IMG/VR virus record: IMGVR_UViG_3300048672_000152 | Span: 1-64,000 of that record | Strand: one strand, 5' to 3' | Length of the DNA: 64,000 bases | DNA from: a virus | Shown here: positions 1 through 64,000 of the stretch, in pieces | How positions within the stretch are numbered: position 1 is the first letter of the stretch | How the letters are laid out: each line of letters begins with the position of its first letter | Program-made: the position numbers and the translations under genes | The notes under the pieces: generated by a model | Told to the model about the DNA's origin: nothing | The model's database searches: none | What the model saw: the letters and a program-made list of their open reading frames with translations, nothing else

Positions 1-110
1 TCTTGTTGTAAACCAGCAGTAGTTACTACGTATTCATTAAGAGCTTTCCAATCCACCGCTACTTTATTTGTATTTTCTGCTTGTGTGTTTCCACGAACGC
101 CAAAGGCCAT
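1..110 (-). CDS. Conserved phage hypothetical protein, N-terminal fragment
   Basis: The gene starts at an ATG read leftwards from 110 and runs off the left edge with no stop. The 36 visible residues begin MAFGVRGNTQAEN and include WKALNEYV. It lies downstream of the replication genes on the same strand. I recall similar N-termini in phage proteins of unknown role, but the fragment is too short to assign a function. Confidence 0.6.
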   Translation of the reverse strand, partial: MAFGVRGNTQAENTNKVAVDWKALNEYVVTTAGLQQ

Positions 111-193
111 ATTAAGTTTCCTTATATATTAAGTTTTGCAATATTGCATTATATCAGTTTTAAGAATTGTACAATCTCTTGTACAAGAAGGTT

Positions 194-424
194 CTACGCA
201 TTAAATCGTGCTAACAACGTCATTACTTTATTTAAGCCAGAGTAAGATACACCCATACACTGCAATTGCTTTTGGTAATCTCGATTATTAGCAAACCGAT
301 TATTCGATAATGCACCATAATTCTGGTACAGTTGTTGCAGACGCAACGTATTATTGAAGTTATCTGCATTGTCAGCTAGAGATTCGGCAGATTTAGACAT
401 TAAAGATTTAATTTTATCAAACAT
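194..424 (-). CDS. Hypothetical protein, 76 aa
   Basis: A small polar protein rich in Asn, Gln and Ser with no membrane segment or metal-binding motif. An AGGAG ribosome-binding site precedes the ATG, and the gene follows the 72-aa membrane protein gene with a 14-nt gap, so it is probably co-transcribed. Function unknown. Confidence 0.7.
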   Translation of the reverse strand: MFDKIKSLMSKSAESLADNADNFNNTLRLQQLYQNYGALSNNRFANNRDYQKQLQCMGVSYSGLNKVMTLLARFNA

Positions 425-438
425 TTTATTCTCCTTTA

Positions 439-657
439 TTAATATTTCACTTTATTACTACGACCAATACTTACTACAGCAACTCCATACATCAGCACAG
501 CTACAAACACTTGGCTAACAAAACCAACGAAGGCATATAGTGTAGTTGACCAGAATGGTGCTGTCAAGATAAACATTTGATAAAGTGTCCAAGTAAACCA
601 AATTGGTGCTGCACTCCATACCAACAAACCTGCGAGAGCAATTAATAATACTTTCAT
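439..657 (-). CDS. Small membrane protein, 72 aa
   Basis: Two hydrophobic stretches (about residues 1-30 and 38-62) predict a small inner-membrane protein with two helices. The start ATG overlaps the stop of the upstream gene by 4 nt (ATGA), a sign of translational coupling. There is no recognisable family. The size would suit a holin-like or superinfection protein, but nothing specific supports either. Confidence 0.65.
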   Translation of the reverse strand: MKVLLIALAGLLVWSAAPIWFTWTLYQMFILTAPFWSTTLYAFVGFVSQVFVAVLMYGVAVVSIGRSNKVKY

Positions 658-863
658 TGTTTCTCCTCTTTAGAAATCATGTGAGCAAGAGTGTGTTCAT
701 CTACATCCACATTATAATCCCACTCATCGCTATTACCAAATAGCTTACCTAACCACTGACCATTGGAGTCTTTCTTGAAGAAGCAAGGGTAGTCTTCTTC
801 TGTCTCAGGACAGAAATGAGTTGCTTCTGGTTCAATACTCCAATCTACTTCATTTGAATTCAT
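654..863 (-). CDS. Acidic hypothetical protein, 69 aa
   Basis: I start the gene at the ATG at 863 rather than further upstream because GAGGAG sits just before it. The product is acidic (many Asp and Glu) with aromatic residues and two cysteines. It is the first gene of a short unit driven by the promoter at 893-920, just downstream of the polymerase gene. Function unknown. Confidence 0.65.
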   Translation of the reverse strand: MNSNEVDWSIEPEATHFCPETEEDYPCFFKKDSNGQWLGKLFGNSDEWDYNVDVDEHTLAHMISKEEKQ

Positions 864-892
864 AATTTTTCTCCTCATTTATTTAAGCGTCA

Positions 893-920
893 ATTGTATC
901 AGAATTATCATCAGTGTCAA
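893..920 (-). promoter_or_regulatory. Sigma70-like promoter (minus strand)
   Basis: On the minus strand TTGACA (915-920) and TACAAT (893-898) are separated by 16 nt. It lies between the end of the polymerase gene and the three small genes at 194-863, so it can re-initiate transcription after the replication operon. Confidence 0.6.
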
Positions 921-929
921 GCGAATTAT

Positions 930-3401
930 TTAGTGAACATCATAATAATTTTTACCAACTTTATAACCACCATTCAAATCTATTGCGAATGTAGGTGGGT
1001 TTCCATTGGCAAAGTGTTGTGGATTCTTAGTATGATACTTGAATATCTGTTCAGCAGCCCAACTATAACACTCACCGCCAAGCTTACCAGCTTGTTCTTC
1101 ATAACCTTCTGTGACTTCTAATAAAACTTCATCGTGAGTATCAAGAACCTTACAGATATGCTCTCTTAACCCAAGTTTATCTAACTCTTTACCTAAGCGA
1201 ACAACAGCCATCTTTTGAGCCAAAGCTTCAAAACCTTGAACAATAGTGTTTACACTCTTGTGACTGCTATTATTCCACAACCAATAACCAAAAGCAAGTG
1301 GTAAATAGAAACCGTTGCGGTATTTGTATTTAGATTCATAAACACTTAAAGCTTTGATAGTATTATCCAAACCCATTTGGTTTAAGAATTGTTCCTTACG
1401 CTTATTACCTTCTTTCTCAGGAATACCAATGGTTTTAGCTACTTTCTTACCAGAAGCCCCAAAGATTACCGCAAAAGAACCCCCCTTGCTAGCCTTACGC
1501 TTCAAAGTAATTTTGTGGATCAGATCTTTGTCTTGAGAGTCAACAGCAGATAACCAATCTACTTCAGACACCATCCCAAACATACGAGCATTAACACAGT
1601 GAGCAGTTTGACCTAAATACTTACCATCTTCAGAGTACTCCATACCAGAAGCTACGTTGTTATAGTATTCATAGTTATTAGCATAGTAAGCTGCAATAGA
1701 TAACTGAGCAGACTTCATATCAATACCTACTAACACCTTACCCTCACCTGCGATGACACTTTGGCGTATCTCCTTGCCGTATAAAGCACTATCAGATGGG
1801 GCGTTTACCCAGATCCTTTGTGCGCCCCTACCACTGCGAGTGGCAAAGTTGTTTACACCAGCAGGAATTCTACCATCTTCCCGAACATAACTCAATAACC
1901 CCTTATTCTCAGGGTCTTTAGGGTTCTCTAAGAAACGTCTACGGTGCTGATAGGTGTTATACTCAGCAATCTTCTTACCTAAACCTTCAGGTAATTGGTC
2001 GTAATCATCGTCTGTAAGTTTAGGGCTACTCACTAAGTATTCACCTTTCTTAACCAAACGCACTAATTGATTTTCTGGTGCTGCTTTAGAAGGCCACCGC
2101 ACTTCTGTATCAGCATCAACCTTGATCCACTCACCATAAGCATCCTCTTTCAAATTCCAATCTTCCGCATCCTTCCAGCCTAGAGTGATTAAGAATGCTT
2201 TTACAATTTCAGATTGTGTCATGGTAGAAGGTTCGACAGTTATCCTTGTGAATGCACCTGAAATAATATCAGTATCAGTAGGCTCTAACCCAAACCATTG
2301 GCAAGTGTAAGCGTTAAGTACTTCAGTAACCACTTCTTTCTTCTCAATATCCCAATCCTTTGTTTTGGTATCTGGAAAATTCACTTTGATCCAATCAGTC
2401 AAATCCTTTTTCTTATTGAACACTGGTGTTGCCCCATAGGATAAGTTAAAGCCATAATATTGGGTAACTTTCTCTTTACTGGTGTAATTGATGGTTGGTT
2501 TATAGTAAGGCTTATCAATAACTTCTACAACTTCACCATCTTTTTTACGATTAGATTTAGCCTCTACTATTTTGCTCGAATCAAAGCCAAATAATTCTGC
2601 CATCTCTTTTCGGGACACTTTGGTTGTAGCACCTTTAATAGATGGTGGTAATTGTGGTTCAATTTCTGCACGTAATAATTCAATCTTAATATCCAAGTCA
2701 TCTAGACATTTCTTAATGTGATTAACATCTACTAACACGCCATTATTCTCTTGTAAGAAGCATTCATGTGCGTACAATGCCTCCACTTTTAATGCGTAAG
2801 TAAAATCAATATTGTAAGTATCTTTTAAGAAGTTACGTTCTTTCTCTAACATTAAATACGTCTGAGCTTGGATCTTACAATCTTCTATTACACGATGGAG
2901 CTTAAAGGCATCCATCGTAACCCAATCAATAATCTCTGGTTTGTTAATACCACACTTGATACCCCAAGCTTTCAAACCATGAGGTGATTTAGCACCTTTA
3001 GGGCAAGGTCTTTCAAACCATTGGAGCTTACTCTGAATAAACGTATCATGGTAGCTTTCAAAAGGAATCCCATTGTCAGGCCAAATCTTATCTATCACAG
3101 GTCTATCGTAAGTATGCGCGTTATGGATAATCAACAAACTTCCATTGTTCGCTGCTGATTTCCAAAACGCGATACCCTCATCTAGTGTTCCAGACCGTAC
3201 AGGTATAGTGTACTCTTTATTATCATAAGGATCTACTACAGTAACACCGTCAAACTCAGGGTTATTATGGAAGAGTATCACATTACCGTTGTCAATATCC
3301 ACTGAGCAAAGGCAATGTATATCCTCTTTGCTGTTAACTGCTTCATAGAAACCTTTGGCTTCGATGTCACTAGCTAATTTTAAATTCCGATACTCTAACA
3401 T
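930..3401 (-). CDS. Family A (T7-type) DNA polymerase
   Basis: The 823-aa product replicates phage DNA. The N-terminal 3'-5' exonuclease domain begins with the DIE motif (SDIEAKGF, about residues 11-18). The polymerase domain has motif A (GIDMKSAQLSIAAYY, near residue 560), motif B (LKRKASKGGSFAVIFG, near 637) and motif C (DTHDEVLLE, near 755), so the two metal-binding aspartates and the HDE triad are present. Motif A is odd: the glutamate of the usual DYSQIELR pattern, the sugar steric gate, is Gln here and the following Arg is Ser. In motif B the second aromatic position is Phe. Length is slightly above that of T7 gp5 and similar to other phage PolA proteins. The primase-helicase gene ends 8 nt upstream, forming a replication operon. 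Confidence 0.96.
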   Translation of the reverse strand: MLEYRNLKLASDIEAKGFYEAVNSKEDIHCLCSVDIDNGNVILFHNNPEFDGVTVVDPYDNKEYTIPVRSGTLDEGIAFWKSAANNGSLLIIHNAHTYDRPVIDKIWPDNGIPFESYHDTFIQSKLQWFERPCPKGAKSPHGLKAWGIKCGINKPEIIDWVTMDAFKLHRVIEDCKIQAQTYLMLEKERNFLKDTYNIDFTYALKVEALYAHECFLQENNGVLVDVNHIKKCLDDLDIKIELLRAEIEPQLPPSIKGATTKVSRKEMAELFGFDSSKIVEAKSNRKKDGEVVEVIDKPYYKPTINYTSKEKVTQYYGFNLSYGATPVFNKKKDLTDWIKVNFPDTKTKDWDIEKKEVVTEVLNAYTCQWFGLEPTDTDIISGAFTRITVEPSTMTQSEIVKAFLITLGWKDAEDWNLKEDAYGEWIKVDADTEVRWPSKAAPENQLVRLVKKGEYLVSSPKLTDDDYDQLPEGLGKKIAEYNTYQHRRRFLENPKDPENKGLLSYVREDGRIPAGVNNFATRSGRGAQRIWVNAPSDSALYGKEIRQSVIAGEGKVLVGIDMKSAQLSIAAYYANNYEYYNNVASGMEYSEDGKYLGQTAHCVNARMFGMVSEVDWLSAVDSQDKDLIHKITLKRKASKGGSFAVIFGASGKKVAKTIGIPEKEGNKRKEQFLNQMGLDNTIKALSVYESKYKYRNGFYLPLAFGYWLWNNSSHKSVNTIVQGFEALAQKMAVVRLGKELDKLGLREHICKVLDTHDEVLLEVTEGYEEQAGKLGGECYSWAAEQIFKYHTKNPQHFANGNPPTFAIDLNGGYKVGKNYYDVH

Positions 3402-3409
3402 ATAACTCC

Positions 3410-5281
3410 TTAAAATAATTTGTTTATATCTACCTCATCTTCAGTATTGAAGTTTTGATAGTGGTCTGAATAGTCTGGTTCTGGTTGGTTAAAGTAAGTA
3501 TTAAAATTGTGCATAGTGTGGGTAGTAATATCGTAGTACCAATTACCTACAATACCTGTCACCCCTGTCCAACGACACTTACCTAGTGTAACCTTAGTGG
3601 TGTTTTGTACAATAGGGTCTTCAGCATATTTGTTCCTGTTTAGGAATATGTTTGCCCCTGCGCTTTTAGTAACTAAAGATAAACCAGATACGTCATCTTC
3701 GGTTAACTCACGTTCGATACGCTTACCTGTCTTATCTGTAGACACATTACCTTTCCTAACGTGGCAAACACAAGAGAAGGTTATACCGTACTTCAACGTA
3801 TTTTTCATCCATTTAATAAAGGCTGTTTGTTCTTCCCAAGAAGACGCATCAAATAAGTCATTTAGGGGGTCTATGATAATCAACTTACATCCATGTTTCT
3901 TAATTAAACGTTCAATCTGCTTACGTACATTATCCAGACTGCCTTCTCGGTCATCTAATAATGCAAATCTTTCCTCTCCGTACTCATTCATCTTCAAACG
4001 ATTACGTGCTTCCATCACATGAGATTGTTTAATGAACTCTACAGCTTTCTCAGGACTGTCAATTAGGTTAATTTTATACCCTACCTCACGACTTAACATA
4101 GCAATCATGTACTGTGCTGCGGTAAGCTCAAGACTTACAATACCCACCTTGTAGGGTGAATTGTAAATCCACTCACGAATGGCTTCATTGACAGTAGTGG
4201 TTTTACCTGCACCTGTTCCTGCAATCCAGTTTACCCAATAACCTAAAGGGATACCACCAGAGAATGCTTTTTGTAAATCACACATGAATGCTGGTAGCGG
4301 GATTTTAGGTCTTAATAGTTCTTCTTCTAAACCATCATCAGCATCAATAGAGGATATAATACCATCATCAAGGTAAGGTTTAGCGCTAAAGAAGTCTCGT
4401 ACAAACTGGTCTTGCTTGCCAGACTCTAACATCTTGTTAGGATCTTTCATAGTCCAATTTGCAATTTTAACTTTGTCTGCGGGTAATACCTTGGCAATTT
4501 CTACCATCGCCTCTTTACCTACGTCATCATTGTCCAACCCTAGAATGATAATTTCAAACGAATCTAAGAAATCGTATTGTGCTGCTATCTGTTTAACTGC
4601 ACTACCTTCACCCGTTGTAGGGCTGACAACAGCAATAGGCTCGAAGTTATCTTGCTTACGTTGTTTCTGACTTTCCCGTAACATCTGGAAGGCAGCAACC
4701 TTATCTTCTTCTCCTCCGGTAATAAGGATATATTTACCCCCAGACTTGAATTTAACCTGTCCAGATAGCTCAGATTTAATACCTGTACGCCCTTTGTTTA
4801 ACATGCCAAATTTCTTAGGAAAGATACGAGATTTATATCCAGTAACTTTACCATCTTCTGTTTCTGGGTAGAAACGTGCTACAGGGTTTCCAGAAGAATC
4901 GCGTTTAGTTAAATGCCCGTAGAACTGATTGTATTCATCTTTAATACCGCGAATATCGTTACCTACATAACCTGTATCTTTAATAAACTGGATGACTTCA
5001 TCTTTAGTCATTGGTTCCTTTTTAGGTTTAGCTGTTACTTTGGTTGAATCAACTACAACACCACCCTCAATACCTAAGTCACCCGCTATACTAGATTTAT
5101 TAATCATTGAAGGTGAAAAATATTGGCTACATGACCAACAGAACCCATCATAGAAAATTTTACCATCTTCATCTGTATTTTGATATACAGCTAAACCATC
5201 ACTGCTATGGCAATCATGTCTATCAGAACATTCACTACCAATACAATGAAAATGTCCTACAAAATCTCCGCTATCTTTCAT
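3410..5281 (-). CDS. DNA primase-helicase (T7 gp4-like)
   Basis: This 623-aa bifunctional enzyme unwinds the fork and primes lagging-strand synthesis. An N-terminal zinc-binding region has CIGSEC...CH and CWSC pairs (residues about 13-53). A TOPRIM fold follows, with YILITGGEEDKVAA and IILGLDNDDVGKEA supplying the metal-binding acidic residues. The C-terminal RecA-like helicase has Walker A (AGTGAGKTT, about residue 355) and Walker B (KLIIIDPLND). It is read just ahead of the DNA polymerase with an 8-nt gap, so the two are surely co-expressed. The length is a little above that of T7 gp4. Confidence 0.95.
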   Translation of the reverse strand: MKDSGDFVGHFHCIGSECSDRHDCHSSDGLAVYQNTDEDGKIFYDGFCWSCSQYFSPSMINKSSIAGDLGIEGGVVVDSTKVTAKPKKEPMTKDEVIQFIKDTGYVGNDIRGIKDEYNQFYGHLTKRDSSGNPVARFYPETEDGKVTGYKSRIFPKKFGMLNKGRTGIKSELSGQVKFKSGGKYILITGGEEDKVAAFQMLRESQKQRKQDNFEPIAVVSPTTGEGSAVKQIAAQYDFLDSFEIIILGLDNDDVGKEAMVEIAKVLPADKVKIANWTMKDPNKMLESGKQDQFVRDFFSAKPYLDDGIISSIDADDGLEEELLRPKIPLPAFMCDLQKAFSGGIPLGYWVNWIAGTGAGKTTTVNEAIREWIYNSPYKVGIVSLELTAAQYMIAMLSREVGYKINLIDSPEKAVEFIKQSHVMEARNRLKMNEYGEERFALLDDREGSLDNVRKQIERLIKKHGCKLIIIDPLNDLFDASSWEEQTAFIKWMKNTLKYGITFSCVCHVRKGNVSTDKTGKRIERELTEDDVSGLSLVTKSAGANIFLNRNKYAEDPIVQNTTKVTLGKCRWTGVTGIVGNWYYDITTHTMHNFNTYFNQPEPDYSDHYQNFNTEDEVDINKLF

Positions 5282-5292
5282 TCATCTCTCCT

Positions 5293-5550
5293 TCAACTAA
5301 ACTTCCGATACCAATTCATATACTCAGCAAATGCACAAATAGCAATGTCAAAATCATCAAACCTGATACCATTTACACCAAATGAATACATAGACCCACC
5401 AAGAAATACTCCATGACTCATGTATTTACTATCACGCTTATCCCACCAATACAAGTAGTATTCGGTATCTGTCTGATTCTGTAAAGCTACCCCATAATCC
5501 AATCTCTCAAGAACTTGAATCACTTCTTGAATCTGTTCGTCTATTGTCAT
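5293..5550 (-). CDS. Hypothetical protein, 85 aa
   Basis: Aromatic-rich (YYLYWWDKRD) soluble small protein. Its start overlaps the stop of the upstream 68-aa gene by 4 nt, and it lies 11 nt ahead of the primase-helicase, so it belongs to the replication operon. No family recognised. Confidence 0.7.
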   Translation of the reverse strand: MTIDEQIQEVIQVLERLDYGVALQNQTDTEYYLYWWDKRDSKYMSHGVFLGGSMYSFGVNGIRFDDFDIAICAFAEYMNWYRKFS

Positions 5551-5753
5551 TTCAAAGCTCCTCTAGCCTCTAACTCGAAGCGCAACATACTAACAGTATC
5601 TTTCAATTCTGTCAACTCTAATTCCATGTCGTTAATTGTATCTGTACGTAAAGCAATCAGAGCCTTGATTTCTTGATTAGTTAGTAATGGCATAGGTGAT
5701 GGTAGGTGGTCTTCTAAATATTTGTAATATTTAGCATCTTTAATTAGTGTCAT
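5547..5753 (-). CDS. Hypothetical coiled-coil protein, 68 aa
   Basis: The second half (DTINDMELELTELKDTVSMLR) has the heptad pattern of a short coiled coil, suggesting oligomerisation. It sits in the run of small genes upstream of the primase-helicase. Function unknown. Confidence 0.65.
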   Translation of the reverse strand: MTLIKDAKYYKYLEDHLPSPMPLLTNQEIKALIALRTDTINDMELELTELKDTVSMLRFELEARGALK

Positions 5754-5761
5754 GTTGTCTC

Positions 5762-6103
5762 CTACATTTGTGATAGAATAGCTTTAAGTCTTTCACCATA
5801 TTCTCTTGTATTATGATTGTATAACAAGTCATACATTAGTGGTGTTAGCTCATCTCTTGTGCTTTTAGTAATCACTTCTTCCATCTGTCTGCAAGCTAAA
5901 TCAATAGATTCAGTGAGTTCTCGCTCATTCTTATAACTAACATGAACAGACATACCTAAATACACTTCAACAACATTCACTGTGTCTATGTACTGATGGT
6001 CATACACATTAGTTTCTAATTTAAGAGGTGGTAGAACAACTAGCTCTTGTGAACGACCAATTACTACATTTTCTCTAAGGATTTCTCTTAATGGTTTGTT
6101 CAT
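5762..6103 (-). CDS. Hypothetical protein, 113 aa
   Basis: Mixed charged protein starting MNKPLREILRENVV, without membrane or metal motifs. A good Shine-Dalgarno sequence precedes the ATG, and there is an 8-nt gap to the next gene. Function unknown. Confidence 0.7.
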   Translation of the reverse strand: MNKPLREILRENVVIGRSQELVVLPPLKLETNVYDHQYIDTVNVVEVYLGMSVHVSYKNERELTESIDLACRQMEEVITKSTRDELTPLMYDLLYNHNTREYGERLKAILSQM

Positions 6104-6106
6104 AAA

Positions 6107-6622
6107 TCACTCTCCTAATTGTTCGTTAATCTGAGCTAATTGTAACTCTAAAGCTTTCTTCTTGTCAAGGAGAGTTTGTTTGCTATGCTCTTTTTCTTGG
6201 CGCTTGCGTTCCTCATAAACATTAATTACAATGTCTACAGTTTCATCATTACTCCACCAACCTCCATGAGTATCTGAAATAGATAAACAGTATTCGAGAT
6301 AATAAATAGAATCTCTATCTGTCACACATTTCAGTTTCTCAAACCAAGCCTTAACAATCTCTGATTCTGATTTATCGGAAGCTACATTTTCCTTTTGAAC
6401 AGGAACATCCGCTACAAGAAAGAAGAATTCAATATCAGTCTGATAGAAGAAGTAATCACCTCTATAGTGTACAATATCACCTTCAATATACGATACAGTA
6501 ATTTCATAATCAAACTGCGCTAAATCATAGAACACTTCTTCGTTGCAGTCGTGTGCGTCAAAGAATTCTTGTTTCATAGCCATGTCGAATTTATATTTCT
6601 TACCAACTTCAAACTGTTTCAT
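6107..6622 (-). CDS. Hypothetical protein, 171 aa, C-terminal coiled coil
   Basis: I prefer the ATG at 6622 (MKQFEVGKKYKF) because AGGAG is 8 nt upstream; an upstream in-frame start at 6640 lies before that site. The first half looks like a small beta-rich domain, and the C-terminus (KKKALELQLAQINEQLGE) is a short coiled coil. It is the first gene after the terminator at 6666-6689. Function unknown. Confidence 0.7.
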   Translation of the reverse strand: MKQFEVGKKYKFDMAMKQEFFDAHDCNEEVFYDLAQFDYEITVSYIEGDIVHYRGDYFFYQTDIEFFFLVADVPVQKENVASDKSESEIVKAWFEKLKCVTDRDSIYYLEYCLSISDTHGGWWSNDETVDIVINVYEERKRQEKEHSKQTLLDKKKALELQLAQINEQLGE

Positions 6623-6665
6623 ATCTATTCTCCTCATCAATTAATATTCAGCTATTCTACATAGC

Positions 6666-6689
6666 AAAAAGCCCTCTGTCAAGAGGGCT
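6666..6689 (-). terminator. Rho-independent terminator
   Basis: AGCCCTCT and AGAGGGCT form an 8-bp stem followed on the minus strand by a run of five T. It closes the transcription unit ending with the membrane protein gene at 6696-7361. Confidence 0.85.
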
Positions 6690-6695
6690 AATGCT

Positions 6696-7361
6696 TTATT
6701 TCGCTAATTTTTCAGCTTTATCTTTAGTCTGTTCAAGAGACTCAAGTAATCCATTTACATCAGGATTATCTGTAGCCCATTTACGTAGCTGATTTGTAAT
6801 AGCTTTACCTGCCAAGCTACCAGCTTCTTGTACAAATTCAGATTCATACGTACTCTGAATTAAATAAGCAGCTCCCGCATATTGTAATGTCTTTTCTGTT
6901 GGCAATAGAAGATGTAGTGATAGCATTGTAATAGCTAACCATTTAAGTTTAACAAAGTTTGTATCAACAATACCCTGCTTGTGTGTAATATCAATAATCG
7001 TTAAATCTTCAATAGCGTCAAGAAATGTGTCAGTAAGCACTCGTGCGGAGGAGTCAGTACACCTCTTGTCAAATTTAGAAATACAACCGTAGTCTGAGAA
7101 CTTGTTAATATAAACTTCATCACCTACATTGAAATTTAATAGCGGTTTTTGTAGTTTATATAACTTTTTCTCTCTTACGCCATCCCAAGTAGGTTTAGCC
7201 ACATGAGTATTCTTGTAACTCTCCCACACTTTAACAAGTTGGAATTTACTGATCAGGTAACAAACAATAAACAAAGCCAACACCAACCCAACATAATATG
7301 TAACGAAAGCTTTAATAGCTCCGAGTGTTGCCACTAAATATACGATAAATGCTAATAACAT
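6696..7361 (-). CDS. Membrane-anchored hypothetical protein, 221 aa
   Basis: Two hydrophobic helices at the N-terminus (about residues 1-17 and 20-40) are followed by a long soluble region and another weakly hydrophobic stretch around 140-165. The C-terminus (GLLESLEQTKDKAEKLAK) is helical and charged. It is the last gene before a terminator. Function unknown; an inner-membrane protein is likely. Confidence 0.65.
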   Translation of the reverse strand: MLLAFIVYLVATLGAIKAFVTYYVGLVLALFIVCYLISKFQLVKVWESYKNTHVAKPTWDGVREKKLYKLQKPLLNFNVGDEVYINKFSDYGCISKFDKRCTDSSARVLTDTFLDAIEDLTIIDITHKQGIVDTNFVKLKWLAITMLSLHLLLPTEKTLQYAGAAYLIQSTYESEFVQEAGSLAGKAITNQLRKWATDNPDVNGLLESLEQTKDKAEKLAK

Positions 7362-7362
7362 T

Positions 7363-7668
7363 TTACTCTCCTAATTTCTTTAAATCATTAATAAATTGTT
7401 CCCGCAAAGAACTTTCAGCTTTCAATACTTTAGCTAATAATACTAATTGTTGCATCAAAGCCTCAGATGTTTTAGCATTAACAACAGTATCTAAATCTAA
7501 CATATCTGCTAGGATCTTGCGGGCATTCTCATAAGAATCCACTAGCGTATTTAGTTTGGCTTTGTCCAATCCTTTCTCCAATTGGAAATGTCTTGGTATT
7601 GGTTCTTCCTGTGAAGGTGGATTACCGAACGGATCTAGTTTGTAAATAAATTCTGGTTGGTAAGGCAT
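7363..7668 (-). CDS. Hypothetical protein, 101 aa
   Basis: Begins MPYQPEFIYKLDPFGNPPSQ and is largely helical afterwards (LDKAKLNTLVDSYENARK). One nt separates it from the next gene in a tightly packed early operon. Function unknown. Confidence 0.7.
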   Translation of the reverse strand: MPYQPEFIYKLDPFGNPPSQEEPIPRHFQLEKGLDKAKLNTLVDSYENARKILADMLDLDTVVNAKTSEALMQQLVLLAKVLKAESSLREQFINDLKKLGE

Positions 7669-7670
7669 AG

Positions 7671-7883
7671 TTACTCTCCTACAATAATAAATTGGTCACT
7701 CGTTAAACGATATGTACTTTTGTAATTACTTAGCTCACCGACAGCATATCTCGGTGTATATTCAATCAGTACGGTTTTATCTGTAACTTTAATTACAGTT
7801 GCTTCCATTAGACTACGATAATTCTTCACTGTACAAACAACTCTATCGCCAAGCTTTACCTCAACACCATAGAAATCTTTCAT
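7671..7883 (-). CDS. Small SH3/KOW-like barrel protein, 70 aa
   Basis: The pattern VKLGDRVVCTVKNY...ATVIKVTDKTVLIEY looks like a small five-strand beta barrel as in SH3 or KOW domains. The fold is inferred only from the strand pattern. It is flanked on both sides by genes with gaps of only a few nt. Confidence 0.6.
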   Translation of the reverse strand: MKDFYGVEVKLGDRVVCTVKNYRSLMEATVIKVTDKTVLIEYTPRYAVGELSNYKSTYRLTSDQFIIVGE

Positions 7884-7888
7884 AACTA

Positions 7889-8101
7889 TTACTCCGTTAA
7901 TTCAAAGTATTCACTGAACCCTTTAATTGGTAGATAATGACAACTACCTTCGTTATTACGTGGTGTATACATTTCGGCATAACCTGTATCTAGGTCAAAG
8001 CCAAAGAACTCATACACATCACCAGCTTTGAATGCTGGAACATCCCCATTTTCTTCAGATTCGTTGTGCATCCAGAAGTTTTTTAAACATTTGTATTTCA
8101 T
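7889..8101 (-). CDS. Hypothetical protein, 70 aa
   Basis: A short acidic protein (FKAGDVYEFFGFDLDTGYAEM) that may also be a small beta barrel. It lies directly downstream of the phosphatase half of the polynucleotide kinase. Function unknown. Confidence 0.65.
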   Translation of the reverse strand: MKYKCLKNFWMHNESEENGDVPAFKAGDVYEFFGFDLDTGYAEMYTPRNNEGSCHYLPIKGFSEYFELTE

Positions 8102-8114
8102 GTGTTTCTCCTAT

Positions 8115-8387
8115 TTAAAATTCGTTATGAGGTAAACCAACATCAACAGTAGTTAAACCTAACTCATAAGCCCACATACGTAATACTGACTTACGATCAT
8201 CTACAACATATTCAACATTGTAATTATTCCGAACATACTTGTCGAATAGTTCTTTCTTGATAATTGTATCTTTTCGTTGGTCTTTTTCAGAACGCATTAG
8301 TAACAAACAATCTTGTGTCCATTCACCAACATTATCAATTAACCATTGGCGAGTAGCTTCTTGACAAACAGCATCACGACCAGACAT
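8115..8387 (-). CDS. Polynucleotide 3'-phosphatase part (C-terminal half of split PNKP)
   Basis: The sequence MSGRDAVCQEATRQWL...RKDTIIKKELF...YVVDDRKSVLRMW matches the C-terminal HAD-type phosphatase of T4 PseT, starting in the middle of the family's VIFMSGRD motif. In an intact protein it would be continuous with the kinase frame at 8374-9009. The frames differ by one base in a run of six T (minus strand) at 8388-8393; removing one T gives VIFMSGRD exactly. Either the two halves are translated separately from this ATG (the ORFs overlap by 14 nt), or frameshifting or a sequencing error is involved. Confidence 0.8.
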   Translation of the reverse strand: MSGRDAVCQEATRQWLIDNVGEWTQDCLLLMRSEKDQRKDTIIKKELFDKYVRNNYNVEYVVDDRKSVLRMWAYELGLTTVDVGLPHNEF

Positions 8388-9009
8388 AAAAAATTACATA
8401 ATTGCCTGAATCAAAACGGTAATTAGTTACCATATCAATAACATGCTGTCTTGGTTTATCCAGATGAACTTTATACCACTCGAATGCTGTACGAACGCCT
8501 GTCATATCCGCTATCGACCCGTCGATGTCACAGATAACACAATGTTTCAACCCTTGTTGGTGCTTATGATAACTATCACCATGACGTAATTTCATATATC
8601 GTGCATATTGATCTGTAATTACTTTATATCCAACACCATTAGGACGTTTAGCATCACGTTGTAATGCTTCCATTAAATCAATATCAAAGTATTTAACTTC
8701 AACATCATACCCTAAATCAGTTAAACGATTAATCCAGAAATTACGTGTCTTGTCGTTGATATTAGTATCAGAAATAATTACATTCATACCTAACATCCAA
8801 GCGCCATCAGTAGCCACCTCTTGCTCGCGCGTTACGCGATTTTCACGTTCTTTGGTGAATTTATAAAGATTCCAGTCACGTACACCATTACAAAATAGTT
8901 TGAAACGAATATCGTCACGATTAATATCCATATATCCTTGTGATTCCATTTCTTTAGCAAATGTTGATTTGCCGCTGGCGCTAATCCCGCATAACACATA
9001 CGCTTTCAT
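8374..9009 (-). CDS. Polynucleotide 5'-kinase (N-terminal part of split PNKP, T4 PseT-like)
   Basis: The 211-aa product has the P-loop GISASGKST (residues 8-16, Lys14) and the T4 Pnk-like INRDDIR segment. It then enters the phosphatase domain with HCVICDIDGSIAD (nucleophile Asp161 and Asp163 of the HAD motif). The frame breaks after NYVIF and ends YVWS-stop. In T4 the enzyme heals tRNA ends cut by host anticodon nucleases and works with RNA ligase, whose gene lies just upstream here (9069-10157) beyond a terminator. The kinase module looks complete; phosphatase activity would need the 8115-8387 frame. Confidence 0.88.
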   Translation of the reverse strand: MKAYVLCGISASGKSTFAKEMESQGYMDINRDDIRFKLFCNGVRDWNLYKFTKERENRVTREQEVATDGAWMLGMNVIISDTNINDKTRNFWINRLTDLGYDVEVKYFDIDLMEALQRDAKRPNGVGYKVITDQYARYMKLRHGDSYHKHQQGLKHCVICDIDGSIADMTGVRTAFEWYKVHLDKPRQHVIDMVTNYRFDSGNYVIFYVWS

Positions 9010-9032
9010 CTTATTCTCCTCTCCAAATAAAG

Positions 9033-9060
9033 AAGCCCTATCTTAACAGACAGGGCTTTT
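9033..9060 (-). terminator. Rho-independent terminator (bidirectional form)
   Basis: AAGCCCTATC pairs imperfectly with GACAGGGCTT around a short loop, with A- and T-rich flanks on either side. It lies directly downstream of the RNA ligase gene. Confidence 0.75.
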
Positions 9061-9068
9061 GTTGTCAA

Positions 9069-10157
9069 CTACTTTACGTAATTAGCTAAACATTTCAGTT
9101 TAAAGTTTTCATCAAAACTATTATAAGTGTGTCCAATATTCTCACCGTTCTTACGTGCCTTGAACAATACCCCACTACTAGGTAAATGTTTAATCGCTAA
9201 TGCAAATTCTTTCTGGTCAATGATACCACTCACTTTATCCCAAGTAGTCGCCATCTCTTGTAACATGGTATTATAACCTTCAACATATTTTTCAAAGTGT
9301 TCTGTATCTTCTGGAAAGATTGACAGGTATTCGTCTTTCTCGTTCATAATTACCAACTGCATAATACGTTTTGGATTTAACCCTTCACCCCTCAAGTGAT
9401 GAGCAGCAACGTAAGCAGGATTCTTAACTTTTAATTTAGGTTCACCGAATTGATCATACAACACATAACCTTCGTTCAATTCTCGCAGTTCTTTAGCCGC
9501 AAGCAAACAATCTTCAAACGATTCAAATTTGTAGCTTTTCGGTGATTTCCAACCACGTAGTTCGGCATCTTTACTTAAAAAGCGTAAGTAGTTACCAGTA
9601 AGATTACAACGAACAGCTAGTAAATATGCAGCAGATTCTTCGTATTTAGTGACTACACGATTCTCTCTACCAACTACTTCAAAGATGTATGTGTTATGTG
9701 GTGAATGGATGTAGTCATTAAATTCTGGTTTAAACAGTACAGGCTCAATCAATTCTTTCCATGTGGTTTCCCATCCATTAACGCTAGATGTCGGCATAAT
9801 CATCGAACGTGTTCGATACAACCAATCACCTTTCCAATTGAACAATGAGACAATACTACCATCAACTTTCTCATAAGCTGTCATTTTAGTAATATCTTGT
9901 TGTTCTTGTGTTTCTCCATAATTGAAGAAGCGGTCAAAACTACGACTAACTACTATCCATTTACCTGATTCATCATAAGTGACTACTAGACTACGACATT
10001 CGTTAGTAATTGGATGATTTTTAGGTGATTCAATTTGGTCATAATTCAACACATATAAAATTTGACCATCTTTATCTACCCATTCATTCACTGATAATGA
10101 AAACTCAGTGATCAGATGAGCCATGCAGTTTTGGTTTAAATAGTCAATAACTCCCAT
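9069..10157 (-). CDS. T4 Rnl1-type RNA ligase
   Basis: The 362-aa protein joins 5'-phosphate and 3'-hydroxyl RNA ends through an enzyme-AMP intermediate. The nucleotidyl-transferase motif I is TAYEKVDGSI with Lys97 as the adenylated residue. Upstream, ECRSLVV and SRSFDRFFNYGE match the conserved Rnl1 N-terminal segment, and IFEVVGREN and EGYVLYD match motifs IIIa and IV. Length agrees with T4 gp63 (374 aa). Together with the adjacent kinase-phosphatase it forms the classical tRNA repair pair that defeats host anticodon nucleases, fitting the phage's own tRNA-like cluster at 45.7-46.2 kb. Confidence 0.93.
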   Translation of the reverse strand: MGVIDYLNQNCMAHLITEFSLSVNEWVDKDGQILYVLNYDQIESPKNHPITNECRSLVVTYDESGKWIVVSRSFDRFFNYGETQEQQDITKMTAYEKVDGSIVSLFNWKGDWLYRTRSMIMPTSSVNGWETTWKELIEPVLFKPEFNDYIHSPHNTYIFEVVGRENRVVTKYEESAAYLLAVRCNLTGNYLRFLSKDAELRGWKSPKSYKFESFEDCLLAAKELRELNEGYVLYDQFGEPKLKVKNPAYVAAHHLRGEGLNPKRIMQLVIMNEKDEYLSIFPEDTEHFEKYVEGYNTMLQEMATTWDKVSGIIDQKEFALAIKHLPSSGVLFKARKNGENIGHTYNSFDENFKLKCLANYVK

Positions 10158-10192
10158 ACATTTCTCCTATTCATAAATCAATTTTAAGGCAC

Positions 10193-10280
10193 TTAGATGA
10201 AGCGTAGCAGCGTTATCACCCTTCAAGGTATGTTAGGGTATTGCTATCTGGCGATAGCAGCTTATACAGCGTTCTACGCT
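10193..10280 (+). ncRNA. Structured intergenic element between RNA ligase and small Cys protein
   Basis: A 7-bp hairpin TGCTATC/GATAGCA (10242-10259) lies between GTTAGGGT (10232-10239) and ACAGCGTT (10266-10273). An outer 7-bp stem AGCGTAG (10201-10207)/CTACGCT (10274-10280) encloses it. The same order GTTAGGGT, hairpin, ACAGCGTT is found at 14448-14502. It could be a terminator-like or regulatory RNA; the transcribed strand is not known. Confidence 0.45.
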
Positions 10281-10435
10281 CGTTCTTCACGCTCTGCTTC
10301 GTCTAAACGATTTTGAAGGTCTGTAGCAGCACAGCCATCGTCCCATTTTAAACCACAATTCTTACAACCAATCTTGTTGCACGTATTGATAATAACATCA
10401 CGTAAACGGATTTTCAATTCGTCTGAATATTTCAT
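10274..10435 (-). CDS. Small cysteine-rich protein, 53 aa
   Basis: The ATG at 10435 overlaps the stop of the upstream gene (ATGA). The product contains CNKIGCKNC and a further Cys, a possible zinc site, then an acidic helical tail (DEAEREERA). Function unknown. The stop codon falls in the structured element described next to it. Confidence 0.6.
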   Translation of the reverse strand: MKYSDELKIRLRDVIINTCNKIGCKNCGLKWDDGCAATDLQNRLDEAEREERA

Positions 10436-10695
10436 TGATTCTTACACTCCATGTCCCATAAAACCGAATCAGTAACACCTCTAGAATCAAGACGTAATGT
10501 TTCGCTGCGTCCGTAACACTCTCCATCTACACTGATAAATCCAGCACTGATAGGTGTTCTACGAATACGCCGCCAATCTCCGCTACGTTGATTTTTAATG
10601 GCGTTTAGCACTTCAGCCATGCAGTCATGGTTAATTATATCTGGAAATACAAACATTTCCTCAATACCTTCACGTTCTGTTACAATGTATTTCAT
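10432..10695 (-). CDS. Hypothetical protein, 87 aa
   Basis: I choose the ATG at 10695 (MKYIVTEREG) because GGAGGTGA precedes it. The upstream neighbour's stop and this start overlap, indicating coupling. Soluble, with no family recognised. Confidence 0.65.
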   Translation of the reverse strand: MKYIVTEREGIEEMFVFPDIINHDCMAEVLNAIKNQRSGDWRRIRRTPISAGFISVDGECYGRSETLRLDSRGVTDSVLWDMECKNQ

Positions 10696-10913
10696 TACTT
10701 CACCTCCATCAATGTATCTTTCCAATCCATACCTTCAAGGTCTACAATACCAAGAAAGGTAGAGGTAATAAAATTACCTTCATAGTCTTCTTCTACAGCA
10801 AACACCCAACCATCTTGATGAGTTTTAATATGACCTCTGAAGCACTCAGGTAATTCAAACTCGATGCCAAAATAATCTACTTTCTTTAGTTTTCTACCGC
10901 TAATAAGTTTCAT
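10695..10913 (-). CDS. Hypothetical protein, 72 aa
   Basis: First gene of a unit driven by the promoter at 10944-10972. The ATG at 10913 is preceded by GAGGAG at 6 nt. The product MKLISGRKLKKVDYFG is mixed alpha/beta with no motif. Function unknown. Confidence 0.65.
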   Translation of the reverse strand: MKLISGRKLKKVDYFGIEFELPECFRGHIKTHQDGWVFAVEEDYEGNFITSTFLGIVDLEGMDWKDTLMEVK

Positions 10914-10943
10914 CACATTCTCCTCATTTGTTTCGATGTGTAC

Positions 10944-10972
10944 ATATTACGCTCATTGTGGGTTGGTGTCAA
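10944..10972 (-). promoter_or_regulatory. Sigma70-like promoter with ATCGAAACA leader
   Basis: Minus-strand TTGACA (10967-10972) and TAATAT (10944-10949) are 17 nt apart. The transcript would begin near the sequence ATCGAAACAAATGAGGAG, a leader shared with several other phage promoters. Confidence 0.7.
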
Positions 10973-11058
10973 TAGGGGTTTATTAAAATAAATTAAATAT
11001 TTAAACAAGTATACACGAATCCACTTATATGGTGTATTTCTGTCTACTTAATTTTAAG

Positions 11059-11118
11059 GTTGCTTAGCTAAGCAACACTTATTTTAGATAATAAAAAGCC
11101 AGCACGAAGGCTGGCTTT
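11059..11118 (-). terminator. Perfect 18-bp palindrome followed by rho-independent terminator
   Basis: GTTGCTTAGCTAAGCAAC at 11059-11076 is a perfect palindrome. Next to it GCCAGC/GCTGGC (11098-11115) forms a stem with A- and T-runs on both sides, so it can terminate in either direction. It follows the minus-strand gene at 11164-11361. Confidence 0.75.
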
Positions 11119-11163
11119 AGTCACAAATATTGGTGATTAATTTGTTTATCTGACATTGATTTA

Positions 11164-11361
11164 TCAATGATCACCAGATATGGTGAGTTTCTTATTCCCT
11201 TCTCGCATCCAATATTCCATAGTGACCTCAATAGCGTCCCGTATTAATGACTCAGCTTCTTCGTAAGTGTCAGCGTACTCCGTTAAGTAAGGGAATGTAC
11301 CACAATTGGCTTCGTATAGACGTTCACCATCTACCATCACTTGTTTGATTGTTATTTTCAT
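11164..11361 (-). CDS. HicB-like small protein, 65 aa
   Basis: The order of strands and the segment GTFPYLTEYADTYEEAESLIRD resemble the partial RNase H fold of HicB-type proteins, where an EA-rich helix follows the strand. No HicA toxin gene is adjacent, so a toxin-antitoxin role is not supported. It overlaps the upstream gene by 4 nt. Confidence 0.55.
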   Translation of the reverse strand: MKITIKQVMVDGERLYEANCGTFPYLTEYADTYEEAESLIRDAIEVTMEYWMREGNKKLTISGDH

Positions 11362-11552
11362 TCTTCATCTTCCTCATCTGGGACACATGGAATCATACGT
11401 AATGAATATTTGTAATGGTCAAGGTTGATACTAGCACCAGCCATGATAAGTTCAGCTTTATCTTTACTAACACATTCTCCACCACAGATAGTGTGAATGA
11501 ATTTACCTGTCTCATCTTCAACTACTACGACTACATATTTAAGATTGTTCAT
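11358..11552 (-). CDS. Hypothetical protein, 64 aa
   Basis: Starts MNNLKYVVVVVEDETG and ends in an acidic tail (PDEEDEE). A GGAGAA site precedes the ATG, and it is driven by the promoter at 11582-11610. Function unknown. Confidence 0.65.
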   Translation of the reverse strand: MNNLKYVVVVVEDETGKFIHTICGGECVSKDKAELIMAGASINLDHYKYSLRMIPCVPDEEDEE

Positions 11553-11581
11553 TTGTTTCTCCTATGTGTTTGATGTAGGGA

Positions 11582-11610
11582 ATTGTACAGAGTAAATTGG
11601 TTAGTGTCAA
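11582..11610 (-). promoter_or_regulatory. Sigma70-like promoter (minus strand)
   Basis: TTGACA (11605-11610) and TACAAT (11582-11587) with 17-nt spacing on the minus strand. The leader contains ATCAAACACATAGGAG, a variant of the common phage leader. The -35 lies just downstream of the polymerase-like gene's stop. Confidence 0.7.
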
Positions 11611-11613
11611 GAG

Positions 11614-12921
11614 TTATTTTACCCTAATTACACAATTATCTCCACCAACAACGACATCGTAAGCTTTCTTCATATTTACCTCAGCAGTCTCAGCATAGTC
11701 TTCTTGAACAACAACAGAATCGTGAATTGGTATTAGAATCCTGTCATCTTCAACAGCACGTTCCAACAGATAATCCATCAAACTGCTCTCGATATTCATC
11801 AGAAATGTAGCTTTCTTACTAAAGAAATAATCCATTAGATAAGCATTACGATCCATAAGCATATCCAACATTTTACGTATTACGGGAAAATCATTCCACA
11901 TTCCCTTTTCTTTTGCGTCATCAATCTTGGCTTGCATTCCAGAAGACTTCAGTTCACCGAGCGTTGCATAGTAAGCTGTATCAAAACTATCAGCGTTGAG
12001 CAAGCACATCAACCCTATCTTAGCTAGGTCTCTTAATACTTTAGGGCAGTAACCCTCAATTTCCACAGCATATACATCAAACTCTGGGGATAACTTTTGA
12101 CCAACCAGATCAGCAGCTATTCTAGGCCATAGTTGACTATAATCAAGCTCCACTGTAGGTAAGCCATTAATGTAAATCTCTCTACGATTTTGCTTGTTCA
12201 ACAACTCAGACACGTTAGAACCTGTCATAAAAATCCTACCTCCTTCTCTCAGTGATGAATTGTTATATATTTTCTTCACAGTAAAATAGAACTTGTTATC
12301 TTGAACGCTAACACTAGATTTGTCAAGAGAAGCATTGAAAGCATTTAGTACATCAACTAGGTGCTTTTCTTTTGGAGTCAAGCGTATACCTATGGGCCTT
12401 CCTTTCTCATCCCTAACTTCCAAGACACTCTCTACAGGTTTAAATTTACCACTTACTTCTGCTACCCGAGTAACGATACGTTCATCTAAGTACAGTATAC
12501 TTGACTTAAATGACTCAGGTACTGCTTTGAATTTATCTTTACCATTCTCATCAACATGGGAGAACTTGAGAACATAGTCTTCTGCACCACCTTTCTCAAT
12601 GATGGAGTTAGTAAAATTCTCTAAATAAGATAACACAATCTTCATGTTGGTGTAGCTAATCTTTCTCCCTGTGTTATTGCCATTATACACAGCAGGATTA
12701 GAATATGAACCCTCACTGAGAGTTAAGGTGATATATGGTTTACCTTTACTCACCATAGAAGCAGTATTGAGAATGATACAATAACAACATCTCTTTATGT
12801 CTGTCATTCTTTTAAGAGTAGCTTTCACATCTGTATTCTTAGTTAGATGGTCTATAACTTCTTTGTATAAGCTATCACCTATCTTACTAAGTTGCTTATT
12901 TAAGATATAATCTAATAACAT
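11614..12921 (-). CDS. Palm-domain polymerase-like protein, copy 1 (435 aa)
   Basis: An uncharacterised protein with the three signature motifs of family A polymerases. Motif A is VELDYSQLWPRIAADL (near residue 260). A motif-B-like segment VLRDLAKIGLMCLLNAD has Arg and Lys four apart. Motif C is IPIHDSVVVQ (near 396), where HDS is the form seen in single-subunit RNA polymerases rather than the HDE of DNA polymerases. There is no exonuclease domain, and it is about half the size of the phage's own polymerase. The steric-gate glutamate position after DYSQL is Trp. A paralogue lies at 43121-44425. Possible roles are RNA or DNA synthesis, priming or end-extension; none is shown. The ATG is preceded by a somewhat distant AGGAG. 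Confidence 0.7.
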   Translation of the reverse strand: MLLDYILNKQLSKIGDSLYKEVIDHLTKNTDVKATLKRMTDIKRCCYCIILNTASMVSKGKPYITLTLSEGSYSNPAVYNGNNTGRKISYTNMKIVLSYLENFTNSIIEKGGAEDYVLKFSHVDENGKDKFKAVPESFKSSILYLDERIVTRVAEVSGKFKPVESVLEVRDEKGRPIGIRLTPKEKHLVDVLNAFNASLDKSSVSVQDNKFYFTVKKIYNNSSLREGGRIFMTGSNVSELLNKQNRREIYINGLPTVELDYSQLWPRIAADLVGQKLSPEFDVYAVEIEGYCPKVLRDLAKIGLMCLLNADSFDTAYYATLGELKSSGMQAKIDDAKEKGMWNDFPVIRKMLDMLMDRNAYLMDYFFSKKATFLMNIESSLMDYLLERAVEDDRILIPIHDSVVVQEDYAETAEVNMKKAYDVVVGGDNCVIRVK

Positions 12922-12954
12922 TTAATCTCTAATACTCCTATAATAACTACTACA

Positions 12955-13050
12955 GTAAAGCCCCCTGTCGCTTCGCTCCAAGGGGTTGGGTTCCCCAATA
13001 GCAGGAATAACAGCTTAAACCTTAGTGTAGCAAGGCTTAAACCTATCATT
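12955..13050 (-). ncRNA. Hairpin-containing leader between XRE gene and polymerase-like gene
   Basis: On the minus strand CCCCTTGGAGCGAAGCGACA is followed by GGGGG and CTTT, giving a stem of about 6 bp with a T-poor tail: a weak terminator or attenuator. Two copies of a GGTTTAAGC motif precede it. Confidence 0.4.
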
Positions 13051-13056
13051 TGCTCC

Positions 13057-13263
13057 CTATTTATACCTCACCAATACCTCAACTTCTAGCCCTACAAAGT
13101 CAGCTAACTCAAACAATTTATCATAGCTTACAGAATCAGTTTTCAACCACTGATTGACAGCCTGTCGTGTACATTGTTGATGCTTGGCTACATCAACTTG
13201 AGTGATACCTAAATCTTCCATAGCACTAATAATAGCGAACTGAATTTTATTCTTGTGTGTCAT
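13057..13263 (-). CDS. XRE/Cro-type DNA-binding regulator, 68 aa
   Basis: The segment LGITQVDVAKHQQCTRQAVN is a clear helix-turn-helix, with TRQAVNQWL as recognition helix. The size equals one HTH domain with a short C-terminal dimerisation tail (VGLEVEVLVRYK). It lies upstream of the polymerase-like gene with its own promoter at 13284-13311, so it could regulate early transcription or itself. Target sites are unknown. Confidence 0.85.
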   Translation of the reverse strand: MTHKNKIQFAIISAMEDLGITQVDVAKHQQCTRQAVNQWLKTDSVSYDKLFELADFVGLEVEVLVRYK

Positions 13264-13283
13264 AACACCTCCTTTATGCTAGT

Positions 13284-13311
13284 AGTTTACCAGATGTTTC
13301 TGTATTGTCAA
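13284..13311 (-). promoter_or_regulatory. Sigma70-like promoter for XRE regulator
   Basis: Minus-strand TTGACA (13306-13311) and TAAACT (13284-13289) with 16-nt spacing. A strong AAAGGAGGTG ribosome-binding site follows before the ATG at 13263. Confidence 0.6.
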
Positions 13312-13320
13312 GCAAATAAC

Positions 13321-13548
13321 TTAACCTATTACATACCTGTGTTCTGCCTCTCCACGAATTAAAGCCTTACCATACTTCCAAGACATACCTTCGACATCAG
13401 CATCACGACTAACTGACATCCGAACACCATTGAAATTAAACTTAACAAAAGCTAAATCCATACGCTGTGCTAAGTCTTTAGCTTCTGCAATAGCTTCTTC
13501 AATAGATGTACCAGCCAACACTTCCACTTCAATAGAAAAATTACTCAT
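13321..13548 (-). CDS. Hypothetical protein, 75 aa
   Basis: A small alpha/beta protein with AGTSIEEAIAEAKDLAQRM followed by VKFNFNGVRMSV. This ferredoxin-like pattern recurs in phage proteins of unknown role. Good Shine-Dalgarno, 10 nt after the HNH gene's stop. Function unknown. Confidence 0.7.
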   Translation of the reverse strand: MSNFSIEVEVLAGTSIEEAIAEAKDLAQRMDLAFVKFNFNGVRMSVSRDADVEGMSWKYGKALIRGEAEHRYVIG

Positions 13549-13558
13549 TACGTTCTCC

Positions 13559-14053
13559 TTATTTAGATTTTCTGTTCACTACGGCTTTACAAAACTCAAG
13601 TAGAGCTTCATCTGTTTCATCATTTTTCATTAGGTTGTACCACCAAACAACAACTCTGACGTTATCTTTAGTGTAACCCTTGCTATTATCAACTCTGTCT
13701 AGTGACGGAGCTAACTTGTTTGTTTTGTATTTTTCAGATGAACATTCGTAGCTGAAGGCTATTCCTGTAGCTTCACAGACTCCAGCGGTTAACTTGTCGA
13801 TTATAAAGTCTAAATCTAATTCAAAACCTGCGTTCGCTTTATTATTTCGCCTAGCACCTTTTAATAGATCCATTGCCTTACCTCTAACACTATTGTAATA
13901 GGCTTTAGCTCTCACTGAATCTTTATTTCTAGTGCATTCCTTACAAGTACGAGCATGGATTGCCACACCTTTATTGTTTGTATAGCAAAAGATAAACTCA
14001 TTGAGTTGTTTGTCAGTTTTGCACACCCTGCAAGTCCTCACTTGGGAAACCAT
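13559..14053 (-). CDS. HNH-type endonuclease with zinc ribbon, 164 aa
   Basis: An N-terminal CRVCKTD...CKECTRNKD pair of CxxC motifs is followed by a helical region and the signature LAPSLDRVDNSKGYTKDNVRVVVWWYNLMK. There the Asp-Arg and Asn-x-x-Lys-Gly-Tyr residues form the metal-bound nuclease core, as in endonuclease VII/HNH phage enzymes. It is the first gene of the leftward early unit. It may be a free-standing homing endonuclease or a DNA-processing nuclease. Confidence 0.85.
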   Translation of the reverse strand: MVSQVRTCRVCKTDKQLNEFIFCYTNNKGVAIHARTCKECTRNKDSVRAKAYYNSVRGKAMDLLKGARRNNKANAGFELDLDFIIDKLTAGVCEATGIAFSYECSSEKYKTNKLAPSLDRVDNSKGYTKDNVRVVVWWYNLMKNDETDEALLEFCKAVVNRKSK

Positions 14054-14084
14054 TTACTAACCCTCATTCGTTTCGATGTAGAAC

Positions 14085-14113
14085 ATCTTACACATACATA
14101 TATAAGAAGTCAA
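14085..14113 (-). promoter_or_regulatory. Leftward early promoter of divergent pair
   Basis: Minus-strand TTGACT (14108-14113) and TAAGAT (14085-14090), 17-nt spacing. The leader ATCGAAACGAATGAGGG belongs to the shared leader family. It faces away from the rightward promoter at 14138-14165. Confidence 0.7.
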
Positions 14114-14137
14114 CAAGAATTTTAATGAAAATAAGTA

Positions 14138-14165
14138 TTGACACGAACATCAGAACGTGTAAAAT
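14138..14165 (+). promoter_or_regulatory. Rightward early promoter of divergent pair
   Basis: TTGACA (14138-14143) and TAAAAT (14160-14165), 16-nt spacing. The transcript would start just before ATTGAAACAACGGAG and serves the small-gene block from 14195 onward. Confidence 0.75.
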
Positions 14166-14194
14166 AGCTCTCATTGAAACAACGGAGAAACACT

Positions 14195-14419
14195 ATGAAT
14201 ATCGAATGTGCATGTGGAAGTTGTAATACAGATGTAGTGATCAGTTAACATGAATATGTATATAAAGGTTATGTGCTACAGGTTGAGAAGAAGCATACTG
14301 AATGTTGGGATTGTGGTCTTGAGTTTACCACACATTTTCAAACGAATTACAACGACTCTCAAGTAAGTATTGCAAAGTTCACAATTGAACAGTACATTTT
14401 AAACAACCCAGACGAATGA
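14195..14419 (+). pseudogene. Zinc-ribbon protein interrupted by an in-frame TAA
   Basis: A 74-codon frame begins MNIECACGSCNTDVVIS, is stopped by TAA at 14246-14248, and continues in the same frame through CWDCGLEF to a TGA at 14417. Two CxC/CxxC pairs, one on each side of the stop, make a plausible single zinc ribbon. The gene has a strong promoter and Shine-Dalgarno sequence. It may be a recent nonsense mutation, a readthrough product or a sequencing error. Confidence 0.6.
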
Positions 14420-14424
14420 TAGAG

Positions 14425-14502
14425 TGCTTCATTACTGAAGCAGTACGTTAGGGTGTCTTTAGGCAGATAAGTGCCTTGTAGACAGTCTCACAGCGTTTAA
14501 AT
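14425..14502 (+). ncRNA. Double hairpin with GTTAGGGT and ACAGCGTTTAAAT boxes
   Basis: TGCTTCA/TGAAGCA (14425-14442) forms one hairpin. TGTCT/AGACA with inner GGCA/TGCC (14454-14484) forms a second. GTTAGGGT precedes the second, and ACAGCGTTTAAAT (14490-14502) follows. The arrangement copies the element at 10193-10280. There is no T-run, so a regulatory RNA or processing signal is more likely than a terminator. Confidence 0.5.
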
Positions 14503-14526
14503 AGGGTTCACATAGGGGGATTGAGT

Positions 14527-14712
14527 ATGGTTAAGGTTGTTGGTCAAGATATGAGTATGTATTTAGAGGTTACTTGCAGAAATTGTGCAGGTGTGTTACA
14601 GTACACACGTTCAGAAGTGCAGAGTGGGATGCAGACAGATTACGGTGGCGGTAAAGAGTTGTATAAATTTATTACTTGTCCACAATGTAGTGATAAAGTT
14701 AGAGTTAAATAA
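14527..14712 (+). CDS. Small zinc-ribbon protein, 61 aa
   Basis: Two cysteine pairs, CRNC and CPQC, about 35 residues apart suggest one zinc ion. I chose the ATG at 14527, which AGGGGG precedes; a TTG at 14521 is an alternative. Function unknown. Confidence 0.65.
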   Translation: MVKVVGQDMSMYLEVTCRNCAGVLQYTRSEVQSGMQTDYGGGKELYKFITCPQCSDKVRVK

Positions 14713-14720
14713 GGAAAATC

Positions 14721-14951
14721 ATGAACTACTTACACCAACTAAATGTACTAGAAACTAAAGATGATCGTGATGTCGTAGCCACTGCGAGTATTGGTACATA
14801 CTACGTACATAAAAAGAATTGTTTAGCTGCTTTTCCATTCGGTGTAGCTGGTCATTACCACACAGGTAAAGAAGCATTTGATACTATGAGAAAGTTCTTG
14901 CATTCACGTAAGGATGCTGCTATCCTACGTGTAACTTTGATTGAGGAATAA
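14721..14951 (+). CDS. Hypothetical protein, 76 aa
   Basis: MNYLHQLNVLETKDDRDVV with AGG upstream. The pattern of strands around ASIGTYYVHKKN is compatible with a small alpha/beta fold. It follows the zinc-ribbon gene by 8 nt. Function unknown. Confidence 0.65.
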   Translation: MNYLHQLNVLETKDDRDVVATASIGTYYVHKKNCLAAFPFGVAGHYHTGKEAFDTMRKFLHSRKDAAILRVTLIEE

Positions 14952-14961
14952 GGAGAATAAA

Positions 14962-15219
14962 ATGCAAATTTTAGAATTTTTAGAATATTCACAACAAGCT
15001 TGGCAGAAAGTAAAAGAATCTGATCAACATACTCTACATACACTACGTTATGGTCAAGCTTTATATCTTGTACTACCTGATGAGTTCTTTGAACATATTT
15101 ATCAAACAGATAAAGACTTCTTCTACTGGGGTAATGAACGTGCTGAAGAAATCGACCAAATTTGCTATGCTATGTGTGCAGATTATGAAGATATGTGGTA
15201 TTTAGGGGTGATACTATGA
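14962..15219 (+). CDS. Hypothetical protein, 85 aa
   Basis: I chose the ATG at 14962 because AAGGAG lies 7 nt upstream. The product is acidic and helical (LEFLEYSQQAWQKVKESD). Its stop overlaps the next start (ATGA). Function unknown. Confidence 0.7.
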   Translation: MQILEFLEYSQQAWQKVKESDQHTLHTLRYGQALYLVLPDEFFEHIYQTDKDFFYWGNERAEEIDQICYAMCADYEDMWYLGVIL

Positions 15220-15461
15220 TAGTTACAATCCTTATTGCAATAACTTTCATTTGTGGTATCATAATTACCGCCAGCAACAACATCAATAAACGTGCTACAT
15301 TCTTGGCTATCCTTGGGGTAACATTAGGACTGTTGTTAGGAATGATTAATACACCAGCCACTTTGCTATATGAAGAAGGTCAAAAGGCTGTCAAAGAATG
15401 TCAACAGCATATTGTTCAAGGTGAAGAATGTGTTATGGTAGTGACAGCAGTTATAATTTAA
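15216..15461 (+). CDS. Small membrane protein with two helices, 81 aa
   Basis: Hydrophobic segments at about residues 1-19 and 29-51 are followed by a tail with two cysteines (KECQQHIVQGEEC). Translationally coupled to the gene upstream by an ATGA overlap. The layout is compatible with a membrane protein bearing a small disulfide-linked tail. Function unknown. Confidence 0.65.
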   Translation: MIVTILIAITFICGIIITASNNINKRATFLAILGVTLGLLLGMINTPATLLYEEGQKAVKECQQHIVQGEECVMVVTAVII

Positions 15462-15470
15462 GAGGTATCT

Positions 15471-15677
15471 ATGTTAAAACAAGCGATTATGTTGTTAGTG
15501 TTTGGTCTGTCAGCAGTGCAGACTGTAGTTCCAGCAGAGACAGCTAACAGAGAACTTGTTAAAGTGGTGGATAAACCATTGAGAATGAAATTCCTAGCAG
15601 AATGTAAGGCTATGAAACAAAAGAATTGCCATTATAAAGCCTTTGAATTATCTGTAAGATTACAGGAAAAGCAATGA
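15471..15677 (+). CDS. Small exported protein, 68 aa
   Basis: The N-terminus MLKQAIMLLVFGLSAVQTVVPAETA is a Sec signal peptide with likely cleavage near residue 21-23. It is followed by about 45 basic residues with two cysteines. No lipobox is present. It probably acts in the periplasm; role unknown. Confidence 0.65.
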   Translation: MLKQAIMLLVFGLSAVQTVVPAETANRELVKVVDKPLRMKFLAECKAMKQKNCHYKAFELSVRLQEKQ

Positions 15678-15925
15678 GCGAATTAACACAAAGAGATAGC
15701 ACATTAATCAATACATTCTACAATGCTTTGATTCAAGAAGCTGGTAAAAATGGTATTCCTGTTCGTAGTGCTGGCTTCAATGAAGAACGCGATAATGACT
15801 ACCTATTATGGTTAGTGGTGTATCGCTTTCAGATGGGGATGTCTATGTTTGAATTGTTTATCAACACAAAGATGTCTGAAGATAGCGGATTACGTTATGG
15901 TTGGAATCGTACAGGAATGTTTTAA
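15674..15925 (+). CDS. Hypothetical protein, 83 aa
   Basis: MSELTQRDSTLINTFYNAL; soluble, with ATGA overlap to the exported protein's stop. No motif recognised. Confidence 0.65.
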   Translation: MSELTQRDSTLINTFYNALIQEAGKNGIPVRSAGFNEERDNDYLLWLVVYRFQMGMSMFELFINTKMSEDSGLRYGWNRTGMF

Positions 15926-15934
15926 GGAGATCAC

Positions 15935-16330
15935 ATGAAAAAGAATAAACTAATTGAATTGTTACAAGCTATTGATGGTAATCCAGAAATCTATTTGTGG
16001 AATGGCTTTGTTGAAGATTGGGTAGATATTAGCCCCGATTTCGTGGAAAATTATTTGGTTAAAGAATCTGTAGAACACAAACTCAATTGTTTGAAAATGG
16101 AGTGGTGTAGAAATAATAACACCTTTGAAATTCCTGATGACGTATTGGCTTCTCTAAGTGAATATGCTAATCAATTAGCAGCTAAAGAGAAATGGGATTT
16201 CCCTAATCGTTACGTAGAAGATAAAGATTTCAAGATGTGGTACGGTAAATCTAAGAAACGCATTATCTTGATTGATGCTAAACGTAAAGGTACTTCGTAT
16301 TCTGATCGACAAGGTACTATGAACTATTAA
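15935..16330 (+). CDS. Hypothetical protein, 131 aa
   Basis: The start MKKNKLIELLQAIDGNPEI resembles the N-terminus of small phage proteins that begin with a helix and a GNPE turn. The middle and C-terminus are charged. AAGGAG precedes the ATG. Function unknown. Confidence 0.7.
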   Translation: MKKNKLIELLQAIDGNPEIYLWNGFVEDWVDISPDFVENYLVKESVEHKLNCLKMEWCRNNNTFEIPDDVLASLSEYANQLAAKEKWDFPNRYVEDKDFKMWYGKSKKRIILIDAKRKGTSYSDRQGTMNY

Positions 16331-16338
16331 AATATTCG

Positions 16339-16367
16339 TTGACATGGAATATGAATATCTGTAGAAT
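16339..16367 (+). promoter_or_regulatory. Sigma70-like promoter with shared leader
   Basis: TTGACA (16339-16344) and TAGAAT (16362-16367) are 17 nt apart. The leader ATTGAAACAGAGGAG matches the leader at 14174. It reads into the gene at 16397. Confidence 0.75.
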
Positions 16368-16396
16368 TAGCCTTATTGAAACAGAGGAGAGAAATT

Positions 16397-16690
16397 ATGA
16401 CTAAGAAAATTGGGGTATTGGTTAGTACAGGTTTTGGGGCAGGTTGGTCAACATGGAACAACCCAGAATGTGCTTTAGATCAAGAACTTGTAGCAGCAAT
16501 CGAAGCTAATTTACCTGCTGAACAAATCACAGCTATTGCAAAACGTAATTGGCCGAATGCTTATTTAGGCGGTCTATTGGATTGTGATGTGAAGTGGGTG
16601 GATGAAGGTACTGCATTTCGCATTGAAGAATACGATGGTGCTGAATCTATTCATTTTCCAGATAGCTACAATTGGCAGATTGCAAAATGA
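16397..16690 (+). CDS. Conserved phage hypothetical, 97 aa
   Basis: MTKKIGVLVSTGFGAGWSTW is a recognisable N-terminus of an unassigned phage family in which the GFGAGWSTWN segment is conserved. The ATG at 16397 is preceded by GAGGAGAG. The stop overlaps the next start. Function unknown. Confidence 0.75.
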   Translation: MTKKIGVLVSTGFGAGWSTWNNPECALDQELVAAIEANLPAEQITAIAKRNWPNAYLGGLLDCDVKWVDEGTAFRIEEYDGAESIHFPDSYNWQIAK

Positions 16691-16860
16691 ACCAGAAGAA
16701 CACAATTAAATATATTCATGAAGTAGTCGGAGAGTTGTATCTTGACAAGAACTCTGCTATCATTGAGCTTATGAAAGAAGATAAGAAGAAGGCTGATAGC
16801 ATCTTGCAGACTTTGTTCTATAATTGTTATGGTAGATATACGCAGGAGAAACTAAATTGA
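16687..16860 (+). CDS. Hypothetical protein, 57 aa
   Basis: Start ATG overlaps the upstream stop (ATGA). A basic helical protein, MNQKNTIKYIHEVVGELYLD. It is followed by the GHKL-ATPase gene with another overlap. Function unknown. Confidence 0.6.
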   Translation: MNQKNTIKYIHEVVGELYLDKNSAIIELMKEDKKKADSILQTLFYNCYGRYTQEKLN

Positions 16861-17984
16861 CTAAATATGTAACTAACTTTGCTCGTACATGCTTCGACCA
16901 TTGGAGTGCATCAAAAGCTGTATCTGAATATGTTCAGAACTGGTTAGACAGTGATGGTGAACGTGAATATTCTTTCACTGACACTGGCATTGTACTTACT
17001 AACAAGAACATCAAAGTCAGTAATAAACTACTGATGATGGGTAAGTCTGATAAACGTAATGACCCTAGTAAACGTGGCAGATTTGGCGTAGGTTCGCTTC
17101 AGTCAATGGTGGTGCTGATTGACCTTGGAGCTACTGTTGTGATCGAGAACAATGATGTGGTTTGGACTCCAGTGTGGGAATATTCAGACCAATATCAAGA
17201 TGACATCATGGTAATTATTGAGACAACTAAACGACGTCCAAACAATAACTTCTCTGTAATCATTGATGGATTGGATAGTGAAACATTAGATGAGATTAAG
17301 ATCCGTTGTCTAGCATTCCAAAATCGTGAAGTATTACATAGTACAAAGTATGGTGACTTGATTGAAACAGTAAATGGTGATACAGGGGAGATTTACGTAG
17401 GTGATTTGTACGTATGTCAGAATGCAAGCTTCAGTTATTGTTACAACTTTAAACCTGAGTTTGTTAAGCTTTGTCAAGATCGTAACCTAGTGTCACAATG
17501 GGATTTACAAGAGTTGACAAGTAAGCTTATCATTGCTACAAATGATGTGGAGTTGATTAAAGAATCAATTACTTTAGCTACCCTAGATACACGCAACTGT
17601 AATATGTATTGGGATAGTACACAACGTACTTCACCTGAAGTAGATAATGCTTTAGCTACAGAGTTTTTAAATGAACATGGTAATGCTTTTGTCACTAATG
17701 ATATTCACACATTCCAAGAGATGACAAAGCTTGGTAATAAGGTGGCGTTAGTACAAACAGAAACATTATATAAAGCCATCACTCGTAGTAGTGTGTATAA
17801 AGAAGCGATTGAAGGTGTAGAAGAAATTGTTAAAGAATCTTTTGCTGATTTAGCTAATAAAGTTCTTGACGAGTTAGAATATATGGTGCAAAATGGTGAA
17901 ACTCTAACTAAGACATATCATAAAGATTTGATTGTTAATTTAGAGTTGTTACGTGAACGTATTGATAATGAAGATTACAACTAA
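16857..17984 (+). CDS. GHKL ATPase-domain protein (rIIA-like)
   Basis: A 375-aa protein whose N-terminal half has features of a Hsp90/histidine-kinase-type ATPase. These are an N-box-like segment (YVQNWLDSDG), a TDTGIVLTNKNI segment and the lid motif GRFGVGSLQSM, where glycines contact ATP. T4-like phages carry such a domain in rIIA, which is membrane-associated and affects lysis inhibition and exclusion. Here the protein is shorter than T4 rIIA, so the assignment is to the domain only. The start is TTG with CAGGAGA 7 nt upstream and overlaps the upstream stop. Confidence 0.7.
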   Translation: MTKYVTNFARTCFDHWSASKAVSEYVQNWLDSDGEREYSFTDTGIVLTNKNIKVSNKLLMMGKSDKRNDPSKRGRFGVGSLQSMVVLIDLGATVVIENNDVVWTPVWEYSDQYQDDIMVIIETTKRRPNNNFSVIIDGLDSETLDEIKIRCLAFQNREVLHSTKYGDLIETVNGDTGEIYVGDLYVCQNASFSYCYNFKPEFVKLCQDRNLVSQWDLQELTSKLIIATNDVELIKESITLATLDTRNCNMYWDSTQRTSPEVDNALATEFLNEHGNAFVTNDIHTFQEMTKLGNKVALVQTETLYKAITRSSVYKEAIEGVEEIVKESFADLANKVLDELEYMVQNGETLTKTYHKDLIVNLELLRERIDNEDYN

Positions 17985-18005
17985 AGTTGTGAATAAGGAG
18001 ATACA

Positions 18006-18446
18006 ATGGCAAAACTAAGTGAACGTGTTACAAACAATAGTATTAGTGATTACATGCTGACGGGCAGTCTAGCGGATACATCATTAAGAGTTGAGGTAAC
18101 ACCAAATGTACCAGTAAATAATGTAAATTGCACAGTTAAATTAAACAACACAGGAGAAACAAAAATGGGTATTCGTAAAGTATCATTAACACTGATTGAC
18201 AATGACAATAATCTAAAAGGTGCTGAGAAGATTGTATTTGAACAATCTGTAGTAACAGAGCATGACAATGATAAGACAATCCAACAAGTGCTTATCACAG
18301 GTGATGTATCTACAGCATTAGATAAACACAATAAGAAACGTGAAGCTACAGTAGACAAAGCTGTATTACGTAGCACAGGAACTCAAGTGTTCTTAGAACC
18401 TGTAGAAATCTTTGAGCTACAATGGCAAGTGGTGCAAATTGGTTAA
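18006..18446 (+). CDS. Phage hypothetical adjacent to rIIA-like gene, 146 aa
   Basis: Beta-rich (LRVEVTPNVPVNNVNCTVKL and regular strands), with AAGGAG before the ATG. It directly follows the GHKL gene (21-nt gap), so it may act with it. I see no convincing rIIB signature. Last gene before the terminator at 18530. Confidence 0.65.
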   Translation: MAKLSERVTNNSISDYMLTGSLADTSLRVEVTPNVPVNNVNCTVKLNNTGETKMGIRKVSLTLIDNDNNLKGAEKIVFEQSVVTEHDNDKTIQQVLITGDVSTALDKHNKKREATVDKAVLRSTGTQVFLEPVEIFELQWQVVQIG

Positions 18447-18451
18447 TACCA

Positions 18452-18502
18452 ATAGCATTTAAACGCTGTGGGAGAGGCGTAGAGTGATTATCTATACTCT
18501 AC
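18452..18502 (+). promoter_or_regulatory. Near-palindromic box and hairpin downstream of 18006-18446
   Basis: ATAGCATTTAAACGCTGT (18452-18469) is the exact reverse complement of a box at 42336-42353. It is followed by a 7-bp hairpin GTAGAGT/ACTCTAC at about 18479-18502. Role unknown; operator or RNA processing site are options. Confidence 0.5.
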
Positions 18503-18529
18503 CTATGTGAATGTATTGCTTAATGTATT

Positions 18530-18553
18530 AGCCCCGCTTTGCGGGGCTTTTTT
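18530..18553 (+). terminator. Rho-independent terminator
   Basis: AGCCCCGC/GCGGGGCT stem with a TTT loop, followed by six T. It ends the rightward early unit before the HNH gene. Confidence 0.92.
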
Positions 18554-18576
18554 GTATAACGTTAAAGAGGGACTAA

Positions 18577-19734
18577 ATGAAGAAATGTATTAGATGTGGT
18601 GAGATAAAACCTTTTGAGGATTACTTTAAATGTAGTCGCATTAAAGATGGGTATATGGGTTATTGTAGAGTCTGCCACAATAAGAACAACAAGGGTGTTA
18701 AACAGGTATTGTATAGCGAAGTTGTTGCCGGAAACGCTTACAAGAATACTCTAGGTGAGGAATTTACGGTTACTTCAATTAGTGGTAAAACTGCTTATGT
18801 TTATTTCAATGAGTTATTACATGGGTCTACCGGTATTGACAAGGTAAGGATAGGAAAAGTATTCACAAACAGTAGGACAGGGGATATACGTAACAAAGTA
18901 AGTAAAGGTCAGGTCATAGGAAACTTAACAATCTTAGAAGACATGCAGGGTAAAAACTCTAAGGTCAATACTCTGTGTAAATGCGGGAATCAATCTTTAG
19001 TAAGAATGGATTATTTAATAAGCGGAGGTATCAGTTGTGGTTGTATTCTCAAGGAAGATAGTCTCACTGTCTCTAACTTTAAGGAAAGCATGTCTAAGTG
19101 GAATCCTACAACACACCGGATAGATGTGAAGAAGTTACCTATATTCAAACTAAACCCTGAAGGGGAAGGTTGTCATATTGATGGATGGACTTATGTTGAT
19201 GACTATATTTATAACAGCCTGAGCAAATGTATGTTGACTAGAAACATCTACGTATTCGTAGGATTGAGTAAAATTAACTCTGATGCGCTTGGTATTAAGT
19301 ATACCTATGGTCACAAAAGAATACCATTACACTCTTGGGTGAAAGCTATGCCTACCGGAGTTAAAAACTTAGTCACTGACCATAAAAACGGCTGTAAGTT
19401 AGACAACAGGATGTGTAATTTAAGGATTGCAGATTCATCACAAAACTCAGCTAACTCTAAAGCTAACAGTGGTACAGGATACAAAGGAGTGACTCAACTT
19501 GCGGACGGTAAGAAAGGTACGCCTATTAAAAATGTTTTGGCGCAAGGTTGGATACCTCTACAAAATAAGCACAAATTCCTTGGCAAGTATTACACAGTAG
19601 AGGAAGCAGCTAAAGCTATAGACATTTGGAATATCCAAAACTATGGAGAGTTTGTTAGGTTGAATTTTAAAAGAAGTATTTATGAGGAGATGGGATTACT
19701 CCCTAAGACAGAAAAGAAATACAAACTCCCATAA
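18577..19734 (+). CDS. HNH/AP2 homing endonuclease with zinc ribbon, 385 aa
   Basis: Begins with a CxxC zinc ribbon (MKKCIRCGEIKPFEDYF...CRVCHNKNN). It has further cysteines in the middle (CKCGNQ...CGC). The HNH core VTDHKNGCKLDNRMCNLRIA is followed by an AP2-type DNA-binding segment (GYKGVTQL...FLGKYYTVEEAAKAID). This is the layout of free-standing phage homing endonucleases. It sits alone between a terminator and the gene-free region, the usual position of a mobile gene. Confidence 0.88.
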   Translation: MKKCIRCGEIKPFEDYFKCSRIKDGYMGYCRVCHNKNNKGVKQVLYSEVVAGNAYKNTLGEEFTVTSISGKTAYVYFNELLHGSTGIDKVRIGKVFTNSRTGDIRNKVSKGQVIGNLTILEDMQGKNSKVNTLCKCGNQSLVRMDYLISGGISCGCILKEDSLTVSNFKESMSKWNPTTHRIDVKKLPIFKLNPEGEGCHIDGWTYVDDYIYNSLSKCMLTRNIYVFVGLSKINSDALGIKYTYGHKRIPLHSWVKAMPTGVKNLVTDHKNGCKLDNRMCNLRIADSSQNSANSKANSGTGYKGVTQLADGKKGTPIKNVLAQGWIPLQNKHKFLGKYYTVEEAAKAIDIWNIQNYGEFVRLNFKRSIYEEMGLLPKTEKKYKLP

Positions 19735-20197
19735 AGTTAGGGGCAGGGTGAATAAAGTATCCCTGCAACACATAGATAAATATGAAAATCTGCCCCTTGT
19801 CAACTTGCGATATACCCACAACATACGTAAATTTTTTGTAGATAAATCAAAAACTTAGAATCCAGTTCAATCGACCCTTCAATGGCAACATACGCACTCT
19901 CCAGACTCCGCAGCTTGCGCTGCCCCCTCGCTTCGCTCGTCAACCAGCTACACTCCGAAATTTTTACCGGATACAAAATTCATAGAGAAAATAAAATTCA
20001 TATATGAGCAATTGCTCATATATGAATTTTATTTTGCTTTACCTAGTTGACAGGCTGTCTGTTATCTGGTAATTGCGCATGATATTATATAAGGTAAAAT
20101 AACGTATAAAAATAATTGATAAATTTTAATAAATACGCTTGCAATTAATTTTAAATGGTATACGATTGTATCAAGTTTAGCGGATAAGGTTTAACTA
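19735..20197. other. Intergenic region with perfect 48-bp palindrome
   Basis: No gene is seen. It contains a perfect inverted repeat (19988-20035) and a GC-richer patch near 19900-19960 (GCAGCTTGCGCTGCCCCCTC) unlike its AT-rich surroundings. A -35-like TTGACA lies at 20047. It marks the border between the phage-like block and the small-gene cassette. Confidence 0.7.
19988..20035. repeat. Perfect 48-bp inverted repeat
   Basis: Two 24-nt arms with no loop, centred on TGAGCAATTGCTCA, with outer arms ending in AAAATAAAATTC and GAATTTTATTTT. As RNA it would make a very strong hairpin with U-rich tail on either strand. As DNA it could be a cruciform, an operator or a recombination site. Confidence 0.95.
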
Positions 20198-20464
20198 ATG
20201 AAAACCCAAGTAATTATACAAGTTTTTGGAACTTGCACCGATACGAGGATTAGCGGTAAAGGTTTACCAACTGGCATGAAAGCATTTATTGAAGGTAGTG
20301 GGTATAAAAACGGCTATAAAGTTTATATGGATAATAACACAAGATCTTGCCAGTGTTATATCAAGATTAAGGGTAAAAAGTATGCTTTAATTAATGACCT
20401 AAACTTTGGAGTTTCCAGCCCATACCGTCTAATAAATTTAGTTGGCTGGTATATTGAAAAGTAG
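20198..20464 (+). CDS. Cassette hypothetical protein, 88 aa
   Basis: MKTQVIIQVFGTCTDTRISG; the start follows GATAAGGTTTAACTA, the ribosome-site style of this cassette. Beta-rich and basic. First gene of the 20.2-24.0 kb cassette. Function unknown. Confidence 0.65.
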   Translation: MKTQVIIQVFGTCTDTRISGKGLPTGMKAFIEGSGYKNGYKVYMDNNTRSCQCYIKIKGKKYALINDLNFGVSSPYRLINLVGWYIEK

Positions 20465-20493
20465 TTGACAACACAAAGCGCTTGCGATAGTGT
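20465..20493 (+). promoter_or_regulatory. Probable promoter in cassette
   Basis: TTGACA (20465-20470) with a TAGTGT hexamer 17 nt downstream (20488-20493; GATAGT at 20486 is an alternative). The leader holds an inverted repeat GCGCTTGCG...GTAAGCGC. Confidence 0.45.
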
Positions 20494-20570
20494 AAGCGCT
20501 CAATTCTTTCAAACAATGTAAGGATAGCAAGGCAAGCTTGCGTCCTTCTCTTAAACTCGAAGGTTTTAAA

Positions 20571-20702
20571 ATGAACTACTTTACAAAACAAGCAAACCAA
20601 CTTGCGAAGCTTGCGCTATTACAAAAAGATCCTGTATTGTGGGATCTTGCTAAATGCAACCTAATCAAAGCTTTTGAACTGAAAGGAACTAAAACAGCAT
20701 GA
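20571..20702 (+). CDS. Cassette small protein, 43 aa
   Basis: MNYFTKQANQLAKLALLQKD..., a short basic helical protein preceded by GAAGGTTTTAAA. The stop overlaps the next start. Unknown function; short, so less certain. Confidence 0.55.
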   Translation: MNYFTKQANQLAKLALLQKDPVLWDLAKCNLIKAFELKGTKTA

Positions 20703-20914
20703 TAAGCAATTTTCATCTTGACCAACTGGCAAAAGCCTGTCACAATTCAGGAATGAGTAGAGACCATTTTTTATCTAGTGTAAAAAATGTTCTCGATAGT
20801 GTTGATAGTGGCGGCATTTGCTGCAAGGATTATTGGCAGAATTACAACACAATCGCAGTAGTAAAAAAGGATAAATACTTTGGTCTGTCGTTTGAATTTG
20901 TAACATTAAAATAG
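20699..20914 (+). CDS. Cassette hypothetical protein, 71 aa
   Basis: MISNFHLDQLAKACHNSGMS; contains three cysteines. Coupled by ATGA to the 43-aa gene. Function unknown. Confidence 0.6.
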   Translation: MISNFHLDQLAKACHNSGMSRDHFLSSVKNVLDSVDSGGICCKDYWQNYNTIAVVKKDKYFGLSFEFVTLK

Positions 20915-20927
20915 GGAGTAAAAGATC

Positions 20928-21089
20928 ATGCAAAATAGAATCGAATTAATCAAAAAATTAGCTTGCAAAGTGCAAGCGGATCAACTAAAGTTAGCAGGTA
21001 TTGAAAGACAGGCTGTTATGCTGGCAGATCTTGAGTATGTTACTATTAAAAAGTCAGTAACAGAAAATAACGAATTAAATTTTAACTAA
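20928..21089 (+). CDS. Cassette small helical protein, 53 aa
   Basis: MQNRIELIKKLACKVQADQLKL..., mostly helical and charged. The ATG lies after AGGGAGTAAAAGATC. Function unknown. Confidence 0.55.
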   Translation: MQNRIELIKKLACKVQADQLKLAGIERQAVMLADLEYVTIKKSVTENNELNFN

Positions 21090-21109
21090 TCACAGAAAAG
21101 GTTTATATC

Positions 21110-21292
21110 ATGGTAGAATTAACGATGTTTAAAGTTGGAGATAAAGTTAAAAACCGATTTAATGACAATAAAACTGGTACTGTTTTAGGTTATGATGGAT
21201 GTCTGTTAATGGTGGAGATTGCAGGTAGACCTTATGAATTCTACGCGGTGAACTTCAACTGGTGCGTGCCTAGTGATTGGATCTTGGCTTAA
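21110..21292 (+). CDS. Cassette SH3/KOW-like protein, 60 aa
   Basis: VGDKVKNRFNDNKTGTVLGY and VEIAGRPYEFYAVN give the strand-turn pattern of a small SH3- or KOW-like barrel. AAAAGGTTTATATC precedes the ATG. The role may be nucleic-acid or protein binding, by fold only. Confidence 0.6.
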   Translation: MVELTMFKVGDKVKNRFNDNKTGTVLGYDGCLLMVEIAGRPYEFYAVNFNWCVPSDWILA

Positions 21293-21311
21293 ATAATTTA
21301 AGGGTTTTAAA

Positions 21312-21581
21312 ATGAAATACTCAAAAGATGATCTTACACGTGTTAACAATGACGTAAACGGCAATCCGCGTTATGTAATACACTTTTTAGCCTTGCTAAC
21401 TGATGCTGAAAAAGACTACAACGGGCTAACTTTAGATAGCCGCTATAGCGTAGCAATCGCAAGAGCTAAAAAGCTTTTCAGTGGAAAGAAGTTTCATAAC
21501 AAGCAATATGGGGGCGGTATTGTTTTCCAGTCTTATAACGTCGAAGTTGAATTATCATTAATTAATGCAATTAATAGTTGA
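21312..21581 (+). CDS. Cassette hypothetical protein, 89 aa
   Basis: MKYSKDDLTRVNNDVNGNPR; the pattern NGNPRYVIHFLALLT plus ARAKKLFSGKKFHNKQYGGG recurs in small plasmid or phage proteins of unknown function. AAGGGTTTTAAA precedes the ATG. Confidence 0.65.
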   Translation: MKYSKDDLTRVNNDVNGNPRYVIHFLALLTDAEKDYNGLTLDSRYSVAIARAKKLFSGKKFHNKQYGGGIVFQSYNVEVELSLINAINS

Positions 21582-21664
21582 TCTTTATATTCTAGCCGTT
21601 TACTATAGCGGCTATTGATAAATGTCAATCGCCAATAGTGGCAAACTTTTAAATAAGGTAATAT

Positions 21665-22030
21665 ATGAAAACTTTTAACTTTCCTTCTCGTGCTGTTTTC
21701 ACTCAATTGCTGTTAGATAATGCCGACTCAAGCGGCTACGGTATTGATCTGGATAATGCCAGCGATGCAGACAAAAAAGCATTTTTAAAGAGTACAATTT
21801 TATCAGAAGTCGGATGGATGTTAGAAAAACACACTAGCTTCGATATGGCAGATCATTGGCTGAAAGGCTTGGCCTCAGCTTGCACAATTCCTTTTTATAA
21901 CGGGCAAATTCTGGATTGGCTAGAATCAAACAATACACAAATTATCAACGGCAAAGAAGATCTCGCAGTAGATAAGTATTGGCGGCAAGCGGCTTTTGCA
22001 ATGGCTGCAATTGTTGATAATAAGAAATAA
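21665..22030 (+). CDS. Cassette hypothetical protein, 121 aa
   Basis: The largest cassette protein. Mostly helical with WMLEKHTSFDMADHWLKGLAS. No catalytic motif seen. AAATAAGGTAATAT precedes the ATG. Confidence 0.65.
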   Translation: MKTFNFPSRAVFTQLLLDNADSSGYGIDLDNASDADKKAFLKSTILSEVGWMLEKHTSFDMADHWLKGLASACTIPFYNGQILDWLESNNTQIINGKEDLAVDKYWRQAAFAMAAIVDNKK

Positions 22031-22037
22031 ATACCAG

Positions 22038-22065
22038 TTGACAAAATAGCGGGAGTCTTGATAAA
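22038..22065 (+). promoter_or_regulatory. Probable promoter in cassette
   Basis: TTGACA (22038-22043) and GATAAA (22060-22065), spacing 16 nt. A GCGGG/CCCGC inverted repeat lies across the spacer and start region and could be an operator. Confidence 0.5.
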
Positions 22066-22104
22066 GTACCCGCTCAATTTAAACAAAGCTAAAAGGGTTT
22101 AAAA

Positions 22105-22350
22105 ATGAAAATAGGCAATAAGATTACAAAGACACAAGCGATCAAAGCTTTAAACAACGGTCAATTCGTTGGTGCTATCGCTAGTAAACTGAACCCAATG
22201 GCATTTAATAATGCCTTCGTTGTTGTGTTACATAAAGACTACATAGGCAATAATGCACTGTCGGAAAGCTGGATCAATCAATTTAAATACTACAACTGCA
22301 ACAAAGAATCTGGACAAGGGATTAGTTTTTATGAAGTGTCGGAGTTCTAA
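22105..22350 (+). CDS. Cassette hypothetical protein, 81 aa
   Basis: MKIGNKITKTQAIKALNNGQ; preceded by AAAAGGGTTTAAAA. Mixed alpha/beta, no motif. Function unknown. Confidence 0.6.
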   Translation: MKIGNKITKTQAIKALNNGQFVGAIASKLNPMAFNNAFVVVLHKDYIGNNALSESWINQFKYYNCNKESGQGISFYEVSEF

Positions 22351-22352
22351 TC

Positions 22353-22490
22353 ATGGCTAAAACATATCGTTGGGATGATAAACAAGATCCCCGTAAAACA
22401 ACACAAAAGGCTAAGCAAGATGTAAAACAGCAAGGCCGGATCAATAAGCAATTTTTGCGGAGTATTAACACTGGGAGTGTTACAGAATGA
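22353..22490 (+). CDS. Cassette small basic protein, 45 aa
   Basis: MAKTYRWDDKQDPRKTTQKA..., very polar and basic, probably disordered; nucleic-acid contact is possible. The stop overlaps the next start (ATGA). Confidence 0.55.
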   Translation: MAKTYRWDDKQDPRKTTQKAKQDVKQQGRINKQFLRSINTGSVTE

Positions 22491-22699
22491 AATTATTCGA
22501 TCATACGCTAGACGGTTGGGCTAGTAATAACGATATAGAAAGAACAGTTCGTTTTATTTCTGAATACGCTGAAGAAGTAGCGACAGAACAAAACAAGCCC
22601 TTAAATTCTCGATTGTTTAAAGTGTACAAAGAACAAAAGATCAATGTATGGTATGACTTTGGTGCGGATTATTTTTACTTCGAGGATGTAACAGAATGA
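22487..22699 (+). CDS. Cassette acidic protein, 70 aa
   Basis: MKLFDHTLDGWASNNDIERT; acidic and aromatic. Coupled to its neighbours by ATGA overlaps on both sides. Function unknown. Confidence 0.6.
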   Translation: MKLFDHTLDGWASNNDIERTVRFISEYAEEVATEQNKPLNSRLFKVYKEQKINVWYDFGADYFYFEDVTE

Positions 22700-22824
22700 A
22701 AACTTTCAAAATTTGTAAAAACGGATTTATTAAATTTTTTGACGGAAAAGAAGTACATTTATTTTTTTATAATCCGAAAATAGAACACGACTTAATAGCA
22801 GAAGGTGTAAAACAAGTATATTGA
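22696..22824 (+). CDS. Cassette small protein, 42 aa
   Basis: MKTFKICKNGFIKFFDGKEV...; a single small beta-rich unit. Coupled by ATGA to the preceding gene and followed by a terminator. Function unknown. Confidence 0.5.
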   Translation: MKTFKICKNGFIKFFDGKEVHLFFYNPKIEHDLIAEGVKQVY

Positions 22825-22857
22825 TCTACTAACAAAACAGCCAATTAAACGCAATAT

Positions 22858-22877
22858 AAGCCCCGATAAGGGGCTTT
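22858..22877 (+). terminator. Rho-independent terminator
   Basis: AAGCCCC/GGGGCTT stem with a GATAA loop and a T-rich tail. Ends the first half of the cassette. Confidence 0.8.
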
Positions 22878-22924
22878 GTTGTTTATAGCTATCCAACGCC
22901 ATACCCTCAGAATTACATACGCTC

Positions 22925-22945
22925 AAAAGCCCTTGTAAGGGCTTT
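22925..22945 (+). terminator. Second rho-independent hairpin
   Basis: AAAGCCC/GGGCTTT with a short loop, 50 bp after the first terminator. The tail is A/T mixed, so it is weaker. Confidence 0.6.
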
Positions 22946-22986
22946 AAATGCTGATAAAAATAATTGATAAATTTTATAAATAGCTG

Positions 22987-23015
22987 TTGACAAGATAAAA
23001 CCAGATAACTAGAAT
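22987..23015 (+). promoter_or_regulatory. Sigma70-like promoter in cassette
   Basis: TTGACA (22987-22992) and TAGAAT (23010-23015), 17-nt spacing; drives the second half of the cassette from 23064. Confidence 0.7.
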
Positions 23016-23063
23016 TAGCGCTATACCTTGCAATGGTGCAATGGATAGAGAAGGGCTTTAAAA

Positions 23064-23423
23064 ATGCAAAACTTAAAAAACCGTATTGCTTGCGAAAAAA
23101 GTATCACTAAAACTCTGATCAAATCCATTCTTGATCTCGGCTATCTTGTAACAGTGTATGACGGTGAAGAAGTATATAATAATTTGACAGCTAAACAAGC
23201 GCTAGATCACGCAATGGGCGTTGATGAGTGTTGGATCTATGCTCGCAAACCAAGCGAACAAACAGATGGAAAATTTAAAACATTTGAAACATTTTATTTA
23301 GTATATGGCAATGATGGTTATGATCTTATCTGTGACCATAGTGTAAATGATGTCACTGATCAGATTTTACTGGCTGTTAATCCATTGGTGGAAAAGTGGG
23401 AAAATAAAATCTTAGGATTATAA
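23064..23423 (+). CDS. Cassette hypothetical protein, 119 aa
   Basis: Preceded by GAAGGGCTTTAAAA. The segment VTVYDGEEVYNNLTAKQALDHAMGVDEC resembles small proteins found on mobile elements that pair an alpha/beta domain with an acidic stretch. Function unknown. Confidence 0.65.
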   Translation: MQNLKNRIACEKSITKTLIKSILDLGYLVTVYDGEEVYNNLTAKQALDHAMGVDECWIYARKPSEQTDGKFKTFETFYLVYGNDGYDLICDHSVNDVTDQILLAVNPLVEKWENKILGL

Positions 23424-23498
23424 AAATAGTTTGCTTTTTGTTGGATCTTGTTTTAAGATCCAATTCTAAAGTGAATTTCAACAAATAAGGGCTTTATC

Positions 23499-23672
23499 AT
23501 GTTTAAATTAGCAATGAAGCATACAGAGCTTAAATGCTTAATCTGGACATTAAATGAATTTTCAAAGTTAGTAGCTGATGGCTCAGTAAGACGGCCTAAC
23601 GTATGGCAATTAACTTTACAAGTGAAATTATTTGGTAAAGTGTTTTACATTCCATTGGCTGAGGTGGTTTAA
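23499..23672 (+). CDS. Cassette small protein, 57 aa
   Basis: MFKLAMKHTELKCLIWTLNE...; preceded by AATAAGGGCTTTATC. It ends right at the next start codon. Function unknown. Confidence 0.55.
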   Translation: MFKLAMKHTELKCLIWTLNEFSKLVADGSVRRPNVWQLTLQVKLFGKVFYIPLAEVV

Positions 23673-23777
23673 ATGTTAGAATTATTACAAGTAGGTCAAA
23701 CGCTGTTATTCTGTATTTTTGGGCTAGTGCTTTACTTTGTTGTAAAACCAGCTAATAAATCTAAATCAATTTTTTAA
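23673..23777 (+). CDS. Cassette single-span membrane peptide, 34 aa
   Basis: A hydrophobic core (LLFCIFGLVLYFVV) with a basic tail KPANKSKSIF suggests one membrane helix with a cytoplasmic C-terminus. The ATG directly follows the upstream stop codon. Confidence 0.5.
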   Translation: MLELLQVGQTLLFCIFGLVLYFVVKPANKSKSIF

Positions 23778-23793
23778 ATAAGGGCTTGACATT

Positions 23794-23985
23794 ATGAAAC
23801 AATCAACAATTAACATCACAATCAAAATGATGGACGTTCACGGAACTTGTAAAGATGTTACTGTGAAACGTGTTGTTAAACCGTTTGGCAGTTCAGATCA
23901 TTATGTATCCTATCGCGGGCAAATTATTTTAGTTAAAAAATGCCTGTCGGGTAGTTGGTATGGTTCAACATTTAACTGGTGGTAA
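23794..23985 (+). CDS. Cassette hypothetical protein, 63 aa
   Basis: MKQSTINITIKMMDVHGTCK; beta-rich basic protein ending in STFNWW. Preceded by AATAAGGGCTTGACATT. Last gene of the cassette before a terminator. Confidence 0.6.
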   Translation: MKQSTINITIKMMDVHGTCKDVTVKRVVKPFGSSDHYVSYRGQIILVKKCLSGSWYGSTFNWW

Positions 23986-24014
23986 TACTTACCGGTAAAA
24001 TTAAACAAATAACT

Positions 24015-24039
24015 AAGCCAGCTATTAAGCTGGCTTTTT
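24015..24039 (+). terminator. Rho-independent terminator at end of cassette
   Basis: AAGCCAGC/GCTGGCTT stem, 6-nt loop, run of five T. Ends rightward transcription before the convergent region. Confidence 0.88.
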
Positions 24040-24412
24040 ATTGTCTAAAATTCAACCCTAGCAAACCCCATGCCAACATGACAAAACAGCCTAAAATTAG
24101 TGGTATATTAGAAAAATCGAAAATAGCTAAAATCAACGCTATTGCACGTATTCAGTCGAACCCTTATCAAGGTATCAAAACAGCCCTAAATTGATTGTAG
24201 GCGATTCTAGGCGCATTATAATTGATTGCTATCCTTTCAATACTTGAATTTATTGCATAAAACATGAATAAAACATACAGGATAATAAGGTTATGCAATG
24301 CAAACTTGCATATTATGCAAAATAAGGCTGTTTTACAGTGAAAAGCTATAGAAAAGCCTAGCTATTAAACATCATTAAAAATAGCAGGATATGCAATATC
24401 CTTGCCAAGTAT

Positions 24413-24563
24413 TAATACTGTATAGTTATACAGTAGTATTGAATAATCCAATAGCCTAAGCTTTTTTGCTTACCTTGCTATTAAAGTGTATATCTATCCA
24501 GTAGTGTATAAACATACAGTAGTACATAAATATACAGCACTGGATTAGTGTACAGTAGTTTTA
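24413..24563. repeat. Iteron-like TACAGTAGT repeats
   Basis: At least four copies of a TA(T/C)ACAGTAGT-like motif: TTATACAGTAGTATT (24426), TATCCAGTAGTGTA (24495), CATACAGTAGTACATA (24513) and GTGTACAGTAGTTTTA (24548), plus a weaker TATACAGCACTGG (24531). The first is preceded by its inverted half AATACTGTATA. Spacing is irregular, so protein binding is plausible but unproven. Confidence 0.6.
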
Positions 24564-25174
24564 CAAATTGAATTTGTTTAAACACTAACATTAATCAATA
24601 ATCATACCAACTATTCCAACCCTTCTATACCGCATGGTACAAATCTATCCTATCCGATAAGCTTGCGTTATACTTGATTACTCAAGTAATTCTGTAATGA
24701 ATATTCATGCAATTACATTAGAATTCAATCATTTAACATAATCAGAATTAGTGGTTATCTTGTTTTATATTGCATATTACGCAGATATTTTAAACTTTCT
24801 AGAGTGATATATTCGGGGGGATATTCCTGTGTTAAACCATGATACGAACATGAACTACTGGTAGAATAACAGGATATTCGATATTTCTAATCTCAATAAC
24901 AAACTAGGCTGCATACCTTGGTATGACTCATTTTTACTAATATTTTAGATAGAAAATACCCAGATACTCCGTATCAGGAATAATATAGGATGGTACAAGG
25001 AATAGTGTCTTGATATTTGCACCAACACAGAGCATAACATCCCAATGCCTTGCATTGATATTTCATATAATAATTACGGATATTTAGCAACAAATACAAT
25101 AGGATAGGTGATATTTTATAGGAGTAATACAGGAGTAGTGCATCAATAAGGGAGTGTATAGGTATTTGGATAAA

Positions 25175-25204
25175 TAAAAAGACAGTAACATAACATTACT
25201 GTCT
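25175..25204 (-). terminator. Terminator of leftward 42.6-25.3 kb operon
   Basis: AGACAGTAA (25180-25188) and TTACTGTCT (25196-25204) form a perfect 9-bp stem. The minus-strand transcript ends in a T-rich tail (TTTTTATTT). Confidence 0.8.
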
Positions 25205-25309
25205 CTATTTGAAGTGGCTCATAATGGCTCAATAGTGAGCCACAAGTATTAATAGTTATAGGGGAAATGACCAAAAGTGTGACATTGTGTGACATTGATC
25301 ACACATGAC

Positions 25310-26107
25310 TTACTTCTTATTGTTAAGCCATCGACTAACTGTCTCCCTTCTTACACCTAATTCTCTAGCTATCTCTGTGTTGGAATGCCCTAGTAGTTTA
25401 AGTTTAACAGCTATTTCTTTATTAGAACTTGAGCTTATGCCTAGATGATCACCTATATGGTCTACTCTAGTTTCCGTTATTGCTTGTCTAATCTCTAACT
25501 GATTTACTTTATTTCTTAGTTCATCTAACTCACCTAATATCTTCATAGTTGTGTATGTGTTTACATACATGCTATTGATAGTTGTTGGTTTATCTAACAT
25601 ATTCAACAATCCTTCCTCCACTACTTTGGATATTTCATCAGGGACAACTAATGATGTTTGGTCTATTATCTGAGTTCTATTATAATGTTCTTTAGTTGCT
25701 ATTGACTTTAGTGTTATAGCATCTTTATTGTGTTTCTCTGCTACAACATCATAAGCTCCTTGAACAGTACCTTTATCTCTAATCAAATGCACCATACCGT
25801 CTACTCCCATCTCTGTTGTAAATCTTTCTGGTGCAACATAATCAGGGTCTTTAGAGTTCTCATATCTTTGTATTCGAGCTACGCTGATATTGATGTCTTT
25901 ACTAACCTTGATGGTTGTCTTATAATTTTGTTCTGATAACTTATCAACTATGGCTGCTTGTAGTATAGCGATACCTTCGTTATCTGGTACACGACTCAGT
26001 GCGGCCTCTATCTCAAATTGGGCATCCATTAGTTGCTCTAGTTGTTCTGCTGTAGATATTTCACCAACAGAAATAGCCCCATTAGGGGCATCTTCTTTAT
26101 CACTCAT
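25310..26107 (-). CDS. HTH DNA-binding protein, 265 aa
   Basis: The C-terminus (KLKLLGHSNTEIARELGV followed by RRETVSRWLNNKK) is a clear resolvase/sigma-like helix-turn-helix. A second possible HTH is YKTTIKVSKDINISVARIQRYE near residue 80. The acidic N-terminus and central helical region (residues about 180-210) may oligomerise. It is the last gene of the leftward operon beside the iteron-like repeats, so an origin-binding or regulatory role is attractive but unproven. The Pif1-type helicase gene ends 13 nt upstream. Confidence 0.7.
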   Translation of the reverse strand: MSDKEDAPNGAISVGEISTAEQLEQLMDAQFEIEAALSRVPDNEGIAILQAAIVDKLSEQNYKTTIKVSKDINISVARIQRYENSKDPDYVAPERFTTEMGVDGMVHLIRDKGTVQGAYDVVAEKHNKDAITLKSIATKEHYNRTQIIDQTSLVVPDEISKVVEEGLLNMLDKPTTINSMYVNTYTTMKILGELDELRNKVNQLEIRQAITETRVDHIGDHLGISSSSNKEIAVKLKLLGHSNTEIARELGVRRETVSRWLNNKK

Positions 26108-26120
26108 TTATTTACTTCCA

Positions 26121-27350
26121 TTATGAAAGATTATTGTAGAATTCTATAACATCTCTACTTGTTTTAATATTACTACTATCTACATGAGTGACAAAACTGA
26201 TATTAGATAAGTCACGTAATCTTGACAGTGCTACATATAATTGACCATTACTAAAACAACCTCTACCTACGTGTATAGCGGCTTTATCTAAAGTCATCCC
26301 TTGGCTACGGTGAATAGAGATGGCCCATCCTAGCTTGATTGGGAGTTGAATATAGACACTATCCAGCACTCGTTTGATCTTACCATCTACTCGTTGTAAC
26401 TTGTAGTTTTCCCATGTAAATGGAACTACTTCTATTTCCACTCCATTGTCTTTCATTACTTTAACAGAGTTGGGGAATAACTTAGTAACTACGCCACGCT
26501 CACCATTGACATAACCTTGTGTATTGTCATTAGCAGATATAACCACTCTACAACCTACTTTGAGTTTTAGTAGTTCTGCTACACCACATCCTTTATCCTT
26601 CCCTACAGCTTTGTATACCACCTCTTTAGATTGGATAGTGTTATACCAAATATTATTGATATTGTCTGAATCAGCATTATAACAACACAGATGTAGTGTG
26701 TCTGATGTATTCTGGTACGCACTAGCATTCTCTTGGATAGTTTGTAATGCTTGTGCAGCATCATAATTACCTTTACGAATAGCTCCTAATAAGGCTACTT
26801 GCTGCGCATCTGATTGTCTCACTACTTCAGTTAGTTCAATAGTTTCAAAGTTCCACGCTCTACTACTGAAACAGAAAGGAGAAGTATAATCTTTCTTCAA
26901 TAATGGTGCTTCTTGTTTAGGAACAATTGGTTCTAATTGGAAGAAGTCTCCGACTAACACAACTTGTAGCCCACCAAAGGGTAGTTTATTCTTCCTCACT
27001 AACTTCAATCTGAAATCAATAATGTCTAATTGCTCTGCACGTAACATACCAGCTTCATCAATAACGATACGTTTGATATTTGATTCTACACCATAGAAAT
27101 CCTTAAAGCCTTTAGGTAGTTTAGTCCATTCAGAGAGTAATGGATATTCTCTCGGTAAACCAAAAGCAGAGTGGCAAGTGACTCCGCCAATGTTAATGGC
27201 TGCAATACCTGTAGGGGCGCACAACACTGTATCTTCATCTAGTATTTGTTTGATTACATAAGATTTCCCCACACCACCTGCACCAAAAATAAATACATTC
27301 TTTCCAGACTTAATAGCTTCTAATGCTTGCTGTTGTTTTTCAATAATCAA
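26121..27350 (-). CDS. Pif1/RecD-like SF1 DNA helicase, 409 aa
   Basis: Superfamily 1B 5'-3' helicase. Walker A FIFGAGGVGKSY (Lys near residue 28), APTGIAAINIGGVTCHSAFG (motif Ia), VIDEAGML (Walker B), LVGDFFQLEPI (motif III) and SIHRSQGMTLDKA (motif V) are all present, with YVALSRL as motif VI. The length equals that of small phage and plasmid Pif1 or Dda-type enzymes. Likely works in replication start or recombination. Starts at TTG with TAGGAG upstream. Confidence 0.93.
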   Translation of the reverse strand: MIIEKQQQALEAIKSGKNVFIFGAGGVGKSYVIKQILDEDTVLCAPTGIAAINIGGVTCHSAFGLPREYPLLSEWTKLPKGFKDFYGVESNIKRIVIDEAGMLRAEQLDIIDFRLKLVRKNKLPFGGLQVVLVGDFFQLEPIVPKQEAPLLKKDYTSPFCFSSRAWNFETIELTEVVRQSDAQQVALLGAIRKGNYDAAQALQTIQENASAYQNTSDTLHLCCYNADSDNINNIWYNTIQSKEVVYKAVGKDKGCGVAELLKLKVGCRVVISANDNTQGYVNGERGVVTKLFPNSVKVMKDNGVEIEVVPFTWENYKLQRVDGKIKRVLDSVYIQLPIKLGWAISIHRSQGMTLDKAAIHVGRGCFSNGQLYVALSRLRDLSNISFVTHVDSSNIKTSRDVIEFYNNLS

Positions 27351-27413
27351 AGTAATCTCCTAATCAAATTCATCCTGTGCATAATAACAAGCAATGACAT
27401 CCATGTCAATGAG

Positions 27414-27677
27414 TCAACCTCTTTCCTTTGTAACAGCATTGACCCAATAATGTAGCTGAATATAATCACCACTAAACAAAGTAGTATGTAACATCACTTG
27501 GAAATATTCTTCATTGGTAAATTGCTTACGCAAATTATGTTTCCAACGTGTAACAGCTTTTGGTAAATAACTTGTCTTATATCTAGCTAAAGATAACCAG
27601 AGCATCCCTTCACCTATACCCTTATTCAAATAGACAGACTTTGGTGGGAAACCTGAATATAATGTGTGGTATTCCAT
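27414..27677 (-). CDS. Hypothetical protein, 87 aa
   Basis: Basic, aromatic protein (MEYHTLYSGFPPKSVYLNKG). Coupled to the upstream gene by a shared nucleotide at stop and start. No motif. Confidence 0.65.
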   Translation of the reverse strand: MEYHTLYSGFPPKSVYLNKGIGEGMLWLSLARYKTSYLPKAVTRWKHNLRKQFTNEEYFQVMLHTTLFSGDYIQLHYWVNAVTKERG

Positions 27678-27964
27678 TATTCCCCCCGCTCACTAGCTTT
27701 CAGAATAATAGTATCTCGTGTACCACAACAATTATCAGCATCATAAAACATGACATACCCATCTTCTGATTCTACACAACCTCTTACGTCATAATTGTAT
27801 GTAGCACCATCACCATTGAACAAATCATCTATTTGCCCTTGGGTGTTTATGGATAAATCACCATTAGAATAATAACACCAAACAACACCAGTGTAAGCTA
27901 CGATATTCATATTGACTTCTGTTTGTAGCTCTTTTACTTGATTAAATAAGTTTTCTAATTTCAT
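27677..27964 (-). CDS. Hypothetical protein, 95 aa
   Basis: I chose the ATG at 27964 (MKLENLFNQVKELQ) because GGAGGA precedes it; an upstream start at 27994 is weaker. N-terminal helix then a beta-rich acidic domain (YDVRGCVESEDGYVMFYDAD). Function unknown. Confidence 0.65.
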   Translation of the reverse strand: MKLENLFNQVKELQTEVNMNIVAYTGVVWCYYSNGDLSINTQGQIDDLFNGDGATYNYDVRGCVESEDGYVMFYDADNCCGTRDTIILKASERGE

Positions 27965-27977
27965 TCTTTCCTCCAAA

Positions 27978-28259
27978 TCAATAATGATTATCATCTTCTT
28001 TAAGTGCTTCTAATGGTGTATAACTAGATTCAAAGTATCCATACCAACAATCGTATCCTGTGCTACTACCTAAATTACCATCATAGTAATGAAAATATCT
28101 ATTAACAATTTCCAACTCTACACACCATTTCTGGAAAGCTTCTAATTGTTCTTCAGGAACCTCACCAATATTTTCTGGTGAACATAAATCCTTAACAAAT
28201 TGATTCAAAGATTCCCCATCTTCAATGATGAATTTATTATTAAAACTTGATGTAGCCAT
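27978..28259 (-). CDS. Hypothetical protein, 93 aa
   Basis: Acidic, with many Tyr (YFHYYDGNLGSSTGYDCWYGY). Its start overlaps the upstream stop. Function unknown. Confidence 0.65.
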   Translation of the reverse strand: MATSSFNNKFIIEDGESLNQFVKDLCSPENIGEVPEEQLEAFQKWCVELEIVNRYFHYYDGNLGSSTGYDCWYGYFESSYTPLEALKEDDNHY

Positions 28260-28510
28260 TATTCTTTCCTCCGATAAACAACAGTGTCTAATATGTCCGA
28301 TATTCTGTTATAGTTCGGTACTAACTTGCGCTGAACAATCTTATAACCACTAACTATAATAAGTGCTAAATTAAACAGTGGTATAAATGCTACAAATATT
28401 GTGGTGAGGATAAGTCTCACCGTTATTTCTCCAATGTACTGCAAGTCATCATACAACGATAAAGATATAGCTAACACAATAGTTACTAAATACGCAATCA
28501 ATAATTCCAT
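28259..28510 (-). CDS. Membrane protein, 83 aa
   Basis: Two hydrophobic segments (about residues 1-20 and 30-57) with a charged C-terminus predict a small inner-membrane protein. Overlaps its neighbours at start and stop. Confidence 0.65.
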   Translation of the reverse strand: MELLIAYLVTIVLAISLSLYDDLQYIGEITVRLILTTIFVAFIPLFNLALIIVSGYKIVQRKLVPNYNRISDILDTVVYRRKE

Positions 28511-28686
28511 TATTCCCCCTCCACATACTGTTTAACAACTTCACCAAGTTTGATTAAATCTTCATATCTGATATAGCCATCAATTATTACACCGTTGGTT
28601 AAGTCTGTATCAATGTATGGGATCCCCATACCATGCGTATTCTTGAATAGTTCCTCAATTGCTTGATTGAATTCTTGTTCTGTCAT
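28510..28686 (-). CDS. Small acidic protein, 58 aa
   Basis: MTEQEFNQAIEELFKNTHGM..., acidic helix then mixed strands. It fills the gap between two genes exactly, with one-base overlaps at both ends and a ribosome site (AGGAGAGCAA) upstream, which argues that it is real. Function unknown. Confidence 0.65.
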   Translation of the reverse strand: MTEQEFNQAIEELFKNTHGMGIPYIDTDLTNGVIIDGYIRYEDLIKLGEVVKQYVEGE

Positions 28687-29063
28687 TATTTGCTCTCCTT
28701 CAATAATTCTTTACATACCTCACCTCGTCGTGGTGTATATGTGAGATTGTTACGGTGGTCTCTATAAGCATTAGCTTTATATTGATAATAAAAACCATTA
28801 ATAGACTCTGCTACAACTACACCGTTACATTGTAGCACTGTAGGGCGAGGAGAGTCTACAATAACATCCCCAAAAGTAGCTATAAGGAGAGATGTTACTA
28901 AATAAACTATCCCAAAAGCACAACCAACTGTGGTGAAGGCTACCAACATAGCCCCAACTACACCAACACAACTTTCAAGGAATGTCTCATATTTTGACTT
29001 AGACAATGCCCCTACAACACTTACAATCAATAAAAAGAATCCAATCCAACCTAAAATAATCAT
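28686..29063 (-). CDS. Membrane protein, 125 aa
   Basis: N-terminal helix (MIILGWIGFFLLIVSVVGAL), a second long hydrophobic stretch (VGAMLVAFTTVGCAFGIVYL), then a soluble basic tail after residue 75. Coupled to both neighbours. Function unknown. Confidence 0.65.
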   Translation of the reverse strand: MIILGWIGFFLLIVSVVGALSKSKYETFLESCVGVVGAMLVAFTTVGCAFGIVYLVTSLLIATFGDVIVDSPRPTVLQCNGVVVAESINGFYYQYKANAYRDHRNNLTYTPRRGEVCKELLKESK

Positions 29064-29956
29064 TTATTCTCTCCTAATTTAATCTGCAATTCATCAATAG
29101 CCCTAATAGCTAAACGCTTAGTGTTATCAGATTTAACCTTTACTTCTAGTTCTTGAACATACCCTTTGATACGGCGCAAATCACCATAGATTTCGCTAAC
29201 CAATAACCCATCTAGTTTACTATAGTTGAATTTAGCATTCAACATCTGACGTAATTCACCAATTAATATTTGTTCTGCTTGTTTGGCTGACGTTAATGTC
29301 GGGTGATACTGTGTACTACCTTCTTGTAAACGAGATTCCCAAGCTTTCTCTGATACATACACTCCGTTGATTTGTGCATAACGAAATCCTGAGTGTGTAG
29401 AGTTAGAGAATGTCAATCCTTTCTCTTTAGCAAACTTCTGTAATTCGTTACCTAGCAATCCAGTGACATTGAGCTTAAAGAAAGATGTCTCATTATTATA
29501 GAATCTACCTTTACCGTATGTCAATGCTGTCTCAATGTAATCACTACCTGTATCTATAAACTCACCAATCACTCTGTATTCGATTGGGATTAAAACTTCA
29601 GGAGTTTCCTCATAAACAGGGGTATATTTATCTAAATCAGCTAGAAGTTTACGGTGTTGAAACTCTGTTTCTAAGTCTGGGTAGTTATCACCATAATCAA
29701 AATCGGCGCGATACTCATTCATAAGTTCACTAGAGATTTCTGAATCACCATTGATGTAATATTTTAGCACCCGTTGTGCCGATGTTACTGTGCTAATAAC
29801 AGCATCCTTGGCTACTGATACTTGCGTCCCTTTTCCGTAAGATGTTTCGATACGTTTACCATCAATATCCCATTTACGACCTGATGGTAATTGGATAATC
29901 ATAACATCACCAGATGTTACAGCTTCAAAATCATTTAACATTGTGATTAGTTGCAT
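29060..29956 (-). CDS. Hypothetical protein, 298 aa
   Basis: One of the larger unassigned proteins of this arm. Starts MQLITMLNDFEAVTSGDVMI and contains GLLGNELQKFAKEKGLTFSN and a helical C-terminal region (DLRRIKGYVQELEVKVKSDN) likely to form a coiled coil. No catalytic signature recognised. Confidence 0.7.
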   Translation of the reverse strand: MQLITMLNDFEAVTSGDVMIIQLPSGRKWDIDGKRIETSYGKGTQVSVAKDAVISTVTSAQRVLKYYINGDSEISSELMNEYRADFDYGDNYPDLETEFQHRKLLADLDKYTPVYEETPEVLIPIEYRVIGEFIDTGSDYIETALTYGKGRFYNNETSFFKLNVTGLLGNELQKFAKEKGLTFSNSTHSGFRYAQINGVYVSEKAWESRLQEGSTQYHPTLTSAKQAEQILIGELRQMLNAKFNYSKLDGLLVSEIYGDLRRIKGYVQELEVKVKSDNTKRLAIRAIDELQIKLGENK

Positions 29957-29967
29957 ATTATTTCTCC

Positions 29968-30207
29968 TTAATATTTCTTAGCTTTACCTTCAATGTGTTC
30001 ATTGGACATAAAATTACCATACGCCCAATAATCTTCATGTCCACATAACTTACATTTAGTAGTTGCTTCGCAGATGTGATAGTTAATTGTATCTTCCACT
30101 GTTATATCATTACTATCCTCAGAACCGCAAGCATTACAACTAGCCATTACATCGTATGGGTGGTGTTGTGGTATAAAGTTTTCACTGTTGAAATCTAGTT
30201 CAATCAT
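29968..30207 (-). CDS. Zinc-ribbon protein, 79 aa
   Basis: Two metal-binding pairs, CNACGSED and CKLCGHED, with His and Cys between, form a classic zinc ribbon. Overlaps the upstream gene by 4 nt. Possibly nucleic-acid or protein binding. Confidence 0.7.
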   Translation of the reverse strand: MIELDFNSENFIPQHHPYDVMASCNACGSEDSNDITVEDTINYHICEATTKCKLCGHEDYWAYGNFMSNEHIEGKAKKY

Positions 30208-30401
30208 CCTAACATACTCTCACTAATAATCAAAGCGTTTTGCCACACAACGGGAGCATCCATGTCTTCTTTAACAACATGAACTCTCATTCCTGTAACT
30301 GTGTACCCATCGTAAATCATTGTACCTTCTGGATGGTCATAAGGATCTGTAGATTTTAATAGAATGTCAAATGTTATTTTATAAGGTTTGTATGCTTCCA
30401 T
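30204..30401 (-). CDS. Hypothetical protein, 65 aa
   Basis: MEAYKPYKITFDILLKSTDP; beta-rich with no motif. AGAAATAAT precedes the ATG. Function unknown. Confidence 0.65.
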   Translation of the reverse strand: MEAYKPYKITFDILLKSTDPYDHPEGTMIYDGYTVTGMRVHVVKEDMDAPVVWQNALIISESMLG

Positions 30402-30402
30402 A

Positions 30403-30645
30403 TTATTTCTCCCACTGCTTAATCAAAGCATCAGCAAATTCTACACTTGATTCGCTCCAACACTTCACCATAGCTTCCGAGGATTCGTATTGCAATACTG
30501 TATCCAAATACACAGGTAATAATGCTGCCCCAAATCGAGCAGATAATTCTTCTCGTTTAGAGAAGCCTGCATTATCACAATACAATTCTTTTTGACCGCT
30601 TAAATCTGCATATAGTGTTGGTTGTGCTGGTGTATTTGCGTTCAT
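30403..30645 (-). CDS. Hypothetical protein, 80 aa
   Basis: The ATG at 30645 (MNANTPAQPTLYADLS) is chosen because GAGGAGAG precedes it. Helical with acidic residues (SEAMVKCWSESSVEFADALI). First gene downstream of the promoter at 30677-30705. Confidence 0.65.
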   Translation of the reverse strand: MNANTPAQPTLYADLSGQKELYCDNAGFSKREELSARFGAALLPVYLDTVLQYESSEAMVKCWSESSVEFADALIKQWEK

Positions 30646-30676
30646 AATTTCTCTCCTCTGTTGAAACACTAACAAC

Positions 30677-30705
30677 AGGATACCCGAAAGCGACCCTGTT
30701 GTCAA
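30677..30705 (-). promoter_or_regulatory. Sigma70-like promoter (minus strand)
   Basis: TTGACA (30700-30705) and TATCCT (30677-30682), 17-nt spacing. The leader ends in a TTTCAACAGAGGAG segment. Confidence 0.65.
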
Positions 30706-30709
30706 TAGA

Positions 30710-30958
30710 TTATTTAAATACTGCTGCTTTCAATATACCTTCCAAGAGTAACACTCTATTAGTTAGTTCCTGATTAGCTTGACGTTCAGATTCTAGTACA
30801 TCAGAGTGAACAGATAGAAGTTGTCTTGTTAAATCAGCATTTGCTCCATTCAACACTTTAATTTGATTCTGTTTAGATTCTAACAAGCGTTGTAAAGCTT
30901 TAAACTGTTTGACTAACGTATCATAATCTTCGCTTGGCTCCACTGTAATGCTATTCAC
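30710..30958 (-). CDS. Coiled-coil protein, 82 aa
   Basis: Starts at GTG 30958 with GGAGG 6 nt upstream. Residues about 15-75 have a continuous heptad pattern (LQRLLESKQNQIKVLNG through LTNRVLLLEGIL), so the protein is probably an oligomeric coiled coil. Function unknown. Confidence 0.65.
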   Translation of the reverse strand: MNSITVEPSEDYDTLVKQFKALQRLLESKQNQIKVLNGANADLTRQLLSVHSDVLESERQANQELTNRVLLLEGILKAAVFK

Positions 30959-31451
30959 TCTTAGCCTCCAACCAATACCACTCATTATCTTCAATTTCTA
31001 ACTTGAAGTGTTGTAAGATGAATTCCTTAGCACTCTCAATAGATGCAAACATTACTTTAGGTTCCCATGTTTCAGCATCATACCCAAGTGTCAACTTAAC
31101 TGGTGTATCCTTTGGTATATAGATTTCACTGTATTTGTGTTCACCTTGAAATAGCGTGTATAATTGGTCTGTCAATGTGTCTTCATTTATTCTCCACGCT
31201 TCTTTATCATCTAGCAGGAATTCAATTTCTAATAAATCAAAATCATCGTTAGGATTGAATTGTTTATCTTGAATGAAGTCATGACTTTCGGTAAAGACTA
31301 ATATTTTCTCACCATTCACTTTAACTCTATTTGTTTCAACTCCATCAACCAGATTAACCCATTTTACATCAAACTCTGAATCGTAGTGAACAGTACCTAC
31401 TTCCATATCTGGAAGACATAATAGCAACTTCGCTAGTTCATGTGATTTCAT
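30951..31451 (-). CDS. Hypothetical protein, 166 aa
   Basis: MKSHELAKLLLCLPDMEVGT resembles the start of small phage proteins with a short helix followed by beta strands. The rest is acidic with aromatic residues at the C-terminus (NEWYWLEAKSE). Overlaps both neighbours. Function unknown. Confidence 0.65.
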   Translation of the reverse strand: MKSHELAKLLLCLPDMEVGTVHYDSEFDVKWVNLVDGVETNRVKVNGEKILVFTESHDFIQDKQFNPNDDFDLLEIEFLLDDKEAWRINEDTLTDQLYTLFQGEHKYSEIYIPKDTPVKLTLGYDAETWEPKVMFASIESAKEFILQHFKLEIEDNEWYWLEAKSE

Positions 31452-32002
31452 AATCCAAGCTCCTCTAATTTATCTGACCAATCTGGATAAAACATATTGA
31501 TTGTTGGTACATTAAACTTACGTGCAATATTCACTGCGGTAGCTGTACCACCTTGTACAACACCATTAACTTCTTTAGCATAGAATAACACAAAGTCTGA
31601 TGGTAGGAATAAACCATCCCCTAGAATTTGACAAACATTCCTAGCGTGTAGCTTCTTAGCGCCAGCAGAACACCTACCCCAATGTGGGTGAACACTGGCT
31701 GCAATTTCCATACATGCGGTGTTCAGGTGTTGAGGGATTATGTTACTACCTGTACTTAGGTATTCTTCCATTTTAAAGTTTACCCAAGGAATGTAAATCT
31801 CTTGGTTGGTGATTACCGCATTAATATCACTGTAATAATACTCATGTCCCCATTGGAAAGCCGAGTCGCTACCTTTAGCACCACCTGAACGTAGTGTATA
31901 ACCTTTACCCGCTAGGTGATAAGCTTCAGTGGACATAGCTTCAAATACATTTTCAGGAACTTCCCTGCTCCCAATACCTGTGTAGATTTTATTCACAATC
32001 AA
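31448..32002 (-). CDS. SLOG/DprA-like nucleotide-binding protein, 184 aa
   Basis: GIGSREVPENVFEAMS followed by KGYTLRSGGAKGSDSAFQWG is the phosphate-binding signature of the SLOG superfamily (DprA, LOG, YspA). Near the C-terminus the NGVVQGGTATAVNIARKFNV segment supplies the GGT loop. Such phage proteins may bind or sense nucleotide-derived ligands or modified sugars; enzyme activity is not known. Confidence 0.85.
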   Translation of the reverse strand: MIVNKIYTGIGSREVPENVFEAMSTEAYHLAGKGYTLRSGGAKGSDSAFQWGHEYYYSDINAVITNQEIYIPWVNFKMEEYLSTGSNIIPQHLNTACMEIAASVHPHWGRCSAGAKKLHARNVCQILGDGLFLPSDFVLFYAKEVNGVVQGGTATAVNIARKFNVPTINMFYPDWSDKLEELGL

Positions 32003-32216
32003 TCCTCACAATTTCTACATCATATCCAAACTCAGCACTGACAGAATTCTTATAATACTCAGCCTCATGATAAGTGTCATAGATGTCAACAAACTCTAAT
32101 TCAGTTGTATAAGCAACTAATTCGGCATACTGTATCTCGTCAATCTCGTATTCATCGAAATAGCAGTTAAGGTATTCGCCAGATTCTAAATCTCGAAGTA
32201 CATATTTAATTGTCAC
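31989..32216 (-). CDS. Hypothetical protein, 75 aa
   Basis: The GTG at 32216 (reading M-TIKYVLRDLESGEYL) is preferred because GAGG precedes it at 6 nt. Acidic, with alternating strands and helices. Overlaps the SLOG gene. Function unknown. Confidence 0.6.
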   Translation of the reverse strand: MTIKYVLRDLESGEYLNCYFDEYEIDEIQYAELVAYTTELEFVDIYDTYHEAEYYKNSVSAEFGYDVEIVRIDCE

Positions 32217-32217
32217 A

Positions 32218-32406
32218 TCACACCTCACGCTTCTTTTGGAAAGCTTTCCATTGTTTATCTGTAGAATAATGTCTGATCACACGAGCTAACGAATTCTGTA
32301 ATTCAATATCACCTTCATCATGATTATCAAATTGTTCAATCAGGTCATCTAAGATAATATCATTCAGAGCATCAAACTCAATTTCGATTGTTACACGTTT
32401 AGTCAT
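32218..32406 (-). CDS. Hypothetical protein, 62 aa
   Basis: MTKRVTIEIEFDALNDIILD; a beta strand followed by helices, overlapping the upstream gene by 4 nt. Function unknown. Confidence 0.65.
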   Translation of the reverse strand: MTKRVTIEIEFDALNDIILDDLIEQFDNHDEGDIELQNSLARVIRHYSTDKQWKAFQKKREV

Positions 32407-32678
32407 ACATTCTCCTTACTTAATGTTTTAGCGATATTCTCTGCTGTACTACTTAGTGATACAATAATGTCATCAAGTGTATTACCTTCCAACGCAACCC
32501 AAGAAAGCTTATCTGCAATCTGATTGAGATTAGCATAGAACAGAGAAGATTGTGTCATCTCTTTCTTAGCATCTTCCTTAAGAGTTGGTTTATGATGTGT
32601 CAAGTTATAACCAAAGTGGTCTGACTTGGTGATAGTGTAATATTCTTTGCTATCTTTTACTTTGAATGTTAATTCCAT
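32403..32678 (-). CDS. Hypothetical protein, 91 aa
   Basis: MELTFKVKDSKEYYTITKSD with a helical second half (FYANLNQIADKLSWVALEGN). GGAGAG before the ATG. Function unknown. Confidence 0.65.
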   Translation of the reverse strand: MELTFKVKDSKEYYTITKSDHFGYNLTHHKPTLKEDAKKEMTQSSLFYANLNQIADKLSWVALEGNTLDDIIVSLSSTAENIAKTLSKENV

Positions 32679-32738
32679 ATTCTCTCCTTTGTAATTAAAT
32701 TTGATTACATCATCATTTGTAAGCTATTTGACTTACAA

Positions 32739-32966
32739 TTAAAACTCTGTGTAATCGTAGTACTTAGATTGATAGCGTTCATGTGCAAGGACATGAACAG
32801 ATTCTTCATCTAAATGTGGGTGTGTCATACGAACCATAGATTCAATCCACAACATATCGCTCTCAAATTTAAATTCTTCATAAGCTGCACGTTCTTCTTC
32901 GGCATCATAGCTTTTCCATTGATCGTATGCAACACCAACATCGTTATTCCAACTCTTGTATAACAT
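32739..32966 (-). CDS. Acidic aromatic protein, 75 aa
   Basis: Rich in Glu, Tyr and Trp (EEERAAYEEFKFESDMLWIE). Downstream of the ligase gene by 14 nt. Function unknown. Confidence 0.65.
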   Translation of the reverse strand: MLYKSWNNDVGVAYDQWKSYDAEEERAAYEEFKFESDMLWIESMVRMTHPHLDEESVHVLAHERYQSKYYDYTEF

Positions 32967-32980
32967 AATTATTAACTCCT

Positions 32981-33868
32981 CTAATTGCTCATATCTAATT
33001 CATTGCGAAATGCTTTCCAAGTAGGAAATCTAGGTACACCATAACTAGACAATTCTTGATACTTGAATGTTACAAGCTTACCTAGACATTTATCTTGGTT
33101 ATCCCAAATATCTTTGCGCTGTTCATCGGTGAATCCACTACCGATATTGAATACTACACCACCCCATTGCACTTGTAAAGAGCCAAGTGTGTTTGCGGGA
33201 AGTAAACCTTCTTTCTTACTTGAGCGTTTGCTATACCCTCGTTCATCCGTTTCTTTGATGTTTGTGTTGGTCATCTTTTCTTCAAAACCAATAACAGTTG
33301 CTTCGTCGTCTAAGAAACTTTTCAACTTCAACAAATAACCTTCTTTGAATGTAGACCGTCCTTGTTTATACTTGCCATTTAATGATCGTAAAATGCCACC
33401 TTCATAACCTTGTGATATGTATTTCCCTAGCAGATTTTCAACTTCTTCTGGAGTCTCAGCAATATCAGAAATCACGCGCTTAACATACAGTGGTCTATCA
33501 ATCTCCAACACTTTAATCGTGTAAATATTAGCTCGTTCTTTGAAAGGTAAATCACTATCCCAATAATCATAAACAGCCAAATAGAAATCTGGCTCTCCAT
33601 CTTCTGACATAATTGCTGACTGAACAGAATTGAAGTCCCCATGTACCATTAACTCCCCATCCAAACCATGAAGGTTTAATTCTTTAAACACTTCCTGTAC
33701 AAATCGGTTAGGGATAAGCTTCATTTTGCGACTATAAGCCACCCCGTTAATAGCTAGACAACGTATTCCGTCGAGCTTTTGTTGAATGAAACACGGATAC
33801 TTAATATCGGTGTATAAATTTGGTATTTCCGATGCCGCCAGCATACATTGCTTAATCATACTTCCCAT
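32981..33868 (-). CDS. ATP-dependent DNA ligase, 295 aa
   Basis: Motif I QQKLDGIRCLAI (Lys31 adenylated), SRKMK (motif Ia), GLDGELMVHG (motif III), QGYEGGILRS (motif IV) and LLKLKSF (motif V) are all present, followed by an OB-fold with LGSLQVQWGG and TFKYQELSS. Small size matches T7-type minimal ligases. It seals nicks in replication or repair. The upstream HNH gene overlaps its start by 17 nt. Confidence 0.93.
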   Translation of the reverse strand: MGSMIKQCMLAASEIPNLYTDIKYPCFIQQKLDGIRCLAINGVAYSRKMKLIPNRFVQEVFKELNLHGLDGELMVHGDFNSVQSAIMSEDGEPDFYLAVYDYWDSDLPFKERANIYTIKVLEIDRPLYVKRVISDIAETPEEVENLLGKYISQGYEGGILRSLNGKYKQGRSTFKEGYLLKLKSFLDDEATVIGFEEKMTNTNIKETDERGYSKRSSKKEGLLPANTLGSLQVQWGGVVFNIGSGFTDEQRKDIWDNQDKCLGKLVTFKYQELSSYGVPRFPTWKAFRNELDMSN

Positions 33869-34487
33869 TTAATACCTCCTCTTTAAATAAATTTATTAAT
33901 TTATCCGCCACCCTTGCGTCTTCTTGTAAGGTAGCGAGTTGTATTGCCAATTCCTTCTTCCTTTTCTTCCACTGATTATGTGCCTCATCCTCAGAGAAGA
34001 AATACCCTAAATGTTCAACCGTATTCGTAAAAGGGTTACTACATCTTGCCCTAAATTTACCGTTTGGTTTGTAAATGTCAACTCCTAATTTGTATTGACC
34101 GCGCCTTTTCTCACAATCTAATAAGAAACAGTTAGTGAGTCTATCAACAAATACACAAGTTTCTGGACTGTAGAGCTTTCCATCACCCAACAAATCTTTA
34201 TCTAACTCCCTACCTTCCCAGTTTTGTGTTTCCATCCATGTTTTAAAATTAGAAAAGGTAAGCCACTCAAAACAAACGTTTGTATTATCGTAAGTCGAAC
34301 TTTTCATTAAGGTCTTCTTATTATAACAGCGTTTCAGCATATTGGACCAAGTTGTGAAATATGGACATCTGACTCGAAGTCCACCCGATCTCAAGTCTAC
34401 TTGATAATCCGCATCATTGACCCCAATACCGTATATAAGTGTTTTTGACTTTTTTCTTCTTGGTGAGATGGTAAAGTTCATTTCCAT
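33852..34487 (-). CDS. HNH/AP2-type phage endonuclease, 211 aa
   Basis: The segment TWSNMLKRCYNKKTLMKSSTY, then WLTFSNFKTWMETQNWEGRE, LDKDLLGDGKLYSPETCVFV and a C-terminal KLGVDIYKPNGKFRARC match a common family of phage homing-type endonucleases with AP2-like tail, found singly between host genes. It sits between the phosphoesterase and ligase genes and overlaps both, as a mobile gene might. Activity not certain. Confidence 0.75.
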   Translation of the reverse strand: MEMNFTISPRRKKSKTLIYGIGVNDADYQVDLRSGGLRVRCPYFTTWSNMLKRCYNKKTLMKSSTYDNTNVCFEWLTFSNFKTWMETQNWEGRELDKDLLGDGKLYSPETCVFVDRLTNCFLLDCEKRRGQYKLGVDIYKPNGKFRARCSNPFTNTVEHLGYFFSEDEAHNQWKKRKKELAIQLATLQEDARVADKLINLFKEEVLNGKYD

Positions 34488-35071
34488 CCTCTAGTTTGTT
34501 TAATTTCATCTAAGCTAATTGGTGTGTAATTTACTTGTTCGCATGATACACAGTAGTATCTATCATCAGTTACATCACCAAGATACATACCCAAGTATTT
34601 TTCTTCTCTTGTGACTCGTTTACTATGTAAGTGACCATGAATATTCATACCACGATATAATTCATAATCAGGTACAGGAATATGGCTAATCCACAATCCC
34701 CATCTGGACTCAACACCCATGATAGTTACATTCTTAAATTGTAGTGCATATTTAACAACTGATAATTTATCATGATTACCTAATACATAATACACTCGTT
34801 GAAACTTACGTGCATATTCCTTCAGTCGCCAGAATTCACTTTCCTTAAAGAATATATCACCTAACAACCATAAACAATCGCATTTGTTTCCTGTGTTCAT
34901 GATGTTTCGATGAATTGTTTCATTGTGTTCTTCGACAGAAGAAAACTCTTTACGAAATTTTAAATGTATATTGCTGTGTCCAAAATGGGTATCAGCAATG
35001 AAATAATGCTTTGGTGGTTCCGGTGCCGCTTTCCGACTAAAACCACTTTCTACTAATGTTATATCGCTCAT
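34478..35071 (-). CDS. Calcineurin-like metallophosphoesterase, 197 aa
   Basis: All family motifs are visible: HYFIADTHFGHSN (D-x-H), LWLLGDIFF (G-D), VYYVLGNHDKL (GNHD) and MNIHGHLHSKR (GHxH), which bind two metal ions. Phage members are thought to act on nucleic-acid ends or cyclic nucleotides. Length is typical. Lies upstream of the HNH and ligase genes, so a role with nucleic-acid repair is possible. Confidence 0.92.
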   Translation of the reverse strand: MSDITLVESGFSRKAAPEPPKHYFIADTHFGHSNIHLKFRKEFSSVEEHNETIHRNIMNTGNKCDCLWLLGDIFFKESEFWRLKEYARKFQRVYYVLGNHDKLSVVKYALQFKNVTIMGVESRWGLWISHIPVPDYELYRGMNIHGHLHSKRVTREEKYLGMYLGDVTDDRYYCVSCEQVNYTPISLDEIKQTRGWK

Positions 35072-35080
35072 AGCATTCTC

Positions 35081-35428
35081 CTAATCCCAAAACCCTAATA
35101 AATGTTTATTCAGCATAGTTGTGAGCAAACTCAAATTTGCTTTTCTGCGTTTGACCAGATACTTGTGACTCTCCCACATAACGCGAATATCTTTGTTGTT
35201 TCTAGTGATAAACACTTTATTTGTCTGATGATTATCCTCACGTACTCGCTTACACAACTCAGCACAAATCTTCATCTTCTTAGCCACTTTGTCAGCATTA
35301 AGGTGCATACCTTTCTTCAATGTAACTTTAGCGGCATTATCTAACCAATCTTCCATAGCCATCAACAAGAAACTGTAGTCATACCATTTGTAAGCCTTTA
35401 AGAATTGACGTTTGTGTTTGTTTTTCAT
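35081..35428 (-). CDS. Basic hypothetical protein, 115 aa
   Basis: I use the ATG at 35428 (MKNKHKRQFLKAYKWYDYSF), preceded by GGGAGGTG; the frame also extends upstream but without a site. Very basic, helical, with RAKNxxxL-like repeats. It belongs to a common phage family of unknown role that starts with a KWYDYSFLL segment. Confidence 0.7.
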   Translation of the reverse strand: MKNKHKRQFLKAYKWYDYSFLLMAMEDWLDNAAKVTLKKGMHLNADKVAKKMKICAELCKRVREDNHQTNKVFITRNNKDIRVMWESHKYLVKRRKANLSLLTTMLNKHLLGFWD

Positions 35429-35429
35429 A

Positions 35430-35630
35430 CTACACCTCCCGAACCACATACATATTAGACCCATACTCGGCATCAACAGCCTCTTGTGCTAATACTCGTT
35501 TGCTTGTTTTATAGAAAATGAATGTCCCATCCCAAATACGAATGCAATATTTGCTTGGGTAGACAAAAGTATCTTGTGCATATTCTTCATAACTAACAAC
35601 TACTACTTCAATAGCTTTCTTCTTAGACAT
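35430..35630 (-). CDS. Hypothetical protein, 66 aa
   Basis: Start ATG at 35630 (MSKKKAIEVVVVSYEEYAQD) has AAGGAG upstream. Beta-rich. Driven by the promoter at 35661-35689. Function unknown. Confidence 0.65.
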   Translation of the reverse strand: MSKKKAIEVVVVSYEEYAQDTFVYPSKYCIRIWDGTFIFYKTSKRVLAQEAVDAEYGSNMYVVREV

Positions 35631-35660
35631 TATTTTCTCCTTCATGTTTCGATGAGATTC

Positions 35661-35689
35661 ATTATACACGAATCAAATATCAATGCAAC
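35661..35689 (-). promoter_or_regulatory. Promoter with ATCGAAACA leader
   Basis: Consensus TATAAT (35661-35666) with a poor -35 (GTTGCA, 35684-35689) at 17 nt on the minus strand. Leader ATCGAAACATGAAGGAG. Confidence 0.6.
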
Positions 35690-35710
35690 TATAATTTTCA
35701 TTATTACAAA

Positions 35711-35737
35711 GAAAAAAGCCCGCTAAGAAGCGGGCTT
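35711..35737 (-). terminator. Terminator overlapping the end of the 62-aa gene
   Basis: AAGCCCGC/GCGGGCTT stem with six T on the minus strand. The stop codon TAG of the gene at 35723-35911 lies in the loop, so translation would open the hairpin. Confidence 0.85.
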
Positions 35738-35911
35738 ATGTTTATCTAATTCTTCACGATATAAAGCAATAGCTTTGAGTAGACTATCCACTTGTTTCTC
35801 AAGTACACTGTTGTACTCTTGTAACTCATTGTTCCGGCGCTCTAGCTGGCGGATTGTTTCTTTGTCGTCTGGAACAGACATATATTCTCTCATTTCTGCA
35901 TAGTGCGTCAT
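35723..35911 (-). CDS. Coiled-coil protein, 62 aa
   Basis: Residues 17-55 (TIRQLERRNNELQEYNSVLE and on) are a strong coiled coil. Overlaps the membrane protein gene upstream by 4 nt. Its last codons lie in a terminator. Function unknown. Confidence 0.65.
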   Translation of the reverse strand: MTHYAEMREYMSVPDDKETIRQLERRNNELQEYNSVLEKQVDSLLKAIALYREELDKHKPAS

Positions 35912-36189
35912 TTTGTTTCTCCTTTGTTTGCAAATTTCTCATTAAGGATATCAGCTAACCAAACACCTGTTACAGCACCAACTGCCGCTCCAATGGAAGT
36001 GATTAGAATAGTCCATGTTGCCCCTTGCGTCAACACTGTTCCATAAACAGTCAGTTCTAGTAAGCAGATAAAATAACTCACAATAGGAATAATTCTCATA
36101 TTCTTATTTGCGATACTTCTACCTTGCAACGTTTTTAGCCCCACTGCTGTGAACATACCTAGCGTTGTTAATATTGTTTGTGCTATCAT
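35908..36189 (-). CDS. Membrane protein, 93 aa
   Basis: Three hydrophobic segments (about 1-18, 33-55 and 60-82). The C-terminus NEKFANKGETK is basic and soluble. Resembles small phage proteins with a glycine-rich third helix (SIGAAVGAVTGVWLA). Function unknown. Confidence 0.65.
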   Translation of the reverse strand: MIAQTILTTLGMFTAVGLKTLQGRSIANKNMRIIPIVSYFICLLELTVYGTVLTQGATWTILITSIGAAVGAVTGVWLADILNEKFANKGETK

Positions 36190-36566
36190 AAAGATCCCCC
36201 GTATTCCGCAATAATCTCATCCATTACACGCAACGTACCATTGTAATCCCCGATCCACATACGTAACAATGCTTCACGATATAATTGGTTATCTGTGAAT
36301 GTATTAATTAACGCTGTGCCACTATCTACAGACACTAAATCAAGATTGTCTATATACTGAAAAGCATAAGTTTTTAAATCCATTTCTAATTGCACACAAT
36401 GTTTAGCTTTGTTTAAGTTAACAAGCTTGTCACCTTTATCTCTGGTTAGGTATTTAGCAAGTTTACAGAAACACGGTGTACCGTATAGTTTATATACAAG
36501 CTCAATAGGCTGCATCTTCATTGCTGTGTAGTGTGTGCCATCGCATTGGAATCCTAAACCATTCAT
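36186..36566 (-). CDS. DUF3310-like protein, 126 aa
   Basis: HYTAMKMQPIELVYKLYGTP, CFCKLAKYLTRDKGDK and LNKAKHCVQLEMD follow the pattern of the DUF3310/SaV-like nucleotide kinase family found in phages (HY..MQPIE, F.KYLTR, KA). Function of the family is unclear. Overlaps its downstream neighbour. Confidence 0.7.
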   Translation of the reverse strand: MNGLGFQCDGTHYTAMKMQPIELVYKLYGTPCFCKLAKYLTRDKGDKLVNLNKAKHCVQLEMDLKTYAFQYIDNLDLVSVDSGTALINTFTDNQLYREALLRMWIGDYNGTLRVMDEIIAEYGGSL

Positions 36567-36584
36567 ATTATTCTCCTCTTAAAA

Positions 36585-36614
36585 TTAAAAAGCCCCAATC
36601 TTTCGACTGAGGCT
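36585..36614 (-). terminator. Terminator after ClpP-like gene
   Basis: On the minus strand AGCCTCA/TGGGGCT (one G-T pair) with a 10-nt loop, then a T-rich run. The promoter at 36616-36644 starts immediately before it. Confidence 0.75.
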
Positions 36615-36615
36615 A

Positions 36616-36644
36616 AGTATATTACTCTGGTACGCTATTGTCAA
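36616..36644 (-). promoter_or_regulatory. Sigma70-like promoter overlapping ClpP gene end
   Basis: TTGACA (36639-36644) and TATACT (36616-36621) are 17 nt apart. The start site would fall in or just before the terminator hairpin at 36591-36614, an odd arrangement. Confidence 0.5.
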
Positions 36645-37353
36645 GCTCAGTGATAATTAATTTTCCATTATCATCAACATCAACAGAAATCTCACCTAAT
36701 ACATATTGAGCTAATTGTGATTTAGTTAATTTTAACAGTTGTTCTCTTGTCAAAGTTTCTTCGTAGAGGTCGTCTAAGTTGAAAGCTTTGGTTTGAGCTT
36801 CTTTTTGTTCTTGAATTTGAGCTTTGATAATGTTCTCACGTTTTTCAAGTCGCTCACAGATTTCATCATACTCTAAATATGAATCCTTACCTTCAAGAAT
36901 ATCTTCAATTTCTTCTGGTGAATAGAAACCAAAGTAAACATCTTGGTACAAGGCACGTAATTGTTTGTCGCTAGATTGAATCGACCTAATTTTATCGCTT
37001 AACTTACCACCATCGTACCCATGAGATGTGTGACTCATAAGTGTGGAGTGTGGCATCACTTCAACTGAGTGACAAGACAGTAGCAGAATAGATCCACCAC
37101 TCATTGCTACACCATTCAAAATACCATGTACATGACCGTTACAAGAACGAATCATATTACTAAGCATTGTAGTAGTGTGCAGGAATCCTCCAAAACAGTT
37201 TATTGTTAGTTCAAGAGAATCATCTTCCGACATAGAAGTCAATACTTGAACTAATTCTCTATACTTGCTAGGTTCTTCAATATCCCCGTCAATGAAATAT
37301 GCAAAGTTTTGTGGAGAAGGTTTTACGTAAATTGTATCTAATTCGTTAAGCAT
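36622..37353 (-). CDS. ClpP-like serine protease, 243 aa
   Basis: Residues LELTINCFGGFLHTTTMLSN and CNGHVHGILNGVAMSGGSIL (nucleophile Ser near residue 84) and STLMSHTSHGYDGG (catalytic His near 110) match the ClpP/crotonase-fold protease family. The C-terminal part is helical. ClpP-type phage proteins can process the capsid, but this gene lies in the early/middle arm, far from the head genes, so cleavage of other phage or host proteins is equally possible. Confidence 0.88.
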   Translation of the reverse strand: MLNELDTIYVKPSPQNFAYFIDGDIEEPSKYRELVQVLTSMSEDDSLELTINCFGGFLHTTTMLSNMIRSCNGHVHGILNGVAMSGGSILLLSCHSVEVMPHSTLMSHTSHGYDGGKLSDKIRSIQSSDKQLRALYQDVYFGFYSPEEIEDILEGKDSYLEYDEICERLEKRENIIKAQIQEQKEAQTKAFNLDDLYEETLTREQLLKLTKSQLAQYVLGEISVDVDDNGKLIITELDNSVPE

Positions 37354-37889
37354 TGTTCTCTCCTTAAAATATTGTATTGAAATTCAAGCTGTTTCCTCAC
37401 GGTAGCAGCTTCGATTTCTGTGTTATATCTGCCGAAATACGTAGAAACTCCTCCTACTGGAAACCAAACTTCCCATTTATTATCTTTTGGTCTGATGCCG
37501 TACCAAGCATATGTCGGAGATTTACCTGTATTAAATGTGTTAGCTGAAACCGTACTTAGTCTCAAATTACATATACGATTATCTAAACTATCTCCATTTA
37601 TGTGGTCAATAATAGAAGATGTGTCACCATAAACGTAAGCCCAAGCAACTCTATGTGCTTTGTATCTTACCTTGTTTACATATAAACTCTTATATTGGTA
37701 GCCAGAGGCGTTTTCCTCTAAACTACCCGCTAACATCCCTACATGCTTCTTATTAAAACTTTTCCAAACTGTATCAGTCTTGAAATGTTCTCTAGGACGA
37801 GTCTTCCAGAGGAATTCTCCTGTGCTTGGGTTATATTCAAGTACAGACTTAATGTAATCCACAGGTATCGTCTTGGGTAATAGCAACAT
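37338..37889 (-). CDS. HNH/AP2 homing endonuclease, 183 aa
   Basis: The HNH core is VRYKAHRVAWAYVYGD followed by SIIDHINGDSLDNRICNLRL, where His and Asn residues bind the metal. An AP2-like DNA-binding tail (YAWYGIRPKDNKWEVWFPVG) follows. Its 3' end overlaps the ClpP start by 16 nt. It is wedged between PhoH and ClpP, a typical free-standing homing gene position. Confidence 0.9.
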   Translation of the reverse strand: MLLLPKTIPVDYIKSVLEYNPSTGEFLWKTRPREHFKTDTVWKSFNKKHVGMLAGSLEENASGYQYKSLYVNKVRYKAHRVAWAYVYGDTSSIIDHINGDSLDNRICNLRLSTVSANTFNTGKSPTYAWYGIRPKDNKWEVWFPVGGVSTYFGRYNTEIEAATVRKQLEFQYNILRREQCLTN

Positions 37890-37890
37890 A

Positions 37891-38646
37891 CTACATCAAC
37901 CCCTTACGTCTCAGAGCAAGAATCACTTTCTTCACTGGTTCAGAACGAACAATATCACTTGGACGATTGAAATCTACGAAGCCCCAAGGTAGGTCAGGAT
38001 TCTCACCATACAACTCAATAGCTAATTGAAGACCGTTACTCTCTTTCAAATCAGTTTGTAGAATATCACCAGCTAAAACTAAAGTAGAGTTATTGCCGCT
38101 TCGAGTGATAATCTTGATAAACTCTTGACGACTGATATCTTCAGCTTCATCACAAATGATAAAACAGTTCTTCAGTGAGCGTCCTTTTATCACTTCGAGT
38201 GGTATGGGTTCAATATCTCCACGTTCGATAGCTAAATCTACTACAGAACGTCCTAGCTTCTCGTATAGCGTATCTAAAATAGGCATTAACCAGTTCTTAG
38301 ACTTCTCTACAAGAGACCCCCCGAAGAAACCTAATGACTTAGAGTTAGATACTGCTGGACGCACTAGATAAATCTTATTGATTTCACCTAAATACCACTT
38401 TTCTGCTGCAACACAAGTAGGGATGTAACTTTTAGAGCTTCCTGCATACCCAGTAGCGATCACAACAGGAAGTTCATTGCACATACGAATGTATTCGGCT
38501 TGCAAATCATTCATAGGTTTTACGGTGACAAACTTTTCTTTTCGGTCTTCTAAATGTTTTTCAGAAATCTCACGAGGTTTCCCCGCAGTTTCTTTAGCTT
38601 TACGTGTTCTCTGTACACGTTGTTTCGCATTGCTATTGTGTTCCAA
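37891..38646 (-). CDS. PhoH-like ATPase, 251 aa
   Basis: P-loop PVVIATGYAGSSKSY (Walker A), FIICDEAEDISRQEF (Walker B) and STLVLAGDILQTDL are conserved PhoH family signatures. The family is an ATPase often fused to or near RNA-acting domains; its phage role is unknown. I place the start at the TTG at 38646 (LEHNSNAKQRVQRTRKAKE), with AAGGAGG upstream. The frame extends further but without a ribosome site and across the Ser-rich gene. Confidence 0.9.
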   Translation of the reverse strand: MEHNSNAKQRVQRTRKAKETAGKPREISEKHLEDRKEKFVTVKPMNDLQAEYIRMCNELPVVIATGYAGSSKSYIPTCVAAEKWYLGEINKIYLVRPAVSNSKSLGFFGGSLVEKSKNWLMPILDTLYEKLGRSVVDLAIERGDIEPIPLEVIKGRSLKNCFIICDEAEDISRQEFIKIITRSGNNSTLVLAGDILQTDLKESNGLQLAIELYGENPDLPWGFVDFNRPSDIVRSEPVKKVILALRRKGLM

Positions 38647-38659
38647 TTTATTATCCTCC

Positions 38660-39055
38660 TTAATCACAACTGCTTGATGAACTACTACTACTACTTGAAT
38701 AATCTGAACTACTATAATTACTTGACGAGCAAGAATCACTACTAGACATGATAATTGCAGTAGCTACATAAGGTGTAACATAGTCAGTGTTATCAACTTT
38801 AATAGCATTGCTCTCAGATTGAACAGTAGATTTATACTTACTCTCTGCTGGTTTGTTATACTTCTCAAACTTTGACTTAGCTGGAGTATTTACTTTCGGC
38901 ATAGGAGTTTCTGTCTTAGTAGCAGGTAACTTCTGATAATCATTAATATGCTGTGGCAATTCTTCGACCTTCAGCATAGCAACATTAGGTAACTCTTGCT
39001 CAACTTTACTAGATGAAAACAATTTACTAAATTTAGATACTAACCAATTCCACAT
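38660..39055 (-). CDS. Serine-rich tail protein, 131 aa
   Basis: N-terminal MWNWLVSKFSKLFSSSK is a membrane-like amphipathic helix; a Lys/Pro-rich linker follows. The last 30 residues are almost all Ser with Asp, Tyr and Cys (SSSDYSSSSS). Such Ser-rich ends occur in many myovirus genes next to PhoH. Function unknown. Overlap with the PhoH frame shows the true PhoH start is downstream. Confidence 0.7.
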   Translation of the reverse strand: MWNWLVSKFSKLFSSSKVEQELPNVAMLKVEELPQHINDYQKLPATKTETPMPKVNTPAKSKFEKYNKPAESKYKSTVQSESNAIKVDNTDYVTPYVATAIIMSSSDSCSSSNYSSSDYSSSSSSSSSSCD

Positions 39056-39071
39056 AACAATCCCCCCTTAT

Positions 39072-39239
39072 TTATCGAAAATAAATATCATCTCTCAGAC
39101 TAACGTAACCATCTCTAATTTCTTTAACAGTAGGTATACTGCTTTTCCTATCAGCTAAGAAAGCTAAGGGGTACATTGCTACTAAAACAATAGTAAACAA
39201 CAACACAGCAAGAGTAAACTTAATATGCAACCACCACAT
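39072..39239 (-). CDS. Single-span membrane protein, 55 aa
   Basis: MWWLHIKFTLAVLLFTIVLV with further hydrophobic residues gives one membrane helix, then a basic soluble tail. The ATG overlaps the stop of the upstream gene, which supports reality. Function unknown. Confidence 0.6.
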   Translation of the reverse strand: MWWLHIKFTLAVLLFTIVLVAMYPLAFLADRKSSIPTVKEIRDGYVSLRDDIYFR

Positions 39240-39454
39240 TATAAATACTCCCCTAATAATTCTAGTTCATATTCAGACAACATAACACTGTAAGGCTGAC
39301 TTTTAGCTTTCAATGTTGTCTGGTAGTTACGTAAGATATGCTCATAATCTAGCATATCAGGAACTTCTTCTTGTGATGCTTTATTATTCTCAAAGTTAGT
39401 GAGGAATGTATCACAAGCTAATAAGAATACATCTGTTGGGTATGTGAAATACAT
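39239..39454 (-). CDS. Hypothetical protein, 71 aa
   Basis: MYFTYPTDVFLLACDTFLTN; helical and acidic. Good Shine-Dalgarno sequence; adjacent to the membrane peptide gene. Function unknown. Confidence 0.65.
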   Translation of the reverse strand: MYFTYPTDVFLLACDTFLTNFENNKASQEEVPDMLDYEHILRNYQTTLKAKSQPYSVMLSEYELELLGEYL

Positions 39455-39457
39455 TAG

Positions 39458-39787
39458 TTAACCTCCTAATAGTTCAATTAGTTTGTCTTTAATCTTTTCT
39501 TCAGCATCGTCCACTTTTAACTTAGTACCGACTGATACAGCAATCGCAGCAATGCGGTCTTCGTAGTTATCCAAGAAATTACGAATTTCTTTTAGTTGTT
39601 TACCTGAGAATTCTTCTAGTAACGCCTCACGATAAGCACCTTTGATGTTAAATGTTTCAACAACGAAGTCTTTTAGTTCCGCCAACACTGATGGTTCTAA
39701 ATCAATTTGCTTCTTAACCTCGTCTTCCATTTGTTGCATAAAAGCGCCGACAACTTTCTGGACAATACTCTCTAAATCTGAAGTCAT
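39458..39787 (-). CDS. Hypothetical protein, 109 aa
   Basis: All-helical, acidic protein (IVQKVVGAFMQQMEDEVKKQ) with a C-terminal EEKIKDKLIELLGG. Lies between two helical proteins of similar size. Function unknown. Confidence 0.65.
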   Translation of the reverse strand: MTSDLESIVQKVVGAFMQQMEDEVKKQIDLEPSVLAELKDFVVETFNIKGAYREALLEEFSGKQLKEIRNFLDNYEDRIAAIAVSVGTKLKVDDAEEKIKDKLIELLGG

Positions 39788-39798
39788 TTATTCTCTCC

Positions 39799-40194
39799 TT
39801 ACATTAATATTTTAATTTCACGTTCAACTGGTTCAATATCGACAACACTGTCAATATCATCTAAACCATATTTAAACTCATCTAACACAACAGACAGACA
39901 TTCATATAGCTTTATGTAGTTAGGGCTATTGATGACCCGCAGAAGTTCTTTAACTTCGTCTTCTGACATATTCATTAAGATAGTTTCTTCCAATCGTGCA
40001 ACAATTGGGTATTTAGCAGTATCCATCTTGAATTTATCGTACAATTCACGACTATATTCATCCACCAACTCGCGCTGGGTGTCATTAGTACATAACTGCT
40101 TTGTACTATCTGTATAGTCTGCCAAGTATTCAGCAATACTTGCAGCACCGTCTAACTGAAATAATTCAATCAGTTGTTCTTGAATTTCACTCAT
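39799..40194 (-). CDS. Hypothetical protein, 131 aa
   Basis: ATG at 40194 (MSEIQEQLIELFQLDGAASI) is favoured because GAGGAGG lies 6 nt upstream. Helical acidic protein. Function unknown. Confidence 0.65.
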   Translation of the reverse strand: MSEIQEQLIELFQLDGAASIAEYLADYTDSTKQLCTNDTQRELVDEYSRELYDKFKMDTAKYPIVARLEETILMNMSEDEVKELLRVINSPNYIKLYECLSVVLDEFKYGLDDIDSVVDIEPVEREIKILM

Positions 40195-40474
40195 CTTCAT
40201 CCTCCTCATCATAAATGTCTTTCATACCTTCAGCACCATTCTCAAAAGCATTGTTTGCTGCTTCATCAAATGCTCTGTGTATCAATGTTGAGCCATCTTC
40301 TTCCTCTGACCCTAAACTACATAAGAACTCTTTTAGGAATTTAGATTTATTGTTAATCTGAAATGGACAGCATGGTGCATTTTCTAAAGCCCATATCAGG
40401 GTATCCACACCAATGGTGATTTGGAGTACTTCATTTTTTATTTTAATGTCTAGTGGTTTATTTGCGTTTTCCAT
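40187..40474 (-). CDS. Hypothetical protein, 95 aa
   Basis: N-terminal strand then MENANKPLDIKIKNEVLQIT; acidic C-terminus DIYDEEDEDE encodes the GAGGAGG ribosome site for the next gene. Driven by the promoter at 40504-40531. Function unknown. Confidence 0.65.
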   Translation of the reverse strand: MENANKPLDIKIKNEVLQITIGVDTLIWALENAPCCPFQINNKSKFLKEFLCSLGSEEEDGSTLIHRAFDEAANNAFENGAEGMKDIYDEEDEDE

Positions 40475-40501
40475 AATTCTCTCCTTAATTAAACATAGAA
40501 A

Positions 40502-40747
40502 TCATTCTATCACTGAAACTGTATTTGTCAATAGCTTAACAGCACCAAAATTGTCTAAATAGTTAGTAACATTAGTAATTAATAAATCTCTCAATGTTTC
40601 AGGGTCAGCACACTCGCCAGATTTGTATACAGGTATTTCATGTAAATCCAAGTACACAAACCCTCTGTATTTATTTGAGTTTGGAATAGGTTCTACAACA
40701 ATCTCGTATTTGTAAATCTTATCATAACTGTAAATGTGGTCGTGCAT
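40502..40747 (-). CDS. Hypothetical protein, 81 aa
   Basis: MHDHIYSYDKIYKYEIVVEP; beta-rich. Adjacent to the methylase gene (1-nt gap). Function unknown. Confidence 0.65.
   Translation of the reverse strand: MHDHIYSYDKIYKYEIVVEPIPNSNKYRGFVYLDLHEIPVYKSGECADPETLRDLLITNVTNYLDNFGAVKLLTNTVSVIE
40504..40531 (-). promoter_or_regulatory. Putative promoter at gene end (minus strand)
   Basis: TTGACA (40526-40531) and TAGAAT (40504-40509), 16-nt spacing, within the last codons of the 81-aa gene. Confidence 0.45.
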
Positions 40748-40748
40748 A

Positions 40749-41273
40749 TTATTCTCCTGTGTAAGAACCGTAACGAACTTTGATAGTACCTAAATCTTTA
40801 AATGATTCATAGAACTCATGTACATTCTTACCGAAATATGTAACTACACTCCCCTTAGTAACCCCTTTCACTTTATTACCGTTCTGGTCATAGTAGTTGG
40901 TGCGCCCATGTAAATAACATTGTGGTCGATGTAACAACGGTTTGAACCAAGTTTCACTTGTAGCAGCAAACGTAATCATTACGATTTCACAGTCATTACT
41001 AACGTGTTCTTCTAAAGCTTTCCAAGCAATACGTTTATTATTCTCACGAGAAAATGGATGATTGCACCACACTTTACCGAACCAATGCTGCTCGAAACCA
41101 TCATCTTCTTTTGTGAAAATACATTTGGCTTTCACAGTTTTGTTAGCTTGTTCACAACTAAAAGGATCTAAATCAATACGTCCCATAGTTTTACGGGCAG
41201 CTTCAATGATTTCTTTTGGTGAGTACCATTCAGTATTTCCGCTATCTTGGTTAATCAGTTGATGTTCTTCCAT
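40749..41273 (-). CDS. Phage DNA N6-adenine methyltransferase, 174 aa
   Basis: EWYSPKEIIEAARKTMGRID, LDPFSCEQANKTVKA, WFGKVWCNHPFSRENN and ITFAATSETWFKPLL follow the phage Dam family (DUF, phage N6-adenine methylase). There NxPx is the catalytic tetrad; here NHPF replaces the more common NPPY. Probably methylates adenine in phage DNA to avoid restriction. Neighbours are short unknown genes. Confidence 0.85.
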   Translation of the reverse strand: MEEHQLINQDSGNTEWYSPKEIIEAARKTMGRIDLDPFSCEQANKTVKAKCIFTKEDDGFEQHWFGKVWCNHPFSRENNKRIAWKALEEHVSNDCEIVMITFAATSETWFKPLLHRPQCYLHGRTNYYDQNGNKVKGVTKGSVVTYFGKNVHEFYESFKDLGTIKVRYGSYTGE

Positions 41274-41653
41274 TATAATTTCCCCTCTCGTTTTAAATCT
41301 TGGTATCTCATTTCAACTTCCCTGTAGTACACTACCTTGTCGTTACTGTATTCTCCAATATTCCAACCATGTTTATCATGTAAATAGAAATATCTCTCAT
41401 AATACCATGTATCACTCCAAACACCATTGAAATTAGTATCTTTAATAAATTGGTCAATCAATTCCATTGAATGTGAATAAGTAGGTGTGTCTAAGTAGTA
41501 AATTACACATTCTTCTTTCTTATTAATTAAATCTTTACGGTGTTCACGTAAACTTGCAAGCTGCAACTCTAACTCTTTAATTTGAAAATCAACAACTTCA
41601 ATGGCTTGTGTATATTTATTGAAACCTTCCTCAAGGATAATTTTCATATCCAT
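41273..41653 (-). CDS. Hypothetical protein with coiled coil, 126 aa
   Basis: Residues 12-45 (YTQAIEVVDFQIKELELQLA and on) are helical and form a likely coiled coil; the rest is aromatic and soluble. Start overlaps the upstream stop. Function unknown. Confidence 0.65.
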   Translation of the reverse strand: MDMKIILEEGFNKYTQAIEVVDFQIKELELQLASLREHRKDLINKKEECVIYYLDTPTYSHSMELIDQFIKDTNFNGVWSDTWYYERYFYLHDKHGWNIGEYSNDKVVYYREVEMRYQDLKREGKL

Positions 41654-42018
41654 TACTCCATCTCCTTCAACACATCTGTTAATAACTTAATCTGGCGTTT
41701 AACTCTAGCTACAGGACACATGAAATCAGTTTGATACCAACTACCTTCAATTTTGTTATCTTCTTGTTCCGACCACCAATTAGCAATCTCAAACAACTCA
41801 TTCACTTCTCCTATTGTCAGCTTAAATGTATTCCCAAAGTCAGTAATAATATGGAATACTTCAATAGTTTCTGTAAACTCATCGTTTAGTACAGATTTCC
41901 TAAGTGTATATGTCTTGGTTTCTTTGCTGATAACAAACCCATTACCACAACGCTGACCATCTTTAGTAGCTAAAGCCATCCCAACGATAGGTGTAAATGC
42001 TCGATTAATTGGTTTCAT
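41653..42018 (-). CDS. Hypothetical protein, 121 aa
   Basis: MKPINRAFTPIVGMALATKD; beta-rich, with WWSEQEDNKI near the middle and a helical tail (RQIKLLTDVLKEME). Overlaps the upstream 70-aa gene. Function unknown. Confidence 0.65.
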   Translation of the reverse strand: MKPINRAFTPIVGMALATKDGQRCGNGFVISKETKTYTLRKSVLNDEFTETIEVFHIITDFGNTFKLTIGEVNELFEIANWWSEQEDNKIEGSWYQTDFMCPVARVKRQIKLLTDVLKEME

Positions 42019-42217
42019 TTGTGTTCACCTCGATTAATTCAACATCATAGTTATCACCCAAGTAATTTCTACAGTAAGATTCTAACATATCCTTAGCTAC
42101 TAAAGGGTATTGTGTTGTCCCTACTGTGTAAGCCCATGTCTCATCCCATACTTCATATAGATTAGTTTGTGGGTCAAACGTAATTTCACCATTTTTAGTT
42201 ACTTTAATTAAACTCAT
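42005..42217 (-). CDS. Hypothetical protein, 70 aa
   Basis: MSLIKVTKNGEITFDPQTNL; mixed alpha/beta. AAGGAG before the ATG. Followed upstream by a 190-nt intergenic region with a conserved box. Function unknown. Confidence 0.65.
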   Translation of the reverse strand: MSLIKVTKNGEITFDPQTNLYEVWDETWAYTVGTTQYPLVAKDMLESYCRNYLGDNYDVELIEVNTNETN

Positions 42218-42335
42218 ATATTTCTCCTTATTTAAACCTCAATTTTAAGCTATGTACAAGCGTGTACAAGCCACTCTATTCTTACCCAATACGATTTATC
42301 ATCTTACGTATAATAACACCCTTCTCAACGCTTGT

Positions 42336-42353
42336 ACAGCGTTTAAATGCTAT
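42336..42353. promoter_or_regulatory. Conserved near-palindromic box ACAGCGTTTAAATGCTAT
   Basis: Lies in the 42218-42409 intergenic region. The 18-nt sequence recurs exactly, in reverse orientation, at 18452-18469. A 13-nt version is at 14490-14502. AGCGTTTAAATGCT pairs with itself except one G-T, so it could bind a dimeric protein. Confidence 0.5.
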
Positions 42354-42409
42354 ATGCGATGTATTATTTCTTTATAGGGTATTTAGAAATTATATTTTCA
42401 CTTATTCAG

Positions 42410-42637
42410 CTATTCTGAAACGCTAGTTTCTAATTCTTTCTTGATACCATCCAACACTTCCATCACCCACCAATCATCAGCAAAGGTTTTCTTGGAATTC
42501 ATTACATCGTATATGTTCTTCTGAAAGAAGTCAAGTGTTCTGTACTCTGGTAATGCTACAAATGTGTATATGCTGTTATATGGAATATGCGCGTACATTC
42601 TGGTGAGACTTAGTAGCTCTAGGATTAGTTGGTTCAT
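42410..42637 (-). CDS. Hypothetical protein, 75 aa
   Basis: MNQLILELLSLTRMYAHIPY; helical and acidic at the end. First gene of the long leftward operon, read from the divergent promoter at 42667-42695 with GAGGAG before the ATG. Function unknown. Confidence 0.65.
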   Translation of the reverse strand: MNQLILELLSLTRMYAHIPYNSIYTFVALPEYRTLDFFQKNIYDVMNSKKTFADDWWVMEVLDGIKKELETSVSE

Positions 42638-42666
42638 GTTAATATCTCCTCAATTTCAATTTGCAC

Positions 42667-42695
42667 ACTGTACAGGAAGACAATGGGATTGTCAA
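42667..42695 (-). promoter_or_regulatory. Leftward promoter of divergent pair
   Basis: Minus-strand TTGACA (42690-42695) and TACAGT (42667-42672), 17-nt spacing. Leader ATTGAAATTGAGGAG. Its -35 is 14 bp from that of the rightward promoter. Confidence 0.75.
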
Positions 42696-42709
42696 TAGGT
42701 ATTTTGTTG

Positions 42710-42738
42710 TTGACATTTGGAATTTGGTGGTGTAGAGT
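42710..42738 (+). promoter_or_regulatory. Rightward promoter of divergent pair
   Basis: TTGACA (42710-42715) and TAGAGT (42733-42738), 17-nt spacing. Serves the genes from 42848, among them the second polymerase-like gene. Confidence 0.7.
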
Positions 42739-42847
42739 GTGGACTTGTTAATTGATGGAGGTGTTTATCTCACATATCTGTGATTTCACCGTATTCGAGT
42801 AGACACTTACCTATTAGGTGTTAAAATATAAGCATAAGGAGAACATT

Positions 42848-43009
42848 ATGACTAATGAAGAAATTATTGAGAGTATTGCAAACTGGTACGAACTTCCTGT
42901 TGAGCAAGTGGCTTTGTTATGGAGTGCATTTCAGTGGGTGTCTGATAGTGATTTACAGCAAGTGGTTAGAGCTACTGTTACTCAATTTATTCAAGATAAG
43001 TTGGTGTAG
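42848..43009 (+). CDS. Small acidic protein, 53 aa
   Basis: ATG at 42848 with AAGGAG 7 nt upstream. MTNEEIIESIANWYELPVEQ is a helical acidic protein. Followed by a terminator. Function unknown. Confidence 0.6.
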   Translation: MTNEEIIESIANWYELPVEQVALLWSAFQWVSDSDLQQVVRATVTQFIQDKLV

Positions 43010-43026
43010 TTCGACACACTAAATGA

Positions 43027-43068
43027 AACCTCTGTATCCTTAGTCTCTCTAAGGCTGTAGAGGTTTTT
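43027..43068 (+). terminator. Two-part terminator hairpin
   Basis: AACCTCT/AGAGGTT outer stem with an inner CCTTAG/CTAAGG stem, followed by TTTTTATT. Sits 50 nt before the polymerase-like gene, so it could attenuate it. Confidence 0.8.
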
Positions 43069-43120
43069 ATTATATGTTTTATCTCTTATTGGATGTTGGT
43101 ATGGAGGATAGGTATATTGG

Positions 43121-44425
43121 TTGTATTGGATAGATTATAAGATAAGTAATGAGATGAAAGAAGTTAGTAGTAAGTATTATACCGAGTACGTAGATTATTT
43201 ATCTAAGTTTAATGAAGTTAAGTTAACAATTAATAAACTTACTAAGATAAGACAAGCTGTAGATTGTCTGTTCTATAACATTCAATACAGCTTAAAAGGT
43301 GATACGATCATAGTCACTAGAGATAGGAATGATTTTAGTAGACCACTAATCTATAATGGCAGGGTAGTTAATCGTAAGGTAAGCTATGAGTATACTATGT
43401 CATTATTCTCTTGGTTACATGCTCAAGGTTATGCTACTAATGAGATTGGTTTAGTGGATAATTGGGTGATGAAGGGTGGTGAATGGACACCGTTAACCAT
43501 TAAACAAAGTAAACTGATATTATCTGACCAACTTATGAGGGATGTCAATACTGTACTTATAGACAAAAAGAATGTACCTCCAGTAGAGAATGTTATTCGT
43601 ATCCGTGATGAGAGTAAGAATTATGTCACTAAGCGTTTAGGTGAATATCAGCAACACCTGTGTAAGTTACTTAAAGAATACAACCATTTGTCTAAGAGTT
43701 TTATTTTAGAATCATGCGGTAAAGAATTTGACATTCAGGTAGCAAAGGTGTACAATCAATCTTCCTTCCAGAAGGGTGGAAGGACTTATGTTATTGGGGG
43801 AGGAAGTGAAGTGTTAGAGAGTGAAATCAGAAGTCGATTAACTGTTGATGGTGAAAAGACTGTTGAATGTGATTATAAGAGTTTACATGCTCGTCTTGTT
43901 GCTACTGTAGTTGGTACACATATCCCACTAGACCATGACCCTTATCAACTGACTTTGGATGGGTATGACAACAAAGTGCTGCGTAAGATATGTAAGTTGC
44001 TTGTCCTGTGTATGTTTAATGCTAGTAGTAAGCAGAGTGCTATTTCAGCAGTTAACAAAGAAATCAACGAAACATCGTATGTCGATGAGAATGGGAATGA
44101 TATTCCAATCAGAGATTATTGGTTTAAAGAAGGTTTAGCTCCAAAGTATTTAGAGTTGAAATACATTGCGGATTTATTGTTAGAACACAACCCTTATATG
44201 AAAGGCCATGCTTTTACTGGATGTGGTATGGATCTACAGAATTTAGATTCACGTATGATGGATATTGTGGTAGATTATTTCACTAATAATGGGGAGTTCT
44301 GTTTACCTGTGCATGATTCTATTGTTGTTCGTGAAACTCTAAAAGACCAAGCAATCACTGTAATGTATGAAGCATATCTACAAGTTATGGGTAATAACGA
44401 TAATTGTATTGTGGATGTTAAATAA
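43121..44425 (+). CDS. Palm-domain polymerase-like protein, copy 2 (434 aa)
   Basis: Paralogue of 11614-12921. Motif A is TVECDYKSLHARLVAT (Asp near residue 251). Motif-B-like VLRKICKLLVLCMFNAS has the Arg-x3-Lys spacing. Motif C is LPVHDSIVVRE (near 395). Both end with a DNC-x-I/V-x-VK tail. N-termini align (MYWIDYKISNEMKEV with MLLDYILNKQLSKIG). No exonuclease domain. The glutamate position after motif A is His. The ORF starts at TTG with GGAGG 13 nt upstream, an unusual spacing, so the true start is uncertain. Role unknown; template-dependent nucleotide addition is the natural hypothesis. Confidence 0.7.
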   Translation: MYWIDYKISNEMKEVSSKYYTEYVDYLSKFNEVKLTINKLTKIRQAVDCLFYNIQYSLKGDTIIVTRDRNDFSRPLIYNGRVVNRKVSYEYTMSLFSWLHAQGYATNEIGLVDNWVMKGGEWTPLTIKQSKLILSDQLMRDVNTVLIDKKNVPPVENVIRIRDESKNYVTKRLGEYQQHLCKLLKEYNHLSKSFILESCGKEFDIQVAKVYNQSSFQKGGRTYVIGGGSEVLESEIRSRLTVDGEKTVECDYKSLHARLVATVVGTHIPLDHDPYQLTLDGYDNKVLRKICKLLVLCMFNASSKQSAISAVNKEINETSYVDENGNDIPIRDYWFKEGLAPKYLELKYIADLLLEHNPYMKGHAFTGCGMDLQNLDSRMMDIVVDYFTNNGEFCLPVHDSIVVRETLKDQAITVMYEAYLQVMGNNDNCIVDVK

Positions 44426-44428
44426 CCC

Positions 44429-44457
44429 TTGACAAGTCATCTTGTCTTATGTACACT
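44429..44457 (+). promoter_or_regulatory. Sigma70-like promoter after polymerase-like gene
   Basis: TTGACA (44429-44434) and TACACT (44452-44457), 17-nt spacing, immediately downstream of the stop codon. Confidence 0.75.
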
Positions 44458-44487
44458 ATACAAACAATTTAATTAAGGAGAGAATAA

Positions 44488-44748
44488 ATGAAATTTAATC
44501 TTTGGAACATTATTGCTGTTGGGGCACTACTTTATGTGGTTGATGCTATGATGCTATCATCGTTTGTTGATGAACTGAAGGCTACAGAAGACTATGAGAA
44601 AGTATGTGTTATGGATAAACTAACAGATGGATTGTCTACTAACGCAATTTTACGTAAAGTGGAACGAGAGATTACTCTTGAACAGGCTGGATTATTTAAG
44701 TACTTATATGGTGAACGTGCTGTACGTAAATCTATTGAGGAGTGTTGA
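44488..44748 (+). CDS. Membrane-anchored small protein, 86 aa
   Basis: N-terminal hydrophobic helix (MKFNLWNIIAVGALLYVVDA) then a soluble charged region. AAGGAGAG before the ATG. Function unknown. Confidence 0.65.
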   Translation: MKFNLWNIIAVGALLYVVDAMMLSSFVDELKATEDYEKVCVMDKLTDGLSTNAILRKVEREITLEQAGLFKYLYGERAVRKSIEEC

Positions 44749-44815
44749 TTTAAACACTCTCAGAACAACGTAGAAGCGATTAAATAGGTAGAGGTAGGCA
44801 TACGTACTGGGCATG

Positions 44816-44824
44816 TGTTATAAT
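44816..44824 (+). promoter_or_regulatory. Extended -10 promoter
   Basis: TGTTATAAT carries the TG dinucleotide one base before a perfect TATAAT (44819-44824). The -35 region is weak. It would transcribe the gene with the unusual start at 44872. Confidence 0.5.
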
Positions 44825-44871
44825 GACTTGTACGTTGCTGTATTAGTGATTGAAAATTGATAGGAGAGAAT

Positions 44872-45258
44872 ACGAAAGACTTTATTGAACAGTACAAATT
44901 GTTAATGCTTAAAGCCAATAGGTATCTGGACGGAATGTATGATCTTCAAGAGGAGTTTGATACTGAATTAGATTTAGGTTGTATAGAACGTTCTTATTGG
45001 GTTGATGCTTTAGTTGTAGACAATAACGAGTTACATATCCAAGTGTATAGGTCGGGGTATGAATGGGGTAATGCTGATTTACTGATCTCAATGCCCGAAT
45101 GCGTGGATACTAAACTCTTAGAACTACGTAAACAATGCGAGGCTATTAAAACTGAACGAGATATTGTACGTGAAGCTTTAGAAAAACAGCAATTACAGAG
45201 ACAGGAAGAACTGGAGTACCAGAATTTTCTTAAACTTAAAGCTAAATTTGGAGGGTAA
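44872..45258 (+). CDS. Coiled-coil protein with non-ATG start, 128 aa
   Basis: GGAGAG (44863-44868) is spaced for a start at the ACG codon at 44872 (ACG AAA GAC), where all neighbours have ATG. A TTG at 44857 in frame has no ribosome site and would place the site inside the coding sequence. Beyond it lie KDFIEQYKLLMLKANRYLDG and a C-terminal coiled coil (residues about 85-125). Either ACG initiates weakly or an ATG has mutated. Confidence 0.6.
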   Translation, partial: TKDFIEQYKLLMLKANRYLDGMYDLQEEFDTELDLGCIERSYWVDALVVDNNELHIQVYRSGYEWGNADLLISMPECVDTKLLELRKQCEAIKTERDIVREALEKQQLQRQEELEYQNFLKLKAKFGG

Positions 45259-45259
45259 T

Positions 45260-45442
45260 ATGAAAGTAATTAAGTATTGGCGAACTGAACCGCTAGATAA
45301 AAACTGCTCAGGTATGTGGTCTGGTTATCACGAGAGTGAGGAAGATGCTGTTCAGTATATTGTCAATATGTTAGTTGAGCATGATATGTTTTGCTATGAA
45401 GAATTTGAAGTGCTTCCCTATTATGTTATTCAGAATGATTGA
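45260..45442 (+). CDS. Hypothetical protein, 60 aa
   Basis: ATG at 45260 after GGAGGG. MKVIKYWRTEPLDKNCSGMW; mixed fold with an acidic tail. The next gene starts 14 nt after its stop. Function unknown. Confidence 0.65.
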   Translation: MKVIKYWRTEPLDKNCSGMWSGYHESEEDAVQYIVNMLVEHDMFCYEEFEVLPYYVIQND

Positions 45443-45456
45443 GGGGGGTGACAAAT

Positions 45457-45729
45457 ATGTTCGATATGAAATGTGGCTGTGGTAGAGAAGTTAGGTATCA
45501 AGTCCTTGACTCTGAAGGTAGACTTACTTATGCTTGTAATAAACACGTTCGTTGTTTAGATTATGAAGATTTAATATTATTAACAAATCTACAACGTATG
45601 GATATTATAAGGTTGAAATCAGCAGCAGAGGATATTCTTGCTTACAGAGAAGGTACTGCTAAATACCAGATGGCTAAATATTACATTGAGAATTTTACGC
45701 CATCTCAAATTGATGAAAATAAAGCTTGA
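45457..45729 (+). CDS. Zinc-binding protein, 90 aa
   Basis: MFDMKCGCGREVRYQVLDSE followed by YACNKHVRC: Cys-Gly-Cys and two further Cys with a His make a probable zinc site. The C-terminus is helical. GAGGGGGG precedes the ATG. Ends just before the tRNA cluster. Confidence 0.65.
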   Translation: MFDMKCGCGREVRYQVLDSEGRLTYACNKHVRCLDYEDLILLTNLQRMDIIRLKSAAEDILAYREGTAKYQMAKYYIENFTPSQIDENKA

Positions 45730-45753
45730 CAGATAACAAAGTTGTGTTATTAT
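45726..45753 (+). promoter_or_regulatory. Promoter of tRNA-like cluster
   Basis: TTGACA (45726-45731) and TATTAT (45748-45753), 16-nt spacing. Transcription would start at about 45760, directly at the first tRNA-like sequence. Confidence 0.7.
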
Positions 45754-45760
45754 CTGTTTA

Positions 45761-45846
45761 TATCTTGTAGTTTAAATAAAACGTAAGACTTTTAATCTTA
45801 AGATGTTGGGTTCATAAGTTGTCTTATGTAAGTCCTAGCCAAGATG
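45761..45846 (+). tRNA. Aberrant tRNA-Lys (anticodon TTT) with insertion in T-loop
   Basis: A 7-bp acceptor (TATCTTG/CAAGATG), D arm GTTT-AAATA-AAAC, and a 5-bp anticodon stem TAAGA/TCTTA with loop CTTTTAA (anticodon TTT, Lys) are clear. The T-stem GTTGG/CTAGC closes a 25-nt loop instead of 7. Removing about 16 nt (from ATAAG to TATGT) restores a normal GGTTCAAGTCC T-arm; the extra part itself pairs CATAAG/CTTATG. The D arm is short, as in mitochondrial tRNAs. Function uncertain. Confidence 0.6.
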
Positions 45847-45856
45847 TATTACTTTA

Positions 45857-45977
45857 GTGTTTGAAGTTGGACGGTTTAGCAAGCTACTTCTGGTAAAGGT
45901 TCAACTCCTTATTAAGCACGGCGACTACCAGAAGCCACAGAAGCATAAGTTCGTAGGTTCAAATCCTACCAAACACT
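45857..45977 (+). ncRNA. tRNA-like RNA with canonical acceptor and T arm but expanded middle
   Basis: GTGTTTG/CAAACAC form an acceptor (the pairing extends outward to 11 bp). GTAGG-TTCAAAT-CCTAC is a perfect canonical T arm. Between them lie about 85 nt instead of about 45. They include an 8-bp stem CTTCTGGT/ACCAGAAG and a second T-arm-like AAGG-TTCAACT-CCTT. No normal anticodon arm is found. Possibilities are a tRNA with an intron, a tRNA remnant, or a novel RNA. Confidence 0.55.
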
Positions 45978-46035
45978 AAACTAATATTAACGAGTCTGAG
46001 CAATCGTAGTTTGTTTTTAAATTACAATTGTATTG

Positions 46036-46055
46036 ATAGCCCCGCAAGGGGCTAT
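46036..46055 (+). terminator. Terminator-like hairpin between tRNA-like genes
   Basis: ATAGCCCC/GGGGCTAT with a GCAA tetraloop, followed by GTTTATT. A very stable stem, between the second tRNA-like RNA and tRNA-Met. Confidence 0.7.
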
Positions 46056-46064
46056 GTTTATTAA

Positions 46065-46141
46065 AGCCTTGTCAGCTAACAGGATAAGCTACCGACCTCA
46101 TAAGTCGTGAAATACTGGATCGTACCCAGTCGGGGCTACCA
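46065..46141 (+). tRNA. tRNA-Met (anticodon CAT)
   Basis: 77 nt with encoded CCA. Acceptor AGCCTTG/CGGGGCT (two G-T pairs), D stem AGCT/AGCT, anticodon loop CTCATAA (CAT), T-stem ACTGG/CCAGT. Odd points are an ATCGTAC T-loop without the TTC core and a C-T mismatch at the top of the anticodon stem. It could also be a tRNA-Ile read with a modified C34. Confidence 0.8.
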
Positions 46142-46147
46142 TTTACT

Positions 46148-46247
46148 AAATATTATCTTGGCTGCTTAGAGGAGCCTAAGACGTACATGCCGATAAAAGC
46201 CACTGTATGACCGCGAGTAGGAGAATGCCCTACCCAAGATAATATTT
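46148..46247 (+). ncRNA. Cloverleaf-like RNA with 14-bp closing stem
   Basis: AAATATTATCTTGG pairs perfectly with CCAAGATAATATTT. Inside are CTTAG/CTAAG, GTACA/TGTAT (16-nt loop) and GTAGG/CCTAC (7-nt AGAATGC loop), in the positions of D, anticodon and T arms. No TTC T-loop or anticodon. The closing stem shares ATCTTG/CAAGAT with the tRNA-Lys acceptor, suggesting shared ancestry. Confidence 0.5.
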
Positions 46248-46262
46248 ATTTTAATTTACCCA

Positions 46263-46290
46263 TTGACAACACAGTTATGTGTGTTATATT
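46263..46290 (+). promoter_or_regulatory. Sigma70-like promoter for zinc-finger gene
   Basis: TTGACA (46263-46268) and TATATT (46285-46290), 16-nt spacing; serves the gene at 46330. Confidence 0.65.
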
Positions 46291-46329
46291 TCTATTTTAC
46301 CCCTCCAAAACATATTAGGAAATCTCATC

Positions 46330-46563
46330 ATGTCATCTAATCGCATACTTACGGGTATGTGCTTTCATTGTTTAAGTTGTGGACGTTCATTGTCTGGGGC
46401 TGAACAAACCCGCACCTTTCCCAAGTCCCCTGAACTAATTGCTCTCTGCAATACTTGCTTACACAAATCTAAAGACCAAAGCTATCAGTATGAGTTTGAG
46501 CATCAAGCATTAACAGAGTCAACTTCTATTAACAATTTACCGCAGAATGATGAGATTCCTTAA
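46330..46563 (+). CDS. Zinc-finger protein, 77 aa
   Basis: CFHCLSCG and CNTC provide zinc ligands. ATG at 46330 is chosen by position and a loose AGGAAA site; a longer upstream frame has no site. Acidic disordered tail (LPQNDEIP). Small late-region protein just upstream of terminase. Function unknown. Confidence 0.65.
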   Translation: MSSNRILTGMCFHCLSCGRSLSGAEQTRTFPKSPELIALCNTCLHKSKDQSYQYEFEHQALTESTSINNLPQNDEIP

Positions 46564-46583
46564 TAATTTCAACACTTCCCCTA

Positions 46584-46612
46584 TTGACAAATATAATACA
46601 TAGTGATAAACT
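46584..46612 (+). promoter_or_regulatory. Putative late promoter before terminase small subunit
   Basis: TTGACA (46584-46589) and TAAACT (46607-46612), 17-nt spacing; start site would be about 35 nt before the ATG. Confidence 0.5.
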
Positions 46613-46653
46613 TCATGTAGATTGTATTGTATGTAAAGAATTAAGGACAGAAT

Positions 46654-47064
46654 ATGTCTGATGTAGAAACTACCTCTAGCGAAATCCGCGATGATAAAGG
46701 CAGATTTAAACGTGGAGTTAGCGGCAACGTTAAAGGTCGCCCTCGTAATACTAAAGGGAACAAACACAAACACGCAAAGCAAACATTAGAAACAATGTTA
46801 ATGTCTACAGGGCCAGCAGCTTTAAAAGCTATCAAGAAAATGGCTGATGAAGAATTAGCAAAGGGTAATGTCAATCACGCATTCAAATGTTATGTGTTTA
46901 TTGCTGATAAATATTATCAACTTGTTATGCACAACGACAAGGTTGAAATCCAAGCTATCAAAGACGAAGAACAGCGTAAGCTTAAAGCACAGCAACAACA
47001 GGATGAAGATTCTGAAGAAGATTCAACATTCCAGAATGTAATTGTTACATTCGGTAGTGCTTAA
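46654..47064 (+). CDS. terS: Small terminase subunit (DUF5681-like), 136 aa
   Basis: DDKGRFKRGVSGNVKGRPRN is the N-terminal signature of DUF5681 proteins, several of which act as small terminases (F-x-SGN-x-x-GRP). The middle is helical (LETMLMSTGPAALKAIKKMA) for oligomerisation, and the acidic C-terminus would contact the large subunit. Its position upstream of TerL supports the role: it recognises phage DNA for packaging. No catalytic motif is expected. AAGGACAG precedes the ATG. Confidence 0.7.
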   Translation: MSDVETTSSEIRDDKGRFKRGVSGNVKGRPRNTKGNKHKHAKQTLETMLMSTGPAALKAIKKMADEELAKGNVNHAFKCYVFIADKYYQLVMHNDKVEIQAIKDEEQRKLKAQQQQDEDSEEDSTFQNVIVTFGSA

Positions 47065-47133
47065 CATCAACGAATAACTATAACTCTATGCGTATACTCT
47101 TGTATACCTCTCCATCATCCCCCTAGAGGCAGC

Positions 47134-47207
47134 CTCTCCTCTGCACCTCTCCACTCTAGGGAGATTTCTTCCCCCCCCGCATAGAAGAATTACACAAGGA
47201 ATTATAA
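47134..47207 (+). ncRNA. Hairpin and C8 tract upstream of 47208 gene
   Basis: CCCTAGAG/CTCTAGGG (8 bp) encloses GCAG/CTGC, then a run of eight C at 47171-47178. The tract is pyrimidine-rich. It may be a late leader structure. Confidence 0.5.
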
Positions 47208-47633
47208 ATGAATTTAGTAAACTTAACATACGGTGGAAGCCGTAGTTATTTCAAAGGTATTATCGAACAAGGTAGTAATTTGGCAACAGTAGAAGCTGGT
47301 TGGTCATCTTATTGTCGATTACTTGTCACTACACGCTTAAATATGAAGCTAATGATTGGTGGTGTTGAAGAAGATGTTATTGATGGTAGAACACTACTTG
47401 ATTTAACATTCAATGCCGCTAAAGCTGGTAAATTCACCCTAGATGAAGCTGAAGCAATTGCTAGTCAATTAGATAAGATTAGTTTACGTTACACATCTGT
47501 ACGCACTCCATTCTTTGCAATTGCTTATGAAAAAGATTTGACATCTAAAGAAGAAGCTAGTAATATTGATTCTGTTGCTGAGGATGTTGTTACAGAAGCT
47601 CCGAAGCAACGTGGTCGTAAAGCTGCTAAGTAA
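47208..47633 (+). CDS. Hypothetical protein between terminase subunits, 141 aa
   Basis: Beta-containing N-terminus (VNLTYGGSRSYFKGIIEQGS) then helices, and a basic C-terminus (KQRGRKAAK) that could touch DNA. AAGGAA before the ATG. It lies between terS and the structured region. Function unknown. Confidence 0.65.
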   Translation: MNLVNLTYGGSRSYFKGIIEQGSNLATVEAGWSSYCRLLVTTRLNMKLMIGGVEEDVIDGRTLLDLTFNAAKAGKFTLDEAEAIASQLDKISLRYTSVRTPFFAIAYEKDLTSKEEASNIDSVAEDVVTEAPKQRGRKAAK

Positions 47634-48144
47634 AGAATTTCCCCTTCACACATAGGATGTGGTTGAGGAATAGTCCTCGAATAAGTTCCCTAGGACTTTA
47701 AATACATGATGGAATCCGTGCAAGCGCCATAACACATGGACAACTATAAGAGTGAATAATGTGTTGGTCTGGAAGCGGCAGACTCCCTAATTTAGCATTC
47801 GCTAGACTCCCCTAGGAGTGAATATCGGTGTTAACAAAACAACTAGCCGTCCCTTAGCCCACTGAATATTAGGTTCAGGTATCCCTAAGGTTGTTGTCCC
47901 CACCTGTGATAAGGTGAATGCTGGTGCATTTAATGGGTTTAATTCAGGTTTTTAATTTTAAGAAAGCTCAACCTCTGATGTTACCATCATGTTGAGTTTC
48001 GTTTTACCGCTGATTGGCGTCTGCGGAGACTTAGGTCTGAAGAAATTAATAGTCGCAAAGATTCCATTAACAGTTATCTTTGCTTAAGAGTAAGCGATTA
48101 ACTCTGCGCCAATAGGTGAGGGTAACTGATTAATAGGATTTTAA
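47634..48144 (+). ncRNA. Densely structured non-coding region before terL
   Basis: 510 nt with no ORF. At least eight hairpins: GAGGA/TCCTC (47665), AACACAT/ATGTGTT (47731-47765), GTCTG/CAGAC (47767), ACTCC/GGAGT within ATTC/GAAT (47797-47823), CCTTAG/CTAAGG enclosing CTGAA/TTCAG (47852-47890), CACCT/AGGTG and AATGC/GCATT (47901-47930), and CTCAAC/GTTGAG with GATG/CATC (47967-47996). A 101-nt three-way structure closed by ATTGGCG/CGCCAAT (48013-48113) contains AGAC/GTCT and GCAAAGAT/ATCTTTGC. I do not recognise the RNA. No group I core motif found. Confidence 0.6.
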
Positions 48145-48861
48145 ATGAACAATATTGAGTGGCGAGTTATCCCAGATTTCCCTATGTATAAAATCTCTGA
48201 ATATGGAGATATTTATAGCTATTACAAATCTGGAAAAATGCTGAAACCTAAATTAGATAAAGATGGGTATCTGGCTGTAAATCTTACTGAGAATAAAGTT
48301 AGACACGACCTACGAGTACATCGTTTAGTCGCTTCAGCCTTTCTAGATAACCAAAATAATCTACCAATTATAAATCATAAAGATTTGAACGTAAGTAACA
48401 ACCATTACTCTAATTTAGAGTGGTGTACTTACACTCACAATACTGTACATTACTATGCTAACGGTATTAATAAAAGAACACTATCTTCTTTAACTAAAGA
48501 AGAAATGTTGTCTATTGTATCAGACTACAAAGATGGTGCTTCACATAAAGATCTTAAAGAAAAATATAACCTAGAGTGTAGGGCTGACGCAATCAGTGAA
48601 ATTGTAACTGGACGTAGATTTTCTGAAATTACCGGAATCGTAAAATCAGATAAATTTGAACAACGCACAACAGCCAAACACGATGATGATTTAATCTTAG
48701 AGCTTTTAATTAAAGCTCATTGCAATAATATACCTCAGAAAACTTTATGTGAAGAATATAAGTTATCTGCTGCACAAATTAGTAGGATAGTTAATGGTAG
48801 CAGACGGAGAGAAGTATTCGAGAAGTTTATGAAGGAGATATATGAAAAAACCAAAAGCTAA
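48145..48861 (+). CDS. NUMOD4-HNH homing endonuclease (free-standing), 238 aa
   Basis: NUMOD4 DNA-binding segment IEWRVIPDFPMYKISEYGDI and HNH core VHRLVASAFLDNQN, INHKDLNVSNNHYSNLEWCT with His and Asn metal ligands, followed by a helix-turn-helix tail (CEEYKLSAAQISRIVNGSRR). It lies outside an intron, upstream of the interrupted terL, whose ATG at 48842 lies inside this gene's 3' end. A target near the intron site of the terminase is plausible. Confidence 0.9.
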   Translation: MNNIEWRVIPDFPMYKISEYGDIYSYYKSGKMLKPKLDKDGYLAVNLTENKVRHDLRVHRLVASAFLDNQNNLPIINHKDLNVSNNHYSNLEWCTYTHNTVHYYANGINKRTLSSLTKEEMLSIVSDYKDGASHKDLKEKYNLECRADAISEIVTGRRFSEITGIVKSDKFEQRTTAKHDDDLILELLIKAHCNNIPQKTLCEEYKLSAAQISRIVNGSRRREVFEKFMKEIYEKTKS

Positions 48862-48982
48862 GATAACTAACAAAGCTCCAGACCAAGAACCGATAAGAAT
48901 CGGCCCTTGTTCAGAGATGCAAGAATTAGTGTTTAAAAGAGCCACTGAGGTAGATTTCCTACTCATTGGCGGCTCTCGTGGT
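48842..48982 (+). CDS. terL: Large terminase subunit, exon 1
   Basis: Exon 1 encodes 47 residues (MKKPKAKITNKAPDQEPIRI through IGGSRG) and ends inside the Walker A loop. ATG at 48842 has AAGGAG in the upstream HNH gene's end. Without splicing the reading frame ends at TAG (48986). Joined to 49193 it gives IGGSRGGGKSE, an intact P-loop with Lys50. The last base U of exon 1 pairs with G of GCCACG in the intron, the group I 5' splice signal. Confidence 0.85.
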
Positions 48983-49192
48983 AAATAGACCGCTGCCACG
49001 TAACCTTGCTAAGTCGGTGAAACCCTAACGTAAAGTCGAGGGCAATACCGAGCCGAATGATTTGATTCATGGGTGTAGAGACTAGAGTAGTATCAAGCGA
49101 TACGAAAACGTAAGGGTGTCGAGAGACATAAGATATAGTCCGACAACACTGGAAACAGTGGAAGTAGCTAGCGCCTACAAAACTGAGACTTG
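48983..49192 (+). ncRNA. Group I intron in terL (210 nt, no ORF)
   Basis: Starts after exon CGTGGT, whose complement GCCACG lies 16-21 nt into the intron (P1 with U-G). Contains GTCGGTGAAACCC and CAATACCGAGCCGAA (P3/P4-P6 and joining) and the conserved P7 pair GTGTAGAGACTAGAG (49073) and AAGATATAGTCC (49130). It ends with the terminal guanosine at 49192. It has no internal ORF, so a homing endonuclease, if any, acts from elsewhere. Confidence 0.9.
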
Positions 49193-50656
49193 GGCGGCAA
49201 GTCTGAAGTGATGACACAACTACCTTTAATTTGGCGAGATGATCCAAATTTCACGGGTATGTTCACACGTACAATGCTAAAACAATTACTAGGTTCTGGT
49301 GGTCTTTGGGAAATAGCGGCTAAGTATTACCCTTTACTTGGCGCTAAATCAGTTAAGATGCCACAACCAATGTATACCTTCCCTAGCGGTGCTAGACTTC
49401 GTTATTCTCAAATCTCTGGTATGAGCGATGCGGAAAGTTTGAGGGGCCTCCAGCTTTCTTACTTGGCCATAGATGAGCTGACACAGTTAGACCAAAAGAG
49501 TGTGCAATTCTTATTAACCTGTCTTCGTTCAGAAGCAAACATGAACTCTATCTGTGTAGCGTCATGTAACCCTCATAAAGATTCATGGGTGTTTGACCTA
49601 GTATCTTGGTACTTAGATGATAAAGGTTTTGTTGATAAAGAGAAGAATGGTAAGACTCGTTATTACGTAGTCAATGAAGGTCAATTTATCTTTGCAGATG
49701 AAGAAGAATGGTTTAAGGAAAACTTACCAGACTGTGTAACAAACAGCCAAACAGGCGAGTATATTCCACCTAAGAAATTCTGCTTTGTGCAACTAACCAT
49801 ATTTAATAATCCAATATTATTAAAGAAGAACCCAAGGTACTTGTCCGAATTACAGAACTTACCTCCACATGAACGTGATGCCCAATTATACGGCAACTGG
49901 TTTGCCACTGCCGAAAAACCAGACTACTTCAACAGAGCTATGGTTCAAGGTAAGCATGGTGAGCGTATAGCACCTTTCGTACCTATCGGGTCTACGAGGG
50001 TACGTGCTTGGGACAAGGCAGCCACACAGTTCATACCTAAGATAAATAACACTGATGCTGACTTTAGTGCTTGCATAGCAATGGCTAAAGACAGACTTGG
50101 GAATTATTATATCTATGCCGACTTCTGCAAAGATAACTATGACGAATATGAAAAAGTGTATGGAAAGTTCCGTAAGAACTCTGCTCAACGTGACCAGATA
50201 ATGATGGAGCAAGCCAAACACGATGGTAAGGAAACTTATCTAGTAATCGCCAAGGATGCTGCTGCTGATGGGAAGACTGTGTATGAGCAATTATCCCGCA
50301 TGTTCTTATCTGCTGGTTTTAAAGTTAAACCCAGCAAAAGTAGTGCTTCACAGAGTAAGTGGACAAGGTTTGAACCTTTCCTTTGTGCTTGCCAAGCTGG
50401 ATTAGTCCATATAGTCGAAAGCTCCTTCCCTGACAAACGTACTCTTGAACTGTTCTATGCAGAACTCGAAGCGTTTAATCCAGATCCGACAACTGGTAAA
50501 TGGCGTTCAGGGCGTTATGTGAAAGATGATTGGCTCGATAGTTGTAGTGATGCGTTTTTATTTCTATCTATGGAAAAAATATACGCAGTCCCCAAACTAG
50601 GCTCATTTTCACCCCCACCTATAAGCGTTAAAGCTATCGCTTTAGCTGATATGTAA
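49193..50656 (+). CDS. terL: Large terminase subunit, exon 2
   Basis: Exon 2 starts GGC GGC AAG TCT (GGKS) and encodes 487 residues. Walker B is LSYLAIDELTQL, followed by coupling segment VASCNPHKDS. The C-terminal nuclease domain has RAWDKAAT and later acidic residues such as IAKDAAADG and KDDWLDS. TerL is the ATPase-nuclease motor that packages DNA. Total length spliced is 534 aa, typical for the family. The portal gene follows 17 nt later. Confidence 0.93.
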   Translation, partial: GGKSEVMTQLPLIWRDDPNFTGMFTRTMLKQLLGSGGLWEIAAKYYPLLGAKSVKMPQPMYTFPSGARLRYSQISGMSDAESLRGLQLSYLAIDELTQLDQKSVQFLLTCLRSEANMNSICVASCNPHKDSWVFDLVSWYLDDKGFVDKEKNGKTRYYVVNEGQFIFADEEEWFKENLPDCVTNSQTGEYIPPKKFCFVQLTIFNNPILLKKNPRYLSELQNLPPHERDAQLYGNWFATAEKPDYFNRAMVQGKHGERIAPFVPIGSTRVRAWDKAATQFIPKINNTDADFSACIAMAKDRLGNYYIYADFCKDNYDEYEKVYGKFRKNSAQRDQIMMEQAKHDGKETYLVIAKDAAADGKTVYEQLSRMFLSAGFKVKPSKSSASQSKWTRFEPFLCACQAGLVHIVESSFPDKRTLELFYAELEAFNPDPTTGKWRSGRYVKDDWLDSCSDAFLFLSMEKIYAVPKLGSFSPPPISVKAIALADM

Positions 50657-50673
50657 ATTTAATCGGAGAAGAT

Positions 50674-52188
50674 ATGTCCGATAATACGGATCAAATCGAG
50701 ATCACTAAAGCAGAAGCATCCACATCAGTTGAAGCAAAACGCATTCGTACTGGTGAAGTTGGCACACCCAACCTTCGTGCTGTAGGCTCTTGGATTCAAA
50801 ATGAAATGCGTAGGGAACTTCAAGCTCCTTACAATCTTGTAACATACGAAAAGATGCGACAAGACGCTACAGTAGGTGCTGCATTAGGTACTGCTGAAGC
50901 ATTCCTTACTAAAGCTCTAGCGAAAGCTAAGTTTACTACTAACTCTAAAAACCCACAAGCTAAAGAATTCTGTGAATACCTTAACTGGAATTTAAAGAAT
51001 CTTAAAGATGTTACATGGTATGAGAGTTGCATTAATGTCCTAAGTTATCTTCAATATGGTTTCTCATGGCTTGAGAAAGTGTATGAACCAAACTTCAGTA
51101 AGAAGTATTCTAAATATCCTTGGAAATTAAAGAAGCTTGCTCCACGTTCTCAACACTCTGTTGAGCAATGGAAGTTTGATGATGACAGTAGGACAGTGAT
51201 TGGCTTACGTCAATATCCAGCACAAACATTGAACATGGGGTATACAAGAACTACTCCGGTGTCAATGAATCCTAATGATTACATGAAACGTAATAAGTTT
51301 ATGTTGTTCTCATGGGACAGTAAGAATAGTTCTCCAATCGGTGTATCTCCATTGAATGCTTGTTATAAAGCATGGAAAGAGAAAGTGTTAATAGAGGCTA
51401 TGGAAGTTACTGGTGTTAGCAAAGGTATTGGCGGCATTCTCACACTTCGTTGCCCTACAGAACATATTAATAAAGCTGCGGAAGACCCTACATCAAATGA
51501 ATATTCTTCTTTGATGGCGTTACAGCAACAAGCTGCATTGCTTCATAACGGTGATCAGACATTCATCATGCTTGGCTCAGACACACAGGGTGAGAACGGT
51601 AATGGTAAATATGTCTACGATGTATCTGTAACTGGCATTGAGGGTAATAGTAATGCTGTATCAACAGACACTATCATCAACGACCGTAAGAAAGCAATCC
51701 TAGATGTATTCGGTGCTGGCTTTATCAACTTAGGTAATGATGCTACAGGTAGCTATTCTTTAGCAGATGCTAAAACCTCATTACATGCTTTCTTCATGGA
51801 AAAACACATGCTGTTTATCCAGTCAGTTATCCAGAATGATTTAGTTAAGCAATTAATGGAAATCAATTCTGTCTACTTAGAAGAAGATGATATTCCTACT
51901 CTAGTGCTTGCTGCATTAGATGAAGTCAACCCTGACGAATTTGGCAAGTTAGGTCAGCGGCTTGGGGCAGTGGGCCTAATGCCATTGCAGAAACAGTTCC
52001 TAATTGATTTCTGGGGTAAATGTGGATTGAACACTGACTCACTAGAAGACCTGTCGGAAGATGAGTTGTTGCAAATGCTAACAGCACATACCTCAAGAGC
52101 CGGAGACGGTATGAGCGAGGGATTAAACAGTGGCACTGGAAGTTCACTGGGAAATAATAGTGCAACCAATAGCGACAACGCTGCGTAA
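50674..52188 (+). CDS. Portal protein (Mu gp29-like/DUF935), 504 aa
   Basis: VGAALGTAEAFLTKALAKAK, FEYLNW-type segment, NVLSYLQYGFSWLEKVYEP and LKKLAPRSQHSVEQWKFDDD follow the Mu-type portal pattern. The ring of portal subunits is the DNA entry vertex and binds TerL. Length fits. The C-terminal tail is Ser/Gly-rich. It follows terL and precedes the XkdF-like gene, the standard order. Confidence 0.9.
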   Translation: MSDNTDQIEITKAEASTSVEAKRIRTGEVGTPNLRAVGSWIQNEMRRELQAPYNLVTYEKMRQDATVGAALGTAEAFLTKALAKAKFTTNSKNPQAKEFCEYLNWNLKNLKDVTWYESCINVLSYLQYGFSWLEKVYEPNFSKKYSKYPWKLKKLAPRSQHSVEQWKFDDDSRTVIGLRQYPAQTLNMGYTRTTPVSMNPNDYMKRNKFMLFSWDSKNSSPIGVSPLNACYKAWKEKVLIEAMEVTGVSKGIGGILTLRCPTEHINKAAEDPTSNEYSSLMALQQQAALLHNGDQTFIMLGSDTQGENGNGKYVYDVSVTGIEGNSNAVSTDTIINDRKKAILDVFGAGFINLGNDATGSYSLADAKTSLHAFFMEKHMLFIQSVIQNDLVKQLMEINSVYLEEDDIPTLVLAALDEVNPDEFGKLGQRLGAVGLMPLQKQFLIDFWGKCGLNTDSLEDLSEDELLQMLTAHTSRAGDGMSEGLNSGTGSSLGNNSATNSDNAA

Positions 52189-52200
52189 CAAGGCATAACA

Positions 52201-52680
52201 ATGAATAAAGAACAAATGTTTGAGAAACTACTTGACTTCTTAGATAGTTTAGTAGGCGATAATTCAAACCCTACCCAAGATACTGCTGAAGTTGTACAAG
52301 TAGTCAAATCTGTAGACACTCTAGAACAACGTGCAATGTTCGTTGTGTTAGAACCTCAAGATGAAGATGGGCTTACTCGTGACGCTCATGCTGATTGGTA
52401 TAGTGCTGAGGATGTGGCACAGGCTTGTGCTAGTTTCAACGTAGCTTGCCGTAAAGCGGGTATTGACCATGCTGGATTACTATCTAACGATGATGTTGTG
52501 ATTGAACAATCCTATACAGCCCCTTGTGACTTCACTACTGAGTCTGGTGTATTCATCAAGAAAGGTACTTGGTTGCAGTGGTGGAAATTTAATAATGAAA
52601 CTCTTTGGCAAGGTGTATTAGATGGGACATACACAGGTGTCTCTATCGAGTGTGCTGCTGTAGGGTATGAGGTAGAGTAA
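52201..52680 (+). CDS. XkdF-like protein, 159 aa
   Basis: MFVVLEPQDEDGLTRDAHAD, WYSAEDVAQACASFNVACRK, DHAGLLSNDDVVIEQSYTAP, GTWLQWWKFNNE and GVSIECAAVGYE reproduce the XkdF family found next to portal genes; some members are proposed as serine proteases of head maturation. Its stop overlaps the scaffold start. Confidence 0.8.
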   Translation: MNKEQMFEKLLDFLDSLVGDNSNPTQDTAEVVQVVKSVDTLEQRAMFVVLEPQDEDGLTRDAHADWYSAEDVAQACASFNVACRKAGIDHAGLLSNDDVVIEQSYTAPCDFTTESGVFIKKGTWLQWWKFNNETLWQGVLDGTYTGVSIECAAVGYEVE

Positions 52681-53618
52681 TGTCAGAAACAATTAAACAA
52701 AAAGCAAAGAGAGTGCTGAAGAAGTTTGACTTCTCTAAAGAAGACCACTGCGTATCTTTAGTTGGCCCTTCTCTTGGAAATGCCGCAAACGGGTTCCAAA
52801 CGCTCGTAATCAAAGCAACTGCTCCTGAAGAAACAATCGAAGTTAAGAAAGCATTAGAGCAAATTACATTAAAACTTTCAATGGAAGAATTTCTACGTAA
52901 GTTTTTTGATATGTGGAGTGACGATGCTGAAGTTCTAACTAAGTTATTAGGTTTTGAAACAGAACACGAAGCTTACGTTAAAGCAAATAAAGAACGTAAA
53001 GATAGTGAAGATAATTACGATTGGGAAGCTGAACATACTAAATGGTTAGAATCTCGTTTATCCCAATTCACTATTATGAAATCAATGAATGAGGGGACAG
53101 CAACTAACATTGCTAAATCAGCATTCAATGACATTGTTGCATTACAGCAATCAATTGAACCCGCTCTGATCGAGCATTTTACAACAAAGGAAAAACAAAT
53201 GGAAGAACTAGAACTTGCTAAATCAGCATTGTCTGCAAAAGAAGCTGAACTAGCAACTAAGGTTGATCTGGTTAAATCTTTGGAAGCTAAAGTAACAGAG
53301 TTGGAATCTCAACTGGCTGTTGTTAAAGCTGCTGAGGAGAAGGCACAGTTTGATGAATTCGCTACTCAACTGAAAGGTTTAGTTGCCGATGATAAATTTG
53401 AAAGCGTAGCTAAAGCTATGTATGAAATGAGCAAGGTCAATGCTGACGTTGTTGCTGTACAATTAGACGTACTGAAAGCTGCTAAACAAGCACAAGCTGC
53501 TAATGCTTCAGTTGTTGAACAAGAATTGACCGTTGAAAAAGGTCACAATGAAGTTAAAGATTCAGAAGCCGTAGAGTTAGCTAAGTCTCGCGCTGCAATC
53601 TTCAAACACATCAAATAA
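52680..53618 (+). CDS. Probable scaffolding protein, 312 aa
   Basis: The central region (residues about 170-225) is a long coiled coil (ELAKSALSAKEAELATKVDL and on), as in scaffolds. Charged throughout, no catalytic site. Located between XkdF and decoration/capsid genes. Head scaffold removed during maturation is inferred from position and coiled coil. Confidence 0.7.
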   Translation: MSETIKQKAKRVLKKFDFSKEDHCVSLVGPSLGNAANGFQTLVIKATAPEETIEVKKALEQITLKLSMEEFLRKFFDMWSDDAEVLTKLLGFETEHEAYVKANKERKDSEDNYDWEAEHTKWLESRLSQFTIMKSMNEGTATNIAKSAFNDIVALQQSIEPALIEHFTTKEKQMEELELAKSALSAKEAELATKVDLVKSLEAKVTELESQLAVVKAAEEKAQFDEFATQLKGLVADDKFESVAKAMYEMSKVNADVVAVQLDVLKAAKQAQAANASVVEQELTVEKGHNEVKDSEAVELAKSRAAIFKHIK

Positions 53619-53633
53619 TAAGGAAAATATATA

Positions 53634-54137
53634 ATGGCTAAAATTGCTACCACTCTACCATTTCTGTCATCTGTGTTGATGGCTGATGCTACCTCTTTAG
53701 TTCCAGATTTTAACTATGCTGAAGTTGCTTTGAAAGAAGCTGCTGACACCACTTTAAAATTAGGTCAAGTAGTTGTTTATAACGGTACTGATGCGTATCG
53801 TATTCTGAAAAACACTGACTTCACTTCTGACACAGTGTTAACTGCCCCTGCTGGTATTCCATCTCTGCCAGATGGCGGTGCTATCGGTATCGTTGTTGGT
53901 TTCAACGGTTCTATCGGTGGTGAATACTCTGCTACTGTTGGCACTACTGCTGTTAAAGCATTCGTTCTGTTCCGTGGCCCAGTTGCTGTTAAAGATACAC
54001 ACGTTGACGGTGGTTTAGTATTCGATGCTGGCGTAGTTGCTGCTCGTAAAGGTTTAACCAAACGTCTGTTAGAAGGTAAAGGCATTGACATCAAAGCCGT
54101 TGCTGCACAGAAAACTTCAAGCTTATACGGTTACTAA
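53634..54137 (+). CDS. Probable head decoration protein, 167 aa
   Basis: A small beta-rich, Gly/Ala/Val-rich protein (GGAIGIVVGFNGSIGGEYSA) directly before the major capsid gene, the place of decoration proteins such as gpD-like ones. No sequence identity proved. Confidence 0.75.
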   Translation: MAKIATTLPFLSSVLMADATSLVPDFNYAEVALKEAADTTLKLGQVVVYNGTDAYRILKNTDFTSDTVLTAPAGIPSLPDGGAIGIVVGFNGSIGGEYSATVGTTAVKAFVLFRGPVAVKDTHVDGGLVFDAGVVAARKGLTKRLLEGKGIDIKAVAAQKTSSLYGY

Positions 54138-54187
54138 TAGTAGCCGTTTACTGCATATCTTGACAAGAATAATTAAAGGAAATTTCA

Positions 54188-55267
54188 ATGTCTGTAAAAT
54201 TTAACGTAGGTCGCGGTCAAACCTTAGAATTGACTAAAGCACTGGTTCGTGACTTAGGTAACTTGAACGGTCTGCATGATGTAACTGCTGAAATTGCAGA
54301 ACGTCCTAATGTACCTGACCTAATTAGCTCGATGGTTAACCCTAGCCAAGTGTTCTTACAAACTAACGTTTTTGAACATGATTTCACCCACTACAAAAAT
54401 GCTATGCCTTCTGACAAAGCATACGGTGAACGTGGTGAAGTGATTGATGCTCGCCCTGTGACTGATACTCACTTCCACAAAGTTCCTTCATTCGGTTTAC
54501 AAGCACATATCCGTCCAGAAGACGTAATTCGTCGTCGTAAGCCGGGCACTACTGATGCACTGTTAGCTGAAGCTGAAGTAGTTGCTGAAGATAAAGCATC
54601 TCTGATGCGTGGTTGGGATATGTTACGGGAAGTAGCATTAGCTCACTCAATCGTCAATGGTACTTCATACGTTCCTAACGCTACTGTACCATCAGTTGAC
54701 TTCTACCAAGAATACACTGGTACATCTCGTCCTGTAGTTACGTACACTCTGTCTAACACCACTACTCATCCAAAAGTATATGGTGAAGAAGCTCGTCGTC
54801 GTATCTTAGACAACCTGTACGAAGGTCAACGTGTTAGCGGTTTCGTTGTTCTGTGTGGTAAGAACTTCTGGTCTAGCCTGACTACTCACCCATTGTGGAT
54901 TCAAGCAATGGTTGATCGCGCTGGTTTAGATGGTCAAGACCCACTGATTAAACGCTTTGAGAACTTCAAAGAACAGTACCAAATGGTTCGCTTTGCTGAC
55001 AACGTAGTGTACGTAGAGTACGCTGGTCAGATTGGCGGTGCTGCATTAATTCCAGATGACCAAGCATTCATGATCCCATTGGGTGTTGACTTGTTCACTG
55101 AAGTATTTGCTCCAGCACAAACTAAGTCATACATCAACACTGTTGCTCAACCTGAGTATATGTGGGAAGTGAGTGACGAGTTTAAAGGTACTCAGTTGTT
55201 CTCTGAATCTAACCGTTTAATGGTTCCATTCAACCCACTGTTGATTCAAAAATTAGTTCGTGCCTAA
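54188..55267 (+). CDS. Major capsid protein (E family), 359 aa
   Basis: PSQVFLQTNVFEHDFTHYKN, RGEVIDARPVTDTHFHKVPS, IRPEDVIRRRKPG, VLCGKNFWSSLTTHPLWIQA and GAALIPDDQAFMIPLGVDLF match the phage capsid E family (HK97 fold). Strong ribosome site (AAAGGAAA). Followed by a terminator at 55282. The decoration protein precedes it. Confidence 0.93.
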   Translation: MSVKFNVGRGQTLELTKALVRDLGNLNGLHDVTAEIAERPNVPDLISSMVNPSQVFLQTNVFEHDFTHYKNAMPSDKAYGERGEVIDARPVTDTHFHKVPSFGLQAHIRPEDVIRRRKPGTTDALLAEAEVVAEDKASLMRGWDMLREVALAHSIVNGTSYVPNATVPSVDFYQEYTGTSRPVVTYTLSNTTTHPKVYGEEARRRILDNLYEGQRVSGFVVLCGKNFWSSLTTHPLWIQAMVDRAGLDGQDPLIKRFENFKEQYQMVRFADNVVYVEYAGQIGGAALIPDDQAFMIPLGVDLFTEVFAPAQTKSYINTVAQPEYMWEVSDEFKGTQLFSESNRLMVPFNPLLIQKLVRA

Positions 55268-55281
55268 TACTAGGTAATATT

Positions 55282-55305
55282 AGGGGAGCTTGTCTCCCCT
55301 TTTTC
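55282..55305 (+). terminator. Rho-independent terminator after major capsid gene
   Basis: AGGGGAG/CTCCCCT stem, CTTGT-type loop and a run of T. Reduces transcription into the neck genes, so capsid mRNA would be more abundant. Confidence 0.88.
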
Positions 55306-55324
55306 GATTAGGGGAAAGCTATAA

Positions 55325-55795
55325 ATGATTGACGTTGATTTTCAAAATCCCCACGACCAAGTAAGATTGAATATCGGTGATCCTAACACAGAGTTTGTTT
55401 CTGACAATTCAATTAACAGTGCTTTAGTTGCTTTTAATGACAATGTTTATAATGCCTCTGTAGCGCTCATGGAAGCTATGCTAACAAGGTTTAGTACCTT
55501 AGCTGATAGAGAGCGTGAGGGTCAAGTAGAAATCTATTATACCAAGCTCTACGAGCGTTATAGTGAACGTCTTAAAGACTTCAAATCTGGTTCTGCTAGT
55601 ATTACCCCATCTAACAAAGCATTTATGCCTATCATTATTGGTGGTGTATCTCGTTCACAGAAAGAAGTAATCCGTAACGATTTAGGTTCTTTCAGTATGT
55701 ACGATTTAGCACACTGGCACAGTGAATCCCTTGGTTACAAATCAGTATACGAAATTTACATGGAAGATATTGGTGGTTTACCTAATAACGGGTGA
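55325..55795 (+). CDS. Head-tail connector/neck protein, 156 aa
   Basis: MIDVDFQNPHDQVRLNIGDP: the start DPHDQVRLxIGD is typical of adaptor (gp6/gp15-like) head completion proteins, mainly helical. First gene of the neck block. Confidence 0.7.
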   Translation: MIDVDFQNPHDQVRLNIGDPNTEFVSDNSINSALVAFNDNVYNASVALMEAMLTRFSTLADREREGQVEIYYTKLYERYSERLKDFKSGSASITPSNKAFMPIIIGGVSRSQKEVIRNDLGSFSMYDLAHWHSESLGYKSVYEIYMEDIGGLPNNG

Positions 55796-55798
55796 TGT

Positions 55799-56299
55799 AT
55801 GACATTTAAAATCTCATCCAAAGTTAGTGTAGACAACAGAGAGTTGAACAAGTTCTTAAACAGACTTCGAGACTTACATTCACATGAAGTTCAATACGGT
55901 TATTTTGAAGGCGATATTCATCAAGATTCAGGAATGGATATTGCTGAGTTAGCCGAAATGCTCAACTATGGTACTGACAGAATCATTGCTCGTCCATTTA
56001 TGGATTTAGCGGGTGATATGGTGGAAAGACATTTCCAGATAGCTAGACGTTCTGGTGCTGAAATATGGCAGTATCTCACTGGTACAGGAACCATACACAC
56101 CTTACTTAAACAGTTTGGTAGAGTTGGTGAAACCTATGTGCAAGCATCTATTGATACTGGTGAATGGGCTGACAACGCTGAATGGTGGAAGCAGATTAAG
56201 TTTGAGAAGTATGGTACTTCTGCACCTTTAGTTGCATCACAAGAATTGTATGAAAGTGTTAAATCTAAGGTGGTAAAATCTGATGTCATCCTCCTTTAA
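55799..56299 (+). CDS. Neck/tail completion protein, gp10-like, 166 aa
   Basis: YFEGDIHQDSGMDIAELAEM with LNYGTDRIIARPFMDLAGDM follows the HK97 gp10/virion morphogenesis pattern (NYGT, RPFM). It closes the tail or connector. Overlaps the next gene by 17 nt. Confidence 0.75.
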   Translation: MTFKISSKVSVDNRELNKFLNRLRDLHSHEVQYGYFEGDIHQDSGMDIAELAEMLNYGTDRIIARPFMDLAGDMVERHFQIARRSGAEIWQYLTGTGTIHTLLKQFGRVGETYVQASIDTGEWADNAEWWKQIKFEKYGTSAPLVASQELYESVKSKVVKSDVILL

Positions 56300-56654
56300 A
56301 CGTAGAGGTGGTATACCTCGTAAAACATTACCAGCAAGACGTAATGTCGAAGTTAGAAATGAGTTCAACGAAGTAACTGGTATATCAGAAACAAACTTCC
56401 AAGCTCTCTATTGCACTGTACAACCGTATGAGGGCGATATGTTCACTCCTGACGTACTGGGATATACAGACAAAGATGTGTTTACTGTATTCACCGAGAC
56501 TGAATTAAAAGTTGGTCAAGAAGGTACAAACCGTAAACCAGATGAAGTAATGATTGATGGTAAGTGGTTTAAAGTTGTCAAAGTAAAACGCTGGCAAACA
56601 CTATTAAAACATTATGAAGTAGTGGTTATAGAAAAAGATGAGGGTTTAATATGA
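56283..56654 (+). CDS. Head closure-like protein, 123 aa
   Basis: MSSSFKRRGGIPRKTLPARR, beta-rich; a stopper (gp16-like) pattern: GTNRKPDEVMIDGKWFKVVK, LKHYEVVV. The role is inferred from the fold-like strand order and the neighbours. Its stop overlaps the next start. Confidence 0.65.
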   Translation: MSSSFKRRGGIPRKTLPARRNVEVRNEFNEVTGISETNFQALYCTVQPYEGDMFTPDVLGYTDKDVFTVFTETELKVGQEGTNRKPDEVMIDGKWFKVVKVKRWQTLLKHYEVVVIEKDEGLI

Positions 56655-57214
56655 CAGTAGTTGTATATAATCATCAAGAAATCTATGACCAATTAAAATC
56701 ACGAATCAAAGCATTATGTGATAAAACATTAGTTCCTAATTTACAGTATACAATACGTGGTGCAAGTAATCAGAAACTAAACGAACCTTATATTCAATTG
56801 TGGATTAAAGATTGGAATAAGATTGGTAAATACGACAAGGTAGATACCAACACTTACGCAGTGAAGTATGAAGTCATTGTAGATATATCAATACATCGTC
56901 CACCAACAGCAACATCTACTGTAGGTACGACCTCAGTTGCTTTAAACAGAATTATTAATGCTTTTGAGGCTTCAGCAGGAACATACTTTGGTTCATTTGC
57001 TGACAACAATATTTCATACCTCAGAAGTAGTAGTGTAACGCAAAGACATTTCCCTATAGATAGGACTCAATTAGAAGAACGCAGTTCTGTCAGTTGTATC
57101 TTTGAAGTAGTGGTAGTAGAAACAGACAGTACAGATGTAGGTTATATTGAAACAATAGAACTATCACTATCTGCAAATAATATCCAATCCTCAGAAACAA
57201 TAACTTACCCATAA
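56651..57214 (+). CDS. Tail terminator-like protein, 187 aa
   Basis: Begins MTVVVYNHQEIYDQLKSRIK with IQLWIKDWNK and FEVVVVET; similar to neck proteins (LIC12616 and terminator families) that come before the sheath gene. Function inferred from place. Confidence 0.6.
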   Translation: MTVVVYNHQEIYDQLKSRIKALCDKTLVPNLQYTIRGASNQKLNEPYIQLWIKDWNKIGKYDKVDTNTYAVKYEVIVDISIHRPPTATSTVGTTSVALNRIINAFEASAGTYFGSFADNNISYLRSSSVTQRHFPIDRTQLEERSSVSCIFEVVVVETDSTDVGYIETIELSLSANNIQSSETITYP

Positions 57215-57226
57215 CAGGAGTTAACA

Positions 57227-58297
57227 ATGGCTGACGTTCCTATCGAAAGTCGTATTGATGTTGTTGTGTCATTAGGCACACAACCTCTAACCACAGCATC
57301 ATTTGACAGCGCAGTATTTGCTGCTGAATTGACAGATGCTGCATTTGCACAAGATTATAAAATCTATACCTCAGTGAAAGAAATGGTAACTGATGGTTTC
57401 CTCACTACTTCAGCAGCATATAAGTATGCTAGTTTAGTATTCGGCGGTAACTTCCGAGCTAATAAACTGTATGTAGTTAAATTTGGTAGCACTGGTGTTG
57501 CTGTAACTAAAACTCCAGTACAAGCTCTTACTGATTTATTCAATGTAGACGACACCGCTTACTATATTGGTTGTAGTTCACACTCTGATGTGAATGTAAC
57601 TGCATTAGCTGCATTTGCTGAATCATTAGATAAGATGTATGTTCATGCTACACAACAAGCTGGTGTATTAGTTCCAGCAACTACTACTGACATCGGTAGT
57701 GTGTTACAGGATGCTTCATACAACCATGCTTTCACTATCTACAATGCTGCGGCTGATTCTAGCTATGCTGAAGGTGGTGTTGTGGGTGCAATGGCTGCTA
57801 TCGCTGCTGGCACATCTACGTTAGAAGATAAGACAATGGTGGGTGTTACTGTTGACAGTTTAAATGCTACTCAACGTAGTTCATGTGAAGCTAAAAACGT
57901 AGCTTACTATATGCCTATTGCTGGTGTCAATTCAGTGTTCAATTCTAAAGTAGCTTCTGGTCAATTCTTCGATACTATCGTATTCGCAGATTGGTTGAAA
58001 GCTCGCGTATCTGAAGAACTATATGGTTTACTGAAACGTGAATCTGATTTAGGTCGTAAGGTATCATACGATGAGGCAGGTTTCTCTAAGATCCGTCAAG
58101 CTTGTCGTCGTGTAATTGAAGTTGGTCGTGCTAATGGAGCTATCTCTTTAGATAGTGAAGCTATTGTACGTACACCAGAACGTAGTGAGATTTTAGAAGC
58201 AGATCGTATGAATCGTGTTCTTCCAAATCTTGTTGTTGAAGTTCCATATTCTAGTGCTGTACATAAAGTTATTGTACGTGCTTACGTTACAGTATAA
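57227..58297 (+). CDS. Tail sheath protein (DUF3383-like), 356 aa
   Basis: MADVPIESRIDVVVSLGTQPL, TASFDSAVFAAELTD and YASLVFGGNFRANKLYVVKF match the DUF3383 sheath family of Felix O1- and other myoviruses; C-terminal GLLKRESDLGRKVSYDEAG and SAVHKVIVRAYVTV. It contracts around the tube to drive injection. The tube protein gene follows with a 11-nt gap. Confidence 0.9.
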   Translation: MADVPIESRIDVVVSLGTQPLTTASFDSAVFAAELTDAAFAQDYKIYTSVKEMVTDGFLTTSAAYKYASLVFGGNFRANKLYVVKFGSTGVAVTKTPVQALTDLFNVDDTAYYIGCSSHSDVNVTALAAFAESLDKMYVHATQQAGVLVPATTTDIGSVLQDASYNHAFTIYNAAADSSYAEGGVVGAMAAIAAGTSTLEDKTMVGVTVDSLNATQRSSCEAKNVAYYMPIAGVNSVFNSKVASGQFFDTIVFADWLKARVSEELYGLLKRESDLGRKVSYDEAGFSKIRQACRRVIEVGRANGAISLDSEAIVRTPERSEILEADRMNRVLPNLVVEVPYSSAVHKVIVRAYVTV

Positions 58298-58308
58298 GGA
58301 GATAATTA

Positions 58309-58803
58309 ATGGCTTCTAATCATACTTGGGTATACGACCCACGTAAAACTACCACTACAATTGGTGGTGAAGAAGTATACGGTTGGGCTGAAGGCTCAAT
58401 GATTGAGTTCAGCAAAGCAGACCAAACAACTAGCACCACTCGTGGTTTAGATGGTCGTGATATGACTGTTAACATCAATCCAATGCGTGACGGTACTGCT
58501 ACAATCACTCTGCAACATACTAGCCCATTTAATAAAGTGTTATACACTTGGGCTGAAAGTTATCAGAATGGTTTTAGTTCTACTGTGTTACCAATTGCAC
58601 CATTTAGTTTCCGTGACCCTTCTGGTCTATCTATTGAAACTACATGCTGGTTAGAGCAAGTACCTAGTGTATCTATTGCTCAAGAAACTGGTGAACTGCA
58701 ATGGGTTCTACACTTAGCTGATGTATTACCTAAGACTAATGAATCTTGGGCTGCTGCTAAGAACCTCGGTAACATTCTTGGTATTAATTTACCATCATTC
58801 TAA
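58309..58803 (+). CDS. Tail tube protein, 164 aa
   Basis: MASNHTWVYDPRKTTTTIGG, VYGWAEGSMIEFSKADQTTS and GTATITLQHTSPFNKVLYTW match the DUF3277-type tube family: a small beta barrel ring that forms the tube under the sheath. Followed by a terminator at 58820. Confidence 0.9.
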   Translation: MASNHTWVYDPRKTTTTIGGEEVYGWAEGSMIEFSKADQTTSTTRGLDGRDMTVNINPMRDGTATITLQHTSPFNKVLYTWAESYQNGFSSTVLPIAPFSFRDPSGLSIETTCWLEQVPSVSIAQETGELQWVLHLADVLPKTNESWAAAKNLGNILGINLPSF

Positions 58804-58819
58804 CATAAAGTTTGTCATG

Positions 58820-58846
58820 TATGCCACAAGGATGTGGCATAGTTTT
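58820..58846 (+). terminator. Rho-independent terminator after tube gene
   Basis: TATGCCAC/GTGGCATA stem with AAGGAT loop, then GTTTT. Keeps tube and sheath mRNA high relative to the chaperone. Confidence 0.85.
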
Positions 58847-58884
58847 AGTATAAACAGCATGGCACATAAACAGAGTAAGTAAAC

Positions 58885-59313
58885 ATGACAACAAATTTAG
58901 AACGTAAAAAAGAAATCTTCAATGTAGGCGGTAAAGCCTATATCTCTGTTTCTTGGTCGCCTATGAAAGCTGCTAAGAACCTCCCTAAGATTGGTAAAGC
59001 ATTCGCCGTACCTATCTCTTTCCTTATCGCTGGTGGTGAAAATATCCAATCAGCTATCCCTACAGCTATGATGATGTTGTTCGAGCAGTTAGAAGAACAA
59101 GACATTACAGAGTTGTTCTCTTTAATTCTAGCAGATGTTTGGTCTAAGAGTACAGATAAAGCGTTAAATATTGATACTGATCTTGAGAACATTGATGAGT
59201 TACTTCAGCTAACAGCTAACGTATTGAAGCAACATTATGGGGTACTGATTAACGGTACGGGTTTTACATCCCTGTTCCAAACGATGGTTCCTCTACATCA
59301 AATGGCGGTATAA
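58885..59313 (+). CDS. Tail assembly chaperone, short form (gpG-like), 142 aa
   Basis: This lies between tube and tape measure, the standard place of tail chaperones. Starts MTTNLERKKEIFNVGGKAYI; helical and acidic. The slippery sequence GGGTTTT (59259-59265) lies at codons 125-127, and a -1 shift there yields a longer product. The short form ends 16 codons after the slip. Confidence 0.8.
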   Translation: MTTNLERKKEIFNVGGKAYISVSWSPMKAAKNLPKIGKAFAVPISFLIAGGENIQSAIPTAMMMLFEQLEEQDITELFSLILADVWSKSTDKALNIDTDLENIDELLQLTANVLKQHYGVLINGTGFTSLFQTMVPLHQMAV

Positions 59314-59525
59314 AACCGACAAAACAGGCTCTCCAACACATAGAGAGAACATCTAGTTTAACGCCAATCGAAGTTTTATTTCTAAGGGCTGTGAAGGAAG
59401 GTGGTGAAACCGCTATGTCCCTAGAGTCCCAAGATTTGGAATACTTGCTGAAAGTAAATGAGTACCTTGATATTCAATCTTTCTTAGAACAAGATATGCA
59501 AAAACAAATCAACAAAACGAGATAA
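58885..59525 (+). CDS. Tail assembly chaperone, -1 frameshift product (gpGT-like), 213 aa
   Basis: Join of 58885-59265 with -1 frame 59265-59525. Slippery heptamer G GGT TTT (canonical X-XXY-YYZ) in zero frame. The -1 frame is closed upstream by a TAA just before it and stays open to TAA at 59523. The added part runs from YIPVPNDGSSTSNGGIKPTK through VNEYLDIQSF to QINKTR. This is the lambda G/GT arrangement: it assists tape measure folding in tail assembly. Confidence 0.85.
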
Positions 59526-59528
59526 TCT

Positions 59529-60821
59529 ATGGCAGATAATGTAGTAGGCTCAGTTGTTGGTCGTGTTAGGTTTAGTATTGATAAAAGGTCGTGGGATAAT
59601 CTCGATTTATTTCAAAAGAAACTTACCTCAATTAAACGACAAATGACTAACATGGACAAGAGTATTAAAGTTAATGCTGTTGTCCAACAAATAAATAAAG
59701 TAGCTAATACGGTCGTGAACGCTGAAAAGAAAGTAGCTAAAGCGAAAGAAGAAGCGGCTAAGAAGAATCATAAACTAATGACTTTCGGTAGTGTTGGTGG
59801 TGATCCTAAAGGTTATACGAAGTTCTGGCAAGAGGAACTAAAGACTCGTGACCAGCTAACTAAAGCCAGAGAAAAGCAAGATGCTATTTACGCTAAACGT
59901 CAACAAGCTGCTCTAGCTAACAATAACAAACGTGCTGGTATGTCTGATAGACTAGCTTGGTTATTCCCTGCATCATCTGTAAGTAATCCAGCCAATCGCG
60001 GTTTGTTAGCTCAAATGCTTCGTGATGAAGCCACTGCGAGTGTTAAGCTCCAGAGAGAACAAGACAAAGCATACGAAGCTCGTCGTAAAGATGTGATGGG
60101 TAGGCGCAATGCTTCTTTAAAATCTCGTGCTGCTCGTGACAGAGCTAAAGAAAAACAAACAGCCAAAGCCAATAGAAATAGAACAGCATTTGAAGCTGGC
60201 GTTGAAAACTTCATGCTCATTAAAGAATCTCAGCTTAATCAATATGCTGATAGGGTGAGAATGAGTCAGCAACAACGTGCTGAGATGATGGGTCGTCTAG
60301 GTAAAGCAAAGGAAGATGCTTTAAAAGGTATTGACCCCACTCAGGCTAGAGCTATTGAATCTTTTAGAGCGCAAGTAAATAAAACTAAGAATGAAATGGT
60401 TAACACTGACCGTATTACTAGGTCTAATGCTGTTTCATTTAGGTCACTACGTAATGAAATTGTGCAACTAACTGCTGCTTATACGGCGTTTAGTGTTGTG
60501 CAGAATGTTGCTCAGACTGGTATGGATCTCGAAGGAATTCGTGCTGCTGCTAAAGTATTTACAGGTAGCGACGCAGGGACTACTGCTCACATGGAATACC
60601 TTGTAGAAATGTCTGATAGACTTGGCGTTAACTTCATGACAGCAGCTAAAGAGTTTAATAAATTCTCTATTGCTGTAGGTAGTAAAGCAGATCAAGGTAC
60701 ACAAAGACATATCTTTGAAGGTTTGTCAGAGTATGCAACAGTATTACAAGTAGACCAACAACAATATGAACGAGCTATTCGTTCAGTAGTTCAAATGTTC
60801 TCAAAGGAACAAGTATACGCT
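59529..60821 (+). CDS. Tape measure protein, exon 1
   Basis: The 431 residues of exon 1 are basic and strongly coiled-coil (residues about 60-290), then enter the conserved TMP region (ITRSNAVSFRSLRNEIVQLT, AAKEFNKFSIA). The reading frame ends at TAA directly after codon GCT (60819-60821) inside the conserved SKEQVYA-EEL-GQL segment, marking a group I intron insertion. TMP sets tail length and is expelled on injection. Confidence 0.85.
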
Positions 60822-61106
60822 TAAATTCAGGTGCTTCATATAGTAATATATGTCGAAGAATCTCTCTAATTCGGTGGAACTCTTACCATGTAATGATGGA
60901 GACAATGCCGAGCGAAGCTCAATGTATAATATTGAGAACGTGTGACGGTCAGAACGATAGTTCGTACCCTATAAGCTATTGATAGGGGAAACGGGAGATA
61001 CCGTATTATTAAATTAACGGTAAAGAGATGACCTAATCTGTATAGAAATATACAGCAGCATGTAAAGATGCGAATAACTTAGTAGCGTAAGTTATTGAAT
61101 TATATG
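60822..61106 (+). ncRNA. Group I intron 1 of tape measure gene (285 nt)
   Basis: Exon ends in U (GCT), intron starts TAAATTCAGGTGC and ends in G at 61106. GGTGGAACTC and CAATGCCGAGCGAAGC are the typical P3/P6-P8 region, and GTGTGACGGTCAGA with AAGAGATGACCTAATC the P7 pair. No ORF. P1 may be formed by CGCT with GGTG (T-G at the site); this pairing is short and less sure than in the other introns. Confidence 0.75.
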
Positions 61107-61125
61107 GAAGAATTACGTGGGCAGT
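61107..61125 (+). CDS. Tape measure protein, micro-exon 2 (19 nt)
   Basis: GAAGAATTACGTGGGCAGT gives E-E-L-R-G-Q plus the first base of a Leu codon. It joins exon 1 (KEQVYA) and exon 3 (AEALPGS) into KEQVYAEELRGQLAEALPGS, a common tape measure sequence. It has U as last base for intron 2, and G just before its first base. Confidence 0.8.
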
Positions 61126-61992
61126 GGACTGACTAGCTGCCATAACATAGTAATATGTTATAAGAAAACTTATTGAATTGCTGGAAACTCCTAAAAATCA
61201 TACACTACAAAGTAATCGGTGACGGTAAGCTTGACAGTTTGAAAAGTTATGATATGATCTTTCTTTTAATAAGAGGAAGTGAAATGGACAATCAGCAGGT
61301 AAGTTCCTGTGAAGAAGTTTGGAAATTATATGAAGATGAACCTCGTTATGAAGTATCTACTTTTGGTAGAGTTCGGCACGTTAAGGATTTATCTATCAAA
61401 TATAGTAAGCCAGATAAAATAGGGTATGTATGCATCCAATGTAAAACAAAAGGTAAAATCAAAAACCTTAAAGTACACAGGATGGTGGCACAGACGTTCT
61501 TAGAAAACCCAAACTCTTTGAGAGAAGTAAATCACAAAGACGGGGTTAAAACTAACAATAACGTAGATAATCTTGAGTGGTGTACGCGCAGGGATAACAT
61601 ACTGCATGGTCACGATATAGGTCTTTACGATTTAAAAGGTTCTAAGAATGGTAGGTCTGTATTAACAGAAGATTTAGTACATAAACTTTGTGCTTGGTAC
61701 GAGAGTTGTCCAAACAACACTCCAAAACTCGCAGTTAAAATGTTTAGTATTAGTATACAGCAAGCATCTAAAATCAGGTGCGGTATTGCATGGAAACATA
61801 TATCTTCTCAGTACAACATACTTCCCTTAGTAAACAGGAAAAACTCCAGAGACTAGGCGTAAGCCGTACACCTAAGCAGGTGGAAGTGGTAAGCTCCTCT
61901 AACGAGGATGAAGATATAGTCCGACCTCATACGAAAGTATGAGCAGCTTGAATAAAGCGGGGATGATGTAGCGAATCATCTTGAACATTTTG
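61126..61992 (+). ncRNA. Group I intron 2 of tape measure gene with HNH ORF (867 nt)
   Basis: The P1 helix is GGCAGU of the exon with GCUGCC of the intron, with U-G at the splice site, an excellent match. It carries CCAGAGACTA (61846) and AAGATATAGTCC (61911), the P7 pair, and ends in G at 61992. The HNH ORF occupies most of the first two thirds, and its stop codon lies in the P7 motif. Confidence 0.92.
61284..61856 (+). CDS. Intron-encoded NUMOD4-HNH homing endonuclease, 190 aa
   Basis: ATG at 61284 has AAGAGGAAG upstream; the frame extends upstream without a site. NUMOD4-like EEVWKLYEDEPRYEVSTFGR, HNH core VHRMVAQTFLENPNSLREVN, HKDGVKTNNNVDNLEWCTRR, and C-terminal HTH-like AVKMFSISIQQASKIRCGIA. 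It cleaves intronless alleles to spread the intron. The stop codon overlaps the intron's conserved P7. Confidence 0.92.
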   Translation: MDNQQVSSCEEVWKLYEDEPRYEVSTFGRVRHVKDLSIKYSKPDKIGYVCIQCKTKGKIKNLKVHRMVAQTFLENPNSLREVNHKDGVKTNNNVDNLEWCTRRDNILHGHDIGLYDLKGSKNGRSVLTEDLVHKLCAWYESCPNNTPKLAVKMFSISIQQASKIRCGIAWKHISSQYNILPLVNRKNSRD

Positions 61993-62873
61993 TAGCCGAA
62001 GCCCTCCCCGGATCTGTATCAGCAATGATGCGAGCAGCAGGGTATGATAACGAAAAAGATTTCTTTAAAGCTGTAGAAGCTGGTAAGATTATGGCATCAG
62101 AAGTTATGCCAAAGTTTGCCGATGAATTGAAGAAAGTAGCAAGAACAAATGGTGCGTTAGAAGCAACTACTAAAAAGACTCGTGCAGAAATGCAACGGTT
62201 CTTTAACCAACTAACATACGCCAAAGATAATATATTCCAAGGTGGAATGAATGAAGGTTTATCTTATATGTTCGGCTCTTTTGCTGACTTACTTAAAGAG
62301 ATGGAACCAGTTGCGAAAGCTTTAGGTGCTATGTTCAGAGGTGCGGTTGTAACACTTACAGGTGCTATTAAAGTAGCACTTGTCCCGTTCAGAGGTTTAG
62401 TAGCGCTGTTTGATTCATTAGGTGATAACTTAGAACGATTAGGTATTCTTGATGGTAGTGGTGGTATGTGGTCTGTAGTAGGTGGCGCTGGTGTATTGGT
62501 ATTAATGGCAACACGATTCAATTGGCTGAGTAAAGCAGTGTGGTCTGTCAATAGCGCATTGTTGACAATGGCTGCGAGGTTCGCACCTATCATTGCCGCT
62601 TATGCTGTGCTAGAAGATTTAGCTCTATACGCAACGTATGGTGATAAAGCTGATACTGCAGTAGGTAGGGCAATCAAGTATACGCAAACAAACCCATTAG
62701 CTGACACCACAAGCAAATTGTCAAGCTTCACCCCAACAGGGTGGATAGCCAATCAAGCTAAGACCTTAGTTGAAGTAACAATGAAAGGTGATGCTGATAA
62801 TTGGTTGAGTGCAAAAATAGACCAATTTTCACATATTACATCAGCCGTAACTCAAACGGAGACAAGTCAATAA
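61993..62873 (+). CDS. Tape measure protein, exon 3
   Basis: Begins with TA to complete the Leu codon, then GCC GAA GCC (AEALPGSVSAMMRAAGYDN). The remaining residues have hydrophobic helices around 62260-62620 (VTLTGAIKVALVPFRGLVAL and on). Total spliced length is 730 aa (2193 nt including stop). Its TAA overlaps the ATG of the next gene. Confidence 0.88.
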
Positions 62874-63520
62874 TGATTACATTCATCGTCGCTAATAAAT
62901 TTAAAGCTGGCGTGAGTGAGATTGCTGGTGAGAAATACTTTGCGGATTGTACTGTGAGTATTTCTCATGACTTCTCCAACACAGTTACTGAACATCCTGT
63001 TGAAACTGGCGTATCATTCTCTGACCATGTACAGTTGAAGAATAATCGCTTCACTGTATCTGGCATATTTGGTCAATATGGCATTAACGACTTCCAATCT
63101 GACACCCTTACACGTACAGCAGATCGCATACCAGATGCTTATAAGTTTTTACGCAAACTTCGTGATGAACGTCTTACATTCACTTTAGTTAGTAAGTACG
63201 ATACGTATTACGACTGTGTTATAGAAAGCTTATCAATTCCGGCTAATCCAGAATCGTCTAATAGTTTGTATTTCGACATAACTGTTGTACAGATACGAAA
63301 AGCAACTACTGAAACAGTTAACCTTATTTCTGCTACTAAAGTAGTTGATGGCAAAAAGGACGCTGCTAGTGGTACAGTAAGTGGTGGTAAACAGATAAAG
63401 AGTTTTGCTGCATCTGGTATTGATGCCGCAGGTGGTATACCCCAAGCTTTAACTGAATTTAATTCAGCAGCTTTCGGGACTGATCCAACACCAGATAAGA
63501 AGGAGGGCGGCACATCATGA
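62873..63520 (+). CDS. Tail/baseplate protein (Dit- or hub-like), 215 aa
   Basis: ATG at 62873 overlaps the tape measure stop. Beta-rich N-terminal half (FADCTVSISHDFSNTVTEHP, VETGVSFSDHVQLKNNRFTV), as in Dit-like or baseplate ring proteins. C-terminal tail (SGGKQIKSFAASGIDAAGG) is flexible. It initiates baseplate assembly around the tube; assigned from fold-like features and place. Confidence 0.7.
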   Translation: MITFIVANKFKAGVSEIAGEKYFADCTVSISHDFSNTVTEHPVETGVSFSDHVQLKNNRFTVSGIFGQYGINDFQSDTLTRTADRIPDAYKFLRKLRDERLTFTLVSKYDTYYDCVIESLSIPANPESSNSLYFDITVVQIRKATTETVNLISATKVVDGKKDAASGTVSGGKQIKSFAASGIDAAGGIPQALTEFNSAAFGTDPTPDKKEGGTS

Positions 63521-63939
63521 CAATCTCTGTATTATCTATTCCAGACAGTCCTAACGTGCTGTTCACGACAATCCTAGACAATATAGCTTATGATATGTTG
63601 TTACAATGGAACCCTCGTGATGAAGCATGGTATCTTTCTTTAGGTAAACAAAACCAAGACTTTCTATTTAAAACTAAAATCACCACAATGACTGACTTAC
63701 TCAAAGCACATAGATCTTTAGAAGTTTCACCAAAAGGTGCTTTAGTTGCTATTGACACAATGAAAAGTTATGGTAGAATTACTAGAAATGGTTGGTCATC
63801 TGGAAGATGGCAACTGTATTATATCAGTGAAGACACTTACAATTCCGCAATAGCTAACACTTTTACATCGGGTGATTTGAATATCACTATTGATGTGGAA
63901 GATGATGTTAGATTCACAAAATCCTCAACAAGATTATAA
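63517..63939 (+). CDS. Baseplate plug-like protein (Pam3 gp18 type), 140 aa
   Basis: LDNIAYDMLLQWNPRDEAWY and LSLGKQNQDFLFKTKI match a family similar to the baseplate plug of cyanophage Pam3 (small OB-like domain, QWNxRDxxWYLSL). Overlaps the previous gene by 4 nt. Position after the hub-like gene fits. Confidence 0.7.
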   Translation: MTISVLSIPDSPNVLFTTILDNIAYDMLLQWNPRDEAWYLSLGKQNQDFLFKTKITTMTDLLKAHRSLEVSPKGALVAIDTMKSYGRITRNGWSSGRWQLYYISEDTYNSAIANTFTSGDLNITIDVEDDVRFTKSSTRL

Positions 63940-63948
63940 GATACTTTT

Positions 63949-64000
63949 ATGGCTGAACAATTTATTCATAAATATGTATTAGAGTTTGGTCAACCAGTAT
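63949..64000 (+). CDS. Tail/baseplate protein, N-terminal fragment
   Basis: ATG at 63949, 10 nt after the previous stop, reading MAEQFIHKYVLEFGQPV, then the window ends. By order the product is likely another baseplate component. Confidence 0.55.
   Translation, partial: MAEQFIHKYVLEFGQPV

Follow-up and report, generated by a model that had tools for sequence, protein, structure and literature searches.

The closest described relatives of the polymerase considered here are the divPolA2 proteins, named by Yutin et al. (2024, Virol J 21:200; PMC11348598). These occur in 110 barbaviruses, which are Rheinheimera phages, and in other phages, sometimes as two or three copies per genome. They retain an intact palm and lack an exonuclease, carry an N-terminal domain unlike any known, and sit in variable gene neighbourhoods; the functions proposed for them were a repair polymerase or an RNA polymerase (PMC11348598). 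A second system that invites comparison is CCPol of the SCCmec elements, a polymerase of the A family. Together with a small partner, MP, it synthesises primers de novo, and it is linked to a helicase. A-family polymerase-SSB pairs are widespread in mobile elements of Bacillota (PMC7581432, PMC10061031).

The window analysed here is a stretch of 64,000 nucleotides from a virus record of 93,452 bp (IMGVR_UViG_3300048672_000152). It encodes a divPolA2-type protein, P0001, and a second paralogue, P0002 (Table 1). We tentatively propose that P0001 is an accessory primase-polymerase for a mobile replicon, a reading that we hold at somewhat short of an even chance and that is weighed below against the alternatives as the evidence for each is given. 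Taken as a whole, the assignment of a mechanism carries moderate confidence.

Table 1. Features of the polymerase locus and related genes; positions are those of the window, residue numbers those of P0001.
Feature	Position	Strand	Basis
Regular family-A DNA polymerase (PolA), 823 aa	930..3401	-	PF00476 E 8.9e-13; PHROG 17
Primase/helicase	3410-5281		PHROG 239
divPolA2-type polymerase P0001, 435 aa	11614..12921	-	ORF; PHROG 4756; AF2 model/Foldseek; pN/pS
Motif C IPIHDSVVV (397-405), catalytic D401 in beta hairpin	11707..11733	-	model and alignment
'LQxxDS'-motif helix, here LMNIESSLM (372-383), E378	11773..11808	-	378 covaries with 265 and 402
Motif B / O-helix (297-311): R297, K301, N309	11989..12033	-	helix 293-309 in model
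Motif A VELDYSQLWPRIAA (257-270), catalytic D260, gate W265	12112..12153	-	conservation; strand-helix in model
GGRIF (227-231), R229; family-A 'TGR' motif preceding motif A	12229..12243	-	R229 conserved; aligned with DNA polymerase I 8jrb
N-terminal domain (1-175): two long helices, then beta-rich part	12397..12921	-	model pLDDT 89.6
68-aa helix-turn-helix (HTH) protein	13057..13263	-	HTH_37 E 4.9e-6, HTH_3 E 5.8e-4
Candidate sigma-70-like promoter TTGACA-16-TAAACT with TG, upstream of HTH gene	13284..13311	-	consensus scan only
Second divPolA2 paralogue P0002, 434 aa, His gate	43121..44425	+	PHROG 4756 E 5.7e-84

Family, fold and catalytic residues

P0001 is 72-73% identical to barbavirus proteins and falls with them in PHROG 4756, a family without assigned function that it matches over its full length (E 1.7e-63). 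It is homologous over most of its length (BLASTP E 2e-27) to AUR84708, the published representative and the protein modelled by Yutin et al. (locus L102 here), and its best match in BFVD is a Barba31A protein bearing the UniProt name DNA polymerase. Because of the 73% barbavirus identity, the homology to AUR84708 and the Barba31A match, P0001 is filed under divPolA2, an assignment that is near certain. Its other properties are those of the family: a palm that keeps its catalytic residues, the lack of an exonuclease, an N-terminal domain without known similarity, a regular PolA to which it is additional, and flanks unlike those of barbavirus. The first-pass annotation, which knew of no characterised member, thereby implied a novelty that the 2024 publication of divPolA2 removes. 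The phage studied here and the barbaviruses are alike in having the polymerase as an extra one, in several paralogues per genome and in a variable neighbourhood. They differ in the regular polymerase, which is PolB in barbaviruses and PolA here, and in active-site type: AUR84708 is of a Glu-gate FDE type, whereas both paralogues here are of a His/Trp-gate HDS type.

The open reading frame reported earlier exists and contains the segments quoted from it, but it lies on the minus strand, where it begins with ATG; the plus strand across the same interval is riddled with stop codons. Between this gene and its barbavirus homologue pN is 0.18 and pS, which is saturated, is 0.78, and the gene is under strong purifying selection. 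The earlier annotation was right that P0001 is one of two such proteins and that the phage already has a full DNA polymerase. P0002, of the active-site type HNDS, is 30% identical to P0001 over its length, and these two are the only divPolA2 copies found in the whole record; the regular PolA is the sole PF00476 match there. P0001 is accessory to this PolA and to the primase/helicase. In the regular PolA itself, the steric-gate position is Gln (DMKSAQ; codon of residue 566), and Phe replaces the O-helix Tyr.

The AlphaFold2 model of P0001, made with 48 aligned relatives, has a pLDDT of 94.5 and a pTM of 0.87. It orders the elements as follows: a beta strand and helix carrying motif A; an O-helix with R297 and K301; a helix from residue 371; and D401 at the turn of a hairpin. 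In a Foldseek search against the PDB, the top ranks are held by the Bst, Taq, Klenow and apicoplast family-A polymerases (best E 2.2e-6), with yeast mitochondrial RNA polymerase matching more weakly (E 1e-4). TM-scores by query length are low (0.26-0.41), which in our reading would reflect an unmatched N-terminal third and a differing domain orientation. A family profile built from 18 diverse phage members, which were gathered with BLAST instead of a motif, has DNA polymerase I (8jrb) as its top sequence match in the PDB (E 0.0093), with GGR/TGR and motifs A and C aligned; compared with the phage's own PolA, the family profile gave nothing useful. The model, the fold matches and the conserved motifs indicate that P0001 is a divergent family-A-type polymerase. 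This is the class first suggested for it, and two of the checks then named, structure prediction and a profile search, both point to it: the former returns a polymerase palm/fingers fold and the latter DNA polymerase I. Proximity of D260 and D401 would follow from the fold match and topology.

The protein had also been described as palm-only, which it is not, because helices 293-358 of the model, including the O-helix, form a compact fingers subdomain; an N-terminal domain (residues 1-175) is present in addition. The model of the latter has no PDB fold match at E<=0.001, and the domain is possibly a thumb substitute or a DNA-binding domain. A winged-helix identity for it was considered on weak MarR/AdcR/HTH_27 sequence hits in relatives and set aside, the fold search giving no support. 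An exonuclease domain was sought across the 435 residues and, as claimed before, none was found. Pfam and NCBIfam models gave no match to P0001, with PF00476 (DNA_pol_A) absent even at E<=1. The RNA polymerase profile PF00940 matched nothing in the record, and nothing in the control genomes either.

P0001 is like Pol I and T7 DNA polymerase in its palm/fingers fold (Foldseek E 2e-6), its TGR-like motif, D260, R297/K301 and D401. It departs from family A in having no DNA_pol_A match, exonuclease or homologous thumb, and in replacing the gate Glu with Trp265, the O-helix Tyr with Asn309 and HDE with HDS. One possibility would be that P0001 is a primer-dependent DNA polymerase with an accessory part in repair or lesion bypass; repair is among the options named by Yutin et al. 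(PMC11348598). Among solved folds, those of DNA polymerase I enzymes come closest; compact fingers and a missing exonuclease would suit low-fidelity gap filling, and the phage has a regular replicase; one clade of the family even carries a DNA-polymerase-like Glu/Gly/Glu set (see below). Most members, however, lack the Glu gate, and both the HTH neighbour and the recombinase-rich context of the bacterial relatives are untypical of repair genes, so that we regard a repair role as possible but doubtful.

The catalytic residues themselves are well preserved. All three segments singled out by the first-pass annotation occur in P0001: motif A as TVELDYSQLWPRIAA (residues 256-270), motif B as R297-x3-K301 followed by N309-A310-D311, and motif C as IPIHDSVVV. 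Across 83 aligned relatives, D260, R246 and K301 never vary, and R229, R297 and D401 hardly do; viral and bacterial relatives alike keep Asp260 of motif A, Arg297 and Lys301 of motif B, and Asp401 of motif C. Since the key residues are conserved across the 83 relatives and the gene is under purifying selection, the quoted segments are not chance resemblances. The invariance of T256, V257, E258, H265 and P266 in alignment A3 derives partly from the DNA pattern used to collect its sequences and is not taken as evidence; residue statistics come instead from an unselected phage set, A2. P0001 would probably act as a two-metal nucleotidyl transferase. That it is instead a catalytically dead structural or regulatory relative, as the unusual Trp at the gate position and the redundancy with the main polymerase might suggest, is most improbable: both paralogues and nearly all of the 83 relatives keep all catalytic residues, and selection on the gene is strong.

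Active-site types

Set A2 comprises 27 phage members, none chosen by motif. At position 265, corresponding to E710 of Pol I, 15 members have His, 10 have Glu and 2 have Trp, the last confined to P0001's own sub-branch. Alignment confirms that the gate Glu is replaced by Trp in P0001 and that its motif C is the RNA-polymerase-like HDS; the Trp gate is atypical among these members. Position 378 tracks the gate exactly, with Asp in the His group, Gly in the Glu group and Glu in the Trp pair. At position 402, just after the Asp of motif C, the His group carries Ser or Ala and the Glu group Glu, Asp or Ala; both Trp members have Ser. In its sequence record, T7 RNA polymerase has H811-D812-S813 in motif C and S785-Q786-D787, and Pol I has HDE in motif C and Ala852; position 378 was equated with residues of these two enzymes through motif alignment by eye, not structural superposition. 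N309 of P0001 occupies the place of the O-helix Tyr of both (Pol I Y766, T7 RNA polymerase Y639), which within divPolA2 is found mainly in the ICP1/AUR84708 sub-branch.

Judged from these residues, the family contains two natural types, an RNA-polymerase-like His/Asp/Ser set and a DNA-polymerase-like Glu/Gly/Glu set, with P0001 as a Trp/Glu/Ser variant of the first. In the tree, a single clade (SH-aLRT 92) unites all Glu members, and the two Trp members share one long branch. Coupled change of positions 265, 378 and 402 is suggestive, not proven, because the tree shows one Glu and one Trp event. Statistical coupling of the three was considered and not adopted: the pattern is real, with only two events in the tree behind it. 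The combination of Trp265 with an HDS motif C may suggest relaxed or ribose-tolerant sugar selection.

Such features raise the question of RNA synthesis, and a single-subunit RNA polymerase was the other function put forward by Yutin et al. (PMC11348598). It would transcribe certain genes of the phage or element, to which the upstream HTH protein might direct it. P0001 resembles the T7 and mitochondrial RNA polymerases in HDS and in a non-Glu gate, and most of its relatives have the Asp of the DS helix motif, as in T7 RNA polymerase; the mitochondrial enzyme is also among the fold matches (E 1e-4). Tyr639 of T7 RNA polymerase is needed for ribose recognition, and its equivalent in P0001 is Asn309. 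The N-terminal and promoter-recognition regions of the T7-type enzymes are absent, the protein, at 435 aa, has half the length of T7 RNA polymerase, and Foldseek places DNA polymerases first. In sum, an RNA polymerase is unlikely. As to the primase-polymerase proposal, CCPol itself makes DNA primers, not RNA, a point that weighs against it; a non-Glu gate is for this reason not required by the proposal.

Bacterial relatives and mobile elements

Bacterial genomes, one per species, were searched with a degenerate DNA pattern for TVExD[YF]xxLHP. This gave 67 loci, 60 of which encode divPolA2 relatives (profile E <1e-25). The hosts are mostly Alphaproteobacteria and include Polynucleobacter, desulfobacteria, Marinobacter, Brevundimonas and others. 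Many of these relatives share a GGRFYGGWWQ hallmark, none falls in a Pfam or NCBIfam family, and a reverse search from a bacterial query recovers the same phage genes. A plasmid search for relatives yielded three matches only, and scans of viral contigs with peptide patterns few or none.

In loci of 8 kb or less, phmmer finds a tyrosine integrase or a small serine resolvase in 32 of the 60, and in 24 of 52 once the eight loci from which the query recombinases were taken are dropped. The unrelated control loci from the same pattern, a small set of seven, contain none. Nine of the recombinases were confirmed by direct Pfam scan (PF00589 integrase, PF00239 resolvase and one DUF6538 protein). Because integrases or resolvases occur in many loci and in 0/7 controls, integrated mobile elements are the setting of the bacterial branch in many cases at least. 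In Desulfopila aestuarii (L087, 6983-7978), an AAA_25 (RepA-like) ATPase lies directly upstream of the homologue, as expected of a replication module. Pipolins (piPolB) are likewise integrative elements that carry a polymerase together with recombinases, and offer an analogy for the bacterial relatives, although the pipolin polymerase belongs to family B and is an unrelated protein.

Features in common with CCPol-MP are an A-family polymerase, no working exonuclease and a reduced thumb. Many bacterial relatives are located, as CCPol is, on mobile elements with site-specific recombinases, whereas P0001 itself is on a phage. CCPol-MP has a small SSB-like partner and a helicase, and none was recognised beside P0001 in a sequence-only search, by which an OB fold could be missed. 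Downstream small genes were considered as an SSB-like partner and rejected, having no Pfam match and not being conserved between loci. The N-terminal part of P0001 forms a separate fold, in which no truncated exonuclease is recognisable. The CCPol group comes from Bacillota and divPolA2 from proteobacterial phages, and the two are likened by description, not by sequence. Membership of the CCPol group is not claimed, because neither the SSB-like partner nor the helicase was found beside P0001; the proposal extends to a similar mode of action only.

Neighbourhood, exchange and proposed role

The HTH gene adjoins P0001 upstream on the same strand, and its product is probably an operon partner or regulator of the polymerase. 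It is 44% identical to the HTH protein encoded upstream of a relative (L025). A small same-strand HTH gene lies directly upstream in 10 of the 20 viral loci tested, that of P0001 included; none lies upstream of P0002 or in the other half of these loci. Promoter sites of the kind listed in Table 1 number 11 in the 2-kb region, against 7.0 expected. The HTH gene and the polymerase are separated by a 135-nt leader (12922-13056, minus strand), which folds strongly (-45.7 kcal/mol) into two adjacent hairpins. In the barbavirus leader, a similar hairpin (TTGGG..CCCAA) is present, and the second hairpin after it differs. An Rfam search of this leader found no family, and a structured RNA was set aside as a candidate with two comparable sequences only.

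The gene also exchanges between genomes. In two ICP1 isolates (L010, 1930-4340; L020, 1441-4699), the flanks of the locus are 100% (1440 nt) and 98% (1925 nt) identical, while the divPolA2 genes within it are 28% identical over 240 aa. Between the P0001 locus and barbavirus, alignment is limited to the coding region (71% over 1303 nt) and extends into neither flank. The divPolA2 gene is therefore mobile, in a cassette-like exchange. The locus of Vibrio phage ICP1 is hypervariable: between the near-identical flanks, whole sets of genes are swapped that are unrelated to one another and include a different divPolA2 each time.

Exchange of this kind could also mark a conflict or exclusion factor, swapped because it is a weapon, or is itself attacked, when phages compete with other phages, with satellites or with hosts. 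Such a factor may make untemplated DNA, as Abi reverse transcriptases do. The contrast between flanks and polymerases in ICP1, the patchy distribution with paralogues, and the adjoining small HTH (Xre/HTH_3-like) gene, as in toxin-antitoxin pairs, are consistent with it. The HTH partner is missing from half of the viral loci, though, and PADLOC gave no match for the polymerase proteins, for which a defence-system identity was accordingly dropped; we consider a conflict role very unlikely.

Under the primase-polymerase proposal, P0001 would be a compact polymerase of one chain that combines the palm and fingers of family A with an N-terminal domain in the role of the usual thumb. It may, less certainly, start or extend short strands on single-stranded DNA. 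The bacterial relatives would serve integrated elements, the phage copies would provide a second, exchangeable route to replication start, and the upstream HTH protein would regulate or recruit the polymerase. Consistent with this proposal are the fold and catalytic residues in a phage that already has a regular polymerase and primase/helicase, the frequent integrases and resolvases of the bacterial loci and the RepA-like AAA_25 gene of L087, the cassette exchange in ICP1 and the coding-only match to barbavirus, the HTH gene in half of the viral loci, and the precedent of SCCmec CCPol and the A-family polymerase-SSB pairs (PMC7581432, PMC10061031). Several points weigh against it: no SSB-like or helicase neighbour was recognised, unlike in CCPol-MP-Cch2; priming would be redundant with the phage's own primase/helicase; the HTH gene is missing upstream of P0002 and in half of the viral loci; and the recombinase control set is small.

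To our knowledge, classical primases are of the DnaG and AEP types only, and the only de novo initiators of the A family described so far are CCPol, in SCCmec-like elements, and the T7-type polymerases, which initiate with RNA. Speculatively, and with considerable doubt on our part, divPolA2 could represent, in phages, a large and as yet unnamed family of mobile-element primase-polymerases with the A-family fold, whose members start strands without a classical primase. Its gate types, at least two in number (His/Asp/Ser and Glu/Gly/Glu), would be swapped as cassettes, and its Trp branch would make RNA or be indifferent to the sugar. The main text of Yutin et al. makes no mention of bacterial homologues or of the HTH neighbour (PMC11348598); the bacterial branch, the ICP1 allele exchange, the HTH neighbour and the coupled active-site types are additions to the published family. 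Three findings bring the function of divPolA2 within reach of a test: the branch in bacterial mobile elements, the exchange of alleles and the existence of two gate types. The natural gate variants in phages and integrated elements would allow a test of how family A shifts between DNA and RNA synthesis, and likewise between extension and initiation, with the ICP1 exchange as a natural comparison.

The window has further features. Downstream of P0001 lies an RNA repair pair (8374-10157, minus strand) of a T4 Rnl1-like RNA ligase (PF09511) and a polynucleotide kinase, the latter with part of a PNKP phosphatase domain; in Pseudomonas phage vB_PsaM_M1 (L012), an RNA ligase is also near the divPolA2 gene. 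Five reading frames have, by eye, the look of HNH or homing-type endonucleases (13559-14053, 18577-19734, 33852-34487, 37338-37889 and 48145-48861), one of them close upstream of the module. In the structural-gene region, a group I catalytic intron (60812-61055, plus strand) is located at the end of a 431-aa reading frame (59529-60824); its match to RF00028 scores 57 bits and exceeds the gathering score.
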